Origin: Pseudodesulfovibrio portus
GTDB lineage: Bacteria > Desulfobacterota > Desulfovibrionia > Desulfovibrionales > Desulfovibrionaceae
Direction: 5' to 3'
DNA length: 64,000 bases
NCBI RefSeq assembly: GCF_026000375.1
Contig: NZ_AP026708.1
Location: forward strand, 1,614,501 to 1,678,500
The translations under genes were made by a program, and so were the position numbers. This document shows positions 1-64,000 of this stretch, in pieces (position 1 is the stretch's first letter; each line of letters opens with the position of its first letter). The notes under the pieces were generated by a model. It was not told where the DNA came from, did not search any database, and saw only the letters and a program-made list of their open reading frames with translations.

Positions 1-917
1 CCCAGGTATTCGGGCAGCAGGTCCTTGTTCTGCTTTTCGATGAGCACGCGGCGGACGTACAGGTCCAACCCCCGGTTCTCCCGGCCCAGGCCGAACGGGT
101 CGTCGCCGGACTTGGGAATGAACATCAGGGCGTTGAACTGGACCGGCGCGTCAACGGACGTGTGCAGGGTGTCGAACGGGTCCTCGGCGTCGAACGTCAG
201 GAACTTGTAGAACTCGGCGTACTGATCGGATGTGATCTGGAACTTGGGCTCGCGCCACAGGGCCTGGATGGTGTTGACGCGCTCCTCACCCACGAAGATG
301 GGGAAATTGATGAAATTGGAGTGCTTGTTGATGATCTGCTTGAGGTGCGCCTCGTTGGTGAACCGGTCGGCCAGATCCTTCTTGAGGTGGACCACGATCT
401 CGGTGCCGCGCGGTCGGTCCTCGTCCAGTTCCTGGAGCTTGTAGTCGGTCTTGCCGTCAGACGTCCAGGCGATGGGGGCGGCCCCTTCCTCGGCGGATCG
501 GGTGGTCACGGTCACCTCGTCGGCCACCATGTACACGGAATAGAAGCCCACGCCGAACCGGCCGATCAGGGAGTCGAGGGACTCCTTGCCCTCCTCGGCC
601 AGCCGGGTCAGCTCGGCGGTGCCGGAGTGGGCGATGGTGCCGATGTTTCGCATCAGCTCGTCGCGGGTCATGCCGATGCCGGTGTCGGTGATGGTCAGGG
701 TCCCGGCGTCCTTGTCGACGGTGATGCGGATTTCCTGGGTCACGCCGTCGTCCTCGCCCTCGCTCTGGGACTTGAAGCGGACCTTCTCCAGGGCGTCGGA
801 CGCGTTGGAGACGAGCTCGCGCAGGAAGATTTCCTTGTTGGTGTACAGCGAGTGGACCAGAATATCGAGCAACTGGCTGACTTCGGCCTTGAATTTGTGG
901 CTGGTTTTTCTGCCCAT
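1..917 (-). CDS. htpG: HtpG (Hsp90) chaperone, C-terminal part off the window
   Basis: Cytosolic ATP-dependent chaperone of the Hsp90 family. About 305 N-terminal codons are visible; the gene runs off the left edge, so the rest of the middle domain and the dimerisation domain are missing from view. The GHKL ATPase fold is clear: the helix with NASDALEKVRF, the DTGIGM motif and the lid/loop motif GRFGVGFYS are all intact, and the middle domain begins around residue 225. The start ATG at 917 follows a GGAGGTAG ribosome site. It lies 112 nt downstream of a MerR-like regulator on the same strand, with a 14-bp hairpin in between, so co-transcription is uncertain. Confidence 0.97.
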   Translation of the reverse strand, partial: MGRKTSHKFKAEVSQLLDILVHSLYTNKEIFLRELVSNASDALEKVRFKSQSEGEDDGVTQEIRITVDKDAGTLTITDTGIGMTRDELMRNIGTIAHSGTAELTRLAEEGKESLDSLIGRFGVGFYSVYMVADEVTVTTRSAEEGAAPIAWTSDGKTDYKLQELDEDRPRGTEIVVHLKKDLADRFTNEAHLKQIINKHSNFINFPIFVGEERVNTIQALWREPKFQITSDQYAEFYKFLTFDAEDPFDTLHTSVDAPVQFNALMFIPKSGDDPFGLGRENRGLDLYVRRVLIEKQNKDLLPEYL

Positions 918-950
918 GTTAACTACCTCCGGAATCGAATGATATACGTG

Positions 951-981
951 CCCGCCGGTCGAGCGGCGCTCGACCGGCGGG
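951..981 (-). terminator. Perfect 14-bp hairpin between the MerR-like gene and htpG
   Basis: Positions 951-964 and 968-981 form a perfect GC-rich inverted repeat with a 3-nt loop. There is no T-run after it on the minus strand, so it could be a weak terminator, an htpG leader hairpin or a processing site. A smaller inverted repeat (TAGTCCC at 1012-1018 with GGGACTA at 1026-1032) overlaps the stop codon of the upstream regulator. Confidence 0.5.
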
Positions 982-1029
982 ACTATGGTTAGGAGAGTGT
1001 GTTCGGGTGGTTAGTCCCCGGAACAGGGA

Positions 1030-1638
1030 CTAGGTAGATACTGATTTGATCTTGTCAAGGAGGTACTTTTCCATTTCGCGGCGGTCCTTCCTCAGCCGGA
1101 CCATCTCCGCTTCCATGACCGCCAGCTTCTGCTTGAGTTCCTTGTTCTCGCTCTTGAGGGCCTCGGTCTCCTCCATGGCGGCCGTGATGCGCCCGGCCGC
1201 GTCCTCAAGCCCCTGGCGCACGTCGGAAATATCCGCGCCTCCCGCGTTTTGGGAGTCGAGCACGGAGCGGATGCCGTCGCCCACGGACTTGGCGATCTCC
1301 ATGCCGATGGCCGCGGCCATCTTCATGACCGGCTCCATGGACGGGCCGTTCACGGCCATGGCCGCCGGGACGCCGACGGATTCGGGCATGGCGTCGGCCT
1401 GCAGGGGGTAGGAATGGGCCAGCTGGTCCATGACGTCGCGGGCCGTGTGCCCTTCCTTGAGCAATTTGGAGATGGTGGCAAAAACCTCAACGGCTTCGGG
1501 CCGAAACCGCTTCTGGCGACCGCGCCCCACCGAGGGCAGGTGCTGGGCGAACCGGTTCTTCCAGTAATGCACCGTGGACTCGGGCAGATCCAGTTCGCGG
1601 GCGATCTCAGCCACGGAAAGCACTTTTTTGCCGGTCAT
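1030..1638 (-). CDS. MerR-like helix-turn-helix regulator with C-terminal coiled coil
   Basis: Probable DNA-binding regulator of 202 residues. Residues 1-70 form a MerR-type winged helix (VAEIARELDLPESTVHYW, followed by the basic GRGRQKRF wing and a helix with LLKEGHTARDVMDQL). The middle is Ala/Met-rich, and the last ~60 residues are a strongly charged coiled coil (LKSENKELKQKLAVMEAEM). An in-frame start 15 nt upstream exists, but the GAGGAG ribosome site at 1645-1650 sits correctly only for the ATG at 1638. The gene precedes htpG on the same strand. Its target and signal are unknown; the coiled coil suggests oligomerisation rather than small-ligand sensing. Confidence 0.8.
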   Translation of the reverse strand: MTGKKVLSVAEIARELDLPESTVHYWKNRFAQHLPSVGRGRQKRFRPEAVEVFATISKLLKEGHTARDVMDQLAHSYPLQADAMPESVGVPAAMAVNGPSMEPVMKMAAAIGMEIAKSVGDGIRSVLDSQNAGGADISDVRQGLEDAAGRITAAMEETEALKSENKELKQKLAVMEAEMVRLRKDRREMEKYLLDKIKSVST

Positions 1639-1936
1639 TGCACACTCCTCCACTGCTTGTAGACCTTGTTGTTCTTCATTGGAGTACAGAAAAAACCGGC
1701 TTATCTCAAGAAAAAATAAACTTTATCCTATTTATTTTTAAGATTTTTTTCTGAAACACCCAATTTTCGACATGGTTGTGGTTGAAATTCTTGAATTTTT
1801 CTAGACTTTTGGTAGAGAAAACGATCGACAGCCTTCGGAACGGTGGCCCGGCATTGAAAAAGCCCATTTGCGCTCCGCCCGATATCCATTTATCGTCACG
1901 CAACAAAACGCGACCACAGCAAGGAAACCACAGCGC
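1639..1936. other. AT-rich divergent intergenic region
   Basis: 298 bp between the divergent MerR-like and DoxX-like genes. Positions 1690-1810 are very AT-rich (runs of A and T) compared with the GC-rich genes on both sides. It presumably holds both promoters, but I could not assign clear -35/-10 pairs. No gene or RNA seen. Confidence 0.5.
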
Positions 1937-2413
1937 ATGAAACCTCTCCTGTCCGGCAGCCCGGCCTATTTCATCCTCAGGCTCATCCTGGGCGGCCTGT
2001 TCCTCTATGCGGGCATCCTCAAGCTCTCGGACCCGGAAGGCTTCGCCATGACCATCAACCTGTACGGGCTGGTCACATGGCGCATGTCCACCCTTCTGGC
2101 CTACGCCATCCCGACCGTTGAGGTCATCACCGGCCTGGGGCTGATCCTCGACCTGCGCGGGGCTCTTGCGGCCGTTGTCGTACAGTTGTTGGGGTTCATG
2201 TGCATCTTGCTCTACGCCCTGTACATCGGGCTGGACGCGGATTGCGGTTGCTTCGGCACGCCACGGGCCACGGACAACGATCCGACGGGCCCGCTCCAGG
2301 CCTTCCTGCGCGACGGGGCCATGCTCATCGGCTGCGCCGCCATCTACTGGCAGCGCCGCTTGGGCGGGCATATCCCGCGCCCGCTCCCCCTGCCCTTCTC
2401 CAAACTGCGATAG
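1937..2413 (+). CDS. DoxX/MauE-family integral membrane protein
   Basis: A 158-residue protein with four predicted membrane helices (about 10-30, 50-70, 75-98 and 115-135). The DCGCFG motif after helix 3 is typical of the MauE/DoxX group, whose members are often linked to periplasmic thiol-disulfide chemistry or sulfur metabolism. The two closely spaced cysteines may be redox-active; this is inferred from the family, not shown. The start ATG at 1937 is chosen because it begins the first hydrophobic helix and has AAGGA upstream; a longer frame from 1868 would add a polar extension. It is followed by the MerR/CMD pair but separated from it by that pair's own promoter. Confidence 0.75.
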   Translation: MKPLLSGSPAYFILRLILGGLFLYAGILKLSDPEGFAMTINLYGLVTWRMSTLLAYAIPTVEVITGLGLILDLRGALAAVVVQLLGFMCILLYALYIGLDADCGCFGTPRATDNDPTGPLQAFLRDGAMLIGCAAIYWQRRLGGHIPRPLPLPFSKLR

Positions 2414-2453
2414 ACTGCGAACCCGGGCCCTGGAAACCGAATGGGATTTCCCC

Positions 2454-2484
2454 TTGACTTAGAGTTTACTCGAACTTGTACCCT
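2454..2484 (+). promoter_or_regulatory. MerR-type promoter with 19-bp spacer and operator dyad
   Basis: TTGACT at 2454-2459 is followed after exactly 19 bp by TACCCT at 2479-2484. The overlong spacer carries the dyad GAGT-TT-ACTC (2462-2471). Long spacers of this kind are the hallmark of promoters untwisted by MerR-family activators. The sequence resembles the CTTGACTTAGAGT-type operators of the NmlR/AdhR subgroup. It lies 24 bp upstream of the merR gene, implying autoregulation. Confidence 0.8.
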
Positions 2485-2507
2485 GGCTTCAGGAGTGAAG
2501 AAAGCGC

Positions 2508-2873
2508 ATGACAATCAGCGACACGGCCAAACGACTCGGACTCAGCCCGCACACCCTGCGGTACTATGAAAAGATCGGCCTGATCCGCGACGTGGAGCGG
2601 GCCTCGGGGCGGCGCGTCTACACCGACCGCGACCTGATCTGGCTGGAATTCGTGCTGCGCCTCAAGGCGACCGGCATGGGGCTTGCCCGGATTAAACGGT
2701 ACGCCGACCTGCGCTACGAGGGCGACGAGACCGTCCCGGAGCGAAAGGCCATGCTGCTTTCCCACAGGCAGGACCTCGAGTCGGCCATCGCCCGGCTCAA
2801 GTCCAATCTGGTCGCCCTCGACCACAAGATCGAACTGTATGAAGCCATGGAGAAAGAGCATGACGCGTTATGA
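2508..2873 (+). CDS. MerR-family transcriptional regulator (NmlR/AdhR-like)
   Basis: A 121-residue MerR regulator. The N-terminal winged helix is complete (TAKRLGLSPHTLRYYEKIGLI, then the GRRVYTDRDL wing), followed by the dimerisation helix ending near residue 115. There is no C-terminal ligand domain and no conserved metal-binding Cys pair, as in the short aldehyde/thiol-stress subgroup. It overlaps the following CMD gene by 14 nt and has a MerR-type 19-bp-spacer promoter just upstream. AdhR in Bacillus subtilis is likewise encoded near a carboxymuconolactone-decarboxylase-like gene, so a reactive-aldehyde signal is a reasonable guess. Confidence 0.9.
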   Translation: MTISDTAKRLGLSPHTLRYYEKIGLIRDVERASGRRVYTDRDLIWLEFVLRLKATGMGLARIKRYADLRYEGDETVPERKAMLLSHRQDLESAIARLKSNLVALDHKIELYEAMEKEHDAL

Positions 2874-3225
2874 AAGAGGAATGAAGAAGCTTGAGGAAAT
2901 CGACGGACAGGCAGGGCAGGCAGTGGTGGACGGCCTCCGGGACATCGCCCCGGATTTCGCCCATTACCTGATCGAGTTCCCCTTCGGAGACATCTACTCG
3001 CGCCCCGGACTGGACCTCGAATCGCGGGAGATAGCCACCATCGCGGCCCTGACCGCCATGGGCACGGCTGCCCCGCAACTCAAGGTGCACATCGCCGCCG
3101 GGCTCAACGTGGGCCTGACCCGCGAACAGATCACCGAGACCATCATGCAGATGGCCGTGTACGCCGGGTTCCCGGCCGCCCTGAACGGGTTGTTCGCCGC
3201 CCGCGAGGTGTTCGCGGCCCATTAG
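2860..3225 (+). CDS. Carboxymuconolactone decarboxylase (CMD) family protein
   Basis: A 121-residue all-helical CMD-family protein. The core motif is AALTAMGTAAPQLKVHIAAG, followed by GLTREQITETIMQMAVYAGFPAAL. The AhpD-type CxxC is absent, so it belongs to the decarboxylase-like rather than the peroxidase-like branch; the real substrate is unknown. The start ATG at 2860 lies inside the end of the merR gene (14-nt overlap, AGAAAGAG site), so translation is probably coupled. A longer frame from 2683 would overlap merR almost fully and is rejected. A strong hairpin follows the stop. Confidence 0.88.
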   Translation: MTRYERGMKKLEEIDGQAGQAVVDGLRDIAPDFAHYLIEFPFGDIYSRPGLDLESREIATIAALTAMGTAAPQLKVHIAAGLNVGLTREQITETIMQMAVYAGFPAALNGLFAAREVFAAH

Positions 3226-3243
3226 CCCCCGCAACCGCCAAAG

Positions 3244-3266
3244 GGCCCCCGGACGATCCGGGGGCC
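3244..3266. terminator. Hairpin between convergent genes
   Basis: Perfect 10-bp stem (GGCCCCCGGA at 3244-3253, its complement at 3257-3266) with a 3-nt loop, between the CMD gene and the convergent lipoprotein gene. No long T-run follows on either strand. Confidence 0.7.
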
Positions 3267-3292
3267 TTCGGAGGTAAGGCTCGGCGGCCGGT

Positions 3293-3745
3293 CTACTGGA
3301 CCAGCTGCCAGGAGCCGTCGGGCTGTCTGTAGGCGCGGGCGTATATGGTCTCGGTGGACCCGTCGGCCATGCGCGCCTTGAGCGTCACGTCGCGCTCGAC
3401 GCGGCCGTTGTCGTACTGGCGAGGCGGCTGGGGCACGGCCTCGTAGTGGGTGCGGGTGTCGGGGTTGACCCATTGGGTCTGGCGGCCGGAGGGAGTGGTT
3501 TCCAGGGTATCGACCACCCGGCTCTGGTCGTAGGCGTCCATCTTGTCCATCTCGTTGCCGGCGATGTACCCCACCAGCAATCCGGTTCCCGCGCCGATGG
3601 CCGCGCCGGACACCTTGTTCTTGAAGGTCAGGGCGCCTACGGTGGCACCGGCCAGGGAGCCGAGCAGGGCTCCGTTCTGGGCCCGGTTGGCAGTACAGCC
3701 GGTCAGCAGGGCTATCATCAGTGCAAATGCTATGACGGTTCTCAT
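3293..3745 (-). CDS. Glycine-zipper lipoprotein, paralogue of 61636-62088
   Basis: A 150-residue lipoprotein. The signal peptide ends in the lipobox LLTGC. A glycine-zipper segment follows (GALLGSLAGATVGALTF ... GAAIGAGTGLLVGYIAGNE, about residues 24-65), as in Rick_17kDa/OmpA-like surface antigens. The C-terminal half has a small beta-rich domain ending GSWQLVQ. Start ATG 3745 follows GGAGGATGG; an upstream in-frame start would add 13 residues before the signal peptide. A clear paralogue of the same length is encoded 58 kb away. Likely an outer-membrane-anchored protein; function unknown. Confidence 0.88.
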   Translation of the reverse strand: MRTVIAFALMIALLTGCTANRAQNGALLGSLAGATVGALTFKNKVSGAAIGAGTGLLVGYIAGNEMDKMDAYDQSRVVDTLETTPSGRQTQWVNPDTRTHYEAVPQPPRQYDNGRVERDVTLKARMADGSTETIYARAYRQPDGSWQLVQ

Positions 3746-3923
3746 GATTCCATCCTCCTTGAGCCTCTCGGCGCTCGTGTTCATGCAAGGGCATGAGCAA
3801 TGGCCGTGCCTAAGAATAAGAGTCCGGAATCATTTATTTTCTTGAAGAGAAGGCCGGGGTGGGCGAGTGCAAATTGCGCACGGGATGCAAGAATGGTCCG
3901 CCCCGAACCGGGAACCGGGGAGG

Positions 3924-6410
3924 CTACTCCGCGCCTTCTTCCCGACAGCGTCGACTGGCCCGTGCCACATTCTCCCGGGCGTCTCCGTCACTCCCGCCGC
4001 CACGCAGCATGAGCAGTTGCAGGGCTTCATCGGTGGGCAGGGGACGGTGGAAATAGAACCCCTGGACGCATTCGCACTCCAGGTCGATGAGGGAACAGAG
4101 CTGTCCCGGTTCCTCGACGCCTTCGGCCACCACGTCGAGATCCAGGGAGTGGGCCAGGGCGATGACCGCCTTGACGATCTCCATGTTCTCCGGGTCGGTC
4201 TTCATGCGCGAGATGAAGGCGCGATCGACCTTGAGGGTGTCCACGGGCAGCTGCTGGAGCTGGGACAGGGAGGAATACCCCTTGCCGAAGTCGTCGATGG
4301 AGAACCGCACGCCCTCCTTGCGCAGCCGCTTGAGGATGCGGATGGCGGATTCCGGGTTTTCCATGATGGTGGACTCGGTGATCTCCAGCTTGAGACTGGA
4401 CGGGTCCAGGTCGAATTCGGCAAGCGCCCTGAGGACTATCTTGTCCAGTTCCGAGCGGATGAACTGCTTGGAGGAAAGATTGACCGACACGGATACGTCC
4501 TTGGCCTTGTCCGTCCTGGTCCGCCAGTCGGCCAGGGTCCGTAGCGACTCGTAGAGCACCCACTCGCCAAGGGGGATGATCAGGCCGGACTCCTCGGCCA
4601 GGGGAATGAATTCAGACGGCGGGATGGCCCCCCTGTCCGGGTGGTCCCACCGGGCCAGCGCCTCGAAGCCGATGACGTCGTGGCCGCTGATGTCCATGAT
4701 GGGTTGGAAGGCCACGTGGAATTCCCCGCTTTCGAGCCCGCGGCGCATGTCGTTTTCCAGGGTGAGCTGGTCCACGGCGGTCTCCAGCATCCGCTCGGTG
4801 AAGACCTTGAACCGGTTGCGGCCCGCTTCCTTGGCCCGATGCATGGCGATGTTGGCGTGCTGGAGCACGTCGCCGGGCCGGATGTTGGGAATGGGGCTGA
4901 GCACGAGCCCGAAACTGGCCGTGGTCTGCACCTGGTTCTCCTGGAACAGGAACGGCTCGGATAAACGCTGACGGACGCGCTTGACGATGCGGATGGCCTC
5001 GCCCGGGCTGGACAGCTCGTCCAGAAGCAGGACGAACTCGTCGCCGCCGAAACGGGCCACCGTGTCCAGGCCGCGCATCTCGGCCGTCAGCCGGATGGCG
5101 GTCTCGGTCAGCACCATGTCCCCGAAGCGGTGGCCCAGGGAATCGTTGATGACCTTGAAGCGGTCCAGATCGAGGAACACCACGGCGAAATAATAGCTGC
5201 CCCGGCGGCTGGCCCGGCGCATGGCCTGGTTGATGCGGTCCAGGCACAGGGTGCGGTTGGCCAGGTTGGTCAGCGGATCGTGCAGGGCCTGATGGCGAAG
5301 CTGCTCCTCCATGAGCTTGTTGTCCGTGATGTCCCTGAAGCTGAACCGCACACCCAGCGGCTTGTTGTTGATGCCGGAGACGGACCGTCCCACCACGCCG
5401 ATCCAGCGGGTTTTGTTGTCGGCGGTCGTGATCCGGAAATCCAGGGAATCGCCATGCTCGTTGTTGGCCGACAGCAGATAGGCATCCCATGCGCCCCGGT
5501 CATCCTCAAGGATGATGGAGCGCACCAATTCCGGCTCCTCGAAAAATCGTTCGGGGGGATACCCGGTGATCCGCTCGCAGGCAGGGGAACAATAGATTAT
5601 GGAACCGTCGAGCCCGATCCAGGCCTCCCACCCGTAGGCGAAGTCGGCGATGGTCCGATACCGCTCCTCGCTCTCCTGAAGGACGCGCACCAGCCGCTCC
5701 CGCTGGCTCTGGATGAGCGCCCTCTTCTGCTCGCCCATGGCAGATTGCCGCAGGATATAGACGGAAAGGGAAGCGATGATGAACAGGATGCCCAACAGGA
5801 TCAAGGCGGCGCGATTCCGAAAGACCGCTATCTCCTGTTCGACGTCGGCCACATACAGCCCGGTGCCGACGATCCAGCCCCACTGCGGGAACACGTGCAC
5901 GTAGGACAGCTTCGCCTCCACCCGTTCGGGATCGTCGTTCCACTGCCAGTAGTAGCGGACGAAGCCCGCGTGCCCCTCCTTGGCGACGCGCACGAATTCC
6001 GAGAAAACCCGGGTTCCTTCCCGGTCCCGGAATTCGGTCATGTTCCTGCCGATCAGATCGCGCCGGTAGGGATGCATGATCATGACGGCGCGTTCATCGG
6101 TGACCCAGAAATAGTCCTTGCTCTCCGGCCCGTAGCGCATGGATCGGACGAACTCCCGCGCCAGCTTCTTGGCGTATTCTTCCGTCACTTCACCTTGTTG
6201 GGACAGGGCGTAAAAATGCTCGAGGGCGCTGATGACCGACCCGGTCAACTCGATGGAAATCCTTTTCTTGGACTCCATGAGCTCGCGTTCAATGGTGGGG
6301 AGCATGTACATGAAGATGGACCCGGCAAAAAGCAGGAGCATCAGCGCGGAGGGCAGGAGTACCCTAAACGGCGTGAACTTAAGTAAGGTCTTCAGATTAT
6401 CCAGGGTCAT
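3924..6410 (-). CDS. Cache-PAS-GGDEF-EAL cyclic-di-GMP signalling protein
   Basis: An 828-residue inner-membrane sensor. Helix 1 (about 15-36) and helix 2 (about 202-222) bracket a periplasmic single-Cache domain (KDYFWVTD, WGWIVGTGLYVADVE). A PAS domain follows (about 245-365), then GGDEF (about 370-540) with intact GGDEF and an upstream RGLD matching the inhibitory RxxD site, then EAL (about 550-805). The EAL catalytic set is intact: EAL, EITES, DDFGKG, KVDRAFI, EGVE. It may therefore make or, more likely, break down c-di-GMP according to a periplasmic ligand. A monocistronic layout is likely. No convincing ribosome site precedes the ATG. Confidence 0.93.
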   Translation of the reverse strand: MTLDNLKTLLKFTPFRVLLPSALMLLLFAGSIFMYMLPTIERELMESKKRISIELTGSVISALEHFYALSQQGEVTEEYAKKLAREFVRSMRYGPESKDYFWVTDERAVMIMHPYRRDLIGRNMTEFRDREGTRVFSEFVRVAKEGHAGFVRYYWQWNDDPERVEAKLSYVHVFPQWGWIVGTGLYVADVEQEIAVFRNRAALILLGILFIIASLSVYILRQSAMGEQKRALIQSQRERLVRVLQESEERYRTIADFAYGWEAWIGLDGSIIYCSPACERITGYPPERFFEEPELVRSIILEDDRGAWDAYLLSANNEHGDSLDFRITTADNKTRWIGVVGRSVSGINNKPLGVRFSFRDITDNKLMEEQLRHQALHDPLTNLANRTLCLDRINQAMRRASRRGSYYFAVVFLDLDRFKVINDSLGHRFGDMVLTETAIRLTAEMRGLDTVARFGGDEFVLLLDELSSPGEAIRIVKRVRQRLSEPFLFQENQVQTTASFGLVLSPIPNIRPGDVLQHANIAMHRAKEAGRNRFKVFTERMLETAVDQLTLENDMRRGLESGEFHVAFQPIMDISGHDVIGFEALARWDHPDRGAIPPSEFIPLAEESGLIIPLGEWVLYESLRTLADWRTRTDKAKDVSVSVNLSSKQFIRSELDKIVLRALAEFDLDPSSLKLEITESTIMENPESAIRILKRLRKEGVRFSIDDFGKGYSSLSQLQQLPVDTLKVDRAFISRMKTDPENMEIVKAVIALAHSLDLDVVAEGVEEPGQLCSLIDLECECVQGFYFHRPLPTDEALQLLMLRGGGSDGDARENVARASRRCREEGAE

Positions 6411-6521
6411 GGCGTACTACCGGTTGAACAACGAACAGTGTGCCGCATTCCACCATACCCATAGCGCGAAATCACAATAAAGGGAAAGGGGATTAGATCG
6501 GGTGCCGTGACGGGGTCTTCG

Positions 6522-7310
6522 TCAGGCCGCAAGTTCATCCTCGCGCTTGACGATCACCCTGTTCCTGCCGGAGTTCTTGGCCCCGGCCAGGGCCGCCTGG
6601 AGGCGCTGCATGAGGGAGTCCACGGAATCTTCCCGACCGGCCTGAGCCACCCCGAGGGAAATGGTCATGCGAATCTTTCCGCCGAAGATCTTGTGGCTCA
6701 CGACCTGGCGGAGCTTTTCCGCGACGATGGCCGCCTTGTCCACATCCGTATGCGGGGCCAGGATGACGAATTTGCCGCCGCGCCAGCGGAAGAGATAATC
6801 GTTGTTCCTGAGCATCCCTTCCACATAGCTGGACAGATTGCACAAGAACTTGTCGCCCGCCTTGTACCCGTGGGTCTCGTTGATGGTGCGGTAGTCGTCC
6901 ACGTCGAAAATGATGCCGGACAGGTCGTTGCCGTAGCGGCGCACGTTGTTCAGCTCCCGTGCCGCCACCTCTTCGAACTTGATCCGGTTGAACGTCTTGG
7001 TCATGGCGTCGTACACCACCAGCCGCTCCAGCTGATCGGCCATGGCGGTGAGGGCGAGGCTGTCCCTGTCCAGGATGGACACGAACCGCTTGAATACCAG
7101 CAACGCCTGGGCGGCCAGGATGAAGAAACCGGCCACCATGGTCAGGTAGAAGAGCCGCAGCAGGGACTCCGGGTTTTCTGGCGGGGTGGCGATCAGGGTG
7201 TAGACGATGCCGAAGTTGACGCACAACAACACACACAGGGCGACGATGCTCAGGACGTAGAAGGCCTTGTAGCGCAGCTTGAGCTTGGTGGCGGTGCGGT
7301 GGCTGGTCAT
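6522..7310 (-). CDS. Membrane protein with degenerate GGDEF domain
   Basis: A 262-residue protein with two N-terminal membrane helices (about 18-40 and 55-77) and a C-terminal GGDEF-fold domain (about 100-255). The catalytic signature reads RGGKF instead of GGDEF: the acidic metal ligand and the glutamate are lost, so diguanylate cyclase activity is unlikely. The fold otherwise looks conserved (YDAMTKTFNR, IIFDVDDYRTINETHG). It could be a c-di-GMP receptor or a scaffold. The ATG at 7310 is preferred over an upstream TTG at 7346, which would overlap the preceding gene. It lies 16 nt after a secreted-protein gene, so the two are probably one operon. Confidence 0.85.
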   Translation of the reverse strand: MTSHRTATKLKLRYKAFYVLSIVALCVLLCVNFGIVYTLIATPPENPESLLRLFYLTMVAGFFILAAQALLVFKRFVSILDRDSLALTAMADQLERLVVYDAMTKTFNRIKFEEVAARELNNVRRYGNDLSGIIFDVDDYRTINETHGYKAGDKFLCNLSSYVEGMLRNNDYLFRWRGGKFVILAPHTDVDKAAIVAEKLRQVVSHKIFGGKIRMTISLGVAQAGREDSVDSLMQRLQAALAGAKNSGRNRVIVKREDELAA

Positions 7311-7326
7311 GGCATGATCCGGGCGG

Positions 7327-7782
7327 CTACTTGAGCCCGCCTTCAAAGGTGTAATACAGGCTGCCGGTGTCGTGCTCGTTGTCGTAATTGAGCTCTATGG
7401 AAAAGTCCGGCCACATCCAGCCGTAGCGAAACCCGATGCCCCGGCCCGGCCCGTATGCCTGGATGAGCATGTCCTTGAGCAGGAACTGGTTCACCCTGCC
7501 CTTGAAGGCGACGCCGACGCGGTAGAGCTTGTCCTTGCGAAAGTAATAGGCCACGGACTGCAGGTCGGCCTTGTCCAGCTTCATGGGCTCGTTTTTCTTG
7601 AAATAGGTATCCTTGTACCCCTTCTCCTGCACAGGCATGAGGTCCGGGACGTCGGCCAGGGAGACGCCCCACTCGAGCCCGCGGAAACTCATCGGGTGCG
7701 GCGTGGACACGAAGTCGGCGGCGCCGGAAACGGCCGGCATGGCCAGGGCTATAAGCAATATCAGAACGCGTACGGTTTGCAT
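7327..7782 (-). CDS. Small secreted protein of unknown function
   Basis: A 151-residue protein with a classical Sec signal peptide (hydrophobic residues 5-17, cleavage probably after AVSGAA), giving a ~130-residue periplasmic or extracellular domain rich in aromatic residues (FRYGWMWPDF, GSLYYTFEGG). I do not recognise the family; the segment FRGLEWGVSLADVP resembles the opening of several small secreted Desulfovibrio proteins. It sits directly upstream of the degenerate-GGDEF gene on the same strand (16-nt gap). Confidence 0.75.
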   Translation of the reverse strand: MQTVRVLILLIALAMPAVSGAADFVSTPHPMSFRGLEWGVSLADVPDLMPVQEKGYKDTYFKKNEPMKLDKADLQSVAYYFRKDKLYRVGVAFKGRVNQFLLKDMLIQAYGPGRGIGFRYGWMWPDFSIELNYDNEHDTGSLYYTFEGGLK

Positions 7783-7953
7783 GGCAATACTATCTCACTT
7801 GATATGGAAGCGACCGGATAACCTATTGTACGGACTCTGGAAGCAAAATCAAGACAGGAAGTGAACACCCGCCCCCGGCAAAAAAACGGCCCCAGAGGTG
7901 AAAATTTGCACACGCATTGTCAGCGGACGCCCCCCTATGATAAGCGAGGCCCC

Positions 7954-8373
7954 ATGAGACACGCACGAATGCAAACCCTTGCCGGACTGGCCCTTGCCGC
8001 CATGGTCCTGTTCACGAGCCTCGGCTGCACGCCTTCCGACGAAGACCGGCTGTCCGCCCTCGAGGCCGAAGTCGCCGCCCTCAAGGAACGCAGCCTCGCC
8101 AGCCGCGAAGAGCTGGCCCAGGTGCGCAAGAACCTGGAAGCCATCCAGGACCTGCTCAAGCTCGACCGGGATCGCGCCCGGCTTGAACAGGACGAAAACA
8201 CCGCTCCGCCGTCCGACGAAGAACTGGACGCCAAGGCCAAGTCCTTTGTGGACAAGAACCTGGACAGGCTCATGGAAGTGACCAAGAAGCTCCTGGACAA
8301 GATGGAGAAGGAGCTGGACGAACAGCTCGAAAAGATGAATGAACCGACCCCGCCCCAAGGGGACGAAATCTAA
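7954..8373 (+). CDS. Coiled-coil lipoprotein
   Basis: A 139-residue lipoprotein: the signal peptide with lipobox TSLGC is followed by two charged heptad-rich segments (about 30-65 and 85-125; KLLDKMEKELDEQLEKM) joined by a Pro-containing linker. It is acidic and mostly helical. Start ATG 7954 has GCGAGG upstream; ATG 7969 is also possible. It is the first gene of a tight cluster: 12 nt to the next lipoprotein, then 2 nt to a nitroreductase. The coiled-coil, Lpp-like build suggests a structural envelope role; no specific family recognised. Confidence 0.78.
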   Translation: MRHARMQTLAGLALAAMVLFTSLGCTPSDEDRLSALEAEVAALKERSLASREELAQVRKNLEAIQDLLKLDRDRARLEQDENTAPPSDEELDAKAKSFVDKNLDRLMEVTKKLLDKMEKELDEQLEKMNEPTPPQGDEI

Positions 8374-8385
8374 CGGAGACGTTGA

Positions 8386-8940
8386 ATGCGATTCCTTAAA
8401 CGGGCCGCCCTGCTGTGTCTGCTGCTCCTGGCCGTCGCCTGCACCAAGTCGGGCGGCATCACCCTCGGTTACCAGGCCGTGGGTGTTCCCGCCCGCTGCG
8501 CCGCCGACATGGTGGTCTTCAAATTCGAGGATAAACGCGCCGACAAGACCCTGGGCCGCTACAACGACGGCACCGCCATCACCGCCGTGTCCGACGTGGC
8601 CGACTGGGTGGGCTGGGCCCTGTTCGACGAGCTGGAAAAGGTGGGCTGCCGACCCAAGTACCGCACCTCCACCGTGACCCCCGGCGAAGCCCCCATGGTC
8701 ACCGGCGAAGTGCTTTCCCTGAGCCTCAACCAGACCGGCGCCACCACCTTCGAGGGCAAGATCGCGGTCCGCATCATGGTCGTCAAGGCGGGCCAGACCC
8801 TGCACATCCAGAAGTATTCCAGCCAGGTGGAAGACGTGGTCCTGGCCGGATACGGCTCCGAGGCCGACATCATGCAGGAAGCCCTGCGCGGCGTCATGAC
8901 CGAAGCCGTCCCCGCCATCATCGCCGAAACCGGGAAATAG
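8386..8940 (+). CDS. YajG-like lipoprotein
   Basis: A 184-residue lipoprotein with lipobox LLAVAC. The mature part has the pattern of the YajG-type family (MVVFKFEDKRADKTLGRY near residue 42, then a beta-rich domain including VTGEVLSLSLNQTGATTFEGKI). Function of the family is unknown; members are outer-membrane lipoproteins. The assignment is by pattern only and is tentative. It is translationally close to both neighbours (12 nt upstream, 2 nt downstream), pointing to one transcript with the coiled-coil lipoprotein and the nitroreductase. Confidence 0.75.
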   Translation: MRFLKRAALLCLLLLAVACTKSGGITLGYQAVGVPARCAADMVVFKFEDKRADKTLGRYNDGTAITAVSDVADWVGWALFDELEKVGCRPKYRTSTVTPGEAPMVTGEVLSLSLNQTGATTFEGKIAVRIMVVKAGQTLHIQKYSSQVEDVVLAGYGSEADIMQEALRGVMTEAVPAIIAETGK

Positions 8941-8942
8941 CC

Positions 8943-9746
8943 ATGTTCGACAAGGAACTGTGCAAGCAGTGCGGCGCCTGCGCCGACGAATGTCCCTTCG
9001 ATCTCATCGTGGACGGCAAGGACGGCTTCCCCAAGCTGCGCCCCGCCGCCAGGAAGACCTGCATCAACTGCGGGCACTGCGTGGCCGTCTGCCCGGTCCG
9101 GGCCGTCACCCTGCCCGAGATGCCCGTGGTCACCGACGGGCTGTCCCCGGACCAGTGCGGCCCGCTGCTCAAGGACCTCGGGATTTCCCCGCAGGAGGCC
9201 GAGCAGTTCCTGCGCGGCCGCCGCTCCATCCGCACCTACAAGGACAAGATCATCCCCGAAGAGACCCTCGAGCACCTCTTCTGGGTGGCCAGTCACGCCC
9301 CCAGCGCCAAGAACGGCCAGCCGGCCCGCTGGATCGTCACCCGCAATCCGCAGGTCACCCGCCGCCTGGCCGGGCTGACCGTGGAATACATGGCCACCAA
9401 CTCGGTCTTCCCGGGCGTGGTCAGGAACTGGGAAAAAGGGCTGGACAAGATCCTGCACGGCGCACCCCACGTGGCCGTGGCCCACGCGCCCGAAGACGGC
9501 TTCAACCCGGCCGAGGACTGCTCCCTGGCCGCCGCCTACCTCGAACTGGCCGCCCATGCGCACAACATCGGCGCATGCTGGGCCGGGTTCCTCATGGAAG
9601 TGGCCGAAGGCTGCTGCGCCATCCGGGAAACCCTGGGCATACCCGAAGGACACGGCGTCTACGCCGCCCTCATGCTCGGCTACCCCAAATACCGATACAA
9701 GCGCATCCCCAAACGCAGGGACGTGGAAATCTCCTGGCTGGATTGA
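8943..9746 (+). CDS. Nitroreductase with N-terminal 2[4Fe-4S] ferredoxin domain
   Basis: A 267-residue fusion. Residues 1-60 carry two CxxCxxCxxxCP clusters (CKQCGACADECP and CINCGHCVAVCP). Residues ~95-265 are a nitroreductase-fold FMN domain (RRSIRTYKDKIIPEETLE, then HAPSAKNGQPARW). Such ferredoxin-nitroreductase fusions are common in strict anaerobes and probably pass electrons from a ferredoxin to FMN; the substrate is unknown. It starts 2 nt after the YajG-like lipoprotein and ends just before a strong bidirectional terminator. Confidence 0.92.
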   Translation: MFDKELCKQCGACADECPFDLIVDGKDGFPKLRPAARKTCINCGHCVAVCPVRAVTLPEMPVVTDGLSPDQCGPLLKDLGISPQEAEQFLRGRRSIRTYKDKIIPEETLEHLFWVASHAPSAKNGQPARWIVTRNPQVTRRLAGLTVEYMATNSVFPGVVRNWEKGLDKILHGAPHVAVAHAPEDGFNPAEDCSLAAAYLELAAHAHNIGACWAGFLMEVAEGCCAIRETLGIPEGHGVYAALMLGYPKYRYKRIPKRRDVEISWLD

Positions 9747-9790
9747 CGGCAAGGGCTTTTCGTCTCGTGCCGGTTGGCGATTTGGACAAA

Positions 9791-9818
9791 AAAAACCCCG
9801 CATCACTGCGGGGTTTTT
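9791..9818. terminator. Bidirectional rho-independent terminator
   Basis: A-run, stem CCCCGC/GCGGGG (9796-9801, 9808-9813), 6-nt loop, then TTTTT. It serves the nitroreductase operon on the plus strand and the convergent 3D-domain gene on the minus strand. Confidence 0.93.
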
Positions 9819-9841
9819 CGTTTTCAGGGGTCCGGAGGCAC

Positions 9842-10336
9842 CTAGATTTCCAGGAGTGCCACCTTGACGTTCTTTTTGCCGAATTGGCGGGCCTGGTCCT
9901 CGTCCCACATGAAGATGTCGACGCGCTTGGTGAAGCGCTTGTTCATGAGGTCGTTGATCTCGAAGATGCCGTAGCCTTCAATGCGGACTTTGCGGCCGAA
10001 CACCCAACCCTGGTCGAACAGGTCCCGGGACACGGCGATGGTGCCCGCCCGGACCTTGCGCATGGACGCCGCGATGAGCGGATCGTCGTCACACTGGTCG
10101 GTGGTCGGGTTGTAGGCGGTGACGGTCACCGTCCTGACCGGGGACAGGTCCAGGGCCTTCTGGAGAAGGCGGGCCTCTTCCACAAGCCCTTTCCGGGCTT
10201 CAGCGGTCTTGTGCGCCAGATCAAGCTGGTGGCTGAGGTCGTCGATTTTCTGCTGTTTGACAACGACAACCACAGCCATAATCACGAGAAAGGCACATAA
10301 AACCGGCGTGATGGCGTAGTTGATTAATTTATTCAT
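9842..10336 (-). CDS. 3D-domain (double-psi beta-barrel) membrane-anchored protein
   Basis: A 164-residue protein with one N-terminal membrane helix (about 7-27), a short coiled coil (30-60) and a C-terminal 3D domain (about 68-160). Visible hallmarks are VTAYNPTTDQC, GTIAVSRDLF, GYGIFEINDLM and the RVDIFM end, which carries the conserved aspartates of the barrel seen in MltA-type lytic transglycosylases and Rpf-like proteins. A peptidoglycan-related periplasmic role is likely, though the family also has non-enzymatic members. Single gene with its own promoter at 10368-10396. Confidence 0.85.
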   Translation of the reverse strand: MNKLINYAITPVLCAFLVIMAVVVVVKQQKIDDLSHQLDLAHKTAEARKGLVEEARLLQKALDLSPVRTVTVTAYNPTTDQCDDDPLIAASMRKVRAGTIAVSRDLFDQGWVFGRKVRIEGYGIFEINDLMNKRFTKRVDIFMWDEDQARQFGKKNVKVALLEI

Positions 10337-10367
10337 CTATACATTACTCCCTTCGTTTGGTTCGGAG

Positions 10368-10396
10368 GCTATAATGGGCGTTTCCAACCTTGTCAA
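10368..10396 (-). promoter_or_regulatory. Sigma-70 type promoter of the 3D-domain gene
   Basis: On the minus strand TTGACA (10391-10396), a 17-bp spacer and TATAGC (10368-10373), about 32 bp before the start codon. Confidence 0.75.
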
Positions 10397-10569
10397 CGCA
10401 CAATTCTCTTCCCTGCAAACTGCGAGCCGCATCAATTTATCTACCTGAATTAACGTGATATTTTTTTGAAAATCCCGGATCATTCGCTTCCGCGCACCTA
10501 TCGGAAACCAACTATTTCAGCTCGTTATGAACTCTTCAGCTCACGTCATTTGCGTATTTATTATATAGA

Positions 10570-10598
10570 TTGACAAGTTAAATATAATATGACCTAAT
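10570..10598 (+). promoter_or_regulatory. Sigma-70 type promoter in an AT-rich intergenic region
   Basis: TTGACA (10570-10575), 17 bp, CCTAAT (10593-10598), 39 bp upstream of the TTG start at 10638. A second TATAAT occurs inside the spacer. The whole gap 10337-10637 (301 bp) is AT-rich between GC-rich genes; apart from the two promoters I see no gene or RNA in it. Confidence 0.6.
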
Positions 10599-10637
10599 TC
10601 GCGTCACCGATCGAAACAATGCAAGGATTCAGTAAGG

Positions 10638-11867
10638 TTGACGCAATTCAGAGCTCTGCCCGTATGGAGGGGCGACGCATTTCTGCTCAGGAGTCAACGG
10701 GGAACGTACCTGTTTGACGGCGGCGATCTGGCCGGAGGGCTTCCCAGGATGCTGCGCGAGCGGCGGGTGGGCAATTTGCGCGCGGCAGTGTGCACGTTTC
10801 CGTCCCCGGACAGACTGGGCGGCATCCTCGAGCTGCTGGCCGACGGCTACCCTGTCAGGGAGTGCTGGCTGCCCGCCAGGCTGGGCGTCCTCGAGGGCAT
10901 GGCCCGCAGCTTCAACGGGGACTGGCCCGGCTGGTTCTCTCTTTTCAACGCCCCGGTGCCGCGTGATTTCCGTCCCCCCGAGCCGACGGTATCGGACAGC
11001 CGCGTCGGCGCGGCCATGCTCATGACCCTGGCCGCAGCCGGGTGTCCCGGAGAGCCCCTGCCCGTGCCCAGCGCCGGTCCCGAGGCCTGCGTGGCCGAGC
11101 TGTTCGAGGGGCTGGTCCTGCGGGCCGCCGCCCGGCGCGGAGAGCGGGGCGCGGCCCGGGCCCTGCAACGCCTGGGCAAGGACCTGTCAAAGGCCGGAGG
11201 CTTTCGTGAGCAGGCCCTGCTCTGCTGCTCCCTGCTCCTGGACCACGCCGGGGCCGGCCGCGCAGGCGACGCCGACGCACGTGTCGTCAAAGGGCTGACC
11301 CTGGCGGCCATGACCGCCGTCCTGACGACAGGCACCCCCCGCGTCCGGTACTTCCGACGCTCCCACGGGCCGCAATACCACCTCATCCCCCGGCACCCCG
11401 TCATGTGCCTCAACGGCACGGAGACGGACCTCCGGGAGCCTGCTCCGCCCGCCGATCCGGAACACCTGTACCGGGAGGCCGGGAAACTGTTCGGCAACGG
11501 ACGGGGGCTGGTCTTCCAGCATGGCGACGGCCGATGCGGCACGTTGTTTTGCAGCAACTCGCGGCTCCTGTTCGCAGGGACCGAAAACGGCATCCCCCTC
11601 AGGCGGCCCACCGTGATCACGGCCCCGGGACAGGGAGCGGTCTCCCTGGAAGAGGCATACGCCCGCATCCGTTCCGACGCCCCGGAAAAAGACTTCTGGG
11701 TGCGGGCCCATTACTCCCACGCCCGGAAGGTGTCCGAGGCGTACAAGCAGCTCCCGAACCGATTCTGCCTGAGCAATCCCGCCTTCCGCTCCATGCAGGA
11801 GGTTGTTCTCGAATTCGACGGGGACCGCTGGCACAGGCGCGCCGGCAAATTCTGCACCTGCAAATGA
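10638..11867 (+). CDS. Uncharacterised protein with N-terminal degenerate metallo-beta-lactamase-like region
   Basis: A 409-residue cytosolic protein that I do not recognise as a whole. Residues 1-90 follow the start of a ComEC-type metallo-beta-lactamase fold (GDAFLLRSQRGTYLFDGG, then LRAAVCTF, then LGGILELL and a VRECWLPARLG strand). The place expected to hold the metal-binding HxHxDH reads FPSPDR, so no metal site remains. The C-terminal third (LFGNGRGLVFQHGDGRCGTLF ... PTVITAPGQGAVS) resembles later strands of the same fold. The frame opens with TTG and has only AAGGA ~11 nt upstream; the exact start is uncertain. An Hpt gene follows 103 nt later on the same strand. Confidence 0.7.
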   Translation: MTQFRALPVWRGDAFLLRSQRGTYLFDGGDLAGGLPRMLRERRVGNLRAAVCTFPSPDRLGGILELLADGYPVRECWLPARLGVLEGMARSFNGDWPGWFSLFNAPVPRDFRPPEPTVSDSRVGAAMLMTLAAAGCPGEPLPVPSAGPEACVAELFEGLVLRAAARRGERGAARALQRLGKDLSKAGGFREQALLCCSLLLDHAGAGRAGDADARVVKGLTLAAMTAVLTTGTPRVRYFRRSHGPQYHLIPRHPVMCLNGTETDLREPAPPADPEHLYREAGKLFGNGRGLVFQHGDGRCGTLFCSNSRLLFAGTENGIPLRRPTVITAPGQGAVSLEEAYARIRSDAPEKDFWVRAHYSHARKVSEAYKQLPNRFCLSNPAFRSMQEVVLEFDGDRWHRRAGKFCTCK

Positions 11868-11970
11868 CCCGGGGATCGGTCCGGTTGCGGCTCCGGCGCA
11901 CGGAAATTCCTTCCCATAAGACAGCGTGAATGATAAACAGGACTCCACTTTCGACAAGGGAGCCAAGAGC

Positions 11971-12315
11971 ATGACCGATGTCCTTTTCAACCAAACGCAA
12001 TTCCTGGCCAGCCTGGCTGACGACGAGGAACTCGCACAGGAACTGCTGGTCGCCTTTTTCCAGGACAGCCCGCAGAGGACGTCCGAACTGCGGGAGGCCA
12101 TCGATTCGGGAGATGCCCTGACAGCCTCCAAGCTGGCCCACTCCCTCAAGGGCATGTGCGGCGTGGTCCGGGCCGAACGGCTGTCGGAACTGGCCCTGAA
12201 CATGGAGCGCCTGTCCAGGGACGGCGAAATGGACCAGGTCAAAACGAATTTCGACCTGTTCGTTGCGGCCCACCGGGAGACCACGGACCAGATGAATGCC
12301 TACATGAACCACTGA
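11971..12315 (+). CDS. Hpt-domain phosphotransfer protein
   Basis: A 114-residue stand-alone histidine phosphotransfer protein. It is a four-helix bundle with the active motif LAHSLKGMCG; the phospho-accepting residue is His57. Such proteins shuttle phosphate between hybrid kinases and response regulators, but no partner is encoded nearby. The ATG at 11971 with AAGGGAG 8 nt upstream is preferred over a GTG at 11926 that would add 15 residues. A perfect terminator follows. Confidence 0.9.
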   Translation: MTDVLFNQTQFLASLADDEELAQELLVAFFQDSPQRTSELREAIDSGDALTASKLAHSLKGMCGVVRAERLSELALNMERLSRDGEMDQVKTNFDLFVAAHRETTDQMNAYMNH

Positions 12316-12331
12316 CCGAATCCACGACAAC

Positions 12332-12367
12332 AAAAAAAGGGCACCCGCGCGCGGGTGCCCTTTTTTT
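12332..12367. terminator. Strong bidirectional terminator
   Basis: A7 run, a 10-bp GC-rich stem (GGGCACCCGC and its complement) and a T7 run; it separates the Hpt gene from the convergent OmpH-like gene. Confidence 0.95.
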
Positions 12368-12383
12368 GTTTCTTTCGGTCCGG

Positions 12384-12941
12384 CTATTCGGCGGGCTTGG
12401 CCGCTTCGGGCGCGGCTTCAGACGCGGCTTCGGGGGCGGCCTCTTCCTTTTCGGGCGCTGCCGCTGCGGCGGGCGGAGTAAAATCCAGGACCACGCCGTC
12501 CATGGCCGCCACGATGTCGGCGGTGATGTCGACGGCGTCGCTGGCGGAAATCACGGCCTGCTTGCTCAGGATGAGGGTCAGTCCGTTTTCGGCGCGGTAT
12601 TTCTCCAGCACTTCGTTGAACTTCGCGTCGACCAAGGCCACGATGCGCTGCTGCTCGCCGTTCATGGTGTTCTGCAATTTGCCCATGGCCAGCTTGTAGG
12701 CGGCCACGGTTTCCTCAGTCTGATTCTCCTGCATGGCCTTGTAGGCGGCCTCGGCCTCGGCCTGCATGGGCGCTCCAAGCTGCTGCAGGTAGGCCATGGC
12801 GTCCTTGGCCACCTTGTTGTCCTTGAAGGCTGCGGCTTCGTCCACAATGCAGATCTTGACCGAGGGTTCCTGCCGGTCGCAACCGGCCATGAGCATGAGG
12901 GCAAGGGCCGCTGCGGCGAGCAGAATAAAGGTCTTCTTCAT
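12384..12941 (-). CDS. OmpH/Skp-like periplasmic lipoprotein
   Basis: A 185-residue lipoprotein with lipobox LMAGC. The mature region follows the OmpH/Skp pattern: a first strand (VKICIVDEAAAF), two long helices rich in Ala, Glu, Lys and Gln, and a closing strand motif (GLTLILSKQAVISA) with DITADIVAAMD. The tail (about 155-185) is an Ala/Pro/Glu repeat. Skp-family proteins chaperone outer-membrane proteins; the lipid anchor and tail differ from classical Skp. Start ATG 12941 has GGAGATA 6 nt upstream. Confidence 0.82.
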   Translation of the reverse strand: MKKTFILLAAAALALMLMAGCDRQEPSVKICIVDEAAAFKDNKVAKDAMAYLQQLGAPMQAEAEAAYKAMQENQTEETVAAYKLAMGKLQNTMNGEQQRIVALVDAKFNEVLEKYRAENGLTLILSKQAVISASDAVDITADIVAAMDGVVLDFTPPAAAAAPEKEEAAPEAASEAAPEAAKPAE

Positions 12942-13126
12942 CAATGATATCTCCATGTTTTTTCGATTGCTGTCACTTTCGACGAAAGTCCGGCCAGCCT
13001 ACGCCGTGAGGGAAAAGCTGGCAAGGGAAAGATCGGAAACCCCGACCACGCCTCCACCGGAGACGCCGGAAGGATATTCCTGCCCGGTGCCGGACCTTAT
13101 ATATTGAAATACAATACGATTCAAAA

Positions 13127-13142
13127 TGGCACATCCCTTGCT
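13127..13142 (+). promoter_or_regulatory. Sigma-54 promoter of flgE
   Basis: TGGCACATCCCTTGCT matches the -24/-12 consensus TGGCACGNNNNTTGCW at every fixed base except one, with correct spacing. It lies 93 bp upstream of flgE. Late flagellar genes are often RpoN-dependent. Confidence 0.85.
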
Positions 13143-13235
13143 CACACCACGGGTGAGAAGGAATCGGGAATTTCTTTCCGGGAACGGGTCGTTCCGGGAT
13201 TCCCGCCACATCCGGCCAGCCGGATTGGAGGAAGT

Positions 13236-14858
13236 ATGAGTTTCAGCAGTTTGTATGTTGGAGCCACTGGCGTGGTCGCGCACAACGCGAGCATGCAGGT
13301 GGTGGGCAACAACCTGGCAAACGTCAGCACCACGGGCTACAAGAAGGCCGACACCCAGTTCGGGTCGCTCATGAGCCAGCAACTGGGCACCGGGGGCTCC
13401 ATCTATGAGACGGGTGCCTTCGCCTTCAGCCAGATCGGCAAAGGCGTGGCCGTCTCGGAAATCCGCACCATCTTCACGGAGGGCGGGCTGGAGACGACCA
13501 CCACGGCCACGGACCTGGCCATCGAGGGAAACGGCTATTTCGGGGTCAACAACCCGTATGACGGCAACACGACGAACGGCGCGGAGTACTACACCCGCGC
13601 CGGCGCGTTCCGTTTCAACAACGAAGCCTACCTCGTGGACCCCCACGGATACCGGCTGCAGGGGTACGTCGTTGACCGCGAGACCGGGGAACTGGCCACC
13701 ACCATCTCGGACGTCCAACTGCCGTACGAAGACGAAATCGTCGACGGCAACCTCGTCCGCACGGTGCAATCGGAGCCCCGGGCCACCACTTCCTTCGAAA
13801 TGGTCACCAACCTCGACCACACGGCAGCCGACCTGTTCGGCAGCTACTCCACGCCCTTCATGGCCATGCTCGAGGCATACAACGCCAACCTGAGCAACGC
13901 GTCCACGCCCTTCGGGGACACCCTGCCCGAGTATTCATCGAGCATCACCTGCTACGACAACGAGGGCAACGGCCACGAAGTGACCGTCTATTTCGACCCC
14001 ATAGCGGACTACACCCTGTCCAACGCCACCCCGGGGAACTCCTATTGGGAGTACCTCATCGCCATTCCCGCCGAATCCGACGGCTCGGCGGCCTACGGGA
14101 CCTCCGGGGCCGGACTGGTCGGCGCGGGCGTCATGGTCTTCGACGGCCAGGGGCAGTTCGTGAACCAGGTCGCGTTCTCCCTGGACTCCACCACGGCCAG
14201 CAGCGCCACCAGCCCCGGCGCGTGGACAACGGCCTCCTTCGACGAGGACGGCCTGCCCCAATTCGCCGTCACCTTCGGCAGCAACGGCGGAGCCATCGGG
14301 ACCGAGCATTTCATTTCCTACGACTTCGGCATCACCTCCGCCACCGGGACCTGGACCGGCGGGGTGAGCAATGCGAGCGGCCTCGGCAACAACGTGCAGA
14401 ACCTGGCCTCCATCGGCGACCCGGTGCGGGACGCCCGCGTCACCACCAGCTACGACAACCCGTCCGCCACCCTGTACCACATCCAGGACGGCTACACCTC
14501 GGGCTACCTGCAATATGTCAGCGTGGACCGAGAAGGGTTCCTGAACGGGCATTTCACCAACAACCAGACAGAACAACTCTTCCAGGTCGCGGTATACACC
14601 TTCAACAGCCAGTGGGGGCTCAGGCGAAGCGGCCACACCAACTTCGTGGCCACCGAGGCCTCGGGAGCGGCCATCGCCGGGACGGCCTCGACCAACGGTC
14701 GAGGCACCATCGCCCAGAACACGCTGGAGGAGAGCAACGTGGACATGGCCGAGGAATTCGCCAAGATGATCATCACCCAGCGCGGGTACCAGGCCAATAC
14801 CAAGGTCATCACCACCTCGGACTCCCTGCTCAACACCCTGATTTCCACCAAACGATAA
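13236..14858 (+). CDS. flgE: Flagellar hook protein FlgE
   Basis: A 540-residue hook subunit, polymerised outside the cell between the rod and the filament. The N-terminal rod-like motif (NNLANVSTTGYKK) and the C-terminal motif (EESNVDMAEEFAKMI, then QRGYQANTKVI) that form the D0 coiled core are both present. The large central part holds the surface-exposed D1/D2 domains. Start ATG 13236 follows GGAGGAAGT; a longer frame from 13104 would run through the sigma-54 site and is rejected. It stands alone here without flgD, fliK or flgK, and ends in a hairpin terminator. Confidence 0.97.
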   Translation: MSFSSLYVGATGVVAHNASMQVVGNNLANVSTTGYKKADTQFGSLMSQQLGTGGSIYETGAFAFSQIGKGVAVSEIRTIFTEGGLETTTTATDLAIEGNGYFGVNNPYDGNTTNGAEYYTRAGAFRFNNEAYLVDPHGYRLQGYVVDRETGELATTISDVQLPYEDEIVDGNLVRTVQSEPRATTSFEMVTNLDHTAADLFGSYSTPFMAMLEAYNANLSNASTPFGDTLPEYSSSITCYDNEGNGHEVTVYFDPIADYTLSNATPGNSYWEYLIAIPAESDGSAAYGTSGAGLVGAGVMVFDGQGQFVNQVAFSLDSTTASSATSPGAWTTASFDEDGLPQFAVTFGSNGGAIGTEHFISYDFGITSATGTWTGGVSNASGLGNNVQNLASIGDPVRDARVTTSYDNPSATLYHIQDGYTSGYLQYVSVDREGFLNGHFTNNQTEQLFQVAVYTFNSQWGLRRSGHTNFVATEASGAAIAGTASTNGRGTIAQNTLEESNVDMAEEFAKMIITQRGYQANTKVITTSDSLLNTLISTKR

Positions 14859-14881
14859 AACCGCTCACTTCCGCCGGGAAC

Positions 14882-14917
14882 GGGCCGCACCCCATACGTT
14901 TCGGGGGCGGCCCTTTT
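14882..14917 (+). terminator. Terminator of flgE
   Basis: GGGCCGC-A-CCCC pairs with GGGG-GCGGCCC across a 9-nt loop, followed by TTTTCTT. Confidence 0.85.
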
Positions 14918-14993
14918 CTTGTCAACCGCCCCGCCTCCTTGAATTCCCCCGGCAAACGGGATAGTGGAACCGCAGCAACCAAGGAGCCCTTCC

Positions 14994-16349
14994 ATGACAG
15001 AGAATCCGACCCCGCGCACCCCGGCCGACATCATGGCCGCCGTCACCGAAGTGGAACGCCAGGCCCCCGGCGGGGCGGAGGCCCTGTACATGGCCGCCAT
15101 GCTGGCGGACTCGCCGCTGCCCTACGACTTTGCCCTGGCCATGGACGGCACCCCGCACAACCCGGCCCTGATCAACCCGGCGGCCGCATTTTTCGCCACC
15201 ACCGCCCTGTTCGAGCCGCTGGTGGAGCTCGACCTTGTCCGGACCGACGCCGACGCCCGGATTTTCACCCTGCCCCGGGACGTCCGCGACGCCCTGCGGG
15301 ACGCCCTCGACCCGGAGCAGACCCTGGAATGGGCCGGAAGGGCCGTGTACGGCCTGAACCTGATCCTGCCTGACGCCGAGCCGCAGAACTGGCCCACGGT
15401 CCAGTGGCTCATGCCCCACGTCCATGCCTGCCGCGACCTGGCCGGGGACATCGGCCTGACCACGGCGGCGGCCAACCGGGTCCTGCACCAGGCCGGGTTC
15501 TCGCTCCACCACCAGCAGCGCCATCAGGAAGCAGCCGCGCTCCTTGAGGCGGCCATGGCCGTGGACGTCCTCCTCAAGACCGACCGGCACCCGGACATCG
15601 CCGCCGACCTGGAAGGCCTGGGCACGGTCTACTGGGCCGGAGGGGACCTCGAGCGGGCCGAGGCCGCCTTCACCGAATGCCTCAGGCTCCAGAAAGAAAT
15701 CTTCACCGAGGACAACCCGGTCATCGTGTCCGTCCTGAACAGTCTCGGCGTGGTCCGCCAGGCCCTGGGCCGGGCCGAAGAGGCGGAACAGGCCTTCATC
15801 GAATGCATGCGCGTGCTGGAAGCCACCCACGGCGCGGACCATCCGGCCACGGCCTCCTGCCTGTCCAACATGGCCCTGCTCTTGGAGGCGGAAGACCGAT
15901 CCGGCGAGGCCCTGGACGCGGCCAACCGGGCCCTGGGCATCAACCGGGCCGCCTACGGCGAGGATCACCCGGAGGTGGCCTCGGACCACAACACCGTGGC
16001 CCTCATGCTGGAGCGGACGGGCGAAACGGCCGGTGCCGAGGAACATTTCCGGAAAAGCCTGGACATCCGGGAGCGGATATACGGCCCTGATCACCCCGAG
16101 ACGGCCCAGGCCCTGTGCAACCTGGCCCTGCTGCTCTCGGCAACGGGCCGGGAAGGCGAGTCCCTGGACCTGTTCGACGCCGGGCTGGGGGCCTACGAGA
16201 CATCGCTGGGGCCGAACCACCCGCTCATGGAACCCGCCCTGAACAACTTCATCATGCTCCTGGAAAGGCTGGCCGCCACAGGCGACGAAGTCCTGCGCAG
16301 CCGGGCCGAATCCCGGCTCAAGGCCATTGTCGGGAAGGGCGGGGCATGA
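14994..16349 (+). CDS. Tetratricopeptide-repeat protein resembling the C-terminal half of NB-ARC/TPR proteins
   Basis: A 451-residue cytosolic protein. Residues ~180-420 are 42-residue kinesin-light-chain-type TPRs (recurrent HP.....L..L......G....AE). Residues ~15-170 look like the winged-helix region that in NB-ARC-TPR proteins lies between the nucleotide-binding domain and the TPRs (LADSPLPYDFALAM, then WPTVQWLMPHVHACRDL). No P-loop is present, so the NB-ARC module appears to be missing. Start ATG 14994 follows AAGGAG. Its stop overlaps the start of the PfkB kinase gene by 4 nt (ATGA), so the two are translationally coupled. The partner is unknown. Confidence 0.85.
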   Translation: MTENPTPRTPADIMAAVTEVERQAPGGAEALYMAAMLADSPLPYDFALAMDGTPHNPALINPAAAFFATTALFEPLVELDLVRTDADARIFTLPRDVRDALRDALDPEQTLEWAGRAVYGLNLILPDAEPQNWPTVQWLMPHVHACRDLAGDIGLTTAAANRVLHQAGFSLHHQQRHQEAAALLEAAMAVDVLLKTDRHPDIAADLEGLGTVYWAGGDLERAEAAFTECLRLQKEIFTEDNPVIVSVLNSLGVVRQALGRAEEAEQAFIECMRVLEATHGADHPATASCLSNMALLLEAEDRSGEALDAANRALGINRAAYGEDHPEVASDHNTVALMLERTGETAGAEEHFRKSLDIRERIYGPDHPETAQALCNLALLLSATGREGESLDLFDAGLGAYETSLGPNHPLMEPALNNFIMLLERLAATGDEVLRSRAESRLKAIVGKGGA

Positions 16350-17224
16350 CGCACCACCTGGCCATAGGTTTGGGAGAAATTCTCTGGGACGTCCTGCCCG
16401 ACTCCCGGATGCTCGGCGGCGCGCCCGCAAACTTCGCCTACCACGTGAACGCGCTGGGCGGCGCGGGCATCCCCGTGTCGCGCGTGGGCGACGACGAACT
16501 GGGCCGGGAGGCCCTGTCCGTCCTGGCCACCAGCGGCCTGAACATCGATTCGGTGTCGGTGGACCCGGTCCACCCCACCGGCACGGTGGACGCCCGCATC
16601 GATGCAAGCGGCGTGGCCACATACACCTTCCCCGACGACGTGGCCTGGGATTTCATCACCCTGGACGCCGACGCGCTCAATCTGGCGGCCAGGGCGAACG
16701 CGGTCTGCTTCGGCACCCTGGCCCAGCGTTCCGGCGTTTCCCGGTCCGCCATCCACGACTTTCTCCGGGCCGCGCCCGGCGCGCTCAAGATCTGTGACAT
16801 CAACCTGCGCCAGAATTTCTACTCCCGGGCGATCATCACCTGTTCCCTGGAGCTGGCCGACGTGCTCAAGATCAACGACGACGAACTGGCCATCCTGATC
16901 GACATGTACTCCCTGCCCCGGGACGAGAAAGAAGCGCTCCAGGCGCTCATGAACCGCCACTGGCTCAAGCTGTGCGTGCTCACCAGGGGGGACAGGGGCA
17001 GCCTCGTCATCTCCCCGGACGCGGCCTCGGACCTGCCGGGCACTCCGGTGAAGGTCACGGACACCATCGGCGCGGGGGATTCGTTTACCGCTGCGCTGGC
17101 CCTGGCCTATCTTGACGGCTGGGACCTCGACGCCCTCCACCGCCGGGCCGCCGAAGTGGCCGCCTACGTCTGCACCCAACCCGGCGCCATGCCGAAGGTG
17201 CCGGACGAACTGCGCATCAAGTGA
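16346..17224 (+). CDS. PfkB-family carbohydrate kinase (fructokinase-like)
   Basis: A 292-residue ribokinase/PfkB-fold sugar kinase that would phosphorylate a hexose or similar sugar with ATP. The substrate-side motif GEILWDVLP and GGAPANFAYH are at the N-terminus; the catalytic anion-hole motif DTIGAGDSFTAAL with its base Asp is near residue 240. The GG..AN pattern and the size fit fructokinases, but specificity cannot be fixed. The start overlaps the TPR gene stop (ATGA). Only 6 nt separate its stop from the left end of a giant palindromic element, whose first hairpin is its terminator. Confidence 0.88.
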   Translation: MTHHLAIGLGEILWDVLPDSRMLGGAPANFAYHVNALGGAGIPVSRVGDDELGREALSVLATSGLNIDSVSVDPVHPTGTVDARIDASGVATYTFPDDVAWDFITLDADALNLAARANAVCFGTLAQRSGVSRSAIHDFLRAAPGALKICDINLRQNFYSRAIITCSLELADVLKINDDELAILIDMYSLPRDEKEALQALMNRHWLKLCVLTRGDRGSLVISPDAASDLPGTPVKVTDTIGAGDSFTAALALAYLDGWDLDALHRRAAEVAAYVCTQPGAMPKVPDELRIK

Positions 17225-17270
17225 CACATGGGTCGCCTCAAGCGGCGGGCCTTTAAAGGCAGTAATGAAT

Positions 17271-17296
17271 GACCGCCCAAGGGGCGGTCTTTTTTT
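17271..17296 (+). terminator. Terminator of the PfkB gene, inside element A
   Basis: GACCGCCC pairs with GGGCGGTC around a short AAG loop, followed by TTTTTTT. Confidence 0.9.
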
Positions 17297-17864
17297 GTCG
17301 GGAGAGGGATATTCCAGGGTTGGAAGAGTTGTGGGCGCATTCGCGTTGTACGTTTATCGTTCTCCTTTCATCGTGTTCCGCCCCTCGGCGGCCCTATTTT
17401 TGGCTGACGCCCCAAAAATAGGGGAAAAAGGGCGCTTTCGGGGTAGCTCGCGCTGTCAGGCCCAAAAGCCTGTAGGCGACTTTGTTGCCCGTCTGCAAAC
17501 TTGTCTGCGGCAAGGTCGACGGGCTGCGCAAGTCGCCCGGAACAGGCTCTACGGCCTGCCAACGATTGTCTTCTGCGACCGCCTACCCCTGCCATCTCCA
17601 ACAGGTGCACCCGTTGAAGACGCTCGCACGAGTAATCGCAGGGCAACCCCGCCCTTGATCGCGGCCTAGAAGCCGACAGCGAGGAGCGGCGGCTCCCATA
17701 AGGAAATACGTGTTCCTCGCCATGGCCTTCACCCTTCTGCAGGCACAACGCGTCCCAATCCCCACGGATGGGAGCCGATCCGAGCTGATCGGATTCTTGC
17801 CGCGATCTTGGGGGCGGCCAAGCTGGAAAAGCGCACTTTTTGCTTACTTTTTGGTGCGCCAGCC

Positions 17865-17946
17865 ACAAATCCGCAGGACAGCGGATTTGGAGCGCGCCTG
17901 GCAAGGCGCGACCCCGAAGGGGTGAGGGCCATGGACGGCCCGAATC
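17865..17946. repeat. 82-bp insertion specific to element copy A
   Basis: Compared with copy B, these 82 bp sit in the apical loop of the GCTTACTTTTT/AAAAAGTAAGC hairpin. The insert itself contains several stem-loops (AAATCCGC/GCGGATTT; GCGCGCC/GGCGCG; CCCC/GGGG; GGGCC/GGCCC). Confidence 0.75.
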
Positions 17947-18116
17947 AAAAAGTAAGCCGCTGTAAAAGCGGAACACAACGCGGGGAGGACGAAAAAACTA
18001 AAACGCGAATGCGCCGACATCTTTCTTCCCAGCGCCGAAGGCGCTTCTCTCAAAAAAAAAGGCCGCCCCTTGGGCGGCCAACATTTCGCTTTTAAAGGCC
18101 CGCTGCTCGAAGCGAC

Positions 18117-18857
18117 CTATTTAGGCCCATACCTTTTCACGAACCACTGCACCTGACGACAGACACCCATGAGCAGATTGAACTCGTTGCGCTTGAGATT
18201 GATCTTGGAAAAGAAGCGGCGCACCGGCAGCATCCAGTAGTCCGGGTTGTCGTCCTTGAGAAAATCGATGGCCAGCAGGGTCTCCTGCAGGTTGCCGAAC
18301 AGCGCCTCCTGCTCCTGCACGGTGGTGGGCCGCTCCTCGGGCGGGCCGTCCGGGGTGTACGGCGAGGCCAGGGCCTTCTTGAAGCACTCGTACAGCACGA
18401 CCACCACGGCCTGGGCCAGGTTCAGGGAGGTGCCCTCCCGGCTGGTGGGGATGGTCATCAGGCCGGAGCAGATGGACGTCTCCTCGTTGGTCAGCCCCTT
18501 GTCTTCGGGACCGAAAACGATGGCCACGTTGCCGCCGGACCCGATCCGCTCGTCCACCACGCCCGCCAGGGTCTCGGGGCTCATGATCCCCTTGCGCCAT
18601 CCCCCGGTGCGGGCCGTGGTCCCGTACACCGCCGTGCACCCCTCCACCGCTTCGGCCAGGGTGTCGGTGATGCGCGCGGTCTCCAGGATGTGCCGGGCAT
18701 GGGCCGTTGCCAGGGGCAGGGCCTTCTCCATATCGAAATTGCGCGGGGCCACGACGACCAGGTCGTCCACGCCCATGTTCAGGCAGGCGCGGGCCACGGA
18801 GCCGATGTTCTCCGGATACTTGGGGCTGAACAGGACAACCCTGACGTTTTGAAGCAT
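18117..18857 (-). CDS. trmJ: SpoU-class RNA 2'-O-methyltransferase, TrmJ-like
   Basis: A 246-residue SPOUT methyltransferase. The trefoil-knot motifs are present: motif 1 (SPKYPENIGSVARACLNMG), motif 2 (VAIVFGPEDKGLTNEE) and motif 3 (IPTSREGTSLNLAQAV). The FGPE..GLTNEE form is that of TrmJ, which methylates position 32 of tRNAs; the substrate is inferred from the family. The C-terminal ~80 residues form the extra helical domain. Start ATG 18857 is preceded by GGAGGTGG; a longer frame would add 21 residues without a ribosome site. The stop codon abuts the right arm of the giant element. Confidence 0.87.
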   Translation of the reverse strand: MLQNVRVVLFSPKYPENIGSVARACLNMGVDDLVVVAPRNFDMEKALPLATAHARHILETARITDTLAEAVEGCTAVYGTTARTGGWRKGIMSPETLAGVVDERIGSGGNVAIVFGPEDKGLTNEETSICSGLMTIPTSREGTSLNLAQAVVVVLYECFKKALASPYTPDGPPEERPTTVQEQEALFGNLQETLLAIDFLKDDNPDYWMLPVRRFFSKINLKRNEFNLLMGVCRQVQWFVKRYGPK

Positions 18858-19166
18858 GTCCACCTCCGAGACAAGGACGCCTGCGCATGTACCACACCTT
18901 GCCCGGAAGTCAAAAGGCAACGGTTCGCCCCCGGATGAACGGCCCGGACTGACTGGTCGGTCAAAAAACCCAATAATATTAATTTCCTAATAAAATCAGC
19001 GTGTGACGGATCGTGCACAAGAGAAAAGACGTTGAAAAATTTGCTGTCCTATGACACAACAGGCTACCGATGGTAATTTCCATCGGGGTGTATTTTGCCA
19101 CGTTAGAGATCGATGGCAAAAAAAGTTGCGGTCCTTATTAACATTTGCGGTCCTTTAGGAGGAAAC
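18858..19166. other. Divergent intergenic region upstream of the TAXI-TRAP cluster
   Basis: 309 bp with an AT-rich middle (18965-19080). It holds a 13-nt direct repeat core TTGCGGTCCTT at 19127-19137 and 19146-19156, just before the ribosome site of the TAXI gene, and a small palindrome GATGGTAATTTCCATC (19070-19085). No gene seen. Confidence 0.5.
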
Positions 19167-20135
19167 ATGAAACGGATTATCATCCTGGCCCTCGCCCTTG
19201 CCGTCATCCTCGGCATGTCTTTCAGCGCGCACGCCAAAAAGCGCTATGTCTTCGGCGGCGGCCCTGCTGGCGGTACTTTCCAGGTTGTCGCCAACGGAAT
19301 CCAGGTTTTCGAACCCATCAAAAACAGCCCCAACTTCGCAGTCAAGGCCCAGTCTTCCGGCGGTTCCGTCGAGAACCTCCGCACCACCAACGCCGGTCGC
19401 GTGGCCTTCTCCACCGTGTACGCCGGTCATGTCTTCCTCGGTCGCAACGGCAAGATGAAGAACGATACCAACAAGTATGAAAACGTCATGGCCGTGGGCT
19501 ACCTCTACGGTGCTCCCGCCCAGCTCGTCGTGCGCAAGGGCTCGGGCATCAAGTCCGTCAAGGACCTGGCCGGCAAGAAAGTCGGCGTGGGCAACGCCGG
19601 TTCCGGCGCCTTCGCCAACTGCGAACTCTTCTTCACCCACATGGGCGTCTGGGACTCCATTGAACGCAACGCCATGGGCTACAACGACGCTGCCCAGGCC
19701 TTCGGCAACGAGCAGCTCGACGCCTTCTGGCTGTTCACCGCATTCCCGTCCGGTGCCGTCATCATGGCCGCCCAGACCAACGACATCGAGCTCGTTGACC
19801 TGGCCGCCGACGCCAAGGCTTCCGGCTACTTCGACAAATACCCCTACTTCGGCAAGCTGTCCGTGCCCGCCGGTACCTACCGCGGCGTGGACGCCGACGT
19901 CCCCTCCTTCTTCGACTCCGCCCTCCTGGTGACCAATGCCAAGATCCCCGCGGATCACGTCTACGAGCTGATGCAGGCCGTCTGGTCCGACGCAGGCCTC
20001 AAGCACATGCTCGAGCAGAAGAAGACCTTCAAGGACATGTCCGTGGCCAACGGCATCAAGGGAATCGACCCCAACGTCATTCCCCTGCACCCCGGCGCAG
20101 TCAAGTTCTGGAAGGAAAAGGGCGTCCTCGAGTAG
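19167..20135 (+). CDS. TAXI-family TRAP transporter solute-binding protein
   Basis: A 322-residue periplasmic binding protein with a cleavable Sec signal (cleavage near AHA). It carries the TAXI hallmarks: FGGGPAGGTFQVVANGI at the N-terminus, then SGGSVENLRTTNAGRVAFSTVYAG, GAPAQLVVRKGSGIKSVKDL and VGVGNAGSGAFANCELFF. It delivers a small organic acid to the TRAP permease encoded next. Start ATG 19167 follows AGGAGGAAAC. Two hairpins separate it from the permease gene, probably limiting read-through so that binding protein exceeds permease. The substrate is not known; malic enzyme downstream suggests a C4-dicarboxylate or related acid. Confidence 0.95.
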   Translation: MKRIIILALALAVILGMSFSAHAKKRYVFGGGPAGGTFQVVANGIQVFEPIKNSPNFAVKAQSSGGSVENLRTTNAGRVAFSTVYAGHVFLGRNGKMKNDTNKYENVMAVGYLYGAPAQLVVRKGSGIKSVKDLAGKKVGVGNAGSGAFANCELFFTHMGVWDSIERNAMGYNDAAQAFGNEQLDAFWLFTAFPSGAVIMAAQTNDIELVDLAADAKASGYFDKYPYFGKLSVPAGTYRGVDADVPSFFDSALLVTNAKIPADHVYELMQAVWSDAGLKHMLEQKKTFKDMSVANGIKGIDPNVIPLHPGAVKFWKEKGVLE

Positions 20136-20162
20136 GCCGCACTCGCTTTGCAGCACATATGA

Positions 20163-20210
20163 CCGGGCGGACTCCGGTCCGCCCGGCTTCAAAAGGCTTC
20201 CAGGCCTTTT
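20163..20210 (+). terminator. Two tandem hairpins between binding protein and permease genes
   Basis: Hairpin 1: CCGGGCGGAC/GTCCGCCCGG (20163-20186). Hairpin 2: AAAAGGC/GCCTTTT (20191-20210), with U-rich end. They look like a partial terminator (attenuator) or mRNA 3'-end stabiliser for the highly expressed binding protein. Confidence 0.7.
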
Positions 20211-20352
20211 GTCCGACAAATTGATATTTTAGTCTTTGCTCCTTCCCGAGCGACGGCTTGCCGTATGCATTTCGGCAGGCCCCGCCCATTGGGCCGTCCA
20301 CGGGGAGCGGAGTGCTTCAACCTGCTGCCGCCAGGGCAGTTGCGAGTGCATA

Positions 20353-22281
20353 ATGTACGACAAACTTTCCAGAATCGAACAATTCCTTTTTGACTTCCTG
20401 TCCGTAGGCCTGGTCCTGTTCTACTCATGGTCCGCCATTTTCGAGCCTGCGGCCACCCAGTTTCACCGGGGCATATACGTCATCGTGACCTATATCCTGG
20501 TCTTCCTGCTGTACAAGTCCAAACACATCGTCTTGCGCATCCTGGACTACCTGCTCATGGTCGCCTCGGCCGTGACCGTGGGGTACTGGATAGTGAATTT
20601 CGAGGCCATCAACTACCGCACCGGCATCGAGACCGAGCTGGACCAGTGGATGGCCATGGTCGGCGTGCTCATCGGCGTGGAGCTCGCCCGGCGCGTGGTC
20701 GGCAACGTCTTCGTCATCATCGGCGTGGCCATGATCCTGTTCGGGATGTACGGGGCGCAAATGCCGGAACTCATCGCCCACGCGGGCGCGACGTTCCCCG
20801 AGCTGTGCACCTCCATCTTCTACCGCTCCGACGGCGTGTTCGGCATCATGGCCAACGTGCTCGCCACCTACATCATCCTGTTCGTGCTCTTCGGGGCCTT
20901 CCTGGAGCGGTGCGGAGCGCAGAAGTTCTTCATCGACTTCCCCCTGGCCGCCGTGGGCCACAAGGTCGGCGGCCCGGCCAAGGTGTCGGTCATCGCTTCC
21001 GGCCTGTTCGGCTCCATCTCCGGCTCGGCCATCGCCAACACCGTGTCCACGGGCGCGTTCACCATCCCCATGATGAAGAAGGCGGGCTTCAAGCCCCACA
21101 TCGCAGGCGGCATCGAGCCCGCAGCCTCCATCGGCGGCATGTTCATGCCCCCCATCATGGGCGCGGGCGGCTTCATCATGGCCGAAATGACCGGCCTGCC
21201 CTACTCGACCATCATGCTCATCGCCATCTTCCCGGCGCTCATGTACTTCTTCTCGGTCTTCGTCATGGTTCACTACGAGGCCAAAAAGAACAACGTCGTG
21301 GGTGAACGGTACAAGTATTCCGCCATGGAAATCTTCAAGAAGGAATGGCTGTACACCCTGCCGCTGGTGGGCATCACCATCTTCATGCTGGCCGGGTACT
21401 CGCCCGGCTATTCGGCCATCATCGGCCTTGCCGCCTGCATCGGCCTGTCCTTCAAGGACAAGGGCAACCACATCGACCCGACCCTGCTGTGCATCATGGC
21501 CTTCATGGTCATCTGCCCCTGGGTGATCAAGATCATCTCCGCAGCGGGCGGCAAGGAAGCGGCGGACGCCGTCAGGCCGTTCCTGTCGGGCCGCATCCTG
21601 CTGCTCTACGGACTGATCGCGGCGGCGGCCCTGTTCGCCTACCGCCGTCAGACCGTTTCGGGCATGAAGTCCGAACTCGGCCAGTTCGTGGTCGCCGCCC
21701 GCGAGGGAACCATCAACTCGCTGAAGATCGGCGCCACGGTCGGCGTCATCGGCATCATCATCGGCGTACTCACCTACTCCGGACTGGTGCTGACCTTCGC
21801 CGACATCGTCATCGAGCTGGCCCACGGGTCCCTGGTGGCCACCATCCTGCTCATCGCGCTGGCCTCCCTCATCCTGGGCATGGGCGTGCCCGTCACCGCC
21901 GCCTACCTGATCACGGCGGTTGTGGCCGTACCCGCCCTGACGCACCTGGGCGTCAACGAGGTTGCCGCGCACATGATCGTGTACTGGCTGTCCCAGGACT
22001 CCAACATCACGCCCCCGGTGTGCATCGCGGCCTTTGCGGGCGCCACCATCGCCGGGGCCAACATGTGGCGGACCGCGTTCGCCTCGTTCAAGTTCGCCAA
22101 GTTCCTGTACCTGGCCCCGTTCCTGTTCGCCTACGTCCCGGCCTTCTCCCTGGCGGCCGAACCAACGGAAATCGCCATCTGGTTCGCCATCATCATCGCC
22201 TGCGTGTACGCATACTCATGGTTCCTGTCGGGAATCTGGTTCGCCCCGTTGAAGCGGATGTTCGCAAGCGCGACCGCCTAG
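20353..22281 (+). CDS. TRAP transporter fused permease (TAXI-associated, DctQM fusion)
   Basis: A 642-residue inner-membrane permease with 16 or more hydrophobic segments. The small subunit (Q-like, about 1-135) and the large subunit (M-like) are fused, as usual for TAXI systems. Typical DctM signatures are visible: SGSAIANTVSTGAFTIPMM, GGIEPAASIGGMFMPPIMGAGGF, LGMGVPVTAAYLI and DSNITPPVCIAAFAGA. It drives Na+ or H+ coupled uptake of the ligand caught by the TAXI proteins. Start ATG 20353 is chosen at the first hydrophobic unit; the ribosome site is weak. It has one TAXI gene upstream and another downstream. Confidence 0.94.
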   Translation: MYDKLSRIEQFLFDFLSVGLVLFYSWSAIFEPAATQFHRGIYVIVTYILVFLLYKSKHIVLRILDYLLMVASAVTVGYWIVNFEAINYRTGIETELDQWMAMVGVLIGVELARRVVGNVFVIIGVAMILFGMYGAQMPELIAHAGATFPELCTSIFYRSDGVFGIMANVLATYIILFVLFGAFLERCGAQKFFIDFPLAAVGHKVGGPAKVSVIASGLFGSISGSAIANTVSTGAFTIPMMKKAGFKPHIAGGIEPAASIGGMFMPPIMGAGGFIMAEMTGLPYSTIMLIAIFPALMYFFSVFVMVHYEAKKNNVVGERYKYSAMEIFKKEWLYTLPLVGITIFMLAGYSPGYSAIIGLAACIGLSFKDKGNHIDPTLLCIMAFMVICPWVIKIISAAGGKEAADAVRPFLSGRILLLYGLIAAAALFAYRRQTVSGMKSELGQFVVAAREGTINSLKIGATVGVIGIIIGVLTYSGLVLTFADIVIELAHGSLVATILLIALASLILGMGVPVTAAYLITAVVAVPALTHLGVNEVAAHMIVYWLSQDSNITPPVCIAAFAGATIAGANMWRTAFASFKFAKFLYLAPFLFAYVPAFSLAAEPTEIAIWFAIIIACVYAYSWFLSGIWFAPLKRMFASATA

Positions 22282-22301
22282 GCGAAAACCGACAAACCCC
22301 G

Positions 22302-22333
22302 AAGGGGCAACCGGCATCCCGGTTGCCCCTTTT
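22302..22333 (+). terminator. Terminator after the TRAP permease
   Basis: Perfect 12-bp stem AGGGGCAACCGG (22303-22314) with complement (22319-22330), 4-nt loop, then TTT and T-rich sequence. Confidence 0.93.
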
Positions 22334-22447
22334 CATTTTCAGGACATTATAACTTGTCGCAACGCGTTGAATTCCCTTTATCCCTGTGCCACAATCTCTC
22401 ATTCAATCCGTGTTGCCAGCCGTGCGTCAAACAGTATCGGAGTTCCG

Positions 22448-23479
22448 ATGTACCGTTCAGCCTCTGTTGCCCTGACCATCGCCATCAGCCTGTGGGCCGC
22501 GTTCCTGGCCGGCTGCTCGCCCGAGGGGGAAGATGAGCGCAAACAGCCGACCCGGACACTGCAGTCGAGGCAGAAGGTCTCCCTCGTCTTCAACGGCGGC
22601 CCTTCGGGCGGGACGTTCAATTATTTCGCCAACAAGATGTCCGCCCTGATCACGGAAAACGAAAAGTGGATGGACATCACCCCGAGCGGGTCCGGCGGGT
22701 CCCTGAGCAATATCTGCGCCCTGAACCTCGACCAGGCGGACATGGCCATCCTGTATGCAGGGGACGCCTTCCTGGGCCGCAACGGCAAGCTCGACTGCGA
22801 GGAAGCCCGGATGGACCATGTCCGGACAATCGCCTACCTGTATGGCGCACCCGCCCAGTTGGTGGTGCGCAGGGATTCCGACATCCACTCCGTTCGCGAC
22901 CTCAAGGGCAAGATCGTGGCTGTGGGCAATGCGGGTTCCGGCGCGGCCCTCTCGGCGGAAAGGTTCTTCAGGCACCTCCGCCTGTGGAACGAGATCGACC
23001 ACCGCAACCTGGGCTATTCCGAAGCGGCGGCGAACTTCGGCGCGGGCAGGGTGGACGCCTTCTGGGCCCTGGTGGGCTACCCGAATTGCTCGATCATCGA
23101 AGCGGCGACGCACACGCCCATCCGGCTCATCGACCTGCACGGCATCTCGGTGCAGTCGGGCTTCTACGACCTCTACCCGTTCTATGTCTTCACCAAAATC
23201 CCGTCCGGGACCTATGCGGGGCAGGACAAGGCCGTGGCCACCTTCCAGGACTCGGCCCTGTGGTGCGCCAGAAAGGACCTCGACGAAGACGTGGTCTACC
23301 TCGGGCTCAAGGCCATCTTCAGCGAGCAGGGGCTGGAGGGCATGCGCTCGGCCCACAGGGCGGCCCGGTCCATGTCCGAGGCGCACGCACTGGACAACCT
23401 GCCCGTGCCCCTGCATCCGGGAGCGATCAGGTTCTGGTCGGAAAGGGGCAAGAACATCCCGGCAATCCTGCTGCCCTGA
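22448..23479 (+). CDS. Second TAXI-family solute-binding protein, lipid-anchored
   Basis: A 343-residue TAXI protein related to the one at 19167. It keeps the fold signatures (FNGGPSGGTFNYFANKM, SGGSLSNICALNLDQADMAILYAG, GAPAQLVVRRDSD, VAVGNAGSGAALSAE). Unlike the first it has a lipobox (FLAGC), so it is probably tethered to the membrane rather than free in the periplasm. The start ATG 22448 follows CGGAG. It is separated from the permease by a strong terminator, so it has its own promoter. It could give the same permease a second substrate range or act in sensing. Confidence 0.92.
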   Translation: MYRSASVALTIAISLWAAFLAGCSPEGEDERKQPTRTLQSRQKVSLVFNGGPSGGTFNYFANKMSALITENEKWMDITPSGSGGSLSNICALNLDQADMAILYAGDAFLGRNGKLDCEEARMDHVRTIAYLYGAPAQLVVRRDSDIHSVRDLKGKIVAVGNAGSGAALSAERFFRHLRLWNEIDHRNLGYSEAAANFGAGRVDAFWALVGYPNCSIIEAATHTPIRLIDLHGISVQSGFYDLYPFYVFTKIPSGTYAGQDKAVATFQDSALWCARKDLDEDVVYLGLKAIFSEQGLEGMRSAHRAARSMSEAHALDNLPVPLHPGAIRFWSERGKNIPAILLP

Positions 23480-23655
23480 CCCTCCGCTCCCCGCCCATCC
23501 CGGGTAAATTGATTGGACGCTCAAACAGGAGTCGTGTATACGGAACCGAATGAATCCAGAAAGCGTTGGCGCACATGGTATATCTCTTGTCGTCCGGCCC
23601 GGATTCCGACACTGCGGTCCATATTTCGAACAGCAATCATAAGGGAGGCCTGATC

Positions 23656-24975
23656 ATGGCACTGTTCACCAAGGAAGAGGCACTGAATTACCACTCCAGC
23701 AAACGCAAGGGTAAGCTGGAAGTCATCTCCATCAAGCCGTGCAGGAACCAGAAAGACCTGTCCATGGCGTACAGCCCCGGCGTGGCCGAGGCGTGCCGCG
23801 AGATCCATGCGGACACGGAAAAGGTCTACGAATACACCAACAAGGGCAACCTGGTGGCCGTGGTCTCCAACGGCACCGCCGTGCTCGGCCTGGGCAACAT
23901 CGGCCCCGAGGCGGGCAAGCCGGTCATGGAAGGCAAGGGCGTGCTCTTCAAGATTTTCTCCGACATTGACGTCTACGACCTGAACATCTCTGCCAAAACG
24001 CCCGACGAGGTGGTCGCCTTCTGCAAGCTGCTCGAACCCACCTTCGGCGGCATCAACCTGGAAGACATCAAGGCCCCGGAATGCTTCGAGATCGAAACCC
24101 GGCTCAAGGAAGAGATGGGCATCCCGGTCTTCCATGACGACCAGCACGGCACGGCCATCATCTCCGCCGCAGGCATCATCAACGCCCTGGAGATTTCCGG
24201 CAAGAAGATCGAAGAGATCAAGATCGTGGTCTCGGGCGCGGGCGCGGCGGCCATCGCCTGCTCCAACCTCTACGTGCACATGGGCGTCAAGCGCGAGAAC
24301 ATCTTCATGTTCGACTCCCGCGGCCTGATCCACGCCGGACGCGAGGGCCTCAACGAGTTCAAGCAGGCATACGCACAGGCCGAGGACAAGGGGTCCCTGG
24401 CCGACTGCATGGTCGGCGCCGACATGTTCCTGGGCCTGTCCGTCAAGGATGCCATCAACCAGGACATGGTCAAGACCATGGCCGAGAACGCCATCATCTT
24501 CGCCTGCGCCAACCCCGACCCGGAGATCCCCTACCCGGACGTCAAGGAAGTGCGCCCGGACATCATCATGGGCACGGGCCGTTCCGACTACCCCAACCAG
24601 GTGAACAACGTGCTCGGCTTCCCGTTCATCTTCAGGGGTGCCCTGGACTGCCGCGCCAAGACCATCAACGAAGAGATGAAGATCGCCGCAGCCGACGCCC
24701 TGGCAAAGCTGGCCAAGGAGCCGGTCTCCCAGGAAATCTGCGACGCCTTCGGCGTGGACAAGCTGGAATACGGCATCGACTACATCATTCCCAAGCCGCT
24801 GGACCCCCGCGTGCTGACCTGGCTGGCCCCGGCCGTGGCCAAGGCCGCCATGGACACCGGCGTGGCCCAGATCGAACTGGACCTCGACCAGTACGCCAAG
24901 GACCTGGAAGCCCGTATGCAGGCCTCCAAGGCCCGCACCAAGGGCGTGGTGGACTCCTTCGGCTACGACATCTAG
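23656..24975 (+). CDS. Malic enzyme (oxaloacetate-decarboxylating malate dehydrogenase)
   Basis: A 439-residue cytosolic malic enzyme converting malate to pyruvate and CO2 with reduction of NAD(P)+. The N-terminal catalytic motif ([17 protein letters not shown]), the lysine-containing [19 protein letters not shown], the metal-binding FHDDQHGTA and the nucleotide-binding [12 protein letters not shown] are all present. Length fits the short bacterial type without a phosphotransacetylase tail. Start ATG 23656 follows AAGGGAGG. Its position after the TAXI-TRAP genes suggests that imported C4 acids enter metabolism here; cofactor preference cannot be read. Confidence 0.95.
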
Positions 24976-24996
24976 CGCAGCCCATTCGACAGCAGG

Positions 24997-25029
24997 GGCC
25001 CTGTTCCGTTTTCGGGACAGGGCCTTTTT
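24997..25029 (+). terminator. Terminator of malic enzyme gene
   Basis: 11-bp stem GGCCCTGTTCC / GGGACAGGGCC (one G-U pair), 6-nt loop, TTTTT. Confidence 0.93.
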
Positions 25030-25072
25030 GCATGGAGTTGCCCCCGGCCCCCCTCTCCTTTATGATCGGGGC

Positions 25073-25252
25073 ATGGACGAGAACCTGGAAACGAAATTGC
25101 GCGAGCTGGCCGAGGAAAACGGCGTGGACCCGGACGAGCTGATCGGACTGGCCGAACAGGCCGAGTTGCCCGAGGGGCTGGACCGGGTGGCGGAAACCCT
25201 GCTCGGCGACGTGGCCCTGTTCGGCCACGCCCTGGACAATATCAAGAAGTAG
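25073..25252 (+). CDS. Small acidic protein of unknown function
   Basis: A 59-residue acidic helical protein (LETKLRELAEENGVDPDELIGLAEQ). It has no signal peptide or membrane segment. The start ATG at 25073 is chosen over 25028 because the longer version would begin within the terminator of the previous gene. Codon use is like neighbouring genes, and it ends 2 nt before thpR, so it is probably translated with it. Family not recognised. Confidence 0.65.
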   Translation: MDENLETKLRELAEENGVDPDELIGLAEQAELPEGLDRVAETLLGDVALFGHALDNIKK

Positions 25253-25254
25253 CC

Positions 25255-25809
25255 ATGGCCCGGCTGTTCATCGGCATCAAGCTCCCGCCCGGCTACCAGG
25301 ACCGCGTCCGTCCGTTAACGCAGGAAATGGACAAGACCCTGCACACCCGGGTGAACTGGACCCGGCCCGGCAACTGGCACCTGACCCTCAAGTTCCTGGG
25401 CGACACCGAAGCTGCCCGCATCCCCTCCGTCATCGACACGCTGGCGTCCATCGAGCGTCCCGCCTTCACCATGCAGGCGGGCGGGGCCGGGGCGTTTCCC
25501 AACCCCGGGCAGCCCCGCGTAATCTGGCTCGGCCTGGACCGGGGCGCAGAACAATGCGAAGACCTGGCCGCCGCCGTCAACGACGTGCTGGCGTCAGTCG
25601 ATATCCCGCGAGAAAAGAAACGGTTTCGTCCCCACCTGACGCTGGGCCGCATCAGGAAGCCCGGCAAAGAGGACTGGCAGACCGTGCTGGACAGGGCCGC
25701 GCGGGAGACATGGCCCGCGTTCACCGTGGACCGGTTCACCTTGTGGCAAAGCGAACTCAAACCCACCGGCGCGGTGCATACCGCCATTGCCCAATTCAAC
25801 CTGAAATAA
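25255..25809 (+). CDS. thpR: RNA 2',3'-cyclic phosphodiesterase (2H family)
   Basis: A 184-residue member of the 2H phosphoesterase (LigT/ThpR) family, which opens 2',3'-cyclic phosphates on RNA ends. The two catalytic HxTx motifs are present as HLTL (WHLTLKFLG near residue 41, and FRPHLTLGRI near residue 124). It begins RLFIGIKLP, the usual first strand. It starts 2 nt after the small acidic gene and is followed by a repeat element shared with rdgB. Confidence 0.92.
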   Translation: MARLFIGIKLPPGYQDRVRPLTQEMDKTLHTRVNWTRPGNWHLTLKFLGDTEAARIPSVIDTLASIERPAFTMQAGGAGAFPNPGQPRVIWLGLDRGAEQCEDLAAAVNDVLASVDIPREKKRFRPHLTLGRIRKPGKEDWQTVLDRAARETWPAFTVDRFTLWQSELKPTGAVHTAIAQFNLK

Positions 25810-25827
25810 CCCGCGACACGGACCAGA

Positions 25828-26016
25828 AAAAAGCGCCGCACCATGTCTGCACATGGCACGGCGTATCGATTTTTTCTCGTCTGAATCGCACCGCAGCATA
25901 CGGTACGAAGCCACCACACACCCCGCCGAAGGCGGATACGGGATTCTCAAGGCCCTCGGCCTTGAGCGGGTGCAGGGCAGCGCTCTGCCCGCCGGAGACG
26001 CCCTGCGGCGAGCAGC
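25828..26016 (-). repeat. Composite 3'-end repeat next to era (related copy next to rdgB)
   Basis: A ~189-bp element filling the gap before the era stop codon. It has a terminator-like hairpin (GAAAAAA, inverted repeat around CCATG...CATGG, TTTTTTCTC), a second stem (CTCAAGGCC/GGCCTTGAG) and a third module (GGTGCAGGGCAGCGC..CTGCCC, then GGAGACGCC and TGCGGCGAGCAG). The same module order recurs at 31078-31266 next to rdgB. Confidence 0.8.
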
Positions 26017-26017
26017 T

Positions 26018-26926
26018 TTACTCGCCCAACCCCATGGCCCGCAGGAAGCCGGGGTCTTCGGTCCACCCCTCCCGCACCTTGACCCACAGTTCCAGGTGGA
26101 CCTTGGTGCCGGTCAGCTCGCCGATGTCCTGGCGCGCCAGGGTGCCGATCTTCTTGAGATTCGCGCCCTGCTTGCCGATGATCATGCCCTTGTGGCTCTT
26201 GCGGGAAGTATAGATGACCGCGTTGATGATGATCATGTCGGGACGGGAGTCCTCGTCCCACTGCTCGATCTCAACGGCCGTGGAATAGGGGAGCTCCTGG
26301 CGCAGCGAGTAGAAGAGCTTTTCGCGGATGATCTCCGAGGCCATGAAACGCAACGGCACCGTGGAAATCTGGTCCTCCGGGAACATGGCCGGTCCCTCGG
26401 GCAGGAAGGAGAGGATGCGCTCCATGAGCTCGTCGGTTCCCTTGCCGCGCAGGGCCGAGACCGGGACGAATTCCGCTTCGGGCCACAGCTCGGCGAGCCG
26501 GGCCATGAACGGCAGGAGCTGGTCCTTTTCCTTGATCCGGTCGATCTTGTTCACGGCCACCAGCACGGGCCTGCCCGCTTCGCTGACGGGCTTGACCAGG
26601 GGCGTGATCTCCTTTTCCAGCAGCTGCGGCTTGGCGCAATACAGGGCCGCGTCGAGCAGCACCACCACGCCGTCAGCCGAAGCCAGGGCGTTCCAGGCCG
26701 ATTCCAGCAGGAAACGGTTCATCTTGCCGCGCAGCCGGTGGATGCCCGGCGTGTCCAGGAAGACCACCTGCGCCTCGTCCGTGGTCAGGATGCCGCTGAT
26801 GCGGTTACGCGTGGTCTGCGGCTTGGGCGAGACAATGGCCACCTTCTGCCCCAGATACTGATTCATCAGGGTGGACTTGCCTGCGTTGGGGGGGCCGATC
26901 AAGGCCACCATTCCAAATTTATGCAT
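26018..26926 (-). CDS. era: GTPase Era
   Basis: A 302-residue GTPase needed for 16S rRNA maturation and 30S assembly. Residues 1-170 are the Ras-like domain: Walker [10 protein letters not shown], switch II DTPGIH, and NKID. The KH domain at the C-terminus has the RNA-binding [15 protein letters not shown]. The first in-frame start at 26986 would add 20 residues containing repeat sequence; the ATG at 26926 has GGAAAG and matches the family's usual beginning. It lies between two repeats: a ~120-bp palindrome upstream and the composite element at its 3' end. Confidence 0.97.
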
Positions 26927-26940
26927 TTTCTTTCCTTGTC

Positions 26941-27060
26941 GGCTGTTGAAAAACGCACGATTGCTGCGTTGCCAACCGCAAATCAATCCTCAACGCAGCG
27001 CTGCTGCGCCTGCGGTTGATTGACGGTTGTCGCCTTGCACTCGCACATTTTTGAACAGCC
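26941..27060. repeat. ~120-bp palindromic repeat, member 1
   Basis: Two 60-bp arms forming an imperfect palindrome that begins GGCTGTTGAAAAA and ends with its complement TTTTTGAACAGCC. The centre GCAGCGCTGCTGC resembles GTAGCGCTGCTAC of members 2 and 3. It lies between the upstream DUF1992 gene and era, 15 bp before the era ATG, and would form a long hairpin in a read-through transcript. Confidence 0.85.
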
Positions 27061-27082
27061 TTTGTATTTTTGTACTCGCAAC

Positions 27083-27490
27083 TTATTTGTCTGAAGCGGG
27101 TCTGCCGAACCGTTCCTCGGCGATACGTACTTTCTCCACGATAAGGCGGTAATATTCACCCGAATCGTCCAGGTGCACGGGGCGGCCGCGCCGCTCGTTC
27201 ATCTTCATGATCATCACGTTCAACTTCTGCATCTGCCGGTAGCGCTCACCCTCGTCCTTCATGTGCGAAAGCAGATCGATGGCGGACATGATCTCCTTTT
27301 CCTCAACGATCTCGGCGGGCACGTACCCGGAGTTCCTGAGCACCCGGTAGGCCATGCGCAGTTCAGGCGGCAGGTTTTCGGCCTCGTCCTTGGGCAGGGG
27401 CCTGCCCATGCCCTCCAGGTTGTCGAACTTGCCCTCCCGGAGGGCGCGCTTGATGTGGTCTTCGGCCACCAGCTGCGAAAAGTTGAACAT
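27083..27490 (-). CDS. DUF1992-family protein (DnaJ-homologue C28-like domain)
   Basis: A 135-residue cytosolic helical protein. The DUF1992 hallmark is clear: AEDHIKRALREGKFDNLEGMGRPLP near the N-terminus, then LPPELRMAYRVLRNSGYVP. Despite the name of the eukaryotic homologue (DNAJC28) there is no J domain. Function is unknown. The ATG at 27490 is the natural start. It lies upstream of era on the same strand with a palindromic repeat between them. Confidence 0.88.
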   Translation of the reverse strand: MFNFSQLVAEDHIKRALREGKFDNLEGMGRPLPKDEAENLPPELRMAYRVLRNSGYVPAEIVEEKEIMSAIDLLSHMKDEGERYRQMQKLNVMIMKMNERRGRPVHLDDSGEYYRLIVEKVRIAEERFGRPASDK

Positions 27491-27553
27491 GGGTGATCTT
27501 TCCCATACACGTCAACCGGTGTCAAAGCAGTTATTATGGGGCCGGAGCCGGGA

Positions 27554-28321
27554 TCAGACGTCGATTTCGACCGCGATGGGGCAGTGGTCCGAGCCCATGA
27601 CGTCGGGCTCGATCCAGGCACCCACGACCTTGTCGCGCAGCTCCTCGGAAACGAAGAAGTAGTCGATGCGCCACCCGGCATTGTTCTTGCGGGCGTTGAA
27701 TCGGTAGGACCACCAGGAGTAATGGTGCGGGCCTTCCTCGAACAGGCGGAAGGTGTCCACGTACCCGGCGTCGATGAACTTGTCGATCCAGGCGCGCTCG
27801 ATGGGCAGGAAGCCGGACCGCTCGGAATTGGCCTTGGGGTTCTTGAGGTCGATCTCCGTGTGCGCGGTGTTGAAATCGCCGCCCACCACGATGGGCTTGG
27901 TCTTGCGCAGTTCCTCGGCGTGGGCCAGGAAGCAGTCGTAGAACCCCATCTTGAAATCCAGCCGCTCGTCCGACATCTGGCCGTTGGGGAAATAGATGTT
28001 GAACAGATGGAAGTCCGGGTATTCCAGGTGCAGGACGCGCCCCTCGTCCCGGTAGGCCGGATCGGGCAGGCCGATGTTCACGGCCAGGGGCTCCGGGTTG
28101 GCGAAGCAGGCCACGCCGGAATAACCCTTTTTTTTCTTGGACCAGTTCCAGTAGTGGTTTTCATAGGAATCGGGCTCCCGCTCCTCGACCGATATCTGGT
28201 CCGGGTGCGCCTTGGTCTCCTGGAGCATGACCACATCGCCGCCGCAACCGTCCAGCCAGTCGCGAAAACCCTTTTTCAGGACGGCCCGGTAACCGTTGAC
28301 GTTCCAGGAATAGATGATCAT
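27554..28321 (-). CDS. xth: Exodeoxyribonuclease III
   Basis: A 255-residue AP endonuclease / 3'-5' exonuclease of the ExoIII family for base-excision repair. Catalytic residues are visible: SWNVNGYR (Asn7), LQETK (metal-binding Glu), GGDFNTAH (Asp/Asn pair), WRIDYFFVS and the terminal GSDHCPI histidine. Length fits the family. On its strand it is preceded by a hairpin and a 29-codon membrane-protein gene. Confidence 0.95.
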   Translation of the reverse strand: MIIYSWNVNGYRAVLKKGFRDWLDGCGGDVVMLQETKAHPDQISVEEREPDSYENHYWNWSKKKKGYSGVACFANPEPLAVNIGLPDPAYRDEGRVLHLEYPDFHLFNIYFPNGQMSDERLDFKMGFYDCFLAHAEELRKTKPIVVGGDFNTAHTEIDLKNPKANSERSGFLPIERAWIDKFIDAGYVDTFRLFEEGPHHYSWWSYRFNARKNNAGWRIDYFFVSEELRDKVVGAWIEPDVMGSDHCPIAVEIDV

Positions 28322-28343
28322 GGCGAACCTCCGGAAAAGTGAA

Positions 28344-28370
28344 GGGGAACCGGCGGACTGCCGGTTCCCC
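28344..28370. terminator. Perfect 11-bp hairpin
   Basis: GGGGAACCGGC (28344-28354) and its exact complement (28360-28370) with a 5-nt loop, between the small membrane-protein gene and xth. On the minus strand only a short interrupted T stretch follows. Confidence 0.75.
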
Positions 28371-28397
28371 CCGTGTGCCGTGGATACGGCGAAAGAC

Positions 28398-28487
28398 CTA
28401 GTGTTCGTTCGGGGTGCTGACCTTGAGCATAACCAAGGCGGCGATGGTCATGAACAGCCCCAGGAAAAACCAGAAATAACCCAGCAT
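28398..28487 (-). CDS. 29-residue single-span membrane protein
   Basis: A tiny open frame encoding 29 residues, beginning MLGYFWFFLGLF and ending KVSTPNEH. Residues 3-21 form one hydrophobic helix rich in aromatic residues; the polar tail carries Lys, Glu and His. Evidence that it is real: a strong GGAGG ribosome site 8 nt before the ATG, high GC at third positions and a perfect hairpin just after the stop. The form (short aromatic transmembrane start, charged tail) recalls small subunits of membrane complexes such as CydX, but no partner is adjacent. Function unknown. Confidence 0.65.
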   Translation of the reverse strand: MLGYFWFFLGLFMTIAALVMLKVSTPNEH

Positions 28488-28619
28488 GTTTGCATCCTCC
28501 ATTGTTGTCACGTTGGTCTGAAGCACATACCAGAAACTGAAATGGATGAAAAGGGGACGCGGCACGCCGGGACGCACCCGGCCCTTGCCTCAAATCACCG
28601 TCTGCCGTAGAACCGGCCC

Positions 28620-29789
28620 ATGAACGGATACGACGTCATCATCCTCGGGGCCGGGGCCTCGGGCCTGTGGTGCGCCCTGGCCGCTGCCCGGCGCGGACGC
28701 AAGGTCGCGGTCGTCGACCACGGCCCCAAGACCGCGCGCAAGGTGCGCGTCTCGGGCGGCGGCAAATGCAATTTCACCAACCTCGACGTCGGCCCGGCCA
28801 ACTACCTCTGCGCCAACCCGCACTTCGTCAAATCCGCCCTGGCCCGGCTCTCCCCGTGGGACGTGGTCGCCTTCCTGGCCGAGGACAACATCACCTTTGA
28901 GGAACGCGACCACGGCCAGCTCTTCACTCTGGAGGGCGCGGGCAAGGTGGCAGGGGCGCTTACGGACCGATGCCGCAAGGCAGGCGTTTCCATCCTTCTG
29001 GAAGAAAACATTAAATCGATTACCGGCAAGGGTCCGTTCACCGTTCGATGCGTTGCCGGTAATCTGACTGCTGCCAAGCTGGTGGTCGCCCTGGGCGGCC
29101 CGTCCTGGCCCCAGGTCGGGGCCTCGGACCTCGGCTTCCGCCTGGCCCGGCAATACGGCCTGGACATCGTCGCGCCGCGCCCGGGGCTGGTGCCGCTGGT
29201 CTTTCCGAAAAGAGCCCAAAAGATGTGTGCCGAGATGGCGGGCAACGCCCTGCCGGCCACCGTGGAAGCCGGGGGCATGCGTTTCACCGACCCCCTGCTC
29301 TTCACCCACCGGGGCGTGTCCGGCCCGGCAGTGCTCCAGGCGTCCAACTACTGGCAGGAAGGTCGGCCCGTGGTCATCGATTTCCTGCCCGACAGGTCGG
29401 TGGCCGGTTTCATCGAGGAAAACAGAAGCTCCAACATCCGCCTGGGCAACCTGCTCGCCCGCGTCCTGCCCAAGCGGCTGCCCCCCCTGCTCCTGCCCGC
29501 CGACCTGGCCGAAACCCCGGTCAGCCAGCTGTCCAAAAAGCAGCTCGAAACATTGGAAGACCGCATCCACCGCTTCACCGTCACCCCGGCTGGTACGGAG
29601 GGATTCGCCAAGGCCGAGGTCTGCCTCGGCGGCGTGGACACCGACCACATCTCCTCCAAGACCATGGAAGTGAAGACCACCCCCGGCCTCTACGTCATCG
29701 GCGAGACCCTGGACGTCACCGGCCACCTCGGCGGCTTCAACCTACACTGGGCATTCGCGTCAGGAGCCGCCTGCGGCGCGGCCTTGTAA
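28620..29789 (+). CDS. FAD-dependent oxidoreductase of the HI0933/BaiN family
   Basis: A 389-residue flavoprotein. The Rossmann dinucleotide motif is at the N-terminus (VIILGAGASGLWCALAAARRG), followed by the family-specific VSGGGKCNFTN and near the C-terminus GLYVIGETLDVTGHLGGFNLHWAFASG. Members include BaiN-like reductases; most have no known substrate. Start ATG 28620 is at the first strand. It stands alone, divergent from the small membrane gene and followed by a palindromic repeat. Confidence 0.92.
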   Translation: MNGYDVIILGAGASGLWCALAAARRGRKVAVVDHGPKTARKVRVSGGGKCNFTNLDVGPANYLCANPHFVKSALARLSPWDVVAFLAEDNITFEERDHGQLFTLEGAGKVAGALTDRCRKAGVSILLEENIKSITGKGPFTVRCVAGNLTAAKLVVALGGPSWPQVGASDLGFRLARQYGLDIVAPRPGLVPLVFPKRAQKMCAEMAGNALPATVEAGGMRFTDPLLFTHRGVSGPAVLQASNYWQEGRPVVIDFLPDRSVAGFIEENRSSNIRLGNLLARVLPKRLPPLLLPADLAETPVSQLSKKQLETLEDRIHRFTVTPAGTEGFAKAEVCLGGVDTDHISSKTMEVKTTPGLYVIGETLDVTGHLGGFNLHWAFASGAACGAAL

Positions 29790-29792
29790 CCC

Positions 29793-29914
29793 GGCTTGCG
29801 ATAGCGGCACATCCGCACATTTTTCCGGCTTGCCGCCGTCCTCACCGTAGCGCTGCTACGCCTGCGGTACGGCTGCGCCGGAGAAAATGCACGGCTGCAC
29901 CACTCTCCCAAGCC
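29793..29914. repeat. ~121-bp palindromic repeat, member 2
   Basis: Imperfect palindrome with 60-bp arms starting GGCTTGCGATAGCGG and ending with the complementary CAAGCC. The centre is GTAGCGCTGCTAC (29847-29859), flanked by CCTCACC and GCCTGCGG as in member 3. It follows the flavoprotein stop codon by 3 bp. The nearby GGCAGGAGGCC stretch at 29978 precedes the convergent gene's end. Confidence 0.88.
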
Positions 29915-30008
29915 TCCGGTCGGGCTGGAGACGCACCTACCCATAAAAGCAAGGCCTCCCGCCGAAACACGTCGGCAGGAGGCCTTTCTTTTGAATTGGG
30001 ACGGACCG

Positions 30009-30671
30009 CTACGCCTTCATCTTGCGGCGAATCCCGACCAGACCGACCAGGCCGGAACCGAGCAGCCACACTGCGCCGGGGATCGGGGTCGGATTGGTGG
30101 TGCCGACGTGCAGATGGTATGTTGCATCCGCCACAAGAGGTCCGCCGTAGAGTGAACCACTTTGTAAATACTGGCCCACACGAATGTAATACGTCCCCGC
30201 AGTGTTGAATGTATACCTGAAAAACGAATTGAATGTGTCTGACTCTAGGTCACCTGCGCAATCTGCACCACTGTCATCATTATATGCAAGTAGACGGGTC
30301 CCATCGGTGTCGTAGAGCGTGAGAACGGTGTCCAAACCTGCAACTTCGGCAAAATCGATGTCGAAAGAGACGGCATTACCCAGATGCAGGGAACTCCCAG
30401 CGGTGCCGACGGAAAACGAATAGTAGTCATACGTATTGTCACCGGAAAACCCGTACACGGACGCGCTCCAGTTGGCGATGGTCCCTGAAAGATCCGTCTC
30501 AACCAGATAGCTGATGTCGCTGCTGAAGTAGGGGTCCAAATTTTGGGCCGTCGCGCTGGAGTCGTTGGGGTTCTTTTCCAGTGTATACGCCGCGTTGGCC
30601 GCCTTCGCGCCGACTATACACAGTGAAATCAGCAGCAGCCCCCAGACCGTCTTGACAATACGAGAGTTCAT
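30009..30671 (-). CDS. Secreted protein with VPLPA/PEP-CTERM-type sorting signal, PPC-like domain
   Basis: A 220-residue exported protein. It has an N-terminal signal peptide (hydrophobic ~7-25), a beta-sandwich resembling a pre-peptidase C-terminal domain (DYYSFSVGTAGS, LDTVLTLYDTDGTRLLAYND, TAGTYYIRVGQY) and a C-terminal sorting signal (PIPGAVWLLGSGLVGLVG followed by RRK). Such tails are cut by exosortase-type enzymes during export to the surface or matrix; no exosortase is in this window. The ATG at 30671 with GGGGCG is preferred to upstream starts. A second protein with the same tail is at 47243. Confidence 0.88.
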   Translation of the reverse strand: MNSRIVKTVWGLLLISLCIVGAKAANAAYTLEKNPNDSSATAQNLDPYFSSDISYLVETDLSGTIANWSASVYGFSGDNTYDYYSFSVGTAGSSLHLGNAVSFDIDFAEVAGLDTVLTLYDTDGTRLLAYNDDSGADCAGDLESDTFNSFFRYTFNTAGTYYIRVGQYLQSGSLYGGPLVADATYHLHVGTTNPTPIPGAVWLLGSGLVGLVGIRRKMKA

Positions 30672-30760
30672 ATGTCGCCCCATTGTTGCATTCAGAAAAA
30701 CAAAACGGATCACAGACACCCTATTTACGATCCTACCGGCGCATGATCACCTACGGCCAT

Positions 30761-30778
30761 ATAGCAAATTTTATTCAA
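30761..30778 (-). promoter_or_regulatory. Upstream motif shared by the two sorting-signal genes (copy 1)
   Basis: ATAGCAAATTTTATTCAA on the plus strand, 89 bp before the start codon of the gene at 30671. It is identical at 16 of 18 positions to the motif at 47849-47866, which sits 78 bp before the other sorting-signal gene. Probably a shared promoter or operator. Confidence 0.6.
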
Positions 30779-31077
30779 GTTCTAACAATTCAATACATTG
30801 ACCGCTCATACCACTTTTTTTGCCCTCTATTCCGATTTTTCAGGAATGCGTTCACTCGCCCAAGTCACCCGCCCCCTTTGCATTTGGACCGAATGTGGGC
30901 CATTTTGGCTGAAATTCGACTTTTCCGACACGGCAAATCCCGGAGCATTTCGTTGATGGCCCGGTGGAATTTCTGGTGAATCAAAGCCAATATAGGGCAG
31001 TGATGTCCTCGGCAGGCTCGCCCCCTGCACGCTTTCACCCCGCTCTACATCTCCCGAATAACCAACCCCCGCTTCGG
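30779..31077. other. Non-coding gap upstream of the sorting-signal gene
   Basis: About 300 bp between the motif above and the composite repeat next to rdgB. The left third is T-rich; I see no gene, RNA or strong hairpin here. Confidence 0.5.
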
Positions 31078-31266
31078 GCGAGAAAAAACGCCGCGCCATG
31101 TATGAGCATGACGCGGCGTATGTCGTTTTTTCTCGCCCGAAGCATCGACCTCGCCGGAGGCGACGATGGGGGTCCAGGGGGCTTTGCCCCCTGGCGGGTG
31201 CAGGGCAGCGCCCTGCCCGTCGGAGACGCCCCTGCGGCGAGCAGTCCGCCGGGGGCCTCCCCCAAA
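31078..31266 (-). repeat. Composite 3'-end repeat next to rdgB
   Basis: Same module order as at 25828-26016: GAGAAAAAACGCCGCGCCATG hairpin ending TTTTTTCTCG, a central stem AGGGGGC/GCCCCCT, then GGTGCAGGGCAGCGCCCTGCCC-type hairpin with GGAGACGCC and TGCGGCGAGCAG. On the minus strand it gives rdgB a terminator with a T6 run. Confidence 0.85.
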
Positions 31267-31268
31267 AG

Positions 31269-31877
31269 CTACTTGTTGGCCTTTTCCCAGAAGTCGGGCC
31301 AGAGTTCGAGGAGCTTCTTCATGGCCTTGCCCCGGTGAGACTTGCCGTTCTTGACCTCGGGGTCCAACTCGGCCACGTGGCAGCCCAGGTCCGGGTCGAT
31401 GACGATGACGTCGTAGCCGAAGCCGCCCCTGCCCTTGTAGCCGTGGCCCACGGTGATCTCGTAGGAGCCGTCCGCGTTGATCTCGGCGCCGTTGGGCGCG
31501 CTGGCGGCCATGACGCAGCGGTAGCGGCCCGTGCGCTTGTCCTCGGGCACATCCTTCATCTCGGCGAGCATTTTCTCGTTGTTGGCGTGGTCGTCGCACT
31601 CCTCGCCCGCGTAGCGGGCGGAGTAGACGCCGGGACGGCCGTCCAGGGCGTCGATCTCGATGCCGGAATCGTCGGCCACGGCCACCAGGCCGGTCAATTC
31701 GGCCACGGTACGCGCCTTGATGAAGGCGTTTTCCAGAAAGGTTTCGCCGGTCTCGGGGATGTCCCCGATCTCCGGGAACTCGCCCAGGGACTTCACCCGC
31801 ACGCCGAACGGTTCCAGCATGACGGAAAGCTCCCTGATCTTGCCCTTGTTGTTGGTGGCCAGGACGATTGTATCCAT
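31269..31877 (-). CDS. rdgB: XTP/dITP pyrophosphatase (RdgB/HAM1 family)
   Basis: A 202-residue house-cleaning enzyme hydrolysing non-canonical purine nucleoside triphosphates such as dITP and XTP. The family motifs are present: TNNKGKIREL at the N-terminus, DDSGIEIDALDGRPGVYSARYAG, and SHRGKAMKKL at the end. The ATG at 31877 matches the family start; a GTG at 31916 would add 13 residues. It follows the histidine kinase gene on the same strand by 42 nt, so they may share a transcript. Confidence 0.94.
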   Translation of the reverse strand: MDTIVLATNNKGKIRELSVMLEPFGVRVKSLGEFPEIGDIPETGETFLENAFIKARTVAELTGLVAVADDSGIEIDALDGRPGVYSARYAGEECDDHANNEKMLAEMKDVPEDKRTGRYRCVMAASAPNGAEINADGSYEITVGHGYKGRGGFGYDVIVIDPDLGCHVAELDPEVKNGKSHRGKAMKKLLELWPDFWEKANK

Positions 31878-31919
31878 GAGAAAAGCCCCTTGGGTTTGCG
31901 TTTTCAAGAGGCTCACCTT

Positions 31920-33401
31920 TTACTCGGACTCGTCCTCTTCCGCAACCGCAAGGATGGGCGGCAGGAACAAGGTCACCTTGGTGCCCACGCCCTCGACCGA
32001 GGCGAGGTCCACGCGACCGCCCAGCTCGTCGACGATCTTGCGCGTCTGGGCCAGACCCAGGCCCGCGCCCTTGTCCTTGGTGGAGAAGAACGGGCTGAAT
32101 ATCTTGTCGCGGATTCCCAGCGGGATGCCGTGCCCCGTGTCCTCCACGGTGAGCATGACGAAATCCTCGTTCAGGGTAGTGGTTATCAACAACCTTCCAC
32201 CCTCGGTCATGGCCTCGATGGAGTTCTTGATCAAGTTGATGAGGCACTGCTTGATGAGATCGGGATTGGCCCGCACCTTGGGCAGCATCTCTTCCAGCTC
32301 GATCTGCTGCTCCACGCACTGGTTGTCGCAGGGCAGGCTCATGACGTCCATGGTGGACCGGACCAGCTCGTTGAGGTCCACCTCCGCCACCTGCGCCTCG
32401 GTGGGCCGGGTGAAATTCATCAGGCTCTTCAGTATCTCGTCCAGTCGTCGGGATTCGTCCAGGATGATGGCGATCTTTTCGCGGGCCTTGTCGTCCACGC
32501 CGGTGGACCGCATGAGCGAGTTGGCGAACCCGGAGATGGAAAAGAGCGGGTTGCGGATTTCATGCGCCATGTAGGTGGAGAGTTCGCCGATGGAGGCGAG
32601 CTTTTCCGCCTGCTGGAGCCGGTTCTCCATGAGCCTGCGCCGCGTGATGTCGCGGCGCACGGCCACCACGTGGCCGATGGTTCCGTCCTCGTCGGCAATG
32701 GGCGTGGTGTAGATGCGGAAATACTGAACCCGACCGTCCGGGCCCACCTGGCTGGCCACGGCCTCGGCGGGCTGGCCCGTTGCCATGGTCCTGTCGAACG
32801 GATCGTCCCATATGCCCTTCCCGTTCTGCGAGCCTCCGGCAAAGACGTCGGCATAGTGGCTGCCCAACAGCGACTTCTTCGACAGGCCGGTCCGGTCGCG
32901 CACAGGCTGGTTCATGTCCACGATCTCCCCGTGGGAGTCAAGGAACAGAATCTCGTGGTCCATCTGGTCGATGATGGTCTTGAGCATGTTCTGGGTGTGC
33001 AGCAGGTCGACCTTGCAGGCCACCCACATCTTGTCCGAGGTCAAAAGCTTGATGAAGAAATTTGCCGCGTTGCGCTCGACCAGGGTGATGGCGGGCGGCA
33101 GATAGTTGCGCAGCTCGTTGACCAGGGATGGGCGCCCCGTGGCCTCGATGACCATGTTGATTTCCGGGTGGTTCTCAAGCATGGTCCGGTAGCCGGCATA
33201 GGTGGGGATGGACCTGTCCTCGTCCCGGGCCTCGGGCAGCACGGACTCACCCGGCAGGGCGACGGCCACCACGCCTATTTCACTGAGAATATCATCGTTG
33301 GACTGGTCCTTGAACATCTGCCAGAACGTCAGCAGCGCGGGGATGTCGCCGATAACGCCGATGACGTATTGCCTGTCCTCGATGTGGATAGCGTCGATCA
33401 A
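31920..33401 (-). CDS. PAS sensor histidine kinase with N-terminal Rossmann-like domain
   Basis: A 493-residue kinase. Residues ~10-140 resemble a dinucleotide-binding domain (YVIGVIGDIPALLTFWQMF, a second strand GVVAVALPG, then INMVIEATGRPSLVNEL as in homoserine-dehydrogenase-like folds). Then come PAS (about 150-260), the HisKA H-box MAHEIRNPL and the HATPase boxes (NLIKNSIEAM, DTGHGIP, KGAGLGLA). No transmembrane helix is seen, so it is a cytosolic sensor, perhaps of a nucleotide or redox state. The start is a TTG at 33401: GGAGGT lies 4 nt upstream and an earlier GTG has none. No response regulator is adjacent. Confidence 0.88.
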   Translation of the reverse strand: MIDAIHIEDRQYVIGVIGDIPALLTFWQMFKDQSNDDILSEIGVVAVALPGESVLPEARDEDRSIPTYAGYRTMLENHPEINMVIEATGRPSLVNELRNYLPPAITLVERNAANFFIKLLTSDKMWVACKVDLLHTQNMLKTIIDQMDHEILFLDSHGEIVDMNQPVRDRTGLSKKSLLGSHYADVFAGGSQNGKGIWDDPFDRTMATGQPAEAVASQVGPDGRVQYFRIYTTPIADEDGTIGHVVAVRRDITRRRLMENRLQQAEKLASIGELSTYMAHEIRNPLFSISGFANSLMRSTGVDDKAREKIAIILDESRRLDEILKSLMNFTRPTEAQVAEVDLNELVRSTMDVMSLPCDNQCVEQQIELEEMLPKVRANPDLIKQCLINLIKNSIEAMTEGGRLLITTTLNEDFVMLTVEDTGHGIPLGIRDKIFSPFFSTKDKGAGLGLAQTRKIVDELGGRVDLASVEGVGTKVTLFLPPILAVAEEDESE

Positions 33402-33501
33402 TTTGACCTCCAAACGGTACCCGTGCACACTCGGTCGGACCGGGGGATACCACTCAGTGAATAATACCCCACTTTGACCCCCATATCAAAAGGATAATCA
33501 C

Positions 33502-34821
33502 ATGAACGGGAATCCCGAAAAATCCATACGCGTCCACACCATAAGCCTGGGCTGCCCCAAGAACAGGGTGGACACGGAGCGGCTGCTGGGCGCCCTGGGG
33601 CCGGCCATGGTCGCGGTGGATACCGTGGCCGAGGCTGACCTGGCGCTGATCAACACCTGCGGATTCATCCAGCCCGCCACCGAGGAGTCCATCGCCACCA
33701 TCCTCGACACCGTGCGCGAGGCGGACGAGGCCGAGGGCAAACGCCCGCTCGTCTGCGTGGCCGGGTGCCTGGTCTCGCGGTACGGCCAGGACCTCAAGGA
33801 CGGGTTGCCCGAGGTGGACCTGTGGCTGAACACCGAGGAAATCGAGCTGTGGCCCGCCATGGCCCGCGAGGCGCTGGCCGCGCAGACCGTGGAGGGGCTG
33901 CCCCGGAACCTGTCCACGGCCCCGAGCTATGCCTACCTCAAGGTCTCCGAGGGGTGTTCGCACAACTGCCGGTTCTGCACCATCCCGTCCATACGCGGCC
34001 CGCACAAGAGCTGGCCCGTGGAATTCCTGCTGGACGAGGCCCGGCAACTGGCCGGGCAGGTGCCGGAAATCATCGTGGTGGGCCAGGACTCCACGGCCTA
34101 CGGCTCGGACCTGGGCGACGGCCACGACCTGCCCGCCCTGCTCCGGGGGCTGGCCGACATCCCGGCCCTTGAGTGGCTGCGCATCATGTATCTCTACCCC
34201 GCCGGGCTGACCGAGTCCCTGCTGACCCTGCTCAAGGGAACCGGCAAGCCGTTCCTGCCCTACTTCGACATCCCGCTCCAGCACGCCCACCCGGACGTGC
34301 TCGGCTCCATGGGCCGCCCGTTCGCCCGCAACCCGGAGAAGGTCATCGACCGGGTGCGCTCCTTTTTCCCGGAAGCCGCCCTGCGCACCACCTTCATCGT
34401 GGGCTATCCCGGAGAGACAGACGAACACTTTGCAGCGCTCATGGATTTCGTGCGCCGGACGCGCTTCCACCACCTGGGCGTGTTCCCCTACTGGGCCGAG
34501 GACGGCACCCCTGCCGCCGAGATGGACAACCAGGTGGACGACGAGGTCAAGATTCAGCGCCGGGACGCGCTCATGGCGTTGCAGGCCGAGATCAGCGCCG
34601 AAATCATGGAAGGCTACGTGGGCGAGACCGTGGACGTGCTCATAGAGCGGGAATCCGACGAATGGCCCGGCCTGTACATAGGCCGCGCCTGGTTCCAGGC
34701 CCCCGACGTGGACGGGGTGACCTATGTCAGCGCTCCGCCCGACACCCGACTTGAACTCGGCACCATCGTCCCGGTGGATATTGAGAAGGCCGACACCTAC
34801 GACCTGTCAGGGTTGGTGTAG
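33502..34821 (+). CDS. rimO: Ribosomal protein S12 methylthiotransferase RimO
   Basis: A 439-residue radical-SAM enzyme that adds a methylthio group to an Asp of ribosomal protein S12. Three parts are visible: the N-terminal UPF0004 domain with its cluster cysteines (LGCPKNRVDTE, NTCGF, CVAGC), the radical-SAM motif CSHNCRFCTIP, and a C-terminal TRAM domain. The LGCPKN start distinguishes RimO from MiaB. Start ATG 33502 follows AAAGGA. The left arm of the second giant element begins immediately after its stop codon. Confidence 0.96.
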   Translation: MNGNPEKSIRVHTISLGCPKNRVDTERLLGALGPAMVAVDTVAEADLALINTCGFIQPATEESIATILDTVREADEAEGKRPLVCVAGCLVSRYGQDLKDGLPEVDLWLNTEEIELWPAMAREALAAQTVEGLPRNLSTAPSYAYLKVSEGCSHNCRFCTIPSIRGPHKSWPVEFLLDEARQLAGQVPEIIVVGQDSTAYGSDLGDGHDLPALLRGLADIPALEWLRIMYLYPAGLTESLLTLLKGTGKPFLPYFDIPLQHAHPDVLGSMGRPFARNPEKVIDRVRSFFPEAALRTTFIVGYPGETDEHFAALMDFVRRTRFHHLGVFPYWAEDGTPAAEMDNQVDDEVKIQRRDALMALQAEISAEIMEGYVGETVDVLIERESDEWPGLYIGRAWFQAPDVDGVTYVSAPPDTRLELGTIVPVDIEKADTYDLSGLV

Positions 34822-35629
34822 TCGCTTCGAGCAGCGGGCCTTCAAAGCCGACAATGATGGCCGCCCACAGGGCGGCCTTTTCTTTGAAGGAAAGCGCCTT
34901 TGGCGCTGGGGAATGTGGAATGTGCGCGCATTCGCGTTCAGCGTCCGGCGTTCTCCCTTCATCGTGTTCCGCCACACGGCGGCCCTATTTTTGGCTGGCG
35001 CCCCAAAAATAGGGGAAAAAGGGCGCTTTTGGGGTTAGCTCGCGCTGGAAGGCCCAAGAGCCTGTAGGCAACTTTGCTGCCCGTCTGCAAACTTGCCCAT
35101 GGCAAGGTCGACGGGCTGCGCAAGTCGCCCGGAACAGGCTCTAAGGCCTGCCAACGATTGTCTTCTGCGACCGCCTACCCCTGCCATCTCCAACAGGTGC
35201 ACCCATTGAAGACGCTCGCACGAGTAATCGCAGGGCAACCCCGCCTTGATCGCGGCCTAGAAGCCGACAGCGAGGGACGGCGGCTCCCAAAACGCAGTAC
35301 GTACGCCTAACCAGGGCCAACATCTCCCTGGACAATCAACGCCAGCCAGCCCCCTCGGATGGGAGCCGTCCCGAGCTGATCGGATTCTTCCCGCGATCTT
35401 GGGGCGGCCGCGCTACAAAGCGCACTTTTTGCTTACTTTTTGGTGCGCCAGCCAAAAAGTCAGCCGCTGTAAAAGCGGAACACGATGTAAGGATGACGAA
35501 CACCGCCGAACGCGAATGCGCTAATACTTCACTTTCCTTCCCTGCGCCAAAGGCGCTTCTCTCAAAAAAAAGGCCGCCCTTGTGGGCGGCCAACATTTTC
35601 GGTTTTAAAGGCCCGCTGCTCGAAGCGGC
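34822..35629. repeat. Giant palindromic intergenic element, copy B
   Basis: An 808-bp relative of copy A in the same orientation, filling the gap between rimO and the convergent serS. The arms start TCGCTTCGAGCAGCGGGCC on the left and its complement on the right, each followed inward by a GGCCGCCC/GGGCGGCC terminator, AAGCGCCTTTGGCGC, GCGCATTCGCGTT and GTGTTCCGC blocks. Internal helices match copy A (CCCTATTTTTGG/CCAAAAATAGGG; GCTTACTTTTTGG/CCAAAAAGTCAGC; GATCGCGG/CCGCGATC; CGGCTCCCA/TGGGAGCCG). The core 35040-35290 is nearly identical to 17450-17700. It lacks the 82-bp loop insert of copy A. Confidence 0.88.
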
Positions 35630-36910
35630 CTATTCGGGCTTAATGATTTCGAGGCCGCCCATGTAGGGCTTGAGCACCTCGGGAATGACGATGGACCCAT
35701 CAGCCTGCTGATAATTCTCGATAACCGCCACCAGGCAGCGGCCCACGGCCAGGCCGGAGCCGTTCAGGGTGTGCACCAACTGCTTCTTCTTGGAGTCCGC
35801 GGGCTGGAACTTGATGTTGGCGCGGCGCGCCTGGAAGTCCTCGCAGTTGGAGCAGGAGGAAATCTCGCGGTACTTGTCCTGGCCGGGCAGCCAGACCTCG
35901 ATGTCGTAGGTCTTGGCCGCGCCGAAGCCCATGTCCCCGGTGCACAGGGTGATGGTCCGGTAGGCAAGGCCGAGCTTCTCCAGAATGAGTTCGGCGGATC
36001 GGGTCATGTCCTCCAGCGCGTCGTAGGACCTGTCCGGATGGGCGAAGTTGACCATCTCCACCTTGTAGAACTGATGCAGCCGGATAAGGCCCTTGGTGTC
36101 CTTGCCGTAGGAGCCCGCCTCGGAACGGTAGCACAGGGTATGGGCGCAGAACTTGACCGGCAGCGTTTCTTCGGGGATGACTTCTCCGGCATAGATGTTG
36201 GTCAGCGGCACCTCGGCAGTGGGGATGAGGTAGAGTTCCCGCTCGTCGGTCAGCTTGAACAGGTCTTCCTCGAATTTGGGCAGCTGGCCCGTGCCGGTCA
36301 TGGTCGCCTTGTTGACGATGGTGGGCGGGGACACCTCGGTGTAGCCGCGCTCGGTGGTCTGCTGGTCGAGCATGAACTGGCCCAGGGCGCGCTCGAGACG
36401 GGCGATGGGACCGAAGCTGAGGGCAAAGCGGGAACCGGCCAGCTTGGCCGCCCGTTCGAAATCCAGGCCGCCCAGCGCGGCCCCCAATTCCCAGTGCTCC
36501 TTGGGCTCGAAATCGAATTCGGGCTTGTCGCCCCAAGAGCGCAGGACCGGGTTGTCGTCCTCGGACGCGCCCAGCGGCACGGACTCGTGCGGGATGTTGG
36601 GCACGGCCATCATCCATTCCTTCTCGGCCTTCTCGACCTCATTCAGCTCACGGTCCAGCTCCTTGGCGCGGTTGGACACCTCGCCCATCTTCTCGAGCAG
36701 GTCGGACGCATCCTCGCCCGCCTTCTTGCGCTTGGCGATCTCCGGGCCGACCTTGTTCCGTTCGGCCTTGAGGGCCTCCACCTCGGCGATGAGCGCTTTG
36801 CGCTTCTCGTCGAGATCGGCAAATTCCCGGACGTCGACCTTGGAATTCCGTTTATCAAGAGCCTCCCGGACGATCTCCGGGTTTTTCTGCATCAGCTTCA
36901 AATCCAGCAT
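35630..36910 (-). CDS. serS: Seryl-tRNA synthetase
   Basis: A 426-residue class II synthetase charging tRNA-Ser. The N-terminal coiled-coil arm (about 25-105) binds the long variable arm of the tRNA. Motif 2 ([22 protein letters not shown]) and motif 3 ([19 protein letters not shown]) are intact, and the end is ILGG-like ([11 protein letters not shown]). It is the last gene of hisC-cmk-serS, 29 nt after cmk. Its stop codon abuts the right arm of the giant element, whose hairpin and T-run serve as terminator. Confidence 0.97.
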
Positions 36911-36939
36911 GGGTATCTCCTTTCGATCCCCGTAGTATA

Positions 36940-37599
36940 TCAGGCAACGCCTTCTTTCAAGGCGGCGAGCACTTGTCCCTTGTCCAAATCCGTGGTGTCG
37001 ATGACCACGGCGTCGTCAGCGGGCTTGAGCGGGGCCACTGCCCGGTTGCGGTCCTGGTGATCGCGCCTGGCGATCTGTTCCCGGAGTTCCTCGACATCGG
37101 CGGGTTTGCCCATGGCCGAGAGCTGCTTGAACCGCCTGACGGCCCGCTCCTCCACCGAGGCGTCGAGAAAAAACTTGTGCGGCGCGTCCGGGAAGATGAC
37201 CGTGCCCATGTCGCGGCCCTCGGCCACGAGGGAGAACCGCGCGCCCAGGTCCTGCTGCGCCTTCTTGAGGAAGGTGCGGACCACGGGCAGGGTGGCCACG
37301 TTGGACGCCCACATGCCCACCTCCTCGGTACGGATCTCGTCGCCGATGACCGTGCCGTTCAGGGAAAGGACCGAATCCTGACCGATGCCGGACAGGCTGT
37401 ACTCAATGGTGTCCAGGGCGGCCTGCAGCCGCGCCTCGTCCCACTCCCAGGCCCCCTCTCCGAGTTTCCAGGCCACGGACCGGAACATGGCCCCGGTGTC
37501 GAGGTACGGGATGGACAGGTGGCGGGCCAGCGCCTTGGCCATGGTGGACTTGCCCACCCCGGCCGGACCGTCGATGGTCACGATCAGGGTGCTACCCAT
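36940..37599 (-). CDS. cmk: Cytidylate kinase
   Basis: A 219-residue (d)CMP kinase. The P-loop is [16 protein letters not shown], then [11 protein letters not shown], then the substrate-binding [12 protein letters not shown]; the basic lid ([14 protein letters not shown]) is near residue 170. Start ATG 37599 overlaps the end of hisC by 8 nt, so translation is probably coupled. It lies between hisC and serS. Confidence 0.95.
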
Positions 37600-38695
37600 T
37601 GAGGACCTCGCCGAGCACCTTGATGAACGTCCTGTTCTCCTCGTCCGTGCCCACGTTCACGCGCATGCACCTTTCCAGGCCGAAAGACTTGAGCGGGCGG
37701 ATGATGATGCCGCGCTTGAGCAGCTCCTCGAAGACCTCCGCCGTGTCCTGGGGCGACTCGAACATGACGAAGTTGGACTGGGTCGGCCACACCCGGCAGC
37801 CGAGTTTGGGCAGTTCCTTGGTAAAATATTCGCGCCCCCGCATGACCAGGGCCAGGGTCTCGTTGTAGAAGACCTCGTCCTCCAGGGCGGCCACTCCGGC
37901 CTCCTCGGCCAGCAGGTTGACCGTGAACGGGATGCGGGCGTTTTTCATGCGCGCGGCCAGCATGGGCGGCAGGATGCCGTAACCGAGCCGCAGCCCGGCC
38001 AGCCCGTAGGCCTTGGAAAAGGTGCGCAGGGCGACCACGTTCTTGAATGATTCAAAGGCCTGGACCGGGGTGTAGGATTCCGGCGGCCAGGCAAAATCGA
38101 TGTACGCCTCGTCCACCACCAGCAGGCAGTCGGCGGGCAGCGCGCCGGACAGCAGCGCCAGGTCGTCCACGGAAGCGGTCAGGCCGGTGGGGTTGTCGGG
38201 GCTGGTGACGATGACCATGGCCGTGTCCGCGTCGGCGGCCTTGGCCATGGCTTCGAGCGGCAACCCGTAGTACGCCTCGCGCGGGACCTCCCGGTATTCC
38301 AGGCCGCACAGCTTGGCGCACATGCGGTACATGGCAAAGGAGTTCTCGTAGCAGACCACGTTGGCCTTGCCCGGGACAGCCTTCATGCGGAAAAGCATGT
38401 CGATGATTTCGTCCGAGCCGTTGCCCACCAGGATGCACTCCTCGGGCACTCCCACGGACTTGGCGATGGCCGCAGTCAGGCGCGGGGAATGGTTCTCCGG
38501 GTAGCGGAAGGCACGGGCCGCGTGCCGGGAGATGACCTTCTGCACGATGGGCGAAGCCCCCAGCGGGTTCTCGTTGCTGGCCAGCTTGATCACGGAATTC
38601 AAGCCGTATTTTTCCTGGATCTGCTCGATGGTCATGCCCGGTACGTAGGGGGCGAAGTCCTCGATTTCCGGACGGACGCTGAAGTCTTTCATCAC
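37592..38695 (-). CDS. hisC: Histidinol-phosphate aminotransferase
   Basis: A 367-residue PLP-dependent fold-I aminotransferase of histidine biosynthesis, converting imidazole-acetol phosphate to histidinol phosphate. Visible: the N-terminal KLASNENPLGASP, TSPDNPTG, DEAYIDF and the PLP lysine in RTFSKAYGLAGLRLGYG. Alternative class-I aminotransferase substrates cannot be excluded. First gene of the hisC-cmk-serS cluster; its 3' end overlaps cmk. Confidence 0.92.
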   Translation of the reverse strand: MMKDFSVRPEIEDFAPYVPGMTIEQIQEKYGLNSVIKLASNENPLGASPIVQKVISRHAARAFRYPENHSPRLTAAIAKSVGVPEECILVGNGSDEIIDMLFRMKAVPGKANVVCYENSFAMYRMCAKLCGLEYREVPREAYYGLPLEAMAKAADADTAMVIVTSPDNPTGLTASVDDLALLSGALPADCLLVVDEAYIDFAWPPESYTPVQAFESFKNVVALRTFSKAYGLAGLRLGYGILPPMLAARMKNARIPFTVNLLAEEAGVAALEDEVFYNETLALVMRGREYFTKELPKLGCRVWPTQSNFVMFESPQDTAEVFEELLKRGIIIRPLKSFGLERCMRVNVGTDEENRTFIKVLGEVLNG

Positions 38696-38707
38696 TGCCT
38701 CACATCA

Positions 38708-38741
38708 TAAAAAAATAAGAAACGACCGAAGCCGTTCCTTA
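38708..38741 (-). terminator. Terminator of the usp gene
   Basis: On the minus strand AAGGAACGGC/GTCGTTTCTT (imperfect) around TTCG, followed by ATTTTTTT; lies between the usp stop and hisC. Confidence 0.75.
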
Positions 38742-38769
38742 TATTCTTTATCAGTTGCCGTAAAGTCCG

Positions 38770-39213
38770 CTAGTCCGTGGGCCGCACCGTGAGCACCGGG
38801 GCGATCGAGCTCTTGACGACCTTCTCGGCCACGGAGCCGAACAGGATGCGGTCAATGCCCTTGCGGCCGTGGGTGCCCATGACCACCATGTCGCACTTCT
38901 CGTCCTCGGTGATGCCCAGGATTTCCTCGGCCGGATAACCGGTGACCACCTTGCCCTCGACATCGAGCCCTTCGAAGTGCTCCTTGACGAATGCGTTCAT
39001 GGTGTCTTCGGCCCCGGTCACGATCTCGCCAACAAAGGACTCGATGGAGCTGGGCGGCACATGAAAGCCCACATATTGACTGAGCGAGGGGGCGACATAA
39101 AGCACCAGGATCTTGGCCCCGGAGCACTTGGCCATCATGTTGGCATAATCGGCCACGATGGGGCTGTACTCCGAGAAATCAACCGCGCACAGAATCTTCT
39201 TGATATCAACCAT
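38770..39213 (-). CDS. Universal stress protein, UspA family
   Basis: A 147-residue single-domain Usp. The ATP-binding signature Gx2Gx9G(S/T) is present (GTHGRKGIDRILFGSVAEKVV), and the first strand KKILCAVDFSEYS is typical. Such proteins accumulate in stress and in stationary phase and bind ATP. Start ATG 39213 follows AAGGAG. Single gene with its own terminator. Confidence 0.93.
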   Translation of the reverse strand: MVDIKKILCAVDFSEYSPIVADYANMMAKCSGAKILVLYVAPSLSQYVGFHVPPSSIESFVGEIVTGAEDTMNAFVKEHFEGLDVEGKVVTGYPAEEILGITEDEKCDMVVMGTHGRKGIDRILFGSVAEKVVKSSIAPVLTVRPTD

Positions 39214-39432
39214 GCTGTTTCTCCTTGCTGTATTTTCTTTTCCGGCCGAATGGCCGAAAATTAATTCCTCTTGTCATAAATATGCCTTTCCCGCACCCAA
39301 TAGACAACTATTTTCTTATGCGGTACATTTTGTTCCGAATGGAGCAGGAACAATCGCCTCAAGCGGCAGATTTTTCCGGCCTCCTATATTAAAAAGATAA
39401 GCAGTTACACATAGTTGTCAACACCACATCCT

Positions 39433-39448
39433 TGGCAAGGTCTTTGCA
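39433..39448 (+). promoter_or_regulatory. Sigma-54 promoter
   Basis: TGGCAAGGTCTTTGCA matches the -24/-12 consensus at all fixed positions but one, with exact spacing. It ends 35 bp before the ATG at 39484, the right distance for a short leader with AGGAG. Confidence 0.85.
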
Positions 39449-39483
39449 CCATTTCAGGCAAACCACAGGATAGGAGTAGAACC

Positions 39484-39951
39484 ATGAAGATCCGTCCTGA
39501 TCAGATCGAGGGCGTCCAGCCGGAGCAGTCGCAACGGAAGGACAAGGCGAAACAGCCTGAACAGGCCTTCGGGGATCTTCTCAATCAGGAAGTGGCTCGG
39601 GGAGACGCACCTGCCGCAGTGCAGGGCGCGACGCCGCCTCCGATCGTGAATCCCCTGATCGCAGCAGGTGCAGTGGTCAACGTCAGTGACGTGACCGCCG
39701 ACCGGGTGACGGGCCAGGTGGAATCCATCCTCGACAAGTGGGACAACTATGCCGAGACGTTGTCGGACACCGATGCCGGGCTCAAGTCCGCGTACGGGAC
39801 CCTGGACGACATCGCCAGCGAGGTGGCCGCCATTCGAAGCGAGCAGCCTGAACTGGGGCAGTCCCATCCCGGCCTCAACGCCATTGTCGACGAGTTGGAG
39901 ACCCTGGCCGCAACGGAACAGTTCAAGTTCAACCGGGGCGATTACGTCTAA
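39484..39951 (+). CDS. Unknown protein expressed from a sigma-54 promoter
   Basis: A 155-residue soluble, acidic protein without signal peptide or membrane segment. The N-terminal third is polar and Gln/Lys-rich with a Pro-rich linker (ATPPPIVNPL near residue 55); the rest is predicted helical (VTADRVTGQVESILDKWDNY, then GLNAIVDELETLAATEQFKF). I do not recognise the family. The sigma-54 promoter, also seen at flgE, makes a flagellar or late regulon role possible. Start ATG 39484 follows AGGAG. Confidence 0.75.
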   Translation: MKIRPDQIEGVQPEQSQRKDKAKQPEQAFGDLLNQEVARGDAPAAVQGATPPPIVNPLIAAGAVVNVSDVTADRVTGQVESILDKWDNYAETLSDTDAGLKSAYGTLDDIASEVAAIRSEQPELGQSHPGLNAIVDELETLAATEQFKFNRGDYV

Positions 39952-39971
39952 CCGCTGAATCAGCCATTTCA

Positions 39972-39993
39972 GGCCCGGGCGTCAGCCCGGGCC
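39972..39993. terminator. Hairpin after the 39484 gene
   Basis: Perfect 9-bp stem GGCCCGGGC / GCCCGGGCC with a 4-nt loop. Confidence 0.7.
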
Positions 39994-40080
39994 GCCCTTC
40001 GATCTTCTCCCGAACAAAAGGCCCCCCGGGATCCAAGACGTTTTCAATAAATGTTGACGAAAACGCCGAAAAACAACCGT

Positions 40081-40116
40081 AACCCCCTGTCTGCAAAAGC
40101 AAACAGGGGGTTCTTC
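40081..40116. terminator. Second hairpin terminator
   Basis: AACCCCCTGT (40081-40090) pairs with ACAGGGGGTT (40103-40112), followed by CTTCTT. Confidence 0.8.
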
Positions 40117-40294
40117 TTATGGGTAAAATATTTTCCCAGGTTGCGACGTCACTAGAAGAGTTATCCAACTAACGATGTGTTGCCTGTGCTAGTTTTTTCG
40201 GCCCAAGCTGCCAATCAGGTTGACATTGCTTTCCCCTTCAAATGATCTTGTTAATAAATTAATCCAATTCACATTAGCATTGGAGGATAAAGCC

Positions 40295-41020
40295 GTGGCT
40301 AATTCAAAGCACTTGGCAATACTGGAGAATGATGTTGAGGTCTGGAATGAGTGGCGCAAGGACAATCCAGATATATGTCCTGACCTTAAATTTGTGGTTC
40401 TTGAAAAGAAAAATCTCGCCGGGGCAAACTTCCGAAATACAGACCTCAGAAGAGCACATTTTAAGGGAACAGATCTTTTCGATGCTGATTTTCAGGGAGC
40501 AAATCTTCAATTTGCATCTTTCATAGACGCAGATCTTATTTGGGCGACTGTGAAAGGGGCAGATCTTCAAAATGCAGTCATGCATGGCACAGACGTTACA
40601 GGTGTTAAATATGACAACTTCATGAAATGCTATGGGATCAATATTCAAGACTGTTTTGGCAGTCAGCGATTTGTCCGGCATGTCATGGATTTAAGCTATA
40701 TAGAAGAATTCAAGGATCAGCATCCGACAATTCACTACATTTGGGAAATGACTTCCAATTGTGGGCGCTCATGGTTTCCTCTCCTTCTATGGTCTTGCTT
40801 CATCATTTATATTTATTGGGCTCTGTTTGATTTTTTCCCGCACATCGAGCACCCGCTTTATACAAGCATTATGACGTTTACTTCTTTTGGATTCATAGAC
40901 TCTCATAATCGTGGCTCCCAAGAACTATTCCTTTTGTGTACGGAGGCCATTTTGGGTTATATCGTGTTTGGGTGTCTTGTTTCGCTCATAGCCAATAAGA
41001 TGGCACGAAGAAGTGGGTAG
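40295..41020 (+). CDS. Pentapeptide-repeat protein with C-terminal two-helix channel-like domain
   Basis: A 241-residue protein. The middle (about 35-105) is a pentapeptide-repeat helix with the A(D/N)LxF/L pattern (LAGANFRNTDLRRAHFKGTDL). The C-terminus has two membrane helices (about 155-177 and 208-230) around a re-entrant-like loop, resembling the Ion_trans_2 fold, but the selectivity filter reads TSFGFID rather than TVGYGD. The GTG at 40295 is preferred because of a perfect GGAGG 8 nt upstream; the longer frame from a TTG at 40220 begins in TTGACA, probably a -35 box. Base composition is far more AT-rich than the neighbours, suggesting transfer. Confidence 0.78.
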   Translation: MANSKHLAILENDVEVWNEWRKDNPDICPDLKFVVLEKKNLAGANFRNTDLRRAHFKGTDLFDADFQGANLQFASFIDADLIWATVKGADLQNAVMHGTDVTGVKYDNFMKCYGINIQDCFGSQRFVRHVMDLSYIEEFKDQHPTIHYIWEMTSNCGRSWFPLLLWSCFIIYIYWALFDFFPHIEHPLYTSIMTFTSFGFIDSHNRGSQELFLLCTEAILGYIVFGCLVSLIANKMARRSG

Positions 41021-41095
41021 TCATTCATACTTTTTTTTGGGTTTTGCGTTTGCTAGAAGGCGATAGTAAATCGCTGTATCTATTTGAGTAACAAT

Positions 41096-41128
41096 AAAAA
41101 TGGCCTCGATAACGTCGAGGCCATTTTT
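41096..41128. terminator. Strong bidirectional terminator
   Basis: AAAAATGGCCTCGA and its exact complement with a 5-nt loop; T-run on both strands, between the pentapeptide gene and the convergent livF. Confidence 0.95.
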
Positions 41129-41201
41129 ATCAACATTTATGGAAAACGCCTTGCCCGGAATCATCCGGGGGGCCTTTGCCTATGCTGTTTGCGCGTCGGG
41201 G

Positions 41202-41924
41202 CTATTCGCCGAGATACGCCTTGCGGATGTCGGGATTGGCCAGGAGCTTTGCCGCATCGTCCTCCATGACCACGTTGCCGGTCTCCAGGACATAGCCGCG
41301 CTGGGCCGCCTGCAGGGCGAGGTTGGCGTTCTGCTCGACCAGGACCACGGTCACGCCCTGGGAATTGATCTCCTTGACGATGTCGAAGATCTGCTTGACC
41401 AGGAGCGGTGCCAGCCCCATGGACGGTTCGTCCAGGAGCAGGACCTTGGGGCGGCTCATCAGGGAGCGGGCCATGGCCAGCATCTGCTGCTCGCCGCCGG
41501 ACAGGGTGCCGCCGAGCTGCTTGCGCCGCTCGCGCAGTTTGGGGAAGAGATCGAACACCCGCTCGATGTCGTCCTTGATTCCCCCGGCGTCGGTCCGGAA
41601 GAACGCGCCCATATCGAGATTTTCCATGACCGTCAGCCGCGGAAAGATGCGGCGGCCTTCCGGCACCTGGCACAAGCCCATGGTGGGCAGGACGTCGCTG
41701 CCCACGTCGTTGATGCGGTCTCCCTTGTACAGGATGTCGCCCGAAACGGCCTTGACGATGTTGCAGATGGTCATGAGCGTGGTGGACTTGCCCGCGCCGT
41801 TGGCCCCGATGATGGACACGATCTCGCCGTCATAGACCTTGATGGAGATGCCCTTGAGCGCCTGGATGCGTCCGTAGGCGGAGACCACGTTCCTGAGTTC
41901 GAGGATGGGAGTCTTGTCGTGCAT
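41202..41924 (-). CDS. livF: Branched-chain amino acid ABC transporter ATPase LivF
   Basis: A 240-residue ABC ATPase. Walker A GANGAGKSTTL, signature LSGGEQQMLAMAR and Walker B VLLLDEPSMGL are intact; the final segment (LANPDIRKAYLGE) is typical of LivF. It pairs with LivG to power the LivHM permease. Last gene of the liv operon, 4 nt after livM. Confidence 0.95.
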   Translation of the reverse strand: MHDKTPILELRNVVSAYGRIQALKGISIKVYDGEIVSIIGANGAGKSTTLMTICNIVKAVSGDILYKGDRINDVGSDVLPTMGLCQVPEGRRIFPRLTVMENLDMGAFFRTDAGGIKDDIERVFDLFPKLRERRKQLGGTLSGGEQQMLAMARSLMSRPKVLLLDEPSMGLAPLLVKQIFDIVKEINSQGVTVVLVEQNANLALQAAQRGYVLETGNVVMEDDAAKLLANPDIRKAYLGE

Positions 41925-41928
41925 GGTT

Positions 41929-43099
<1,171 letters not shown>

Positions 43100-43119
<20 letters not shown>

Positions 43120-44008
43120 CGTTCTCTCCCATGATGCCGGTGGGCTTGAAGTACAGCACGCCGATGAGGATAATGAAGGCGAACACGTCTTTGTATTCGC
43201 CGGAGATGTATCCGGCTGCGAAGATTTCCACCATGCCGATGATCAGTCCTCCGATCATGGCTCCCGTGATATTGCCGATGCCGCCGAGCACCGCCGCCGC
43301 AAAGGCCTTGATGCCGGGCACGAAGCCCATGGAGTAGTTGACCGACCCGTAGTACAGGCCGACCATGATGCCCGCAGCCGCAGCCAGCCCCGCGCCGATG
43401 GCGAAGGTGACGGCGATGATGCGGTTGGAGTTGATGCCGACCAGGGCGGACATGACCTTGTCCTGGGCCGTGGCGCGCATGGCCCGGCCGATGCGGGTCT
43501 TGAAGACCAGGATGTTCAACCCCACCAACAACGCGGCGGTCAGGCCGACGATGAACATCTGCATGTAGGAGACGGAGATGAGTCCCCACTCAAGGCCGCC
43601 GGAGGTGATCTCCGTGGGGTACGCCTTGTCGTACACGCCCTGGGTGAGCATCAGCCCGTTCTGCAGGAAGATGGACATGCCGAGCGCGGACAGGAGCGCG
43701 GCCAGTCGCGAGGCGTTGCGAAGCGGCTTGTAGGCGAGTCGTTCCACGGCCATGGCCAGCAGGGCGCAGTAGCCCATGGCCAGGACCAGTGCGATGGCCA
43801 GACAGGCGTAAGGATGCAGTCCCTGGGACGCCAGGTAGGAGATCAGGATCACGCCCATGTAGCCGCCGGCGGCGAAGAACTCGCCGTGCGCGAAATTGAT
43901 GAGCTGAATGATGCCGTAGACCATGGTGTAGCCAAGGGCAATGAGAGCGTAAACGCCCCCCAGCGTGATGCCGTTGATCAGCTGCTGTATGAAAAATTCT
44001 AAGTCCAT
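43100..44008 (-). CDS. livH: Branched-chain amino acid ABC permease LivH
   Basis: A 302-residue inner-membrane permease (about eight helices). LivH signatures: LINGITLGGVYALIALGYTMVYGI and INFAHGEFFAAGGYMG at the N-terminus, and GGIGNITGAMIGGLIIGMVE near residue 245. It forms the channel with LivM. A 12-bp hairpin lies between livK and livH on the transcript. Confidence 0.95.
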
Positions 44009-44021
44009 GTTGTTCCGATGT

Positions 44022-44049
44022 CCGGGACCCCGCAGTCGCGGGGTCCCGG
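44022..44049 (-). terminator. Perfect 12-bp hairpin between livK and livH
   Basis: CCGGGACCCCGC (44022-44033) with its exact complement (44038-44049), loop AGTC. No T-run, so more likely an mRNA-stabilising or attenuating hairpin behind the binding-protein gene. Confidence 0.75.
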
Positions 44050-44071
44050 TTTGGTTGTTAAGCGTTGAAGG

Positions 44072-45220
44072 CTAGTACTTTTCGCCGGTCAGGGAGTTCC
44101 AGTAGGGCACGAACTGGCCGTCGGTGATCCTGTACACGGTGTAGTTGGAGCCGGAATCGCCGTTCTCCTGGTAGTTGATCTGCTTGGAGGCGCCGGTGAA
44201 GTCGAGCTTCATCAGCTCTTCGCGGACCTTGACGGGATCGGTGGTGCCCGCAGCCTTGACGGCCATCAGGTACGCGGTGGCGGAGTCGAAGGAGTACGCG
44301 GAGTACGCGCCGGGCTCGTTGCCGGACTTGGCCTTGTACTTGGCCAGGAATTCCTTGTAGGCGGGCGCGTTCTTGTCGATGGCGCCGAAGGTGCAGTACA
44401 TGCCCTCGGCGTCGCCCTTGGCGATTTCGATGAGCTTGGGATGGTAGACGGCGTCCTGACCCATGAGGATGGCGTCGATGCCCATGCGCTTGGCCTGGAT
44501 GACCATCAGAGCGCCGGTGGCGGAGTTCTGCAGGGAGATGTAGAGCAGATCCGGGTTGGCGGACTTGATCTTGGTCAGGACGGCGGAGTAGTCCTTGTCG
44601 CCCTGGTTGACGTGGTCGTGTTCCAGGACCTCGATGCCCACTTCCTTGGCGGCCAGGGCAACGCCCTCGGCCAGACCCTGGGAGTAGGTGGTCTTGTCGT
44701 CGACGATGAAGATGGTCTTCACGCCTTCGGCTTCCTTCATGAACTTGACGGCGGCAGGGGCCTGGTGGTCGTCACGACCGCAGGTGCGGAACATGTAGGG
44801 CAGGCCGCGCTCGGTGACCTTGGGGTTGGTGGAAGCCGGGGTCAGCATGATGATGTTTTCCTCGGCCAGGGTCTCGGAGGCGGGGATGGTGGAGCTGGAG
44901 CAGTACGCGCCCACCACGCCGGTGACCTTCTCGTTGATCAGCTTGTTGGCGGCGGCCACGGCCTGCTTCGGATCACAGGCGGTGTCCTGGGGAATGACTT
45001 CGATATTGGTGAAACCGGGAATGCCGCCCGCTTCCATAAAGACTTCGACGGCGATCTCGGTGCCCTGGCGGATGTCGTTGCCGTCAGCGGCGTAGGGACC
45101 GGTCAGGGGGGACATGGTGCCGATCTTGAGGACCTGATCGGCTTTCTTTTCTTCACCGCAGCCCGCCAGGAACAGGCCCAGGGCGGCCAGGGCAACCACG
45201 AGTACCAGTAAACGTTTCAT
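44072..45220 (-). CDS. livK: Branched-chain amino acid binding protein LivK, lipid-anchored
   Basis: A 382-residue periplasmic binding protein of the leucine/isoleucine/valine family. The signal peptide ends in a lipobox (LFLAGC). Family motifs: IGTMSPLTGPYAADGNDIRQG at the start, GVVGAYCSSSTIPASE, and YSAYSFDSATAYLMAV near the end. Start ATG 45220 has GAGAGGA upstream. Its gene lies second in the operon, between livG and livH, rather than first as usual. Confidence 0.94.
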   Translation of the reverse strand: MKRLLVLVVALAALGLFLAGCGEEKKADQVLKIGTMSPLTGPYAADGNDIRQGTEIAVEVFMEAGGIPGFTNIEVIPQDTACDPKQAVAAANKLINEKVTGVVGAYCSSSTIPASETLAEENIIMLTPASTNPKVTERGLPYMFRTCGRDDHQAPAAVKFMKEAEGVKTIFIVDDKTTYSQGLAEGVALAAKEVGIEVLEHDHVNQGDKDYSAVLTKIKSANPDLLYISLQNSATGALMVIQAKRMGIDAILMGQDAVYHPKLIEIAKGDAEGMYCTFGAIDKNAPAYKEFLAKYKAKSGNEPGAYSAYSFDSATAYLMAVKAAGTTDPVKVREELMKLDFTGASKQINYQENGDSGSNYTVYRITDGQFVPYWNSLTGEKY

Positions 45221-45261
45221 AAATCCTCTCTCCATTTTTGCGGTTGATGCCAGCCTCTCTC

Positions 45262-46017
45262 TTACTGGCCCAAATATGCCTCAATCACGTCGGGGTTCCG
45301 CTGGATATCCTCGGGCAGCCCTTCCGCGATCATTACACCATGGTCGAGAACAACGATCCGGTTGCAGATGCCCATGACGACCTTCATGTCGTGTTCCACC
45401 ATGAGCACGTTGATGCCGAGTTCGGTGATGCGGCCGATGTCGCGCATCAGCTCCATGGATTCGGCCGGGTTCAGTCCCGCCGCCGGTTCGTCCAAAAGGA
45501 TGGTCTTGGGGTCGCTGGCCAGGGCGCGGGCGATCTCGAGCCGCCGCTGATGGCCGTACGGCAGGTTGGAGGCGACCTCGTCGGTCACCCCGCCGAGCCC
45601 CATGAAATCAAGCGCCTTCTGCGACCTTTCGATGATTCTCGCCTCTTCCCGCTGCTGGCCGGGACTGCGAAGGATCGCCCCGATCACGCCCGCCCTGGAG
45701 CGGGAGTGCTGCGCCACCATGCAGTTTTCCAGGGCCGTCATGTTCTGGAACAGACGAATGTTCTGAAAAGTCCGGGCAATGCCCATGGACAGGACCTGGT
45801 AGGGCCTCAGCCCCGTGATGGTCGTGCCGTCGTAGGACACCGAACCGGAAGAAGCCTTGTATACGCCGGTGATCACGTTGAACACCGTGGTTTTGCCCGC
45901 CCCGTTGGGGCCGATCAGCCCCACCACTTCGCCCTCGGTCACGGTGAAGGCGACTTCGGTCAGGGCCTGGAGCCCGCCGAAACGGACACAAATGTCATCA
46001 AGAATAAGATTTGCCAT
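45262..46017 (-). CDS. livG: Branched-chain amino acid ABC transporter ATPase LivG
   Basis: A 251-residue ABC ATPase with Walker A GPNGAGKTTVFNVITG, signature region LPYGHQRRLEIARAL and Walker B ILLDEPAAGLNPAE; the C-terminal extension (EGLPEDIQRNPDVIEAYLG) is LivG-like. The ATG at 46017 is the natural start although no ribosome site is evident; an upstream frame would add 22 residues. It is the first gene of the operon (order G-K-H-M-F). Confidence 0.94.
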   Translation of the reverse strand: MANLILDDICVRFGGLQALTEVAFTVTEGEVVGLIGPNGAGKTTVFNVITGVYKASSGSVSYDGTTITGLRPYQVLSMGIARTFQNIRLFQNMTALENCMVAQHSRSRAGVIGAILRSPGQQREEARIIERSQKALDFMGLGGVTDEVASNLPYGHQRRLEIARALASDPKTILLDEPAAGLNPAESMELMRDIGRITELGINVLMVEHDMKVVMGICNRIVVLDHGVMIAEGLPEDIQRNPDVIEAYLGQ

Positions 46018-46368
46018 ATGAATCCAATAAGATAGAAAAAACCACCGGGAACACCTCGCAATGACGTTTCCCGCAACAACCAATCGCCTGAAATGACGAA
46101 CTATTTATAAGAGGACGACAACTATTACCCCATTTGACTAAAAAAGTCTAATACACGCTGAAATAATTGATAATCAGACCAAAGTTTAGCGACTTTTGAG
46201 AAACGCCAAATTTTGTTCGTGATTTGACCGGCCAGATTCGTGCATACATGGCTTTTATTGCGTATTTTGGTACATCCATACTGATTATCGGGCTTCAAAC
46301 AAGGCTTTTCTTCATGATTTGCCTGCTGTACCCTTGTCACCGAACCGACAAAAACAAGGAGCATCCAC
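46018..46368. other. AT-rich divergent promoter region (livG / SDR gene)
   Basis: 351 bp between divergent genes, strongly AT-rich at 46090-46330. It should contain the liv promoter and the SDR promoter; several TTGAC-like boxes occur (e.g. 46133) but none has a convincing partner. No gene or structured RNA seen. Confidence 0.5.
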
Positions 46369-47127
46369 ATGCAAAAGACCATATTCATTACCGGAGCAAC
46401 AGCCGGATTCGGCAAGGCCATGGCGGAACGGTACGCCAGGGAAGGCTGGCAGCTGATCCTTTCGGGCCGCCGCGCCGAACGCCTCGACGAGCTCAAGGCC
46501 GCCCTCGCCCCGGCCAAGGTGCACACCGTGGTCTTCGACGTCCGCGACCGCAAGGCCTGCGAAGAGGCCGTGGCCAACCTGCCCGCCGAATTCCTGCCCG
46601 TGGACGCGCTGGTCAACAACGCGGGCCTGGCGCTGGGCATGGAGCCTGCACAGGCCTGTTCCCTGGATGATTGGGAGACCATGATCGACACCAACATCAA
46701 GGGGCTGACATACATGACCCGCGCCGTGCTGCCCGCCATGGTCGAGCGCAACAAGGGCCACGTGGTCAACCTCGGCTCCATCGCCGGGAACTATCCCTAC
46801 CCCGGGGGCAACTGCTACGGCGGGACCAAGGCGTTCGTGAACCACTTCTCCAAGAACCTGCGCGCAGACCTGGCCGGCACCCGCGTGCGCGTGACCAACA
46901 TCGAGCCCGGCATGTGCGAAACCGAGTTCTCCGAAGTCCGGTTCAAGGGCGACAAGGACGCCGCGTCCAAGGTCTACAAGGGGGTGGATGCCCTCACCGC
47001 CGACGACATCGCCGAATGCGTCTACTGGGCCACCGCCCTGCCCGCCCACGTCAACATCAACGCCATCGAGGTCATGCCCGTTCAGCAGTCCTTCGCCATG
47101 TTCGCCGTGGACAGGGACGAGGTGTAG
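46369..47127 (+). CDS. Short-chain dehydrogenase/reductase (YdfG-like)
   Basis: A 252-residue classical SDR. Cofactor motif TGATAGFG, structural NNAG, catalytic Ser in NLGSIAG and the YxxxK pair in YGGTK are all intact. The Arg-rich loop after beta2 (SGRRAERL) suggests NADP(H). The layout and the EPGMCETEFSEVRFKGD segment resemble YdfG, a 3-hydroxy acid/serine dehydrogenase; the substrate is not certain. Start ATG 46369 follows CAAGGAG. A hairpin terminator follows. Confidence 0.92.
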   Translation: MQKTIFITGATAGFGKAMAERYAREGWQLILSGRRAERLDELKAALAPAKVHTVVFDVRDRKACEEAVANLPAEFLPVDALVNNAGLALGMEPAQACSLDDWETMIDTNIKGLTYMTRAVLPAMVERNKGHVVNLGSIAGNYPYPGGNCYGGTKAFVNHFSKNLRADLAGTRVRVTNIEPGMCETEFSEVRFKGDKDAASKVYKGVDALTADDIAECVYWATALPAHVNINAIEVMPVQQSFAMFAVDRDEV

Positions 47128-47186
47128 CCCCGGACGGGCTCATCGGCTGCCGCCCGTCTCCGGCGGGCCGTTGCAGGAAAAGCAAC

Positions 47187-47221
47187 AAGGGCCGACAACC
47201 GCATGCGGTTGCCGGCCCTTT
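47187..47221 (+). terminator. Terminator between SDR and sorting-signal gene
   Basis: AAGGGCCG-ACAACCGC pairs with GCGGTTG-CCGGCCCTT around a 2-4 nt loop; short T stretch. Also serves the convergent gene. Confidence 0.85.
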
Positions 47222-47242
47222 CAGGCTCAATGCGCAGACAAT

Positions 47243-47770
47243 CTACGCTCTGCGGGCTCTTCTCCGCAATCCCACAAGGCCGATGACGCCGGAACCCAGG
47301 AGCCAGATGGCGCCGGGAATGGGCGTGGCGGCCTGTTTATACAGGGTTGCATCGGCAGCGAAGGTGCCGAACAGGGAACTGATGCCGCTGGCGGACAGCA
47401 CGGCGGTCATGTAGCCCAGGACCGGGTCCAGGTCGAAGAACGACAGGGTTCCGGTTCCGGTGAACTCAGTGAGATTGCCGCTGAAGGAGATGACCGAGGG
47501 GGCGGACAGCCAGACGGTGAAACCGTCGGAGGCCAGGTCGCCGAGGGGCAGGTCATCGGCGCTCGGAAGATACGCATTGGTGTAATCCACCGCGTACTGA
47601 CTGGGGTCGGCGCCGATAACAGCCGTGTAGTTGTTAATGTTCATGGTCCCGAAACCCGTCACCACGGAACCGGCACCGATATAGGTACCGTCCATGGGTG
47701 AAGCGGAGGCCAAGGCAGGGATCAACATCAAACCGAGAGCAAACACAATTCCAAGAAAGCGAGTCTTCAT
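47243..47770 (-). CDS. Second secreted protein with VPLPA/PEP-CTERM-type sorting signal
   Basis: A 175-residue exported protein: signal peptide (cleavage near ASA), a Gly/Ser/Thr-rich beta domain of about 120 residues and a C-terminal tripartite sorting tail (PIPGAIWLLGSGVIGLVG followed by RRRARR). The tail is almost identical to that of the protein at 30009, but the outer domains are unrelated. Start ATG 47770 follows AAGGAGACG. It shares an upstream 18-bp motif with the other sorting-signal gene. Confidence 0.88.
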   Translation of the reverse strand: MKTRFLGIVFALGLMLIPALASASPMDGTYIGAGSVVTGFGTMNINNYTAVIGADPSQYAVDYTNAYLPSADDLPLGDLASDGFTVWLSAPSVISFSGNLTEFTGTGTLSFFDLDPVLGYMTAVLSASGISSLFGTFAADATLYKQAATPIPGAIWLLGSGVIGLVGLRRRARRA

Positions 47771-47848
47771 GACCGTCTCCTTACGAGCATTGTGTTATCC
47801 GCGTTCCGTGCATGCCATCCACCCCGGACCAGCACGGACGATTTGCCA

Positions 47849-47866
47849 ATAGCAAAATTCATTCAA
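47849..47866 (-). promoter_or_regulatory. Upstream motif shared by the two sorting-signal genes (copy 2)
   Basis: ATAGCAAAATTCATTCAA, 78 bp before the start codon; 16 of 18 positions identical to 30761-30778. Confidence 0.6.
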
Positions 47867-48414
47867 TGTTATGGATTATCAATAATTGCAGCCTGTTGTT
47901 TTGCCTGTTCAAACCCAGGCCCGCAATCGAGGTCATCCTTTTGACTGTCTGATAAAACCGGAATTTACACCTCTTGCGCCTTTCCCTTCTCCGGGCACCT
48001 GCGATCGCCTCGCAACCCTGATCGCCCGGTAAGCCGCACAGGAACTAGAAATCTGTGTTTTCTTGAGCCCTGTCAAATTCCTGTTTTCCACAACACATTT
48101 AATTATCAATTAGCAAAACTTCATATTTCGCCGGATTTCAGCAAAATCCATTCCAACCCACTGACATCAACCCATTGCTCCCCTTTCCACCGTCGGCGGC
48201 CCGGTAATCCGGAAAAACCGGACGGGCGCTCTCGGTCTTTTCCGCCAATCGGGGACGATACGGCATCCCCCCTTCCCCTGTGGCCTGAAGCCCCCTGAGA
48301 CAGCGCAGATGCGCACCTGCAGCGTGAAGCGTGGCCTCAAGCCGACTGTCCCCGATGCCCCGCATCCAGGGGCCCGAGGCACTGCGCAGGAGTTCGCGCC
48401 CCCGGACCGAAGAC
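47867..48414. other. Non-coding region between sorting-signal gene and qmoD
   Basis: About 550 bp. The left half (to about 48130) is AT-rich, the right half GC-rich. Short inverted repeats occur (e.g. CCGGTAATCCGG 48200-48211) but I see no convincing gene, tRNA or known riboswitch fold. Open frames here have no ribosome sites. Confidence 0.5.
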
Positions 48415-48448
48415 GTAAAAAAGGCCCCGCGCCGAAGCGCGGGGCCTT
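48415..48448 (-). terminator. Terminator of the apr-qmo operon
   Basis: AAGGCCCCGCGC (48421-48432) and its perfect complement (48437-48448), 4-nt loop; on the minus strand the stem is followed by a T6 run. It ends the long sulfate-reduction transcript. Confidence 0.95.
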
Positions 48449-48471
48449 GTCTTGTATCGGGAGATCCGGGG

Positions 48472-49128
48472 CTACCAGTTGTCGCCGCCGAATGCATCGC
48501 CGCCGAGACCGAAGTCGGCCTCGGGCTCGCCGCCGACCTCGGGGCCGGTGGACATGCCTGCATCGGCAGAAGCGGCAGCGCCGTCACCGGCAACACCGGC
48601 AACCACGACGCCCTGGCTCTTGACCTTTTCGACTTCCGCCATCAGGTCGTTGAGCTTGCTCGTCATCTCGTTGAGCTTGGTGGTGGCCACGGAGACCTGC
48701 TGTTCGCCTGCGGCGTTGGCAGCGTCGATGGTCTTGACCTTGGCTTCCAGGGGACCGATCTTGGCGGCCAGATCAGCCTTCTCGGCGGTCAGTTTCTCAA
48801 CTTCGGCCTTGAGGGCTGCGTTCTCTTCCTTGAGGCCGGACAGGATGTCCAGGACAGCCTGCGCACGGGCGGCGTCGGACTCGGGAAGGGCTTCGACCTT
48901 GACCTGGTTGCCGAGCTTGGCGATGTCGCCTTCGGCGTAAGCGGTCAGACCGGGTTCCTGTTCATAGATCCAGGCCTTGGACAGTGCCTGAGCCACGGGG
49001 GCCATGTCAGCGTCCAAGGATTCGGCCTGGGTGATGTAAGCCAGCATATCGAGCTGAGCCTGATCGGCGGCTTCGCCGCGCAGAACAGACACAAAAGCGT
49101 TCATGGGGAAAACCTTAGCTTCAGCCAT
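48472..49128 (-). CDS. qmoD: QmoD-like coiled-coil protein downstream of qmoABC
   Basis: A 218-residue soluble protein. The first ~90 residues are a helical domain (MNAFVSVLRGEAADQAQLDML); residues ~97-170 are a coiled coil (LKEENAALKAEVEKLTAEKADL); the tail is Gly/Ala/Asp-rich ending GGDAFGGDNW. By position it corresponds to the conserved gene behind qmoC in Desulfovibrio (DVU0851 in D. vulgaris, called QmoD), which belongs to the operon though its role is not settled. Start ATG 49128 follows AAGGAGG. The symbol is assigned by synteny, not by a detected motif. Confidence 0.72.
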   Translation of the reverse strand: MAEAKVFPMNAFVSVLRGEAADQAQLDMLAYITQAESLDADMAPVAQALSKAWIYEQEPGLTAYAEGDIAKLGNQVKVEALPESDAARAQAVLDILSGLKEENAALKAEVEKLTAEKADLAAKIGPLEAKVKTIDAANAAGEQQVSVATTKLNEMTSKLNDLMAEVEKVKSQGVVVAGVAGDGAAASADAGMSTGPEVGGEPEADFGLGGDAFGGDNW

Positions 49129-49178
49129 TTGATGCCTCCTTAACTAAGTAAGCTTCTTTAATGTGTTCACCCAGGCGA

Positions 49179-50450
49179 CTATTTGTCGGCGCCCATGGGG
49201 ATGCGACCAATCTTCTTGGCGCAGGACAGGGCCACGGTACGGTAGACCAGGTGGCCCAGCTTGGACCACGGCAGGTACGCGAACAGCATGAATACGCCGA
49301 CCAGGTGCACGTAGTAGATCGGGTAGGCCAGCAGGCCGACGCCGAGCACGCGGAACACCATGGCGCCGATGCCGGTCAGGAAGACGGTCCAGATCACGGC
49401 CAGCAGGTACCAGTCGTACCAGCTGGAGGACTGTTTGGCCTGGTCCAGGTTCACCCTGCGCTTGGTCACGGCCAGCAGGCCGTACACACCCAGGCCCGCG
49501 CCAACCAGGGCGAGGAGCTTGATCGGGTGGTAGAACGGCATGGGGGTGTGACCGATGGCGGACACGATGTCACCGAGACCGGTGATGCCGAGGTTCCGCA
49601 GGAGCCATCCGCCCCAGTGGCCGGAAGCGACGACGCCGGTGACCACGGCCAGGGCGATGAAGGCAAACATCAGCCAGCGGTGGCCGGTGGCGCGCTTCTC
49701 GTCCAGCTCGTCGGTCTGCTCGTCCTTGCAGTCGAAGAACTGCGTGTGCTGCAGCACTTCGTACTGCAGGGTGTCGATCAGGCAGGAGAGGAAGCAGGGT
49801 TCTTCCTTGCGGCCCACGATGAAGGTCTTGGGCTGCGCGTCGAACGCCTTGAGCATGTTTCTCACGCCTGCATAGAACATGAAGATCATGAAGGCGAAGA
49901 CAAGCATGAAGACCGGGTCGATGGTGTAGTCGCCGGGGAACAGGCCGCCGAAGACGACCTTGCCGCCTTCAACGGCGGTCCAGGCGTGGTCGGCCGCGTT
50001 CCACTCGAAGGTGGGGAACATGGTGCCGAACTTGCCAGCCATGATGACCCAGATGAGACCGTAGAAGATCAATGCCGGAGCAGCCAGGGGCAGGATGCCT
50101 GCGGAGCTGGACATCAGCTTGCCGATGATCGGCAGCGGAGCCAGGTTGCGGTAGGCCATGTTGCGCAGGGCGGACAGCAGGTCGCCCGGCTTGGCGCCGC
50201 GGGGGCAGAGATCGGAACAGGTGCCGCAGTTGTGGCACAGCCAGATGTCGATATCGTTGACCAGGCGGTCCTTCAATCCCCACTGGGCCCAGACCATCTC
50301 CTTGCGGGGATAGGGGCTGTCAGCCGGGGAGAGAGGGCATACCACCGAGCAGGTGGCGCACTGGTAGCATTTTTTCAGCGAGTCGCCGCCTACGGCCTGC
50401 AACTCTTTCACGAACGTAAGGTCCGGTTGTACCTTGACGGTATTGGACAT
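49179..50450 (-). CDS. qmoC: Quinone-interacting membrane-bound oxidoreductase subunit QmoC
   Basis: A 423-residue membrane subunit of the Qmo complex, which passes electrons between menaquinol and APS reductase. The N-terminus has two [4Fe-4S] motifs (CYQCATCSVVCP and CHNCGTCSDLCP) as in HdrC; the C-terminal two thirds have six membrane helices with histidines for b-type haem, as in HdrE/NarI. It anchors QmoA and QmoB on the cytoplasmic side. It starts 10 nt after qmoB. Confidence 0.97.
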   Translation of the reverse strand: MSNTVKVQPDLTFVKELQAVGGDSLKKCYQCATCSVVCPLSPADSPYPRKEMVWAQWGLKDRLVNDIDIWLCHNCGTCSDLCPRGAKPGDLLSALRNMAYRNLAPLPIIGKLMSSSAGILPLAAPALIFYGLIWVIMAGKFGTMFPTFEWNAADHAWTAVEGGKVVFGGLFPGDYTIDPVFMLVFAFMIFMFYAGVRNMLKAFDAQPKTFIVGRKEEPCFLSCLIDTLQYEVLQHTQFFDCKDEQTDELDEKRATGHRWLMFAFIALAVVTGVVASGHWGGWLLRNLGITGLGDIVSAIGHTPMPFYHPIKLLALVGAGLGVYGLLAVTKRRVNLDQAKQSSSWYDWYLLAVIWTVFLTGIGAMVFRVLGVGLLAYPIYYVHLVGVFMLFAYLPWSKLGHLVYRTVALSCAKKIGRIPMGADK

Positions 50451-50460
50451 GCCGTACCTC

Positions 50461-52743
50461 CTAGTAACCCTTGAACGGGTTCGGGCCGAAGTTGGTGGTG
50501 ATGTTCCTGACGAACTCGTCGATCATGTCGGGCACTTGGTCGTACATGTCGATGGAGACCTCGTACTGCTCAACGCGCTCAGGCTCGACACCAAGGCGTC
50601 CAAGGGACTCGGCGATGTTTTCCTTGCGGCGGTTGCACAGCTCGGAACCCTTGACGAAGTGGCACTGGTAGTCGTCGCCGTACTTGCAGCCGAGCAGCAT
50701 CACGCCGTCAATGCCCTTGGACATGGCGTCTGCCACCCAGATGGCGTTGACGGAACCGAGGCAGCGCACCGGCAGGAAGCGGACATACGGGGACCAGGAC
50801 TTGCCGCGCATGGCAGCCATGTCCAGGGCCGGGTAGGCGTCGTTTTCACAGGCCAGGACGATGAAGCGGGGGCCGCCGGCGTCGAGGGAGTCGGGAACCT
50901 TGACTTCCTTGATGGCCTGACCCATCTGGCTGATGCCGTAGTTGGAGAAGCTGATGACGCGCTCCGGACACGCACCCATGCAGGTACCGCAACGGCGGCA
51001 GCGGGTGGGGTTCGGAAGCGGCGTGCCCTTCTCGTCATCGTCCAGAGCGCCGAACGGGCATTCCTCGGTGCAGCGTTTGCACTGGGTACAACGGGTGAAG
51101 TTGAACTCCGGGAAGCTCAGGTCGCCGGACCGGGGGTGTACGGACACGCCGCGGTTGGCGGACTCGATGCACTGGATGGCCTTGAGGGCGGCACCGGCCG
51201 CGTCTTCGGCGGCAAGGCCCATGCCCATGGGCTGGCGAACGCAACCCGCTGCGTAGACGCCCGTGCGGCGCGTCTCGTAGGGGAAGCAGATGTAGTTGGA
51301 ATCGGCGAACCCGTCGAACAGCTCGAGGTCCGGGAATGCCGGGCCCTGGCGGTAGACGAAGTTCATGGTCGGGTCGGCAGCGGTGGTCGGGACGATGGCG
51401 GTCGGGACGACAACCAGGTCGGCGGCCAGCTCCACGTCGGCGCCCAGCAGGGTATCCTTGGCCTTGATGACCACGGAGGAACCGGCCTCGGAGACGCCGG
51501 TCACGGTGCCCTTGGTCAGCATGACGCCGGGATCGTCCTGGGCTGCCTGATAGTATTTCTCGTTGATGCCGGGGACCATCATGTGATCGTACACGATGTA
51601 GGCAACGGCGTTGGGGGCGAGCTCGCGCACGTAGTTGGCCTGCTTCAGGGCGACCAGGGAGGTCAGCTCGGAGGAGTAGGCCAGGTGCTTGGCGGATTCC
51701 TTGTCCTCATAGACGAAGGTCTCGCACTCGTCGGCGTCGCCGCTTTCGTCCTCTTCCTTGCAGGGCATGTCCTCGGGAGCCTCGCAGGCTTCGCCGCAAG
51801 CGCCGTAGGAGACGCCCTTCATGAGCAGGGAGGTGTCGACGATGAAGGCCACGGAGGACGGGGTCTTGCCGTCGGCGGTCTTGATGCCGCCGTTGGCTGC
51901 CATGGCTTCCAGTTCGGCGGTGGTGACCACGTTCTTGATGGTGCCGTAGCCCAGCGGGGCCAGGAACTTGGGATTGCCGGGCACGAAGCCGGTGGCCATG
52001 ACGACCGCGCCGATCTCGTATTCGGTTCCGCTGATGGTGGCCTTGTACTGGGCCGGGGCACCGGCCAGGGACTCGAGGGTCGCACCGGTCAGGACCTGGA
52101 TCTTGTCGCTGGCTTCCACCTTGGCGATCAGGTCGGGCACGTCGATGAGCTGCTCGCGTTCGGAATAGGGAGCGCCCAGCGGGAAGGACTTGTACATGGT
52201 CGCAGCTTTGCCGCCCAGCGTGTCGCTCTTTTCGGCCAGGACCACGGAGTAGCCCAGGCTGGCGGCGTTCAGCGCCGCGTTGAGACCGGTGTAACCGCCG
52301 CCCACGACCAGCACGGTCTTGAAGGCGTCCGGCAGCTCCGGAGCGGGAATCCGGCTGTTGAACAGCTTGGTGATTCCCATGTTGATGTAGTCCTTGGCGA
52401 TGATTTCCATCTGGCCGGGGAATACGGGGTCTTCCTGGTAGGACCACACGCACTGCTCGCGCAGGGACACGCGTTCCACCTGGACTTTGTCGCCGAACTT
52501 GAACACGTCCCACTTGGAACGCGGGGTACAGGCGCAGCAGACCACGCCGTCCAGTTCGTTTTCAGCGATGTCCGCCTCGATCATGGCCTTGCCCTCGGGG
52601 CTGCACAGGACAGCATTGGACTTGGCCACGGTCACGCAGGAGGAGTGTTTGCCGCCGGCGGCAAATTCAGCCAGGGCATCGACATCGAGATTCGCGCCGA
52701 TGTCGCAGCCTCCACAGATATATACTCCAAGCTTTTCAGCCAT
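50461..52743 (-). CDS. qmoB: Quinone-interacting membrane-bound oxidoreductase subunit QmoB
   Basis: A 760-residue HdrA-like flavoprotein. It begins with a Cys-containing HdrA segment (GVYICGGCDIG), then the FAD motif VLVVGGGYTGLNAALNAAS, two ferredoxin motifs (CTQCKRCTEECP, CRRCGTCMGACP) near residue 560-600, and a C-terminal MvhD/FlpD-like domain with conserved cysteines (RCLGSVNAIWVADAM, GCKYGDDYQCHF). Electron transfer within Qmo, possibly with flavin bifurcation, has been proposed for the family. It starts 3 nt after qmoA. Confidence 0.97.
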   Translation of the reverse strand: MAEKLGVYICGGCDIGANLDVDALAEFAAGGKHSSCVTVAKSNAVLCSPEGKAMIEADIAENELDGVVCCACTPRSKWDVFKFGDKVQVERVSLREQCVWSYQEDPVFPGQMEIIAKDYINMGITKLFNSRIPAPELPDAFKTVLVVGGGYTGLNAALNAASLGYSVVLAEKSDTLGGKAATMYKSFPLGAPYSEREQLIDVPDLIAKVEASDKIQVLTGATLESLAGAPAQYKATISGTEYEIGAVVMATGFVPGNPKFLAPLGYGTIKNVVTTAELEAMAANGGIKTADGKTPSSVAFIVDTSLLMKGVSYGACGEACEAPEDMPCKEEDESGDADECETFVYEDKESAKHLAYSSELTSLVALKQANYVRELAPNAVAYIVYDHMMVPGINEKYYQAAQDDPGVMLTKGTVTGVSEAGSSVVIKAKDTLLGADVELAADLVVVPTAIVPTTAADPTMNFVYRQGPAFPDLELFDGFADSNYICFPYETRRTGVYAAGCVRQPMGMGLAAEDAAGAALKAIQCIESANRGVSVHPRSGDLSFPEFNFTRCTQCKRCTEECPFGALDDDEKGTPLPNPTRCRRCGTCMGACPERVISFSNYGISQMGQAIKEVKVPDSLDAGGPRFIVLACENDAYPALDMAAMRGKSWSPYVRFLPVRCLGSVNAIWVADAMSKGIDGVMLLGCKYGDDYQCHFVKGSELCNRRKENIAESLGRLGVEPERVEQYEVSIDMYDQVPDMIDEFVRNITTNFGPNPFKGY

Positions 52744-52746
52744 CGG

Positions 52747-53982
52747 TTACCTCCCTACCACGGTTTGAATCGCCTTCATCGCGGCAGCGGTGCCGGACTG
52801 GGCGGTCTTCATGACATCAAAGGGCTGCTTGGCGCAACCGGCGGCAATGATGCCCTCGCCGTCGATGACGAAACCGTCAGCGTCGGCCTGACCGGCCGGG
52901 ACCTGCAGTTCGGCGATGCTGGGCTGCATGCCGGTGGCCAGGACGACCATGTCGAACTTCTCGTCGGTCTTGATGCCGGTGAGCGCGTTCTCCACGGTGA
53001 CGATCGGGTTGCCGTTCGCATCCTCGACGATCCCGGCGACCTTGCCCTTGACCAGGCTGAGCTTGTCGTCGGCCTCGGTGATGGACTTGAACTTGTCGTA
53101 GCGGCCGGGGGTGCGCAGGTCGATGTAGTAGATCGTTGCGCTGGCATCGGAGCGTTCCCGCACGTAGCGGACATGCTTCAGCGAAGCCATGCAGCAGATA
53201 TAAGAGCAGTAGTTCAGGTGGTTCTGGTCGCGGGAACCGGCACACTGGACAAAGGCGATCTTCTTGGGCTCTGCGCCGTCGGAAGGACGCTGGATCTTGC
53301 CGTTGGTGGGGCCGTTGGGCGCGCACAGACGCTCGAACTGCATGTTGGTGACCACATTCTTCAATGCGCCGCCGCCCAGGTTGGTCAGGTTGGCAACGTC
53401 ATAGGGCTTCCAGCCCGTGGCGACCACGATGGCGCCGACGGCCAGATCGATGGTCTTGGGGGCGTCGTCCAGGGCCACGGCGTCGTACGGGCAGGCGGCC
53501 TGGATGGCGGACAGCTCGGACTCGGATGCGTTCTCGGCATCCACGACGTAGCGCATGGGGAACATGAAGGGATGGGTCTTGTACGCCAGACCGCGGGAGC
53601 CGGTGCCGAAGTCGAATTCGGATTCGACCTTGGTGGACGTGGCCTTCTCGCATTCGCCGCAGGCGGTACATTTTTCGTTCACGAAGCGGGGACGCTGCGT
53701 GATCTTCACGTCGTAGTTGCCGGCGGTGCCGGAAACGGACGTGACGTCGGCCATGGTGATGACCTTGACATTGGGGTTGTTTTTGATGCGCTGGAACTGA
53801 ATCTCAAGACCACAGGAGGGCGGGCACAGCTTCGGGAAATACTGATTGAGCTGAGCAACCCGTCCACCGAGGTAGGGATTGGTTTCAACGATGTACACCT
53901 CGTAGCCGATTTCAGCGGCTTCGAGGGCGGCGGTGATCCCTGCGAATCCTCCGCCTACTACGAGAATACTGTTATTCGACAT
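52747..53982 (-). CDS. qmoA: Quinone-interacting membrane-bound oxidoreductase subunit QmoA
   Basis: A 411-residue HdrA-like flavoprotein: FAD motif VVGGGFAGITAALEAAEIG, Cys-rich segment KLCPPSCGLEIQ and one CTACGECEKAT iron-sulfur region. Together with QmoB and QmoC it delivers menaquinol electrons to AprAB. It is separated from aprA by 165 nt that hold a strong hairpin. Start ATG 53982 follows GGGAGG. Confidence 0.97.
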   Translation of the reverse strand: MSNNSILVVGGGFAGITAALEAAEIGYEVYIVETNPYLGGRVAQLNQYFPKLCPPSCGLEIQFQRIKNNPNVKVITMADVTSVSGTAGNYDVKITQRPRFVNEKCTACGECEKATSTKVESEFDFGTGSRGLAYKTHPFMFPMRYVVDAENASESELSAIQAACPYDAVALDDAPKTIDLAVGAIVVATGWKPYDVANLTNLGGGALKNVVTNMQFERLCAPNGPTNGKIQRPSDGAEPKKIAFVQCAGSRDQNHLNYCSYICCMASLKHVRYVRERSDASATIYYIDLRTPGRYDKFKSITEADDKLSLVKGKVAGIVEDANGNPIVTVENALTGIKTDEKFDMVVLATGMQPSIAELQVPAGQADADGFVIDGEGIIAAGCAKQPFDVMKTAQSGTAAAMKAIQTVVGR

Positions 53983-54097
53983 TCTCTTAACTCCTCCCGA
54001 ATAAAGTTGAGGCTCAAGCCAACAAAATGGCCTAAACCCGGACCGGGAGCGGTTTTCCCGGCCCGGATTCAGACCATTTTAGCCCCGGTATTTTTAA

Positions 54098-54127
54098 GAG
54101 AGCGCGGGTCCGGGGACCCGCGCTCTC
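54098..54127 (-). terminator. Perfect 13-bp hairpin between aprA and qmoA
   Basis: GAGAGCGCGGGTC (54098-54110) and its exact complement (54115-54127), 4-nt loop. No T-run on the minus strand. A second imperfect stem (CCGGACCGGGA/CCCGGCCCGG, about 54038-54067) follows. Together they could attenuate qmo expression or protect the abundant aprBA message. Confidence 0.8.
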
Positions 54128-54147
54128 GGGGTGATCATTACCTAAGC

Positions 54148-56145
54148 TTAGGCGTCGGGGATGATCTTGACGTAGGGCTTCTTGAAGACCGTGGTCACGC
54201 CAGTGGCGGGATCGTACTTGGAGTTACAGAAGCACTTCCACTTGGAGTCGTCCAGGCCCATGAAGTCGCCGCGGTAGTAGAAGCCCGGGTAACGGGATTC
54301 TTCGCGGAACTCGATGTGCTGCATGTGCAGGCGGACGGTCCAGAGGCGGTGGAACTGTTCCCAGCAACGCATCAGTTCGTGCAGGTCACGAGCGGCGAGC
54401 TTCTGGGAGTCTTCTTCCATCATGCCGAGCAGCCAGAAACCGGTGTTCAGCAGAGCCTTGGAGGTCATGTACAGGGTAGCGACACCACCACCGTATTCAT
54501 CGGTGCACTTGATGAGGCGCATCATGAAGTTGTGGGGAGTGATGTAAGCGGGGTTCACGACGGGATCGGTGGAACCGGCCTTGTTCTCTTCGTAGGTGTA
54601 CCAGGGCTGGTAGACTTCCTTGGCGAGGTCGGCGGCGTTTTCCTTCAGGGTGGGGGTGAAGTCCTTGTGGTCGACAACCCAGCGCACCATCTGCTTGCCG
54701 ACGATGCGGCCTTCAGCGTGGGAACCGGAGGAGAACTTGTGGCCGGAGGCGCCAACGCCATCAGCACAGGTCCAGAGGCCGTTGACGGTGGTCATACGGT
54801 TGTAGACCTTACCGTTGTCAGCCTTGATCTTGTAGGATTCGGGAACCCATTCTTCGTCGGGACCGGAAACCCAGATGCCGCAGCAACCGGAGTGGGAACC
54901 GAGGAGGTAAGGTTCGGTGGGCATGATCTCGGAACCGCGATCCTCAGGAGCGCAGTTGGTGGCGGCCCACAGGTTGGCCTGGCCAACGCACATGTCGAGG
55001 AAGTCTTCCCAGGCTTCGGACTCGAGGTGCTTCCACTCAGGACCGGTCATGTCGTTGTTGACGGTCTTCAGCAGGGCGGTCTTGGTGTCCATGAAGATCG
55101 GGCCGCGGCCTTCACGCATTTCACGGAGCATCATGTGGTTACGCAGGCAGGTGGGGATGATGTGACCCTTGGCGTAGCCGCGATCCTCGTAAGGCTTCAG
55201 CATTGCGCGGTTGGTCTCACAATAGTCTTCACCCTTGTAGTTGGTGGCTTTGGCCTTGAAGAGGAGGAACCAGGCGCCGACCGGGCCGTAACCGTCTTTG
55301 AAACGGGCGGGGACGAAGCGGTTTTCCATCATGGTCATTTCGCCGCCAACCTGAGCGACCATGGTGTAGGTGGAACCAGCGTTCCAGACCGGGTACCATG
55401 CACGACCCATACCTTCACCGGTGGACCGGGGACGGTAGACGTTGACTGCGCCACCACAAGCAACGACAGCGGCGTTGCACTTGTAGATGTACACTTTGTT
55501 TTCGCGGGTGGAGAAACCGACGGCACCGGCGATGCGGTTGGGCTCGTTGGCGTCCAGGAGCATCTTGACGATGAACACGCGCTCGACGTAGCGGTCTTCG
55601 CCCAGGGCGTTCTTGGCGGCTTCAGCAACGATGCACTTGTAGGACTCACCGTTGATCATGATCTGCCAGCGACCGGAACGGACCGGGTCGGCGCCGTTGC
55701 GGATGGCGAGGCCTTCGGCCTTGGCCTTGGCACCGTCGAGGTTCTTGCCGTCTTTCTTGACCCAAACGGGGAGACCCCATTCTTCGAACAGATGGACGGA
55801 ATCATCAACGTGGCGGCCCAGATCGTAGATCAGGTCTTCACGGACGATGCCCATCAGGTCGGTGCGGACCATGCGGACGTAATCGTCGGGATCGTTGTCA
55901 CCCATGTAGGTGTTGATGGCGGACAGACCCTGAGCAACGGCGCCGGAACGCTCGAGAGCGGCCTTGTCGCACAGCTCGATGGTGATGGAGGGATCGACCT
56001 TGTCGGCCCAGCGGATGGCTTCGAAAGCAGCACCGCAGTTACCCATGCCACCGCCGACCATCAGGATATCAACGCTTTTCTCGATGATTTCCGGCTCGGC
56101 GAGAGCAACACCCTTAGAAGCTTCTTTAGCGGGAAGCAGAGGCAT
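54148..56145 (-). CDS. aprA: Adenylylsulfate reductase subunit alpha
   Basis: The 665-residue flavin subunit of dissimilatory APS reductase, which reduces APS to sulfite and AMP in the cytoplasm. It shows the FAD-binding motif DILMVGGGMGNCGAAFEA near residue 28, the fumarate-reductase-like fold with SGAVAQGLSAIN, and the capping domain. Length matches known AprA. Start ATG 56145 follows AGGAGAA. It follows aprB by 67 nt in the order aprB-aprA-qmoA-qmoB-qmoC-qmoD. Confidence 0.98.
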   Translation of the reverse strand: MPLLPAKEASKGVALAEPEIIEKSVDILMVGGGMGNCGAAFEAIRWADKVDPSITIELCDKAALERSGAVAQGLSAINTYMGDNDPDDYVRMVRTDLMGIVREDLIYDLGRHVDDSVHLFEEWGLPVWVKKDGKNLDGAKAKAEGLAIRNGADPVRSGRWQIMINGESYKCIVAEAAKNALGEDRYVERVFIVKMLLDANEPNRIAGAVGFSTRENKVYIYKCNAAVVACGGAVNVYRPRSTGEGMGRAWYPVWNAGSTYTMVAQVGGEMTMMENRFVPARFKDGYGPVGAWFLLFKAKATNYKGEDYCETNRAMLKPYEDRGYAKGHIIPTCLRNHMMLREMREGRGPIFMDTKTALLKTVNNDMTGPEWKHLESEAWEDFLDMCVGQANLWAATNCAPEDRGSEIMPTEPYLLGSHSGCCGIWVSGPDEEWVPESYKIKADNGKVYNRMTTVNGLWTCADGVGASGHKFSSGSHAEGRIVGKQMVRWVVDHKDFTPTLKENAADLAKEVYQPWYTYEENKAGSTDPVVNPAYITPHNFMMRLIKCTDEYGGGVATLYMTSKALLNTGFWLLGMMEEDSQKLAARDLHELMRCWEQFHRLWTVRLHMQHIEFREESRYPGFYYRGDFMGLDDSKWKCFCNSKYDPATGVTTVFKKPYVKIIPDA

Positions 56146-56212
56146 AATATTTCTCCTGTATTATACGTGATTCAAGTTCTTCAAAGAGACAATAAGCGCT
56201 CAATCGGGTCAA

Positions 56213-56713
56213 TTAGACCAGGTTGGCGTAGTCGTCCATCTTCCACTCTTTCTTCAGATCGGCTTCGGTGACGGAAGCTTCTTCTGCGATGAAAGCGATG
56301 GGAGCCTTCAGCTCGGCCTCGGTGAACAGCAGTTCGTTGTCGAGGTCGGTGGGTTCCGGCTTACCGTCGAAGGGCTTGATGGAACCTTCCGGGGTGGTAC
56401 GGATGGGGAACTTGAAGCGCTTCACGGAGCCATTACGGAACTTGATGGTCCACATGATGTCTTCGGCGGAACGCATGGGGATGGAGGTACCACCCATGGG
56501 TGCGAAGTCAGCGTAGGGACGGGCTTCAATGGCGCCCTGGGGGCAAATTTTCACGCAAGAATAACATTCCCAGCATGCAGACGGTTCCTGGTTGTAAGCT
56601 TTCATCTCATCCGGATCCAGGATCATCAAATCGTTGGGGCAAATGTACATGCAAGCGGTCTTTTCGCCACCCTTGCAGCCGTCACATTTTTCCGGGTTAA
56701 CAAAGGTCGGCAT
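56213..56713 (-). CDS. aprB: Adenylylsulfate reductase subunit beta
   Basis: The 166-residue iron-sulfur subunit of APS reductase. It carries two [4Fe-4S] clusters: CDGCKGGEKTACMYICP (unusual long spacing typical of AprB) and CWECYSCVKICP. The C-terminal half wraps around AprA. It passes electrons from QmoABC to the AprA flavin. First gene of the operon, start ATG 56713 with AGGAGAAG. Confidence 0.98.
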   Translation of the reverse strand: MPTFVNPEKCDGCKGGEKTACMYICPNDLMILDPDEMKAYNQEPSACWECYSCVKICPQGAIEARPYADFAPMGGTSIPMRSAEDIMWTIKFRNGSVKRFKFPIRTTPEGSIKPFDGKPEPTDLDNELLFTEAELKAPIAFIAEEASVTEADLKKEWKMDDYANLV

Positions 56714-56781
56714 AACTTCTCCTCCTAAATAGGGTTTTATTATTCACAATAACCGACATCCTCTACCTAAAACAAAATACG

Positions 56782-56802
56782 CCACCTGTTCTAAACAGGC
56801 GG
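56782..56802 (-). other. 5' hairpin of the apr-qmo transcript
   Basis: CCTGTT/AACAGG stem with CTA loop plus two flanking pairs; it lies within a few bases of the transcription start expected from the promoter at 56812-56838. A 5'-terminal stem-loop of this kind often stabilises abundant messages. Confidence 0.5.
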
Positions 56803-56811
56803 AAATTGGGA

Positions 56812-56838
56812 ATTAGCAAGACCAAACACCCTTGTCAA
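56812..56838 (-). promoter_or_regulatory. Probable promoter of aprBA-qmoABCD
   Basis: On the minus strand a perfect TTGACA (56833-56838) is followed after 15 bp by GCTAAT (56812-56817), or after 17 bp by TAATTC. The leader would be about 90 nt. The whole gap 56714-57327 between divergent aprB and sat is AT-rich; outside the promoters, operator and leader frame listed here I see nothing else in it. Confidence 0.5.
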
Positions 56839-57189
56839 CGTGAAAGTGAATTTTTGAACAAGCGCATTTCGGCCCTGATTGCGCAGTTTGCGGGGATACC
56901 CGCGCCAAACCTTGGCTCCTGCCCTATCCCCGGCAGTTAAAGCCACGTCGGGATGCGGACTTTTTTCTGCACGAATCCTCACAGTTTTTAGTGTAAATAA
57001 TCCTTCAAATGCAAGACATTTTTCGCGACGATTGGCATTAATCGCAGCCCGGATTCAACAACCTGAAATGACAGCACAAAATATCGCACAGAAAGCCCAC
57101 GTTCTCTAGACTTTTTTGGGATATTCTCTATTCCGCAGCAGCACTGCTTTGTCATATACTAATGTAACGGAAGCTCCGGAAAAAAGCGC

Positions 57190-57216
57190 TTGACACGACT
57201 TTCACAAACGTACAAT
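57190..57216 (+). promoter_or_regulatory. sat promoter with overlapping Rex-like operator
   Basis: TTGACA (57190-57195), 15 bp, TACAAT (57211-57216). The 18 bp TTGACACGACTTTCACAA (57190-57207) fit the Rex palindrome TTGTGA-N6-TCACAA: the right half is perfect, the left half keeps TTG and the final A. Rex, an NADH/NAD+ sensor, is known to control sat in D. vulgaris. Binding here would block the promoter. Confidence 0.7.
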
Positions 57217-57246
57217 AAAGTCTGACCCTGAAAATGGGAGATAATC

Positions 57247-57303
57247 ATGGTTTGTAAGCGCTTTGGTCCGCGCACCATGTATGTAAGGCAATGGTTTTAT
57301 TGA
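57247..57303 (+). CDS. Possible 18-codon leader peptide upstream of sat
   Basis: An ATG with GGGAGA 5 nt upstream opens an 18-residue frame (begins MVCKRFGPRT, ends QWFY) that stops 24 nt before the sat start codon, inside the predicted sat leader. It is basic and has one Cys. It could be a translated regulatory uORF, or chance. No obvious run of regulatory codons. Confidence 0.35.
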   Translation: MVCKRFGPRTMYVRQWFY

Positions 57304-57327
57304 CAAAAATCTACTTAGGAGGCTTAA

Positions 57328-58611
57328 ATGTCCAACCTCGTAGCACCTCACGGTGGTAAAGGTCTCGTATGCTGCCTGCTCGAAGGCGCTGAGCTCGAAG
57401 CTGAAATCAAAAAAGCTGAAGGCCTGAAGACCCTTGAAATTTCCGATCGCGCCAAGGGCGATCTCATCATGATGGGTATCGGCGGTTTCTCTCCGCTGAA
57501 CGGTTTCATGACCAAGGCATCCTGGAAGGGTGTTTGCGCCGACTTCCTGATGGAAGACGGCACCTTCTGGCCCATCCCCATCACCCTCGACACCGACGAT
57601 GACGACATCAAGGTCGGCGACGAGATCGCTCTCAAGGCCAAGGACGGCGTCATCTACGCCACCATGAAGGTCGAAGAGAAGTACGAGATGACCGAGGCCG
57701 ACAAGAAGTGGGAATGCGAAAACGTCTACAAGGGCGAAGGCGAAGAGTCCGCTGACGACGTCTTCTGGAAGGTCGCCATGGAAGATCATCCGGGCGTCCA
57801 GATGGTCATGGCCCAGGGCAAGTACAACCTGGCCGGTCCCGTCAAGGTCCTGTCCGAAGGCGACTACGCCAAGCGTTTCCCCGGTGTCTACCTGACCCCC
57901 GCCCAGATCCGTGCCGAGATGGAAAAGCGCGGCTGGTCCAACGTTGCCGCTCTGCAGCTGCGTAACCCCATGCACCGCTCCCACGAGTTCCTGGCCAAGA
58001 TCGCCGTTGAAGTCTGTGACGGCGTCGTCATCCACTCCCTGATCGGCAACCTGAAGCCGGGCGACATCCCGGGTGACGTCCGCATCGAGTGCATCCAGAT
58101 CCTCATCGACAACTACTTCGTTCCCGAGAACGTCATCAACGCCGGTTACCCCCTGGACATGCGTTACGCCGGTCCCCGCGAAGGTCTCATTCACGCCACC
58201 TTCCGCCAGAACTACGGCATCAACAACATGCTCATCGGTCGTGACCACGCAGGCGTCGGCGACTTCTACGGTCTGTTCGAAGCCCAGGAAATCTTCAAGA
58301 AGATCCCCTACCAGGACGGATGCACCGCCGAGCCCGGCAAGGCCCTTCTCTGCAAGAACATGAACATCGACTGGACCTTCTACTGCTACAAGTGCGACGG
58401 CATGGCCTCCATGCGCACCTGCCCGCACACCAAGGAAGACCGCGTCATCCTGTCCGGTACCAAGCTGCGTAAGGCCCTTTCCGAAGGCGCCGACGTCGTC
58501 GACCACTTCGGTCGTGACGAAGTCCTCGTGCGTCTGCGCGAGTACTACGCCGGCCTGACCGAAAAGGTCGAGGTCAAGATGCAGAAGGCCGCTTCCGGCG
58601 CCGACATGTAG
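57328..58611 (+). CDS. sat: Sulfate adenylyltransferase (ATP sulfurylase)
   Basis: A 427-residue homodimeric-type ATP sulfurylase forming APS and pyrophosphate from sulfate and ATP, the first step of dissimilatory sulfate reduction. Active-site motifs: [12 protein letters not shown] (the QxRNxxHxxH motif), [12 protein letters not shown], and the zinc-type cysteines [15 protein letters not shown] near residue 350. No APS-kinase domain is fused. Start ATG 57328 follows AGGAGG. It is divergent from aprBA and ends in a compound terminator. Confidence 0.98.
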
Positions 58612-58618
58612 CTTCGCC

Positions 58619-58694
58619 GGTCGATTCCGACTGACCATTCAAGGGGAGGTTGCTTGCGCAACCTCCCCTTTTCATTTGTCAGTCGGAATCGACC
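58619..58694 (+). terminator. Nested terminator of sat
   Basis: Outer arms GGTCGATTCCGACTGAC (58619-58635) and its exact complement (58678-58694), 17 bp, enclose an inner terminator: AGGGGAGGTTGC/GCAACCTCCCCT with TTGC loop and TTTT. Confidence 0.92.
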
Positions 58695-58701
58695 GGGTGC
58701 C

Positions 58702-58822
58702 GGCTTGGGATAGCGGGCCATCTGCGAATTTTCCGGGCGCGCCTCAATCCTCACCGTAGCGCTGCTACGCCTCCGGTTGAGCCGTGCCCGGAAAATCCAC
58801 ATCTGACCCACTCTTCCAAGCC
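58702..58822. repeat. ~121-bp palindromic repeat, member 3
   Basis: 60-bp arms starting GGCTTGGGATAGCGGGCC and ending with complementary CCAAGCC; the centre GTAGCGCTGCTAC (58756-58768) is identical to member 2. It directly follows the sat terminator. Confidence 0.88.
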
Positions 58823-58878
58823 TCGGGGCGTCAGGGAAAAGAGGCGAGGGAGGGCATGCGAAATGTGTTTTGTTTAGA

Positions 58879-58907
58879 TTGACAAATTAAGCCTCAGTCT
58901 TCAAAAT
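58879..58907 (+). promoter_or_regulatory. umuDC promoter
   Basis: TTGACA (58879-58884), 17 bp, CAAAAT (58902-58907), 33 bp before the umuD ATG. The word TAGATTGAC occurs twice (58875-58883 and 58916-58924), 41 bp apart, flanking the transcription start; a possible operator. No E. coli-type LexA box is evident. Confidence 0.6.
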
Positions 58908-58940
58908 GTTTATTCTAGATTGACTCTTGGAGGTTGTTTG

Positions 58941-59396
58941 ATGGTGATATTGGCTGACTTCACGTGCACGCCGTGGGCCGGGGAGGCGGGACGGCTGGTT
59001 GCGACCGGTGCGTCGGCCATGCCGTTGGCCGGGGAGGCCGTGGCTGCGGGCTTCCCTTCCCCTGCCGATGAATACCTGGAAAAGCCCCTCGACCTGAACG
59101 CGTATGTGGCCCCAAGGCCCGAGGCCACCTTTTTCGTGCGGGTATCCGGGGACTCCATGGTGGGAGCCGGGATTCACCACGACGACATCCTGGTGGTGGA
59201 CCGGGCGCAATCACCCGCTCCCGGGAATATTGTCATCGCCCTTCTGGACGGGGAGTTCACCGTGAAGCGACTGGTCCGGACAAAGGACGGGCTGGCCCTG
59301 GCTCCCGAAAACGCCGAGTTCAAGACCATACAGGTGACCCCTGAGACGGACTTCGAGGTCTGGGGCGTGGTCCGCCATGTGGTCCACAGGGTGTGA
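58941..59396 (+). CDS. umuD: UmuD-like S24 peptidase (DNA polymerase V accessory)
   Basis: A 151-residue UmuD. It has the self-cleavage site Ala36-Gly37 (AAGFPSPA), the catalytic Ser72 in GDSMVG and Lys109 in FTVKRL; the 37-residue Ser-Lys spacing equals that of E. coli UmuD. After RecA-stimulated cleavage it joins UmuC for translesion synthesis. Start ATG 58941 follows GGAGG at 58929. Its stop lies 2 nt before the umuC ATG. Confidence 0.95.
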   Translation: MVILADFTCTPWAGEAGRLVATGASAMPLAGEAVAAGFPSPADEYLEKPLDLNAYVAPRPEATFFVRVSGDSMVGAGIHHDDILVVDRAQSPAPGNIVIALLDGEFTVKRLVRTKDGLALAPENAEFKTIQVTPETDFEVWGVVRHVVHRV

Positions 59397-59398
59397 CC

Positions 59399-60676
59399 AT
59401 GCCCAAATCCTATGCCCTCATCGACTGCAACAACTTCTATGCGTCATGCGAACGGGCCTTTCGGCCCGAATTGCGGAAACGACCGGTCGTCGTGCTCTCG
59501 AACAACGACGGTTGCATCATCGCCCGCTCCAACGAAGCCAAGGACCTCGGCGTCCCCATGGGCAAGCCGTACTTCAAATGCCGAAACATGCTGGAACGCA
59601 ACGGGGTGGCGGTGTTCTCGTCCAACTATGCACTGTACGGCGACTTGTCGGCGCGGGTCATGCGGGTGCTGACCCGGTTCTGCCCGGAGGTGGAAATCTA
59701 TTCCATCGACGAGGCGTTCTGCGACCTGACGGGCGTGCCGGGAGGGGCGGAAGCGTTCGGGCGTCGCTTGCGGGCCACGGTTTTCAGGTGGACCGGGATT
59801 CCGGTCTCCGTCGGCATCGCGCCGACCAAGACCCTGGCCAAGCTCGCCAACCGCTTCGCCAAGAAACAGCCCCGTTGCCGGGGAGTGTTCGACCTGTCCG
59901 CCAGCCCGGACCCGGACCGGGTCCTCAAGTGGACCGAGGTCGGCGACGTATGGGGAATCGGCCCGCGCCACGCCAGGCGGCTGCGCAAACTCGGCGTGAA
60001 CAACGCCCTGGAATTTCGCGGGTTGAAAAGGGATTGGGTCAAAAAACGCATGACCATCGCCGGGCTCCACACCCTCCTCGAGCTGCGCGGCTGGCCCTGT
60101 TTCGACTTTGCCGACGGCCCGGTGGACAAGAAGACCATTGTTTCCTCGCGATCCTTCGGCCACCCGGTCACCCGCCTGGACCACCTGCTGGAAGCCGCGG
60201 CCCAGTACACCACGCGGGCCGCCGAAAAGCTGCGCAGGCAGAACGCCGTCACGTCGAACATCCTCGTCTTCCTGCAAACCAACACCTTCAAGCTCGGCGA
60301 GCCCCAGCATTCCGGCACCCGTTCCGTGCCCCTGCCCGTGGCCACGTCGCACACCCCCACGCTCATCCGCGCCGCCTGCGCGGCCATGGAGAGCATCTTC
60401 AAGGACGGGTACAGCTACAAGAAATGCGGGGTCATGCTCTCGGGTCTCGAACCGGAACACAGCCGCTGGCTCAGCCTCCTCGCCCTGCCGCCCGCCCACC
60501 GACCGGACCACAAGCCGCTCATGCAGGCCGTGGACTCGTGCAACAGCCGATGGGGCCGGGACACCGTCTCCTTTGCCGCATCGGGGACCAGACGAAGCTG
60601 GAAAATGAAAAGGGAAATGATGTCGCCGCGATACACGACCGTCTGGGATGAAATATTGCGGGTGACGGTGGAGTGA
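59399..60676 (+). CDS. umuC: UmuC-like Y-family DNA polymerase
   Basis: A 425-residue error-prone polymerase. The Y-family catalytic motifs are intact: IDCNNFYASCERAF, then SNNDGCIIARSNEAK, and YSIDEAFCDL with the paired acidic residues; helix-hairpin-helix and little-finger domains follow. Together with UmuD it replicates past lesions. The ATG at 59399 is chosen over a GTG two codons upstream. Operon with umuD. Confidence 0.96.
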   Translation: MPKSYALIDCNNFYASCERAFRPELRKRPVVVLSNNDGCIIARSNEAKDLGVPMGKPYFKCRNMLERNGVAVFSSNYALYGDLSARVMRVLTRFCPEVEIYSIDEAFCDLTGVPGGAEAFGRRLRATVFRWTGIPVSVGIAPTKTLAKLANRFAKKQPRCRGVFDLSASPDPDRVLKWTEVGDVWGIGPRHARRLRKLGVNNALEFRGLKRDWVKKRMTIAGLHTLLELRGWPCFDFADGPVDKKTIVSSRSFGHPVTRLDHLLEAAAQYTTRAAEKLRRQNAVTSNILVFLQTNTFKLGEPQHSGTRSVPLPVATSHTPTLIRAACAAMESIFKDGYSYKKCGVMLSGLEPEHSRWLSLLALPPAHRPDHKPLMQAVDSCNSRWGRDTVSFAASGTRRSWKMKREMMSPRYTTVWDEILRVTVE

Positions 60677-60735
60677 TCACGGTTTCCTTTTGGGAACCTC
60701 TTGCCAGGGGGCTGGAATTGCTGCACTAGCTGCTG

Positions 60736-61566
60736 ATGTCCGACAAAACCAAGGCCATATTGCTCATGGCGACGACGGCGCTGATGTGGAGTTCCGGGGG
60801 GCTGGCCATCAAGCTGGTCCAGTGGAATCCCATGGCCATCACCGGGGTACGGAGCGCGTTGGCGGCGGCGACCCTGGCCATACTGTTCCGGGGACGGATC
60901 ACGTTCAAACCATCAAGAGTGCAGTGGGCGGCAGCTGCGGGATATGCCGGGCTGCTGGTCACCAATGTGGTGGCCACCAAATTGACCACCTCGGCCAATG
61001 CGATCCTGCTGGCTTATACCGCACCGGTGTACGTGGCCCTGCTCGCGCCGTGGCTGCTCAAGGAAAAGACCCGGCGGGCGGACTGGATATTCATCACCGT
61101 GACCGTGGGCGGCATGGTGCTCTTCTTTCTGGACCGGCTCTCCCCCACCGGGCTGTGGGGCAATATCATCGCCATCACCACGGGCGTGTCCTACGCCGTT
61201 TTCACCCTGTGCATGCGGGCCCAGAAGGACGCCTCGCCCGTGGAGTCGGTGATCATGGGACACGGGTTGACCGCGCTGTGCGGCCTGCCCTTCATGTTCG
61301 CGACCATGCCGTCCGTGGAGTCCTGGGCCGGGTTGCTCTATCTGGGCATTCTCCAGCAGGGCGTGTCCCTGGCGCTCTACGTCTGGGCGATAAAGCGGCT
61401 GGGCGCGCTGGAAGCGATCCTGATCATGATGCTGGAACCGATCTTCAATCCCGTGCTCGTGGCCCTGGGCTACGGGGAGCTGCCCGGCGCGTGGGCCGTG
61501 GCCGGGGGCGCGGTGGTCATCACCGCCGTCACCCTGCGCGGCATCGCCGGGGTGGTGCGGCGGTAG
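60736..61566 (+). CDS. EamA/DMT-family transporter
   Basis: A 276-residue inner-membrane protein with ten predicted helices arranged as two EamA repeats (first beginning LLMATTALMWSSGGLAIKL, second SPTGLWGNIIAITTGVSYAVF). The family exports amino acids, purines or other metabolites; substrate unknown. The ATG at 60736 has no obvious ribosome site. It follows umuC by 59 nt. Confidence 0.9.
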   Translation: MSDKTKAILLMATTALMWSSGGLAIKLVQWNPMAITGVRSALAAATLAILFRGRITFKPSRVQWAAAAGYAGLLVTNVVATKLTTSANAILLAYTAPVYVALLAPWLLKEKTRRADWIFITVTVGGMVLFFLDRLSPTGLWGNIIAITTGVSYAVFTLCMRAQKDASPVESVIMGHGLTALCGLPFMFATMPSVESWAGLLYLGILQQGVSLALYVWAIKRLGALEAILIMMLEPIFNPVLVALGYGELPGAWAVAGGAVVITAVTLRGIAGVVRR

Positions 61567-61583
61567 GGGGGGGGATGCAAAAA

Positions 61584-61608
61584 GGGAGCGGTCACCCGGA
61601 CCACTCCC
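61584..61608. terminator. Hairpin between convergent genes
   Basis: GGGAG-C-GGTC pairs with GACC-A-CTCCC around ACCCG; shared by the EamA gene and the convergent lipoprotein gene. Confidence 0.65.
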
Positions 61609-61635
61609 CTGCTCTGAACTGACTCACTTGCGCGT

Positions 61636-62088
61636 CTAGGACGTCGGCTGCGGCTCGTCCTTGATGTGCCAGACGCCGTTCTCGTCGCGCCAGGCCTGGG
61701 CCTTGACCACTTCGCCGGACTTCTCGTCCTTGATGGTCACATCCCGGTAGACCCGGTTCTCCTCGGTGTAGGCCGGGCTGGGCGTGGCCGAGTAACTCAC
61801 CCCGGTGTCGGGATTGGTCCAGGAGGCCGTCTCGTTCGACCGGCCCGATTCCAGGGTCTGCTGGACCTGCTTTTCGTCGCTCTTGTCCCACTCGTTGCCG
61901 ATGATGTAGCCCACCATGAGGCCCACACCCGCACCCACGGCGGCTCCGAGCAACTTGTTGTTGAAGGTCAGCGCACCGATGGTCGCACCGGCCAGGGCGC
62001 CTCCGGTGGCCCCCTGCTGCGCCTTGTTGCAGCCGAGCCCGGCCGCAAGGAAACAGACAACCAACGCCGATATCAAAAATGTACGCAT
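61636..62088 (-). CDS. Glycine-zipper lipoprotein, paralogue of 3293-3745
   Basis: A 150-residue lipoprotein, the same length and layout as the one at 3293: lipobox AAGLGC, glycine zipper (GGALAGATIGALTF ... GAAVGAGVGLMVGYIIGNEWDK) and a small C-terminal domain with SWTNPDTGVSY and GVWHIKDEPQ. Conserved blocks in both (GALTF.NK, NPDT, W at the end) suggest duplication. Start ATG 62088 has AAGGGGG upstream; longer frames run into the promoter. Confidence 0.88.
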   Translation of the reverse strand: MRTFLISALVVCFLAAGLGCNKAQQGATGGALAGATIGALTFNNKLLGAAVGAGVGLMVGYIIGNEWDKSDEKQVQQTLESGRSNETASWTNPDTGVSYSATPSPAYTEENRVYRDVTIKDEKSGEVVKAQAWRDENGVWHIKDEPQPTS

Positions 62089-62182
62089 GGCAACCCCCTT
62101 GCCTCTTCGATTTTTTACCCGCGGCACGGTTGGACCGCCGACCTCCCGAGACCGCTTGCGCCGCATGGGCGGCTCCTGTCGG

Positions 62183-62210
62183 ATAATACAATATACCAAA
62201 AGAAGCGCAA
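62183..62210 (-). promoter_or_regulatory. Promoter of the glycine-zipper lipoprotein gene
   Basis: On the minus strand TTGCGC (62205-62210), 16 bp, TATTAT (62183-62188), 95 bp before the start codon. Confidence 0.55.
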
Positions 62211-62304
62211 CGCCCACTTTTTTCGACGCGCCGCCGGGACGGGGGCACCCCGCGCGGGATGCCGACAACGGTCGCCGATGCGCCTGCCGAAAAGGCGATA
62301 AGTG

Positions 62305-62475
62305 CTAGGCGACCCGTTCCCGCACGGCTCGCTCGCCCTTGGCGGGGATGCCCTTGACATTCCTGGTCCCGTTGTTGCCTGCGCTGCCCACGCCGGTGGT
62401 GATGAGCGCCCTGACGAGCTTTGTCAGCAGTTCCTTGATGTCGCCGTGCAGTTCCGGCTTGATGATGCAGCCCAC
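62305..62475 (-). CDS. Possible 56-residue basic protein
   Basis: A frame opening with GTG at 62475 directly after an in-frame stop, encoding 56 residues (begins VGCIIKPELHGD, contains GVGSAGNNGTRN). Third codon positions are almost all G or C, as in real genes here, but the ribosome site (AGAGGAAGAG ~12 nt upstream) is poorly placed. No membrane segment. It may be a small protein or the remnant of a longer gene. Confidence 0.4.
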   Translation of the reverse strand: MGCIIKPELHGDIKELLTKLVRALITTGVGSAGNNGTRNVKGIPAKGERAVRERVA

Positions 62476-62605
62476 TCGTCACAATCTCTTCCTCTCGATT
62501 ATTATGTAATTGGAGATTATTGGATACCAAATCGGTTGGCCGGTGCGAAGACCTGGCGGCACCGCAGGAGGGGCGAATTCCAACAGGGAGGAAAGGACCA
62601 AAAAA

Positions 62606-62628
62606 AAGGCTGCCCGAAGGCAGCCCTT
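62606..62628 (-). terminator. Terminator of cydAB
   Basis: On the minus strand GGGCTGCC TTCG GGCAGCC followed by TTTTTTT. Confidence 0.93.
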
Positions 62629-62647
62629 GTTGTGTCGGCAGGAAGGG

Positions 62648-63697
62648 TTAGTAGTGCATGTCGTCGTCCGTCAGCGGTGTGGCGAACGTCTTGTAGGCCC
62701 AGAATTGGTAGCCGATGACGATGGGCACGAAGACCAAAGCCACGCCGAGCATGATCTGCAGCGTCAGAGGGCTGGACGCGGAGTTCATGATGGTCAGCGA
62801 ATTGGCCGGATTGGGGTTGGACGGGATGATGGCCGGGAAGATGCCGATCACGCCGAACAGGGCCGTGCCCCCGATGTACAGGCAGGAAGCGGCCCAGGCC
62901 ATCCAGTACTTCTTGGCTCCCAGGTAGGAGCGCATGAGCACCAGCCCGGCCACGGGCAGCGCCAGGATCACGAACAGCACCGGGTAGACCAGGTAGTTGG
63001 TGAACAGCTTGGTGGACACGGCGGAGTAGGCCAGGAACAGGACGGTCAGGACGACCACGCCGGGCCACAGCTTGACGGCCAGTGCCTCGGCACGGACCTG
63101 CAAATCGCCCGTCGTGCGGATGCAGAGCCAGAGCGCGCCGTGCATGAGGAAGATGGTCACGAACAGGATGCCGCCCGCGATGCCGTAGGGATTGAGCAGG
63201 CCGAACAGCCCGGCCTGGGAGAACCCGGTCTCGTCCAGCGGGATGCCCTGGAAGATGTTGCCGAAGGCCACGCCGAGCAGCAGTGCGGGAAGGAAGGAAC
63301 AAAGAGCGTGCAGGGTGTCCCACAGCTTCTTCCAGCCTTCATGGTCCACCTTGGAGCGGAACTCGAAGGACACGCCCCGCACGATGAGGGTGAACAAGAG
63401 CAGCATGAGCGCCGTATACAGGCCGCTGAACATCTGGGCATAGGCATAGGGGAAGGCGGCGAAGGTCACGCCGCCGGCGGCGATGAGCCAGACCTCGTTG
63501 CCGTCCCAGAAGGGGCCGGTGGCGTTGTACATGGCCCGTTTTTCCGCCTCGGACCTGGCCAGGACCGGCAGCAGGCTGCCCACGCCCAGGTCAAAACCGT
63601 CAAGGATGAAGTAGACGGACCACAGCACCCCCCAAAGCAGGAACCAGACCATGGCCAGGTAATAGTGCAGCGAACCGGTTTCCATCAAAGTTTCCAT
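62648..63697 (-). CDS. cydB: Cytochrome bd quinol oxidase subunit II
   Basis: A 349-residue membrane subunit of the bd-type oxidase, which reduces O2 with quinol and protects anaerobes from oxygen. About nine helices; typical CydB motifs are FILDGFDLGVGSLLP at the N-terminus and GPFWDGNEVWLIAAGG near residue 55. Start ATG 63697 follows AAAGGAG. It follows cydA by 25 nt and is closed by a terminator; no cydX-like frame lies after it. Confidence 0.97.
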   Translation of the reverse strand: METLMETGSLHYYLAMVWFLLWGVLWSVYFILDGFDLGVGSLLPVLARSEAEKRAMYNATGPFWDGNEVWLIAAGGVTFAAFPYAYAQMFSGLYTALMLLLFTLIVRGVSFEFRSKVDHEGWKKLWDTLHALCSFLPALLLGVAFGNIFQGIPLDETGFSQAGLFGLLNPYGIAGGILFVTIFLMHGALWLCIRTTGDLQVRAEALAVKLWPGVVVLTVLFLAYSAVSTKLFTNYLVYPVLFVILALPVAGLVLMRSYLGAKKYWMAWAASCLYIGGTALFGVIGIFPAIIPSNPNPANSLTIMNSASSPLTLQIMLGVALVFVPIVIGYQFWAYKTFATPLTDDDMHY

Positions 63698-63722
63698 AGA
63701 TTTTCTCCTTTCATTCGCTGGG

Positions 63723-64000
63723 TTAGACCTGGATGGGGCTGTTGTCTTCAGGCCCCTTCTTGGCAAGCTTGATCATCAGCCAGATGCCCGCCGCGCCGAG
63801 CAGGGAGTAGAGCACGGTCATCAGCACCAGCGAGAAGCCCACCTCGCCCGTTCCCACCGGCGAAACCGCGTCGGAGGTTCGCATCAGCCCGTACACGATC
63901 CACGGCTGGCGGCCCACTTCGGTCAGGGTCCAGCCCGCCCAGATGGCGATGTAGGGCAGCGGTATGCAGTAGGGGAGCACCTTCAGGTAGAGCGGGAAGT
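63723..64000 (-). CDS. cydA: Cytochrome bd quinol oxidase subunit I, C-terminal fragment
   Basis: The last ~92 codons of CydA; the gene continues past the right edge. Visible are the helix 8 region (LPYIAIWAGWTLTEVGRQPWIVYGLMRT), which is highly conserved in CydA, the final helix (FSLVLMTVLYSLLGAAGIWLMI) and a short cytoplasmic tail. Haem ligands and the Q-loop are off the window. Operon with cydB. Confidence 0.96.
   Translation of the reverse strand, partial: FPLYLKVLPYCIPLPYIAIWAGWTLTEVGRQPWIVYGLMRTSDAVSPVGTGEVGFSLVLMTVLYSLLGAAGIWLMIKLAKKGPEDNSPIQV

Follow-up and report, generated by a model that had tools for sequence, protein, structure and literature searches.

The window analysed here is the whole 64-kb stretch of DNA at positions 1614501-1678500 of the Pseudodesulfovibrio portus genome (G000; 3.40 Mb, one contig). 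It contains two copies of a palindromic, composite intergenic repeat, A (17231-18116) and B (34822-35629). Genes that neighbour copies of this repeat include those that we take, from their protein sequences, to be pfkB, serS, rimO, dinB and rpsI. The features of the two copies, in window coordinates, are as follows.

A, 17231..17334, no strand: outer left arm with terminator; hairpin 17271-17289 followed by a T tract on the + strand; common to B
A, 17335..17347, no strand: left terminal inverted repeat GCGCATTCGCGTT, from the genome-wide site search
A, 17373..17435, + strand: left arm hairpins (GTTCCGC..GCGGC; CCCTATTTTTGG..CCAAAAATAGGG), terminator-like on the + strand
A, 17448..17565, - strand (the strand modelled): left folded module, covered by covariance model R1
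A, 17641..17825, - strand: right folded module, from aligned relatives and covariation
A, 17831..17976, - strand: right arm hairpins, terminator-like on the - strand, with an insert of ~82 bp near 17865-17946
A, 18002..18014, no strand: right terminal inverted repeat, from the genome-wide site search
A, 18015..18116, no strand: outer right arm with terminator; hairpin 18061-18079 on the - strand
B, 34822..34925, no strand: outer left arm with terminator; hairpin 34859-34877 on the + strand
B, 34926..34938, no strand: left terminal inverted repeat, from the genome-wide site search
B, 35040..35157, - strand: left folded module
B, 35232..35416, - strand: right folded module, from the right-module alignment
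B, 35509..35521, no strand: right terminal inverted repeat, from the genome-wide site search
B, 35522..35629, no strand: outer right arm with terminator; hairpin 35572-35591 on the - strand

The two copies aligned along their full extent (A 3-884 against B 1-806) at 77.5% over 888 columns, and none of 50 letter-shuffled versions of B matched A at 1e-5, which bears out the whole-length kinship proposed in an earlier note on this DNA. That note had also described inverted arms of ~230 bp, each with its own terminator; inverted repeats in A and a terminator-like hairpin in each outer arm were indeed found, and the inverted repeats of A measure ~171 bp at 73.6%. B could be aligned with its own reverse complement along almost the full length (65%). 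The outer-arm hairpins have eight pairs each and point inward (A, 17271 on the + strand and 18079 on the - strand; B, 34859 on the + strand and 35591 on the - strand). In all, five terminator-like sites were counted in the A region and five in the B region, and shuffled sequences held only somewhat fewer (2.4 ± 1.9 and 1.6 ± 1.6, respectively).

A search of the P. portus genome with A as the BLAST query gave 52 matches. The genome holds 14 full copies, so that the description of the repeat as a two-copy element was wrong. All 14 are bounded by the 13-bp terminal inverted repeat GCGCATTCGCGTT, which is inverted at the two ends. With at most one mismatch this sequence has 35 sites in the genome, 28 of them exact, as against three for the reversed control; the two ends of each of the 14 copies account for 28 of these sites (27 exact and one mismatched), and the rest are one exact solo end at 1254537 and six scattered one-mismatch sites. 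The full copies lie at 1297358, 1300443, 1369445, 1433598, 1539670, 1631835 (A), 1649426 (B), 1706811, 2206948, 2239443, 2348192, 2604648, 2676595 and 2774604, measure 596-824 bp between the ends and have a GC content of 0.57-0.61. The ends of copy 2206948 are kept and its interior is rearranged; the ~82-bp insert in the right arm of A is absent from some copies, and the P. portus copies that were read hold no tandem modules.

Beyond the ends, the flanks of many copies are inverted again and finish in terminator-like tails. The outermost ~105 bp is common to A and B, and 8 of the 12 other copies have an arm with a different motif there. The 14-base flank motif GCGGGNNTGATCGC has nine sites in the genome (reversed control, none), eight of which lie at the ends of eight different copies; therefore, an outer arm is part of at least those copies. 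A 67-bp piece adjoining copy 1300443 also matches the arm of A. Outside the exact 13 bp, the two terminal arms of a copy are only modestly alike (0.66; 2000 re-pairings had a mean of 0.577 and reached 0.657 at most), and G-U and A-C occur there in similar numbers (29 and 30).

The possibility that the repeat encodes a protein was examined and rejected. Four open reading frames of A and B had no Pfam match, and no shared frame was seen; among the P. portus copies the length differences are non-multiples of three, and the longest open stretch (90-209 aa) varies in frame and strand. These results, together with the compensatory changes in both folded modules described below, uphold the view that structure rather than protein is conserved, and the suspected non-autonomous nature of the repeat, now known as multi-copy, is likewise supported. 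No match to a known RNA family was obtained in Rfam over the window (best score of A, 25.7 bits against a cut-off of 51.4). A scan for sigma-70-like promoters detected none in either copy, so the earlier suggestion of a large ncRNA rests on the fold and a moderate strand asymmetry of wobble pairs.

To describe the fold, a left-module alignment (A1; 30 of 32 listed references, from nine genomes) and a right-module alignment (A2; 31 of 36 listed references) were made. The covariation analysis that the earlier note had proposed gave a strong signal in both, with changes on both sides in 16 of 30 pairs of the left module and in 7 of 25 pairs of the right module, many of whose pairs are invariant. 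For the 30 left-module sequences, covariation was 0.371, compared with 0.160 ± 0.011 in shuffled columns and at most 0.083 with slid partners; 96.0% of cells were paired against 84.0%, and both sides had changed in 115 cells against 39, none of 500 shuffles reaching any of the three observed values. Further pair types (33 against 33.9, reached by 394 of 500 shuffles) were not above the shuffles. The larger sets behaved likewise: in 88 left-module sequences 22 of 44 pairs were compensated, with a covariation of 0.115 against a shuffle maximum of 0.026, and in 98 right-module sequences 11 of 27 pairs, with 0.082 against 0.022, although cells are not independent events because sequences of one genome are related. 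The larger left set was taken from 162 sequences that included both strands of the palindrome, of which the 88 in one orientation were kept and 72 opposite and 2 mixed ones removed; the pattern limits of the larger right set admit 6 of the 13 P. portus copies with a right module in the normal place. The five helices listed in the earlier note are present by inspection and all lie within these two covarying modules, and the outer part of helix 17657/17800 is poorly paired in relatives (WC 0.54-0.67, three columns). The modules also contain the conserved motifs AGAGCCTGT/ACAGGCTCT, GATCGGATTCT and AGAAGCYGAC..CGGCGGCTC.

Wobble pairs in the larger sets were used to compare the two strands. An A-C mispair in the + orientation of A is a G-U pair on the opposite strand, and A-C outnumbered G-U by 136 to 39 cells in the left module and 67 to 27 in the right one, or, by columns, by 20 to 7 and 10 to 6 (30 to 13 together). 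Shuffled columns also gave an A-C excess (276 to 157 and 109 to 75), the plain difference being reached by 500 of 500 shuffles on the left and 28 of 500 on the right, so that it can fairly be said only that, as a fraction of the shuffled number, wobbles are scarcer on the + strand (0.25 on the left, 0.36 on the right) than on the - strand (0.49 and 0.61, respectively). The unpaired columns, a thin control for mutation bias, gave G>A 4 in 3 columns and C>T 54 in 5 for the left module, and G>A 307 in 34 columns and C>T 127 in 17 for the right module. Taken together, this is moderate evidence that selection acts on the fold of the strand opposite the + orientation of A, a reading that would hold for RNA and single-stranded DNA alike.

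Relatives were then compared, as the earlier note had also advised. With the inner unit as BLAST query, 29 of 60 genomes matched, including P. portus, all of one genus. A module pattern allowing up to three mismatches matched nine of the 348 genomes that represent the order, each of them among the 36 of the genus; right-module pattern matches numbered 40 in G032, 22 in G009 and one in G002. Model R1, built for the left module from 30 sequences and 119 positions, matched 18 of the 36 genus genomes and none of the 312 others in the order, a count in which diverged left modules could be missed because no more than ten candidates per genome were scored, with strict filters. The number of modules per element varies: G017 has 2.9 copies of the left module in tandem inside one element (364 bp), G009 has four right modules in tandem inside one element (366-379 bp), and of four G032 elements that were read, one contains two left modules, another contains four and the remaining two lack them. 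The repeat-covered stretches at the 40 loci of G032 range from ~0.2 to 2.5 kb. A 29-base exact pattern had no match in the named genome collection, and no element was seen by eye in ~1.5 kb behind serS in Pseudodesulfovibrio sp. MAG6 (SerRS 79%) and Salidesulfovibrio brasiliensis (76%). These two are the closest named relatives by SerRS, which makes Pseudodesulfovibrio or a neighbouring genus the probable identity of the genus that carries the repeat. A plasmid or phage origin was discounted after two collections gave no match. None of the titles and abstract openings listed in literature searches concerned this family, several of these searches having matched more papers than were among those listed. 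In the same genomic material, no SSU rRNA (RF00177) was detected in the nearly complete genomes G000, G032, G009, G028, G024, G034, G002, G012, G018 and G001, where it is probably masked.

The repeat was then compared with known classes. BOX elements of Streptococcus are boxA-boxB(n)-boxC composites with a predicted stem-loop fold, over-represented between convergent genes, with other versions in S. suis (PMC3049150). The present repeat is likewise a composite non-coding repeat that has internal modules of varying tandem copy number (G017, G009, G032), a predicted stem-loop fold and a preference for convergent genes. Unlike BOX, it has a GC content of 0.60, terminator arms on both sides and two distinct modules, each of which is capable of forming arrays, the two kinds of element being likened by description. 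BOX elements are much shorter than the P. portus repeat, and their hosts belong to another phylum. REP sequences and BIMEs are palindromic, composite and intergenic, mostly between convergent or unidirectional genes, with proposed topological or RNA roles, and the REP unit is 20-40 bp (PMC3733652). The P. portus repeat shares these traits except for its size of at least 0.6 kb. A link to RAYT was rejected: the Y1 HUH transposase (PF01797) had no match in P. portus or G032, 17 of the 36 genus genomes have some, and its presence in 10 of 18 genomes with the left module and 7 of 18 without it gives no association across the genus, a further difference from REP/BIME systems with RAYT. The earlier comparison with MITEs failed on three traits. 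By the defining traits given in PMC3049150, the repeat resembles MITEs in its terminal inverted repeats (14 pairs, one end with one mismatch), high degree of pairing, multiple copies and lack of detected coding capacity, but it is not AT-rich, no target-site duplication was seen at the 14 copies (longest direct flank repeat 2 nt in four of them, none in ten), and no longer unit bounded by GCGCATTCGCGTT ends, such as a partner transposon, was found in the P. portus genome. By analogy, the repeat appears to operate as BOX elements or BIMEs do, at a greater size, and it is classed with neither group.

Gene directions, called by a codon-usage heuristic, revealed that 9 of the 14 P. portus copies lie in convergent gaps, three between co-directional genes and two in unclear settings. 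In G032, 18 loci were convergent, 15 co-directional and two divergent, 5 of 40 not being callable; the corresponding numbers were 3, 3 and 1 in G009 (two of nine loci gave no call, and a convergent share of 3 of 7 carries little weight) and 5, 2 and 1 in G028 (1 of 9 not callable; scored with the model of G009). Among background gaps of at least 100 bp, 13 of 112 in P. portus, 21 of 129 in G032 and 24 of 119 in G009 were convergent. The preference for convergent gaps and the inward-facing terminator-like hairpins thus agree with what had been claimed from the window. Two-way termination is the likeliest direct effect, because terminators face inward on both sides; mobility, a transcript and a topological role are putative.

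The copies are also unevenly placed on the chromosome. In six genomes, chosen for contiguity and hits from the 18 matched by R1, 94 of 100 loci (merged within 6 kb) fell in the half centred on parS: 12 of 13 in P. portus, 34 of 37 in G032, 9 of 9 in G009 and, among the matches listed, 13 of 13 in G028, 13 of 13 in G024 and 13 of 15 in G034, the lengths of G024 and G034 being rounded. Each genome gave p <= 0.0024 against a uniform spread, a null other than the distribution of core genes or convergent gaps, and an origin bias of core genes may explain part of the bias of the element. The count leaves out the solo end 1254537 (inside the half), short pieces, for example 832743 (outside) and 2794152, and the second-subfamily copies 2310343 (inside), 2841068 and 2855099 (just outside). 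A single parS pair lies at 1.919 Mb in P. portus, 0.606 Mb in G032 and 0.005 Mb in G009, and one pair was also found in G028, G024 and G034. In 20-kb samples, a few of them out of order, the GC skew switched from minus to plus at 1.89-2.04 Mb in P. portus, near 0.4-0.6 Mb in G032 and at 3.5-0.2 Mb in G009. Clustering at the terminus, taken as the antipode of dnaA, was ruled out, since parS, with GC skew in these three genomes, places the origin ~1.2-1.4 Mb from dnaA. A fixed orientation relative to replication was likewise rejected, the same sense being shared by 8 of 9 loci in G009 but by 19 of the 40 G032 hits and 9 of the 14 P. portus copies. As a separate observation, the P. portus parS pair (1919232-1919283) and GC-skew switch lie ~1.16 Mb from dnaA (3083093, 3.083 Mb), and the parS-dnaA distance is ~1.2-1.4 Mb in G032, G009, G028, G024 and G034 as well.

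To compare insertion sites, proteins neighbouring the P. portus copies were searched by tblastn against 63 element-bearing stretches of G032, G028, G009, G017 and G006. For 10 of the 14 copies an element adjoins an orthologue-like gene in another genome, a count that is one-sided because only element-bearing stretches were searched. Both neighbours matched for 1297358, 1369445, 1649426 and 2676595, and one for 1433598, 1539670, 1631835, 2239443, 2348192 (57% identity) and 2604648; left out were 1300443 (its left neighbour is present in one G017 element-bearing stretch, with another gene in between), 1706811, 2206948 (52%, paralogue-like) and 2774604. At the pfkB-like site of A, R1 matched 7 of 30 genus loci (P. 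portus, G025, G009, G024, G035, G034 and G006) and had no match in the other 23 within the stretch examined; of these, by eye among the matches listed, G032 has a right module there and G017 an apparent remnant.

The sequences themselves group by species. In the right-module tree (FastTree), clades were formed by 39 of 39 sequences of G032, 22 of 22 of G009, 11 of 11 of G028, 6 of 6 of P. portus and 5 of 5 of G006, and no clade by G021, by G024 (with its near relative G035) or by the second P. portus subfamily. This subfamily consists of L246, L247 and L248 at 2310343, 2841068 and 2855099, which with the rearranged copy 2206948 form no single clade. In nine comparisons, paralogues of P. portus copies had a mean identity of 77-83% and copies of other species at the same site 49-60%. 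Orientation, compared by hand at 13 site pairs, was kept in seven and flipped in six, which is not predicted by plain vertical inheritance. This leaves two accounts: sequence exchange among dispersed copies, with inversion possible between the arms, or repeated entry of species-specific families into the same gaps.

The family very probably belongs to the composite structured repeats of the BOX-like kind. Our preferred reading, with a probability of about 0.6, is a BOX-like composite structured non-coding repeat that is homogenised within each genome and acts at least as a two-way terminator. Its unit runs from a terminator arm through the 13-bp terminal inverted repeat, a hairpin arm, the left module and a variable spacer to the right module, which is followed by a second hairpin arm, the other terminal inverted repeat and a second terminator arm. 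The folded form of the strand opposite the + orientation of A, as RNA or single-stranded DNA, would be the target of recognition or selection. Within each genome the copies would keep replacing one another, by ectopic conversion or by re-insertion at old sites, leading to species-specific sequences while the sites persist, and the element would stop transcription entering from both sides. Clustering by species and free orientation at shared sites would also be expected if species-specific mobile repeats, for which terminators are possible targets, had inserted independently into the same hot-spot gaps rather than being homogenised at old sites; this is possible but doubtful, given that neither a target duplication nor an empty-site junction was found, and that 23 of 30 genus loci at the site of A give no R1 match in the stretch examined, with the right module and the apparent remnant seen there in G032 and G017.

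An insulator or nucleoid element selected by the host, kept in convergent gaps of the origin half, where it would halt transcription running together and ease supercoiling, is an unlikely account. The 94 of 100 loci in the half defined by the parS pair (and by GC skew in three genomes), the convergent fractions of 9/14 in P. portus and 18/35 called loci in G032 against their backgrounds, the inward terminator-like hairpins in outer and inner arms and the sites common to several species all argue for it; against it speak the 18 of 36 genus genomes without a left-module match, the uneven right-module hits (G032 40, G002 one), the free orientation and the P. portus copies in co-directional (three) or unclear (two) settings. 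On this account the element would perhaps act by binding gyrase, a condensin or another nucleoid protein, as has been proposed for BIMEs. It is quite unlikely that these properties combine in an origin-domain system, with sites kept for function and sequences kept uniform in each genome by ongoing exchange among dispersed copies, as concerted evolution of a non-coding repeat, that insulates or organises the origin-proximal half. Very unlikely is a large functional ncRNA family in which each copy is an RNA gene on the strand opposite the + orientation of A: the strong compensatory changes, conserved motifs and wobble asymmetry between strands would suit it, but the core is shielded by terminators on either side, the modules vary in number and order (copy 2206948 being rearranged), and the promoter scan and Rfam search gave no sigma-70-like site or family. 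The homogenised BOX-like repeat preferred here would extend the interspersed repeats of bacteria by a large structured family with strong covariation. Its species-specific sequences at shared sites and its origin-side bias raise two questions testable in one genus, namely how dispersed bacterial repeats stay uniform and whether repeats between genes contribute to the organisation of a chromosomal domain.

A related sequence was also observed at ~2794.1-2794.5 kb of the P. portus genome (L067 3577-4029), where a tandem array comprises 2.9 identical units of 154 bp. Each unit contains a stretch of ~70 bp that is 85% like part of the right-arm insert of A and, by eye, a terminator-like hairpin.
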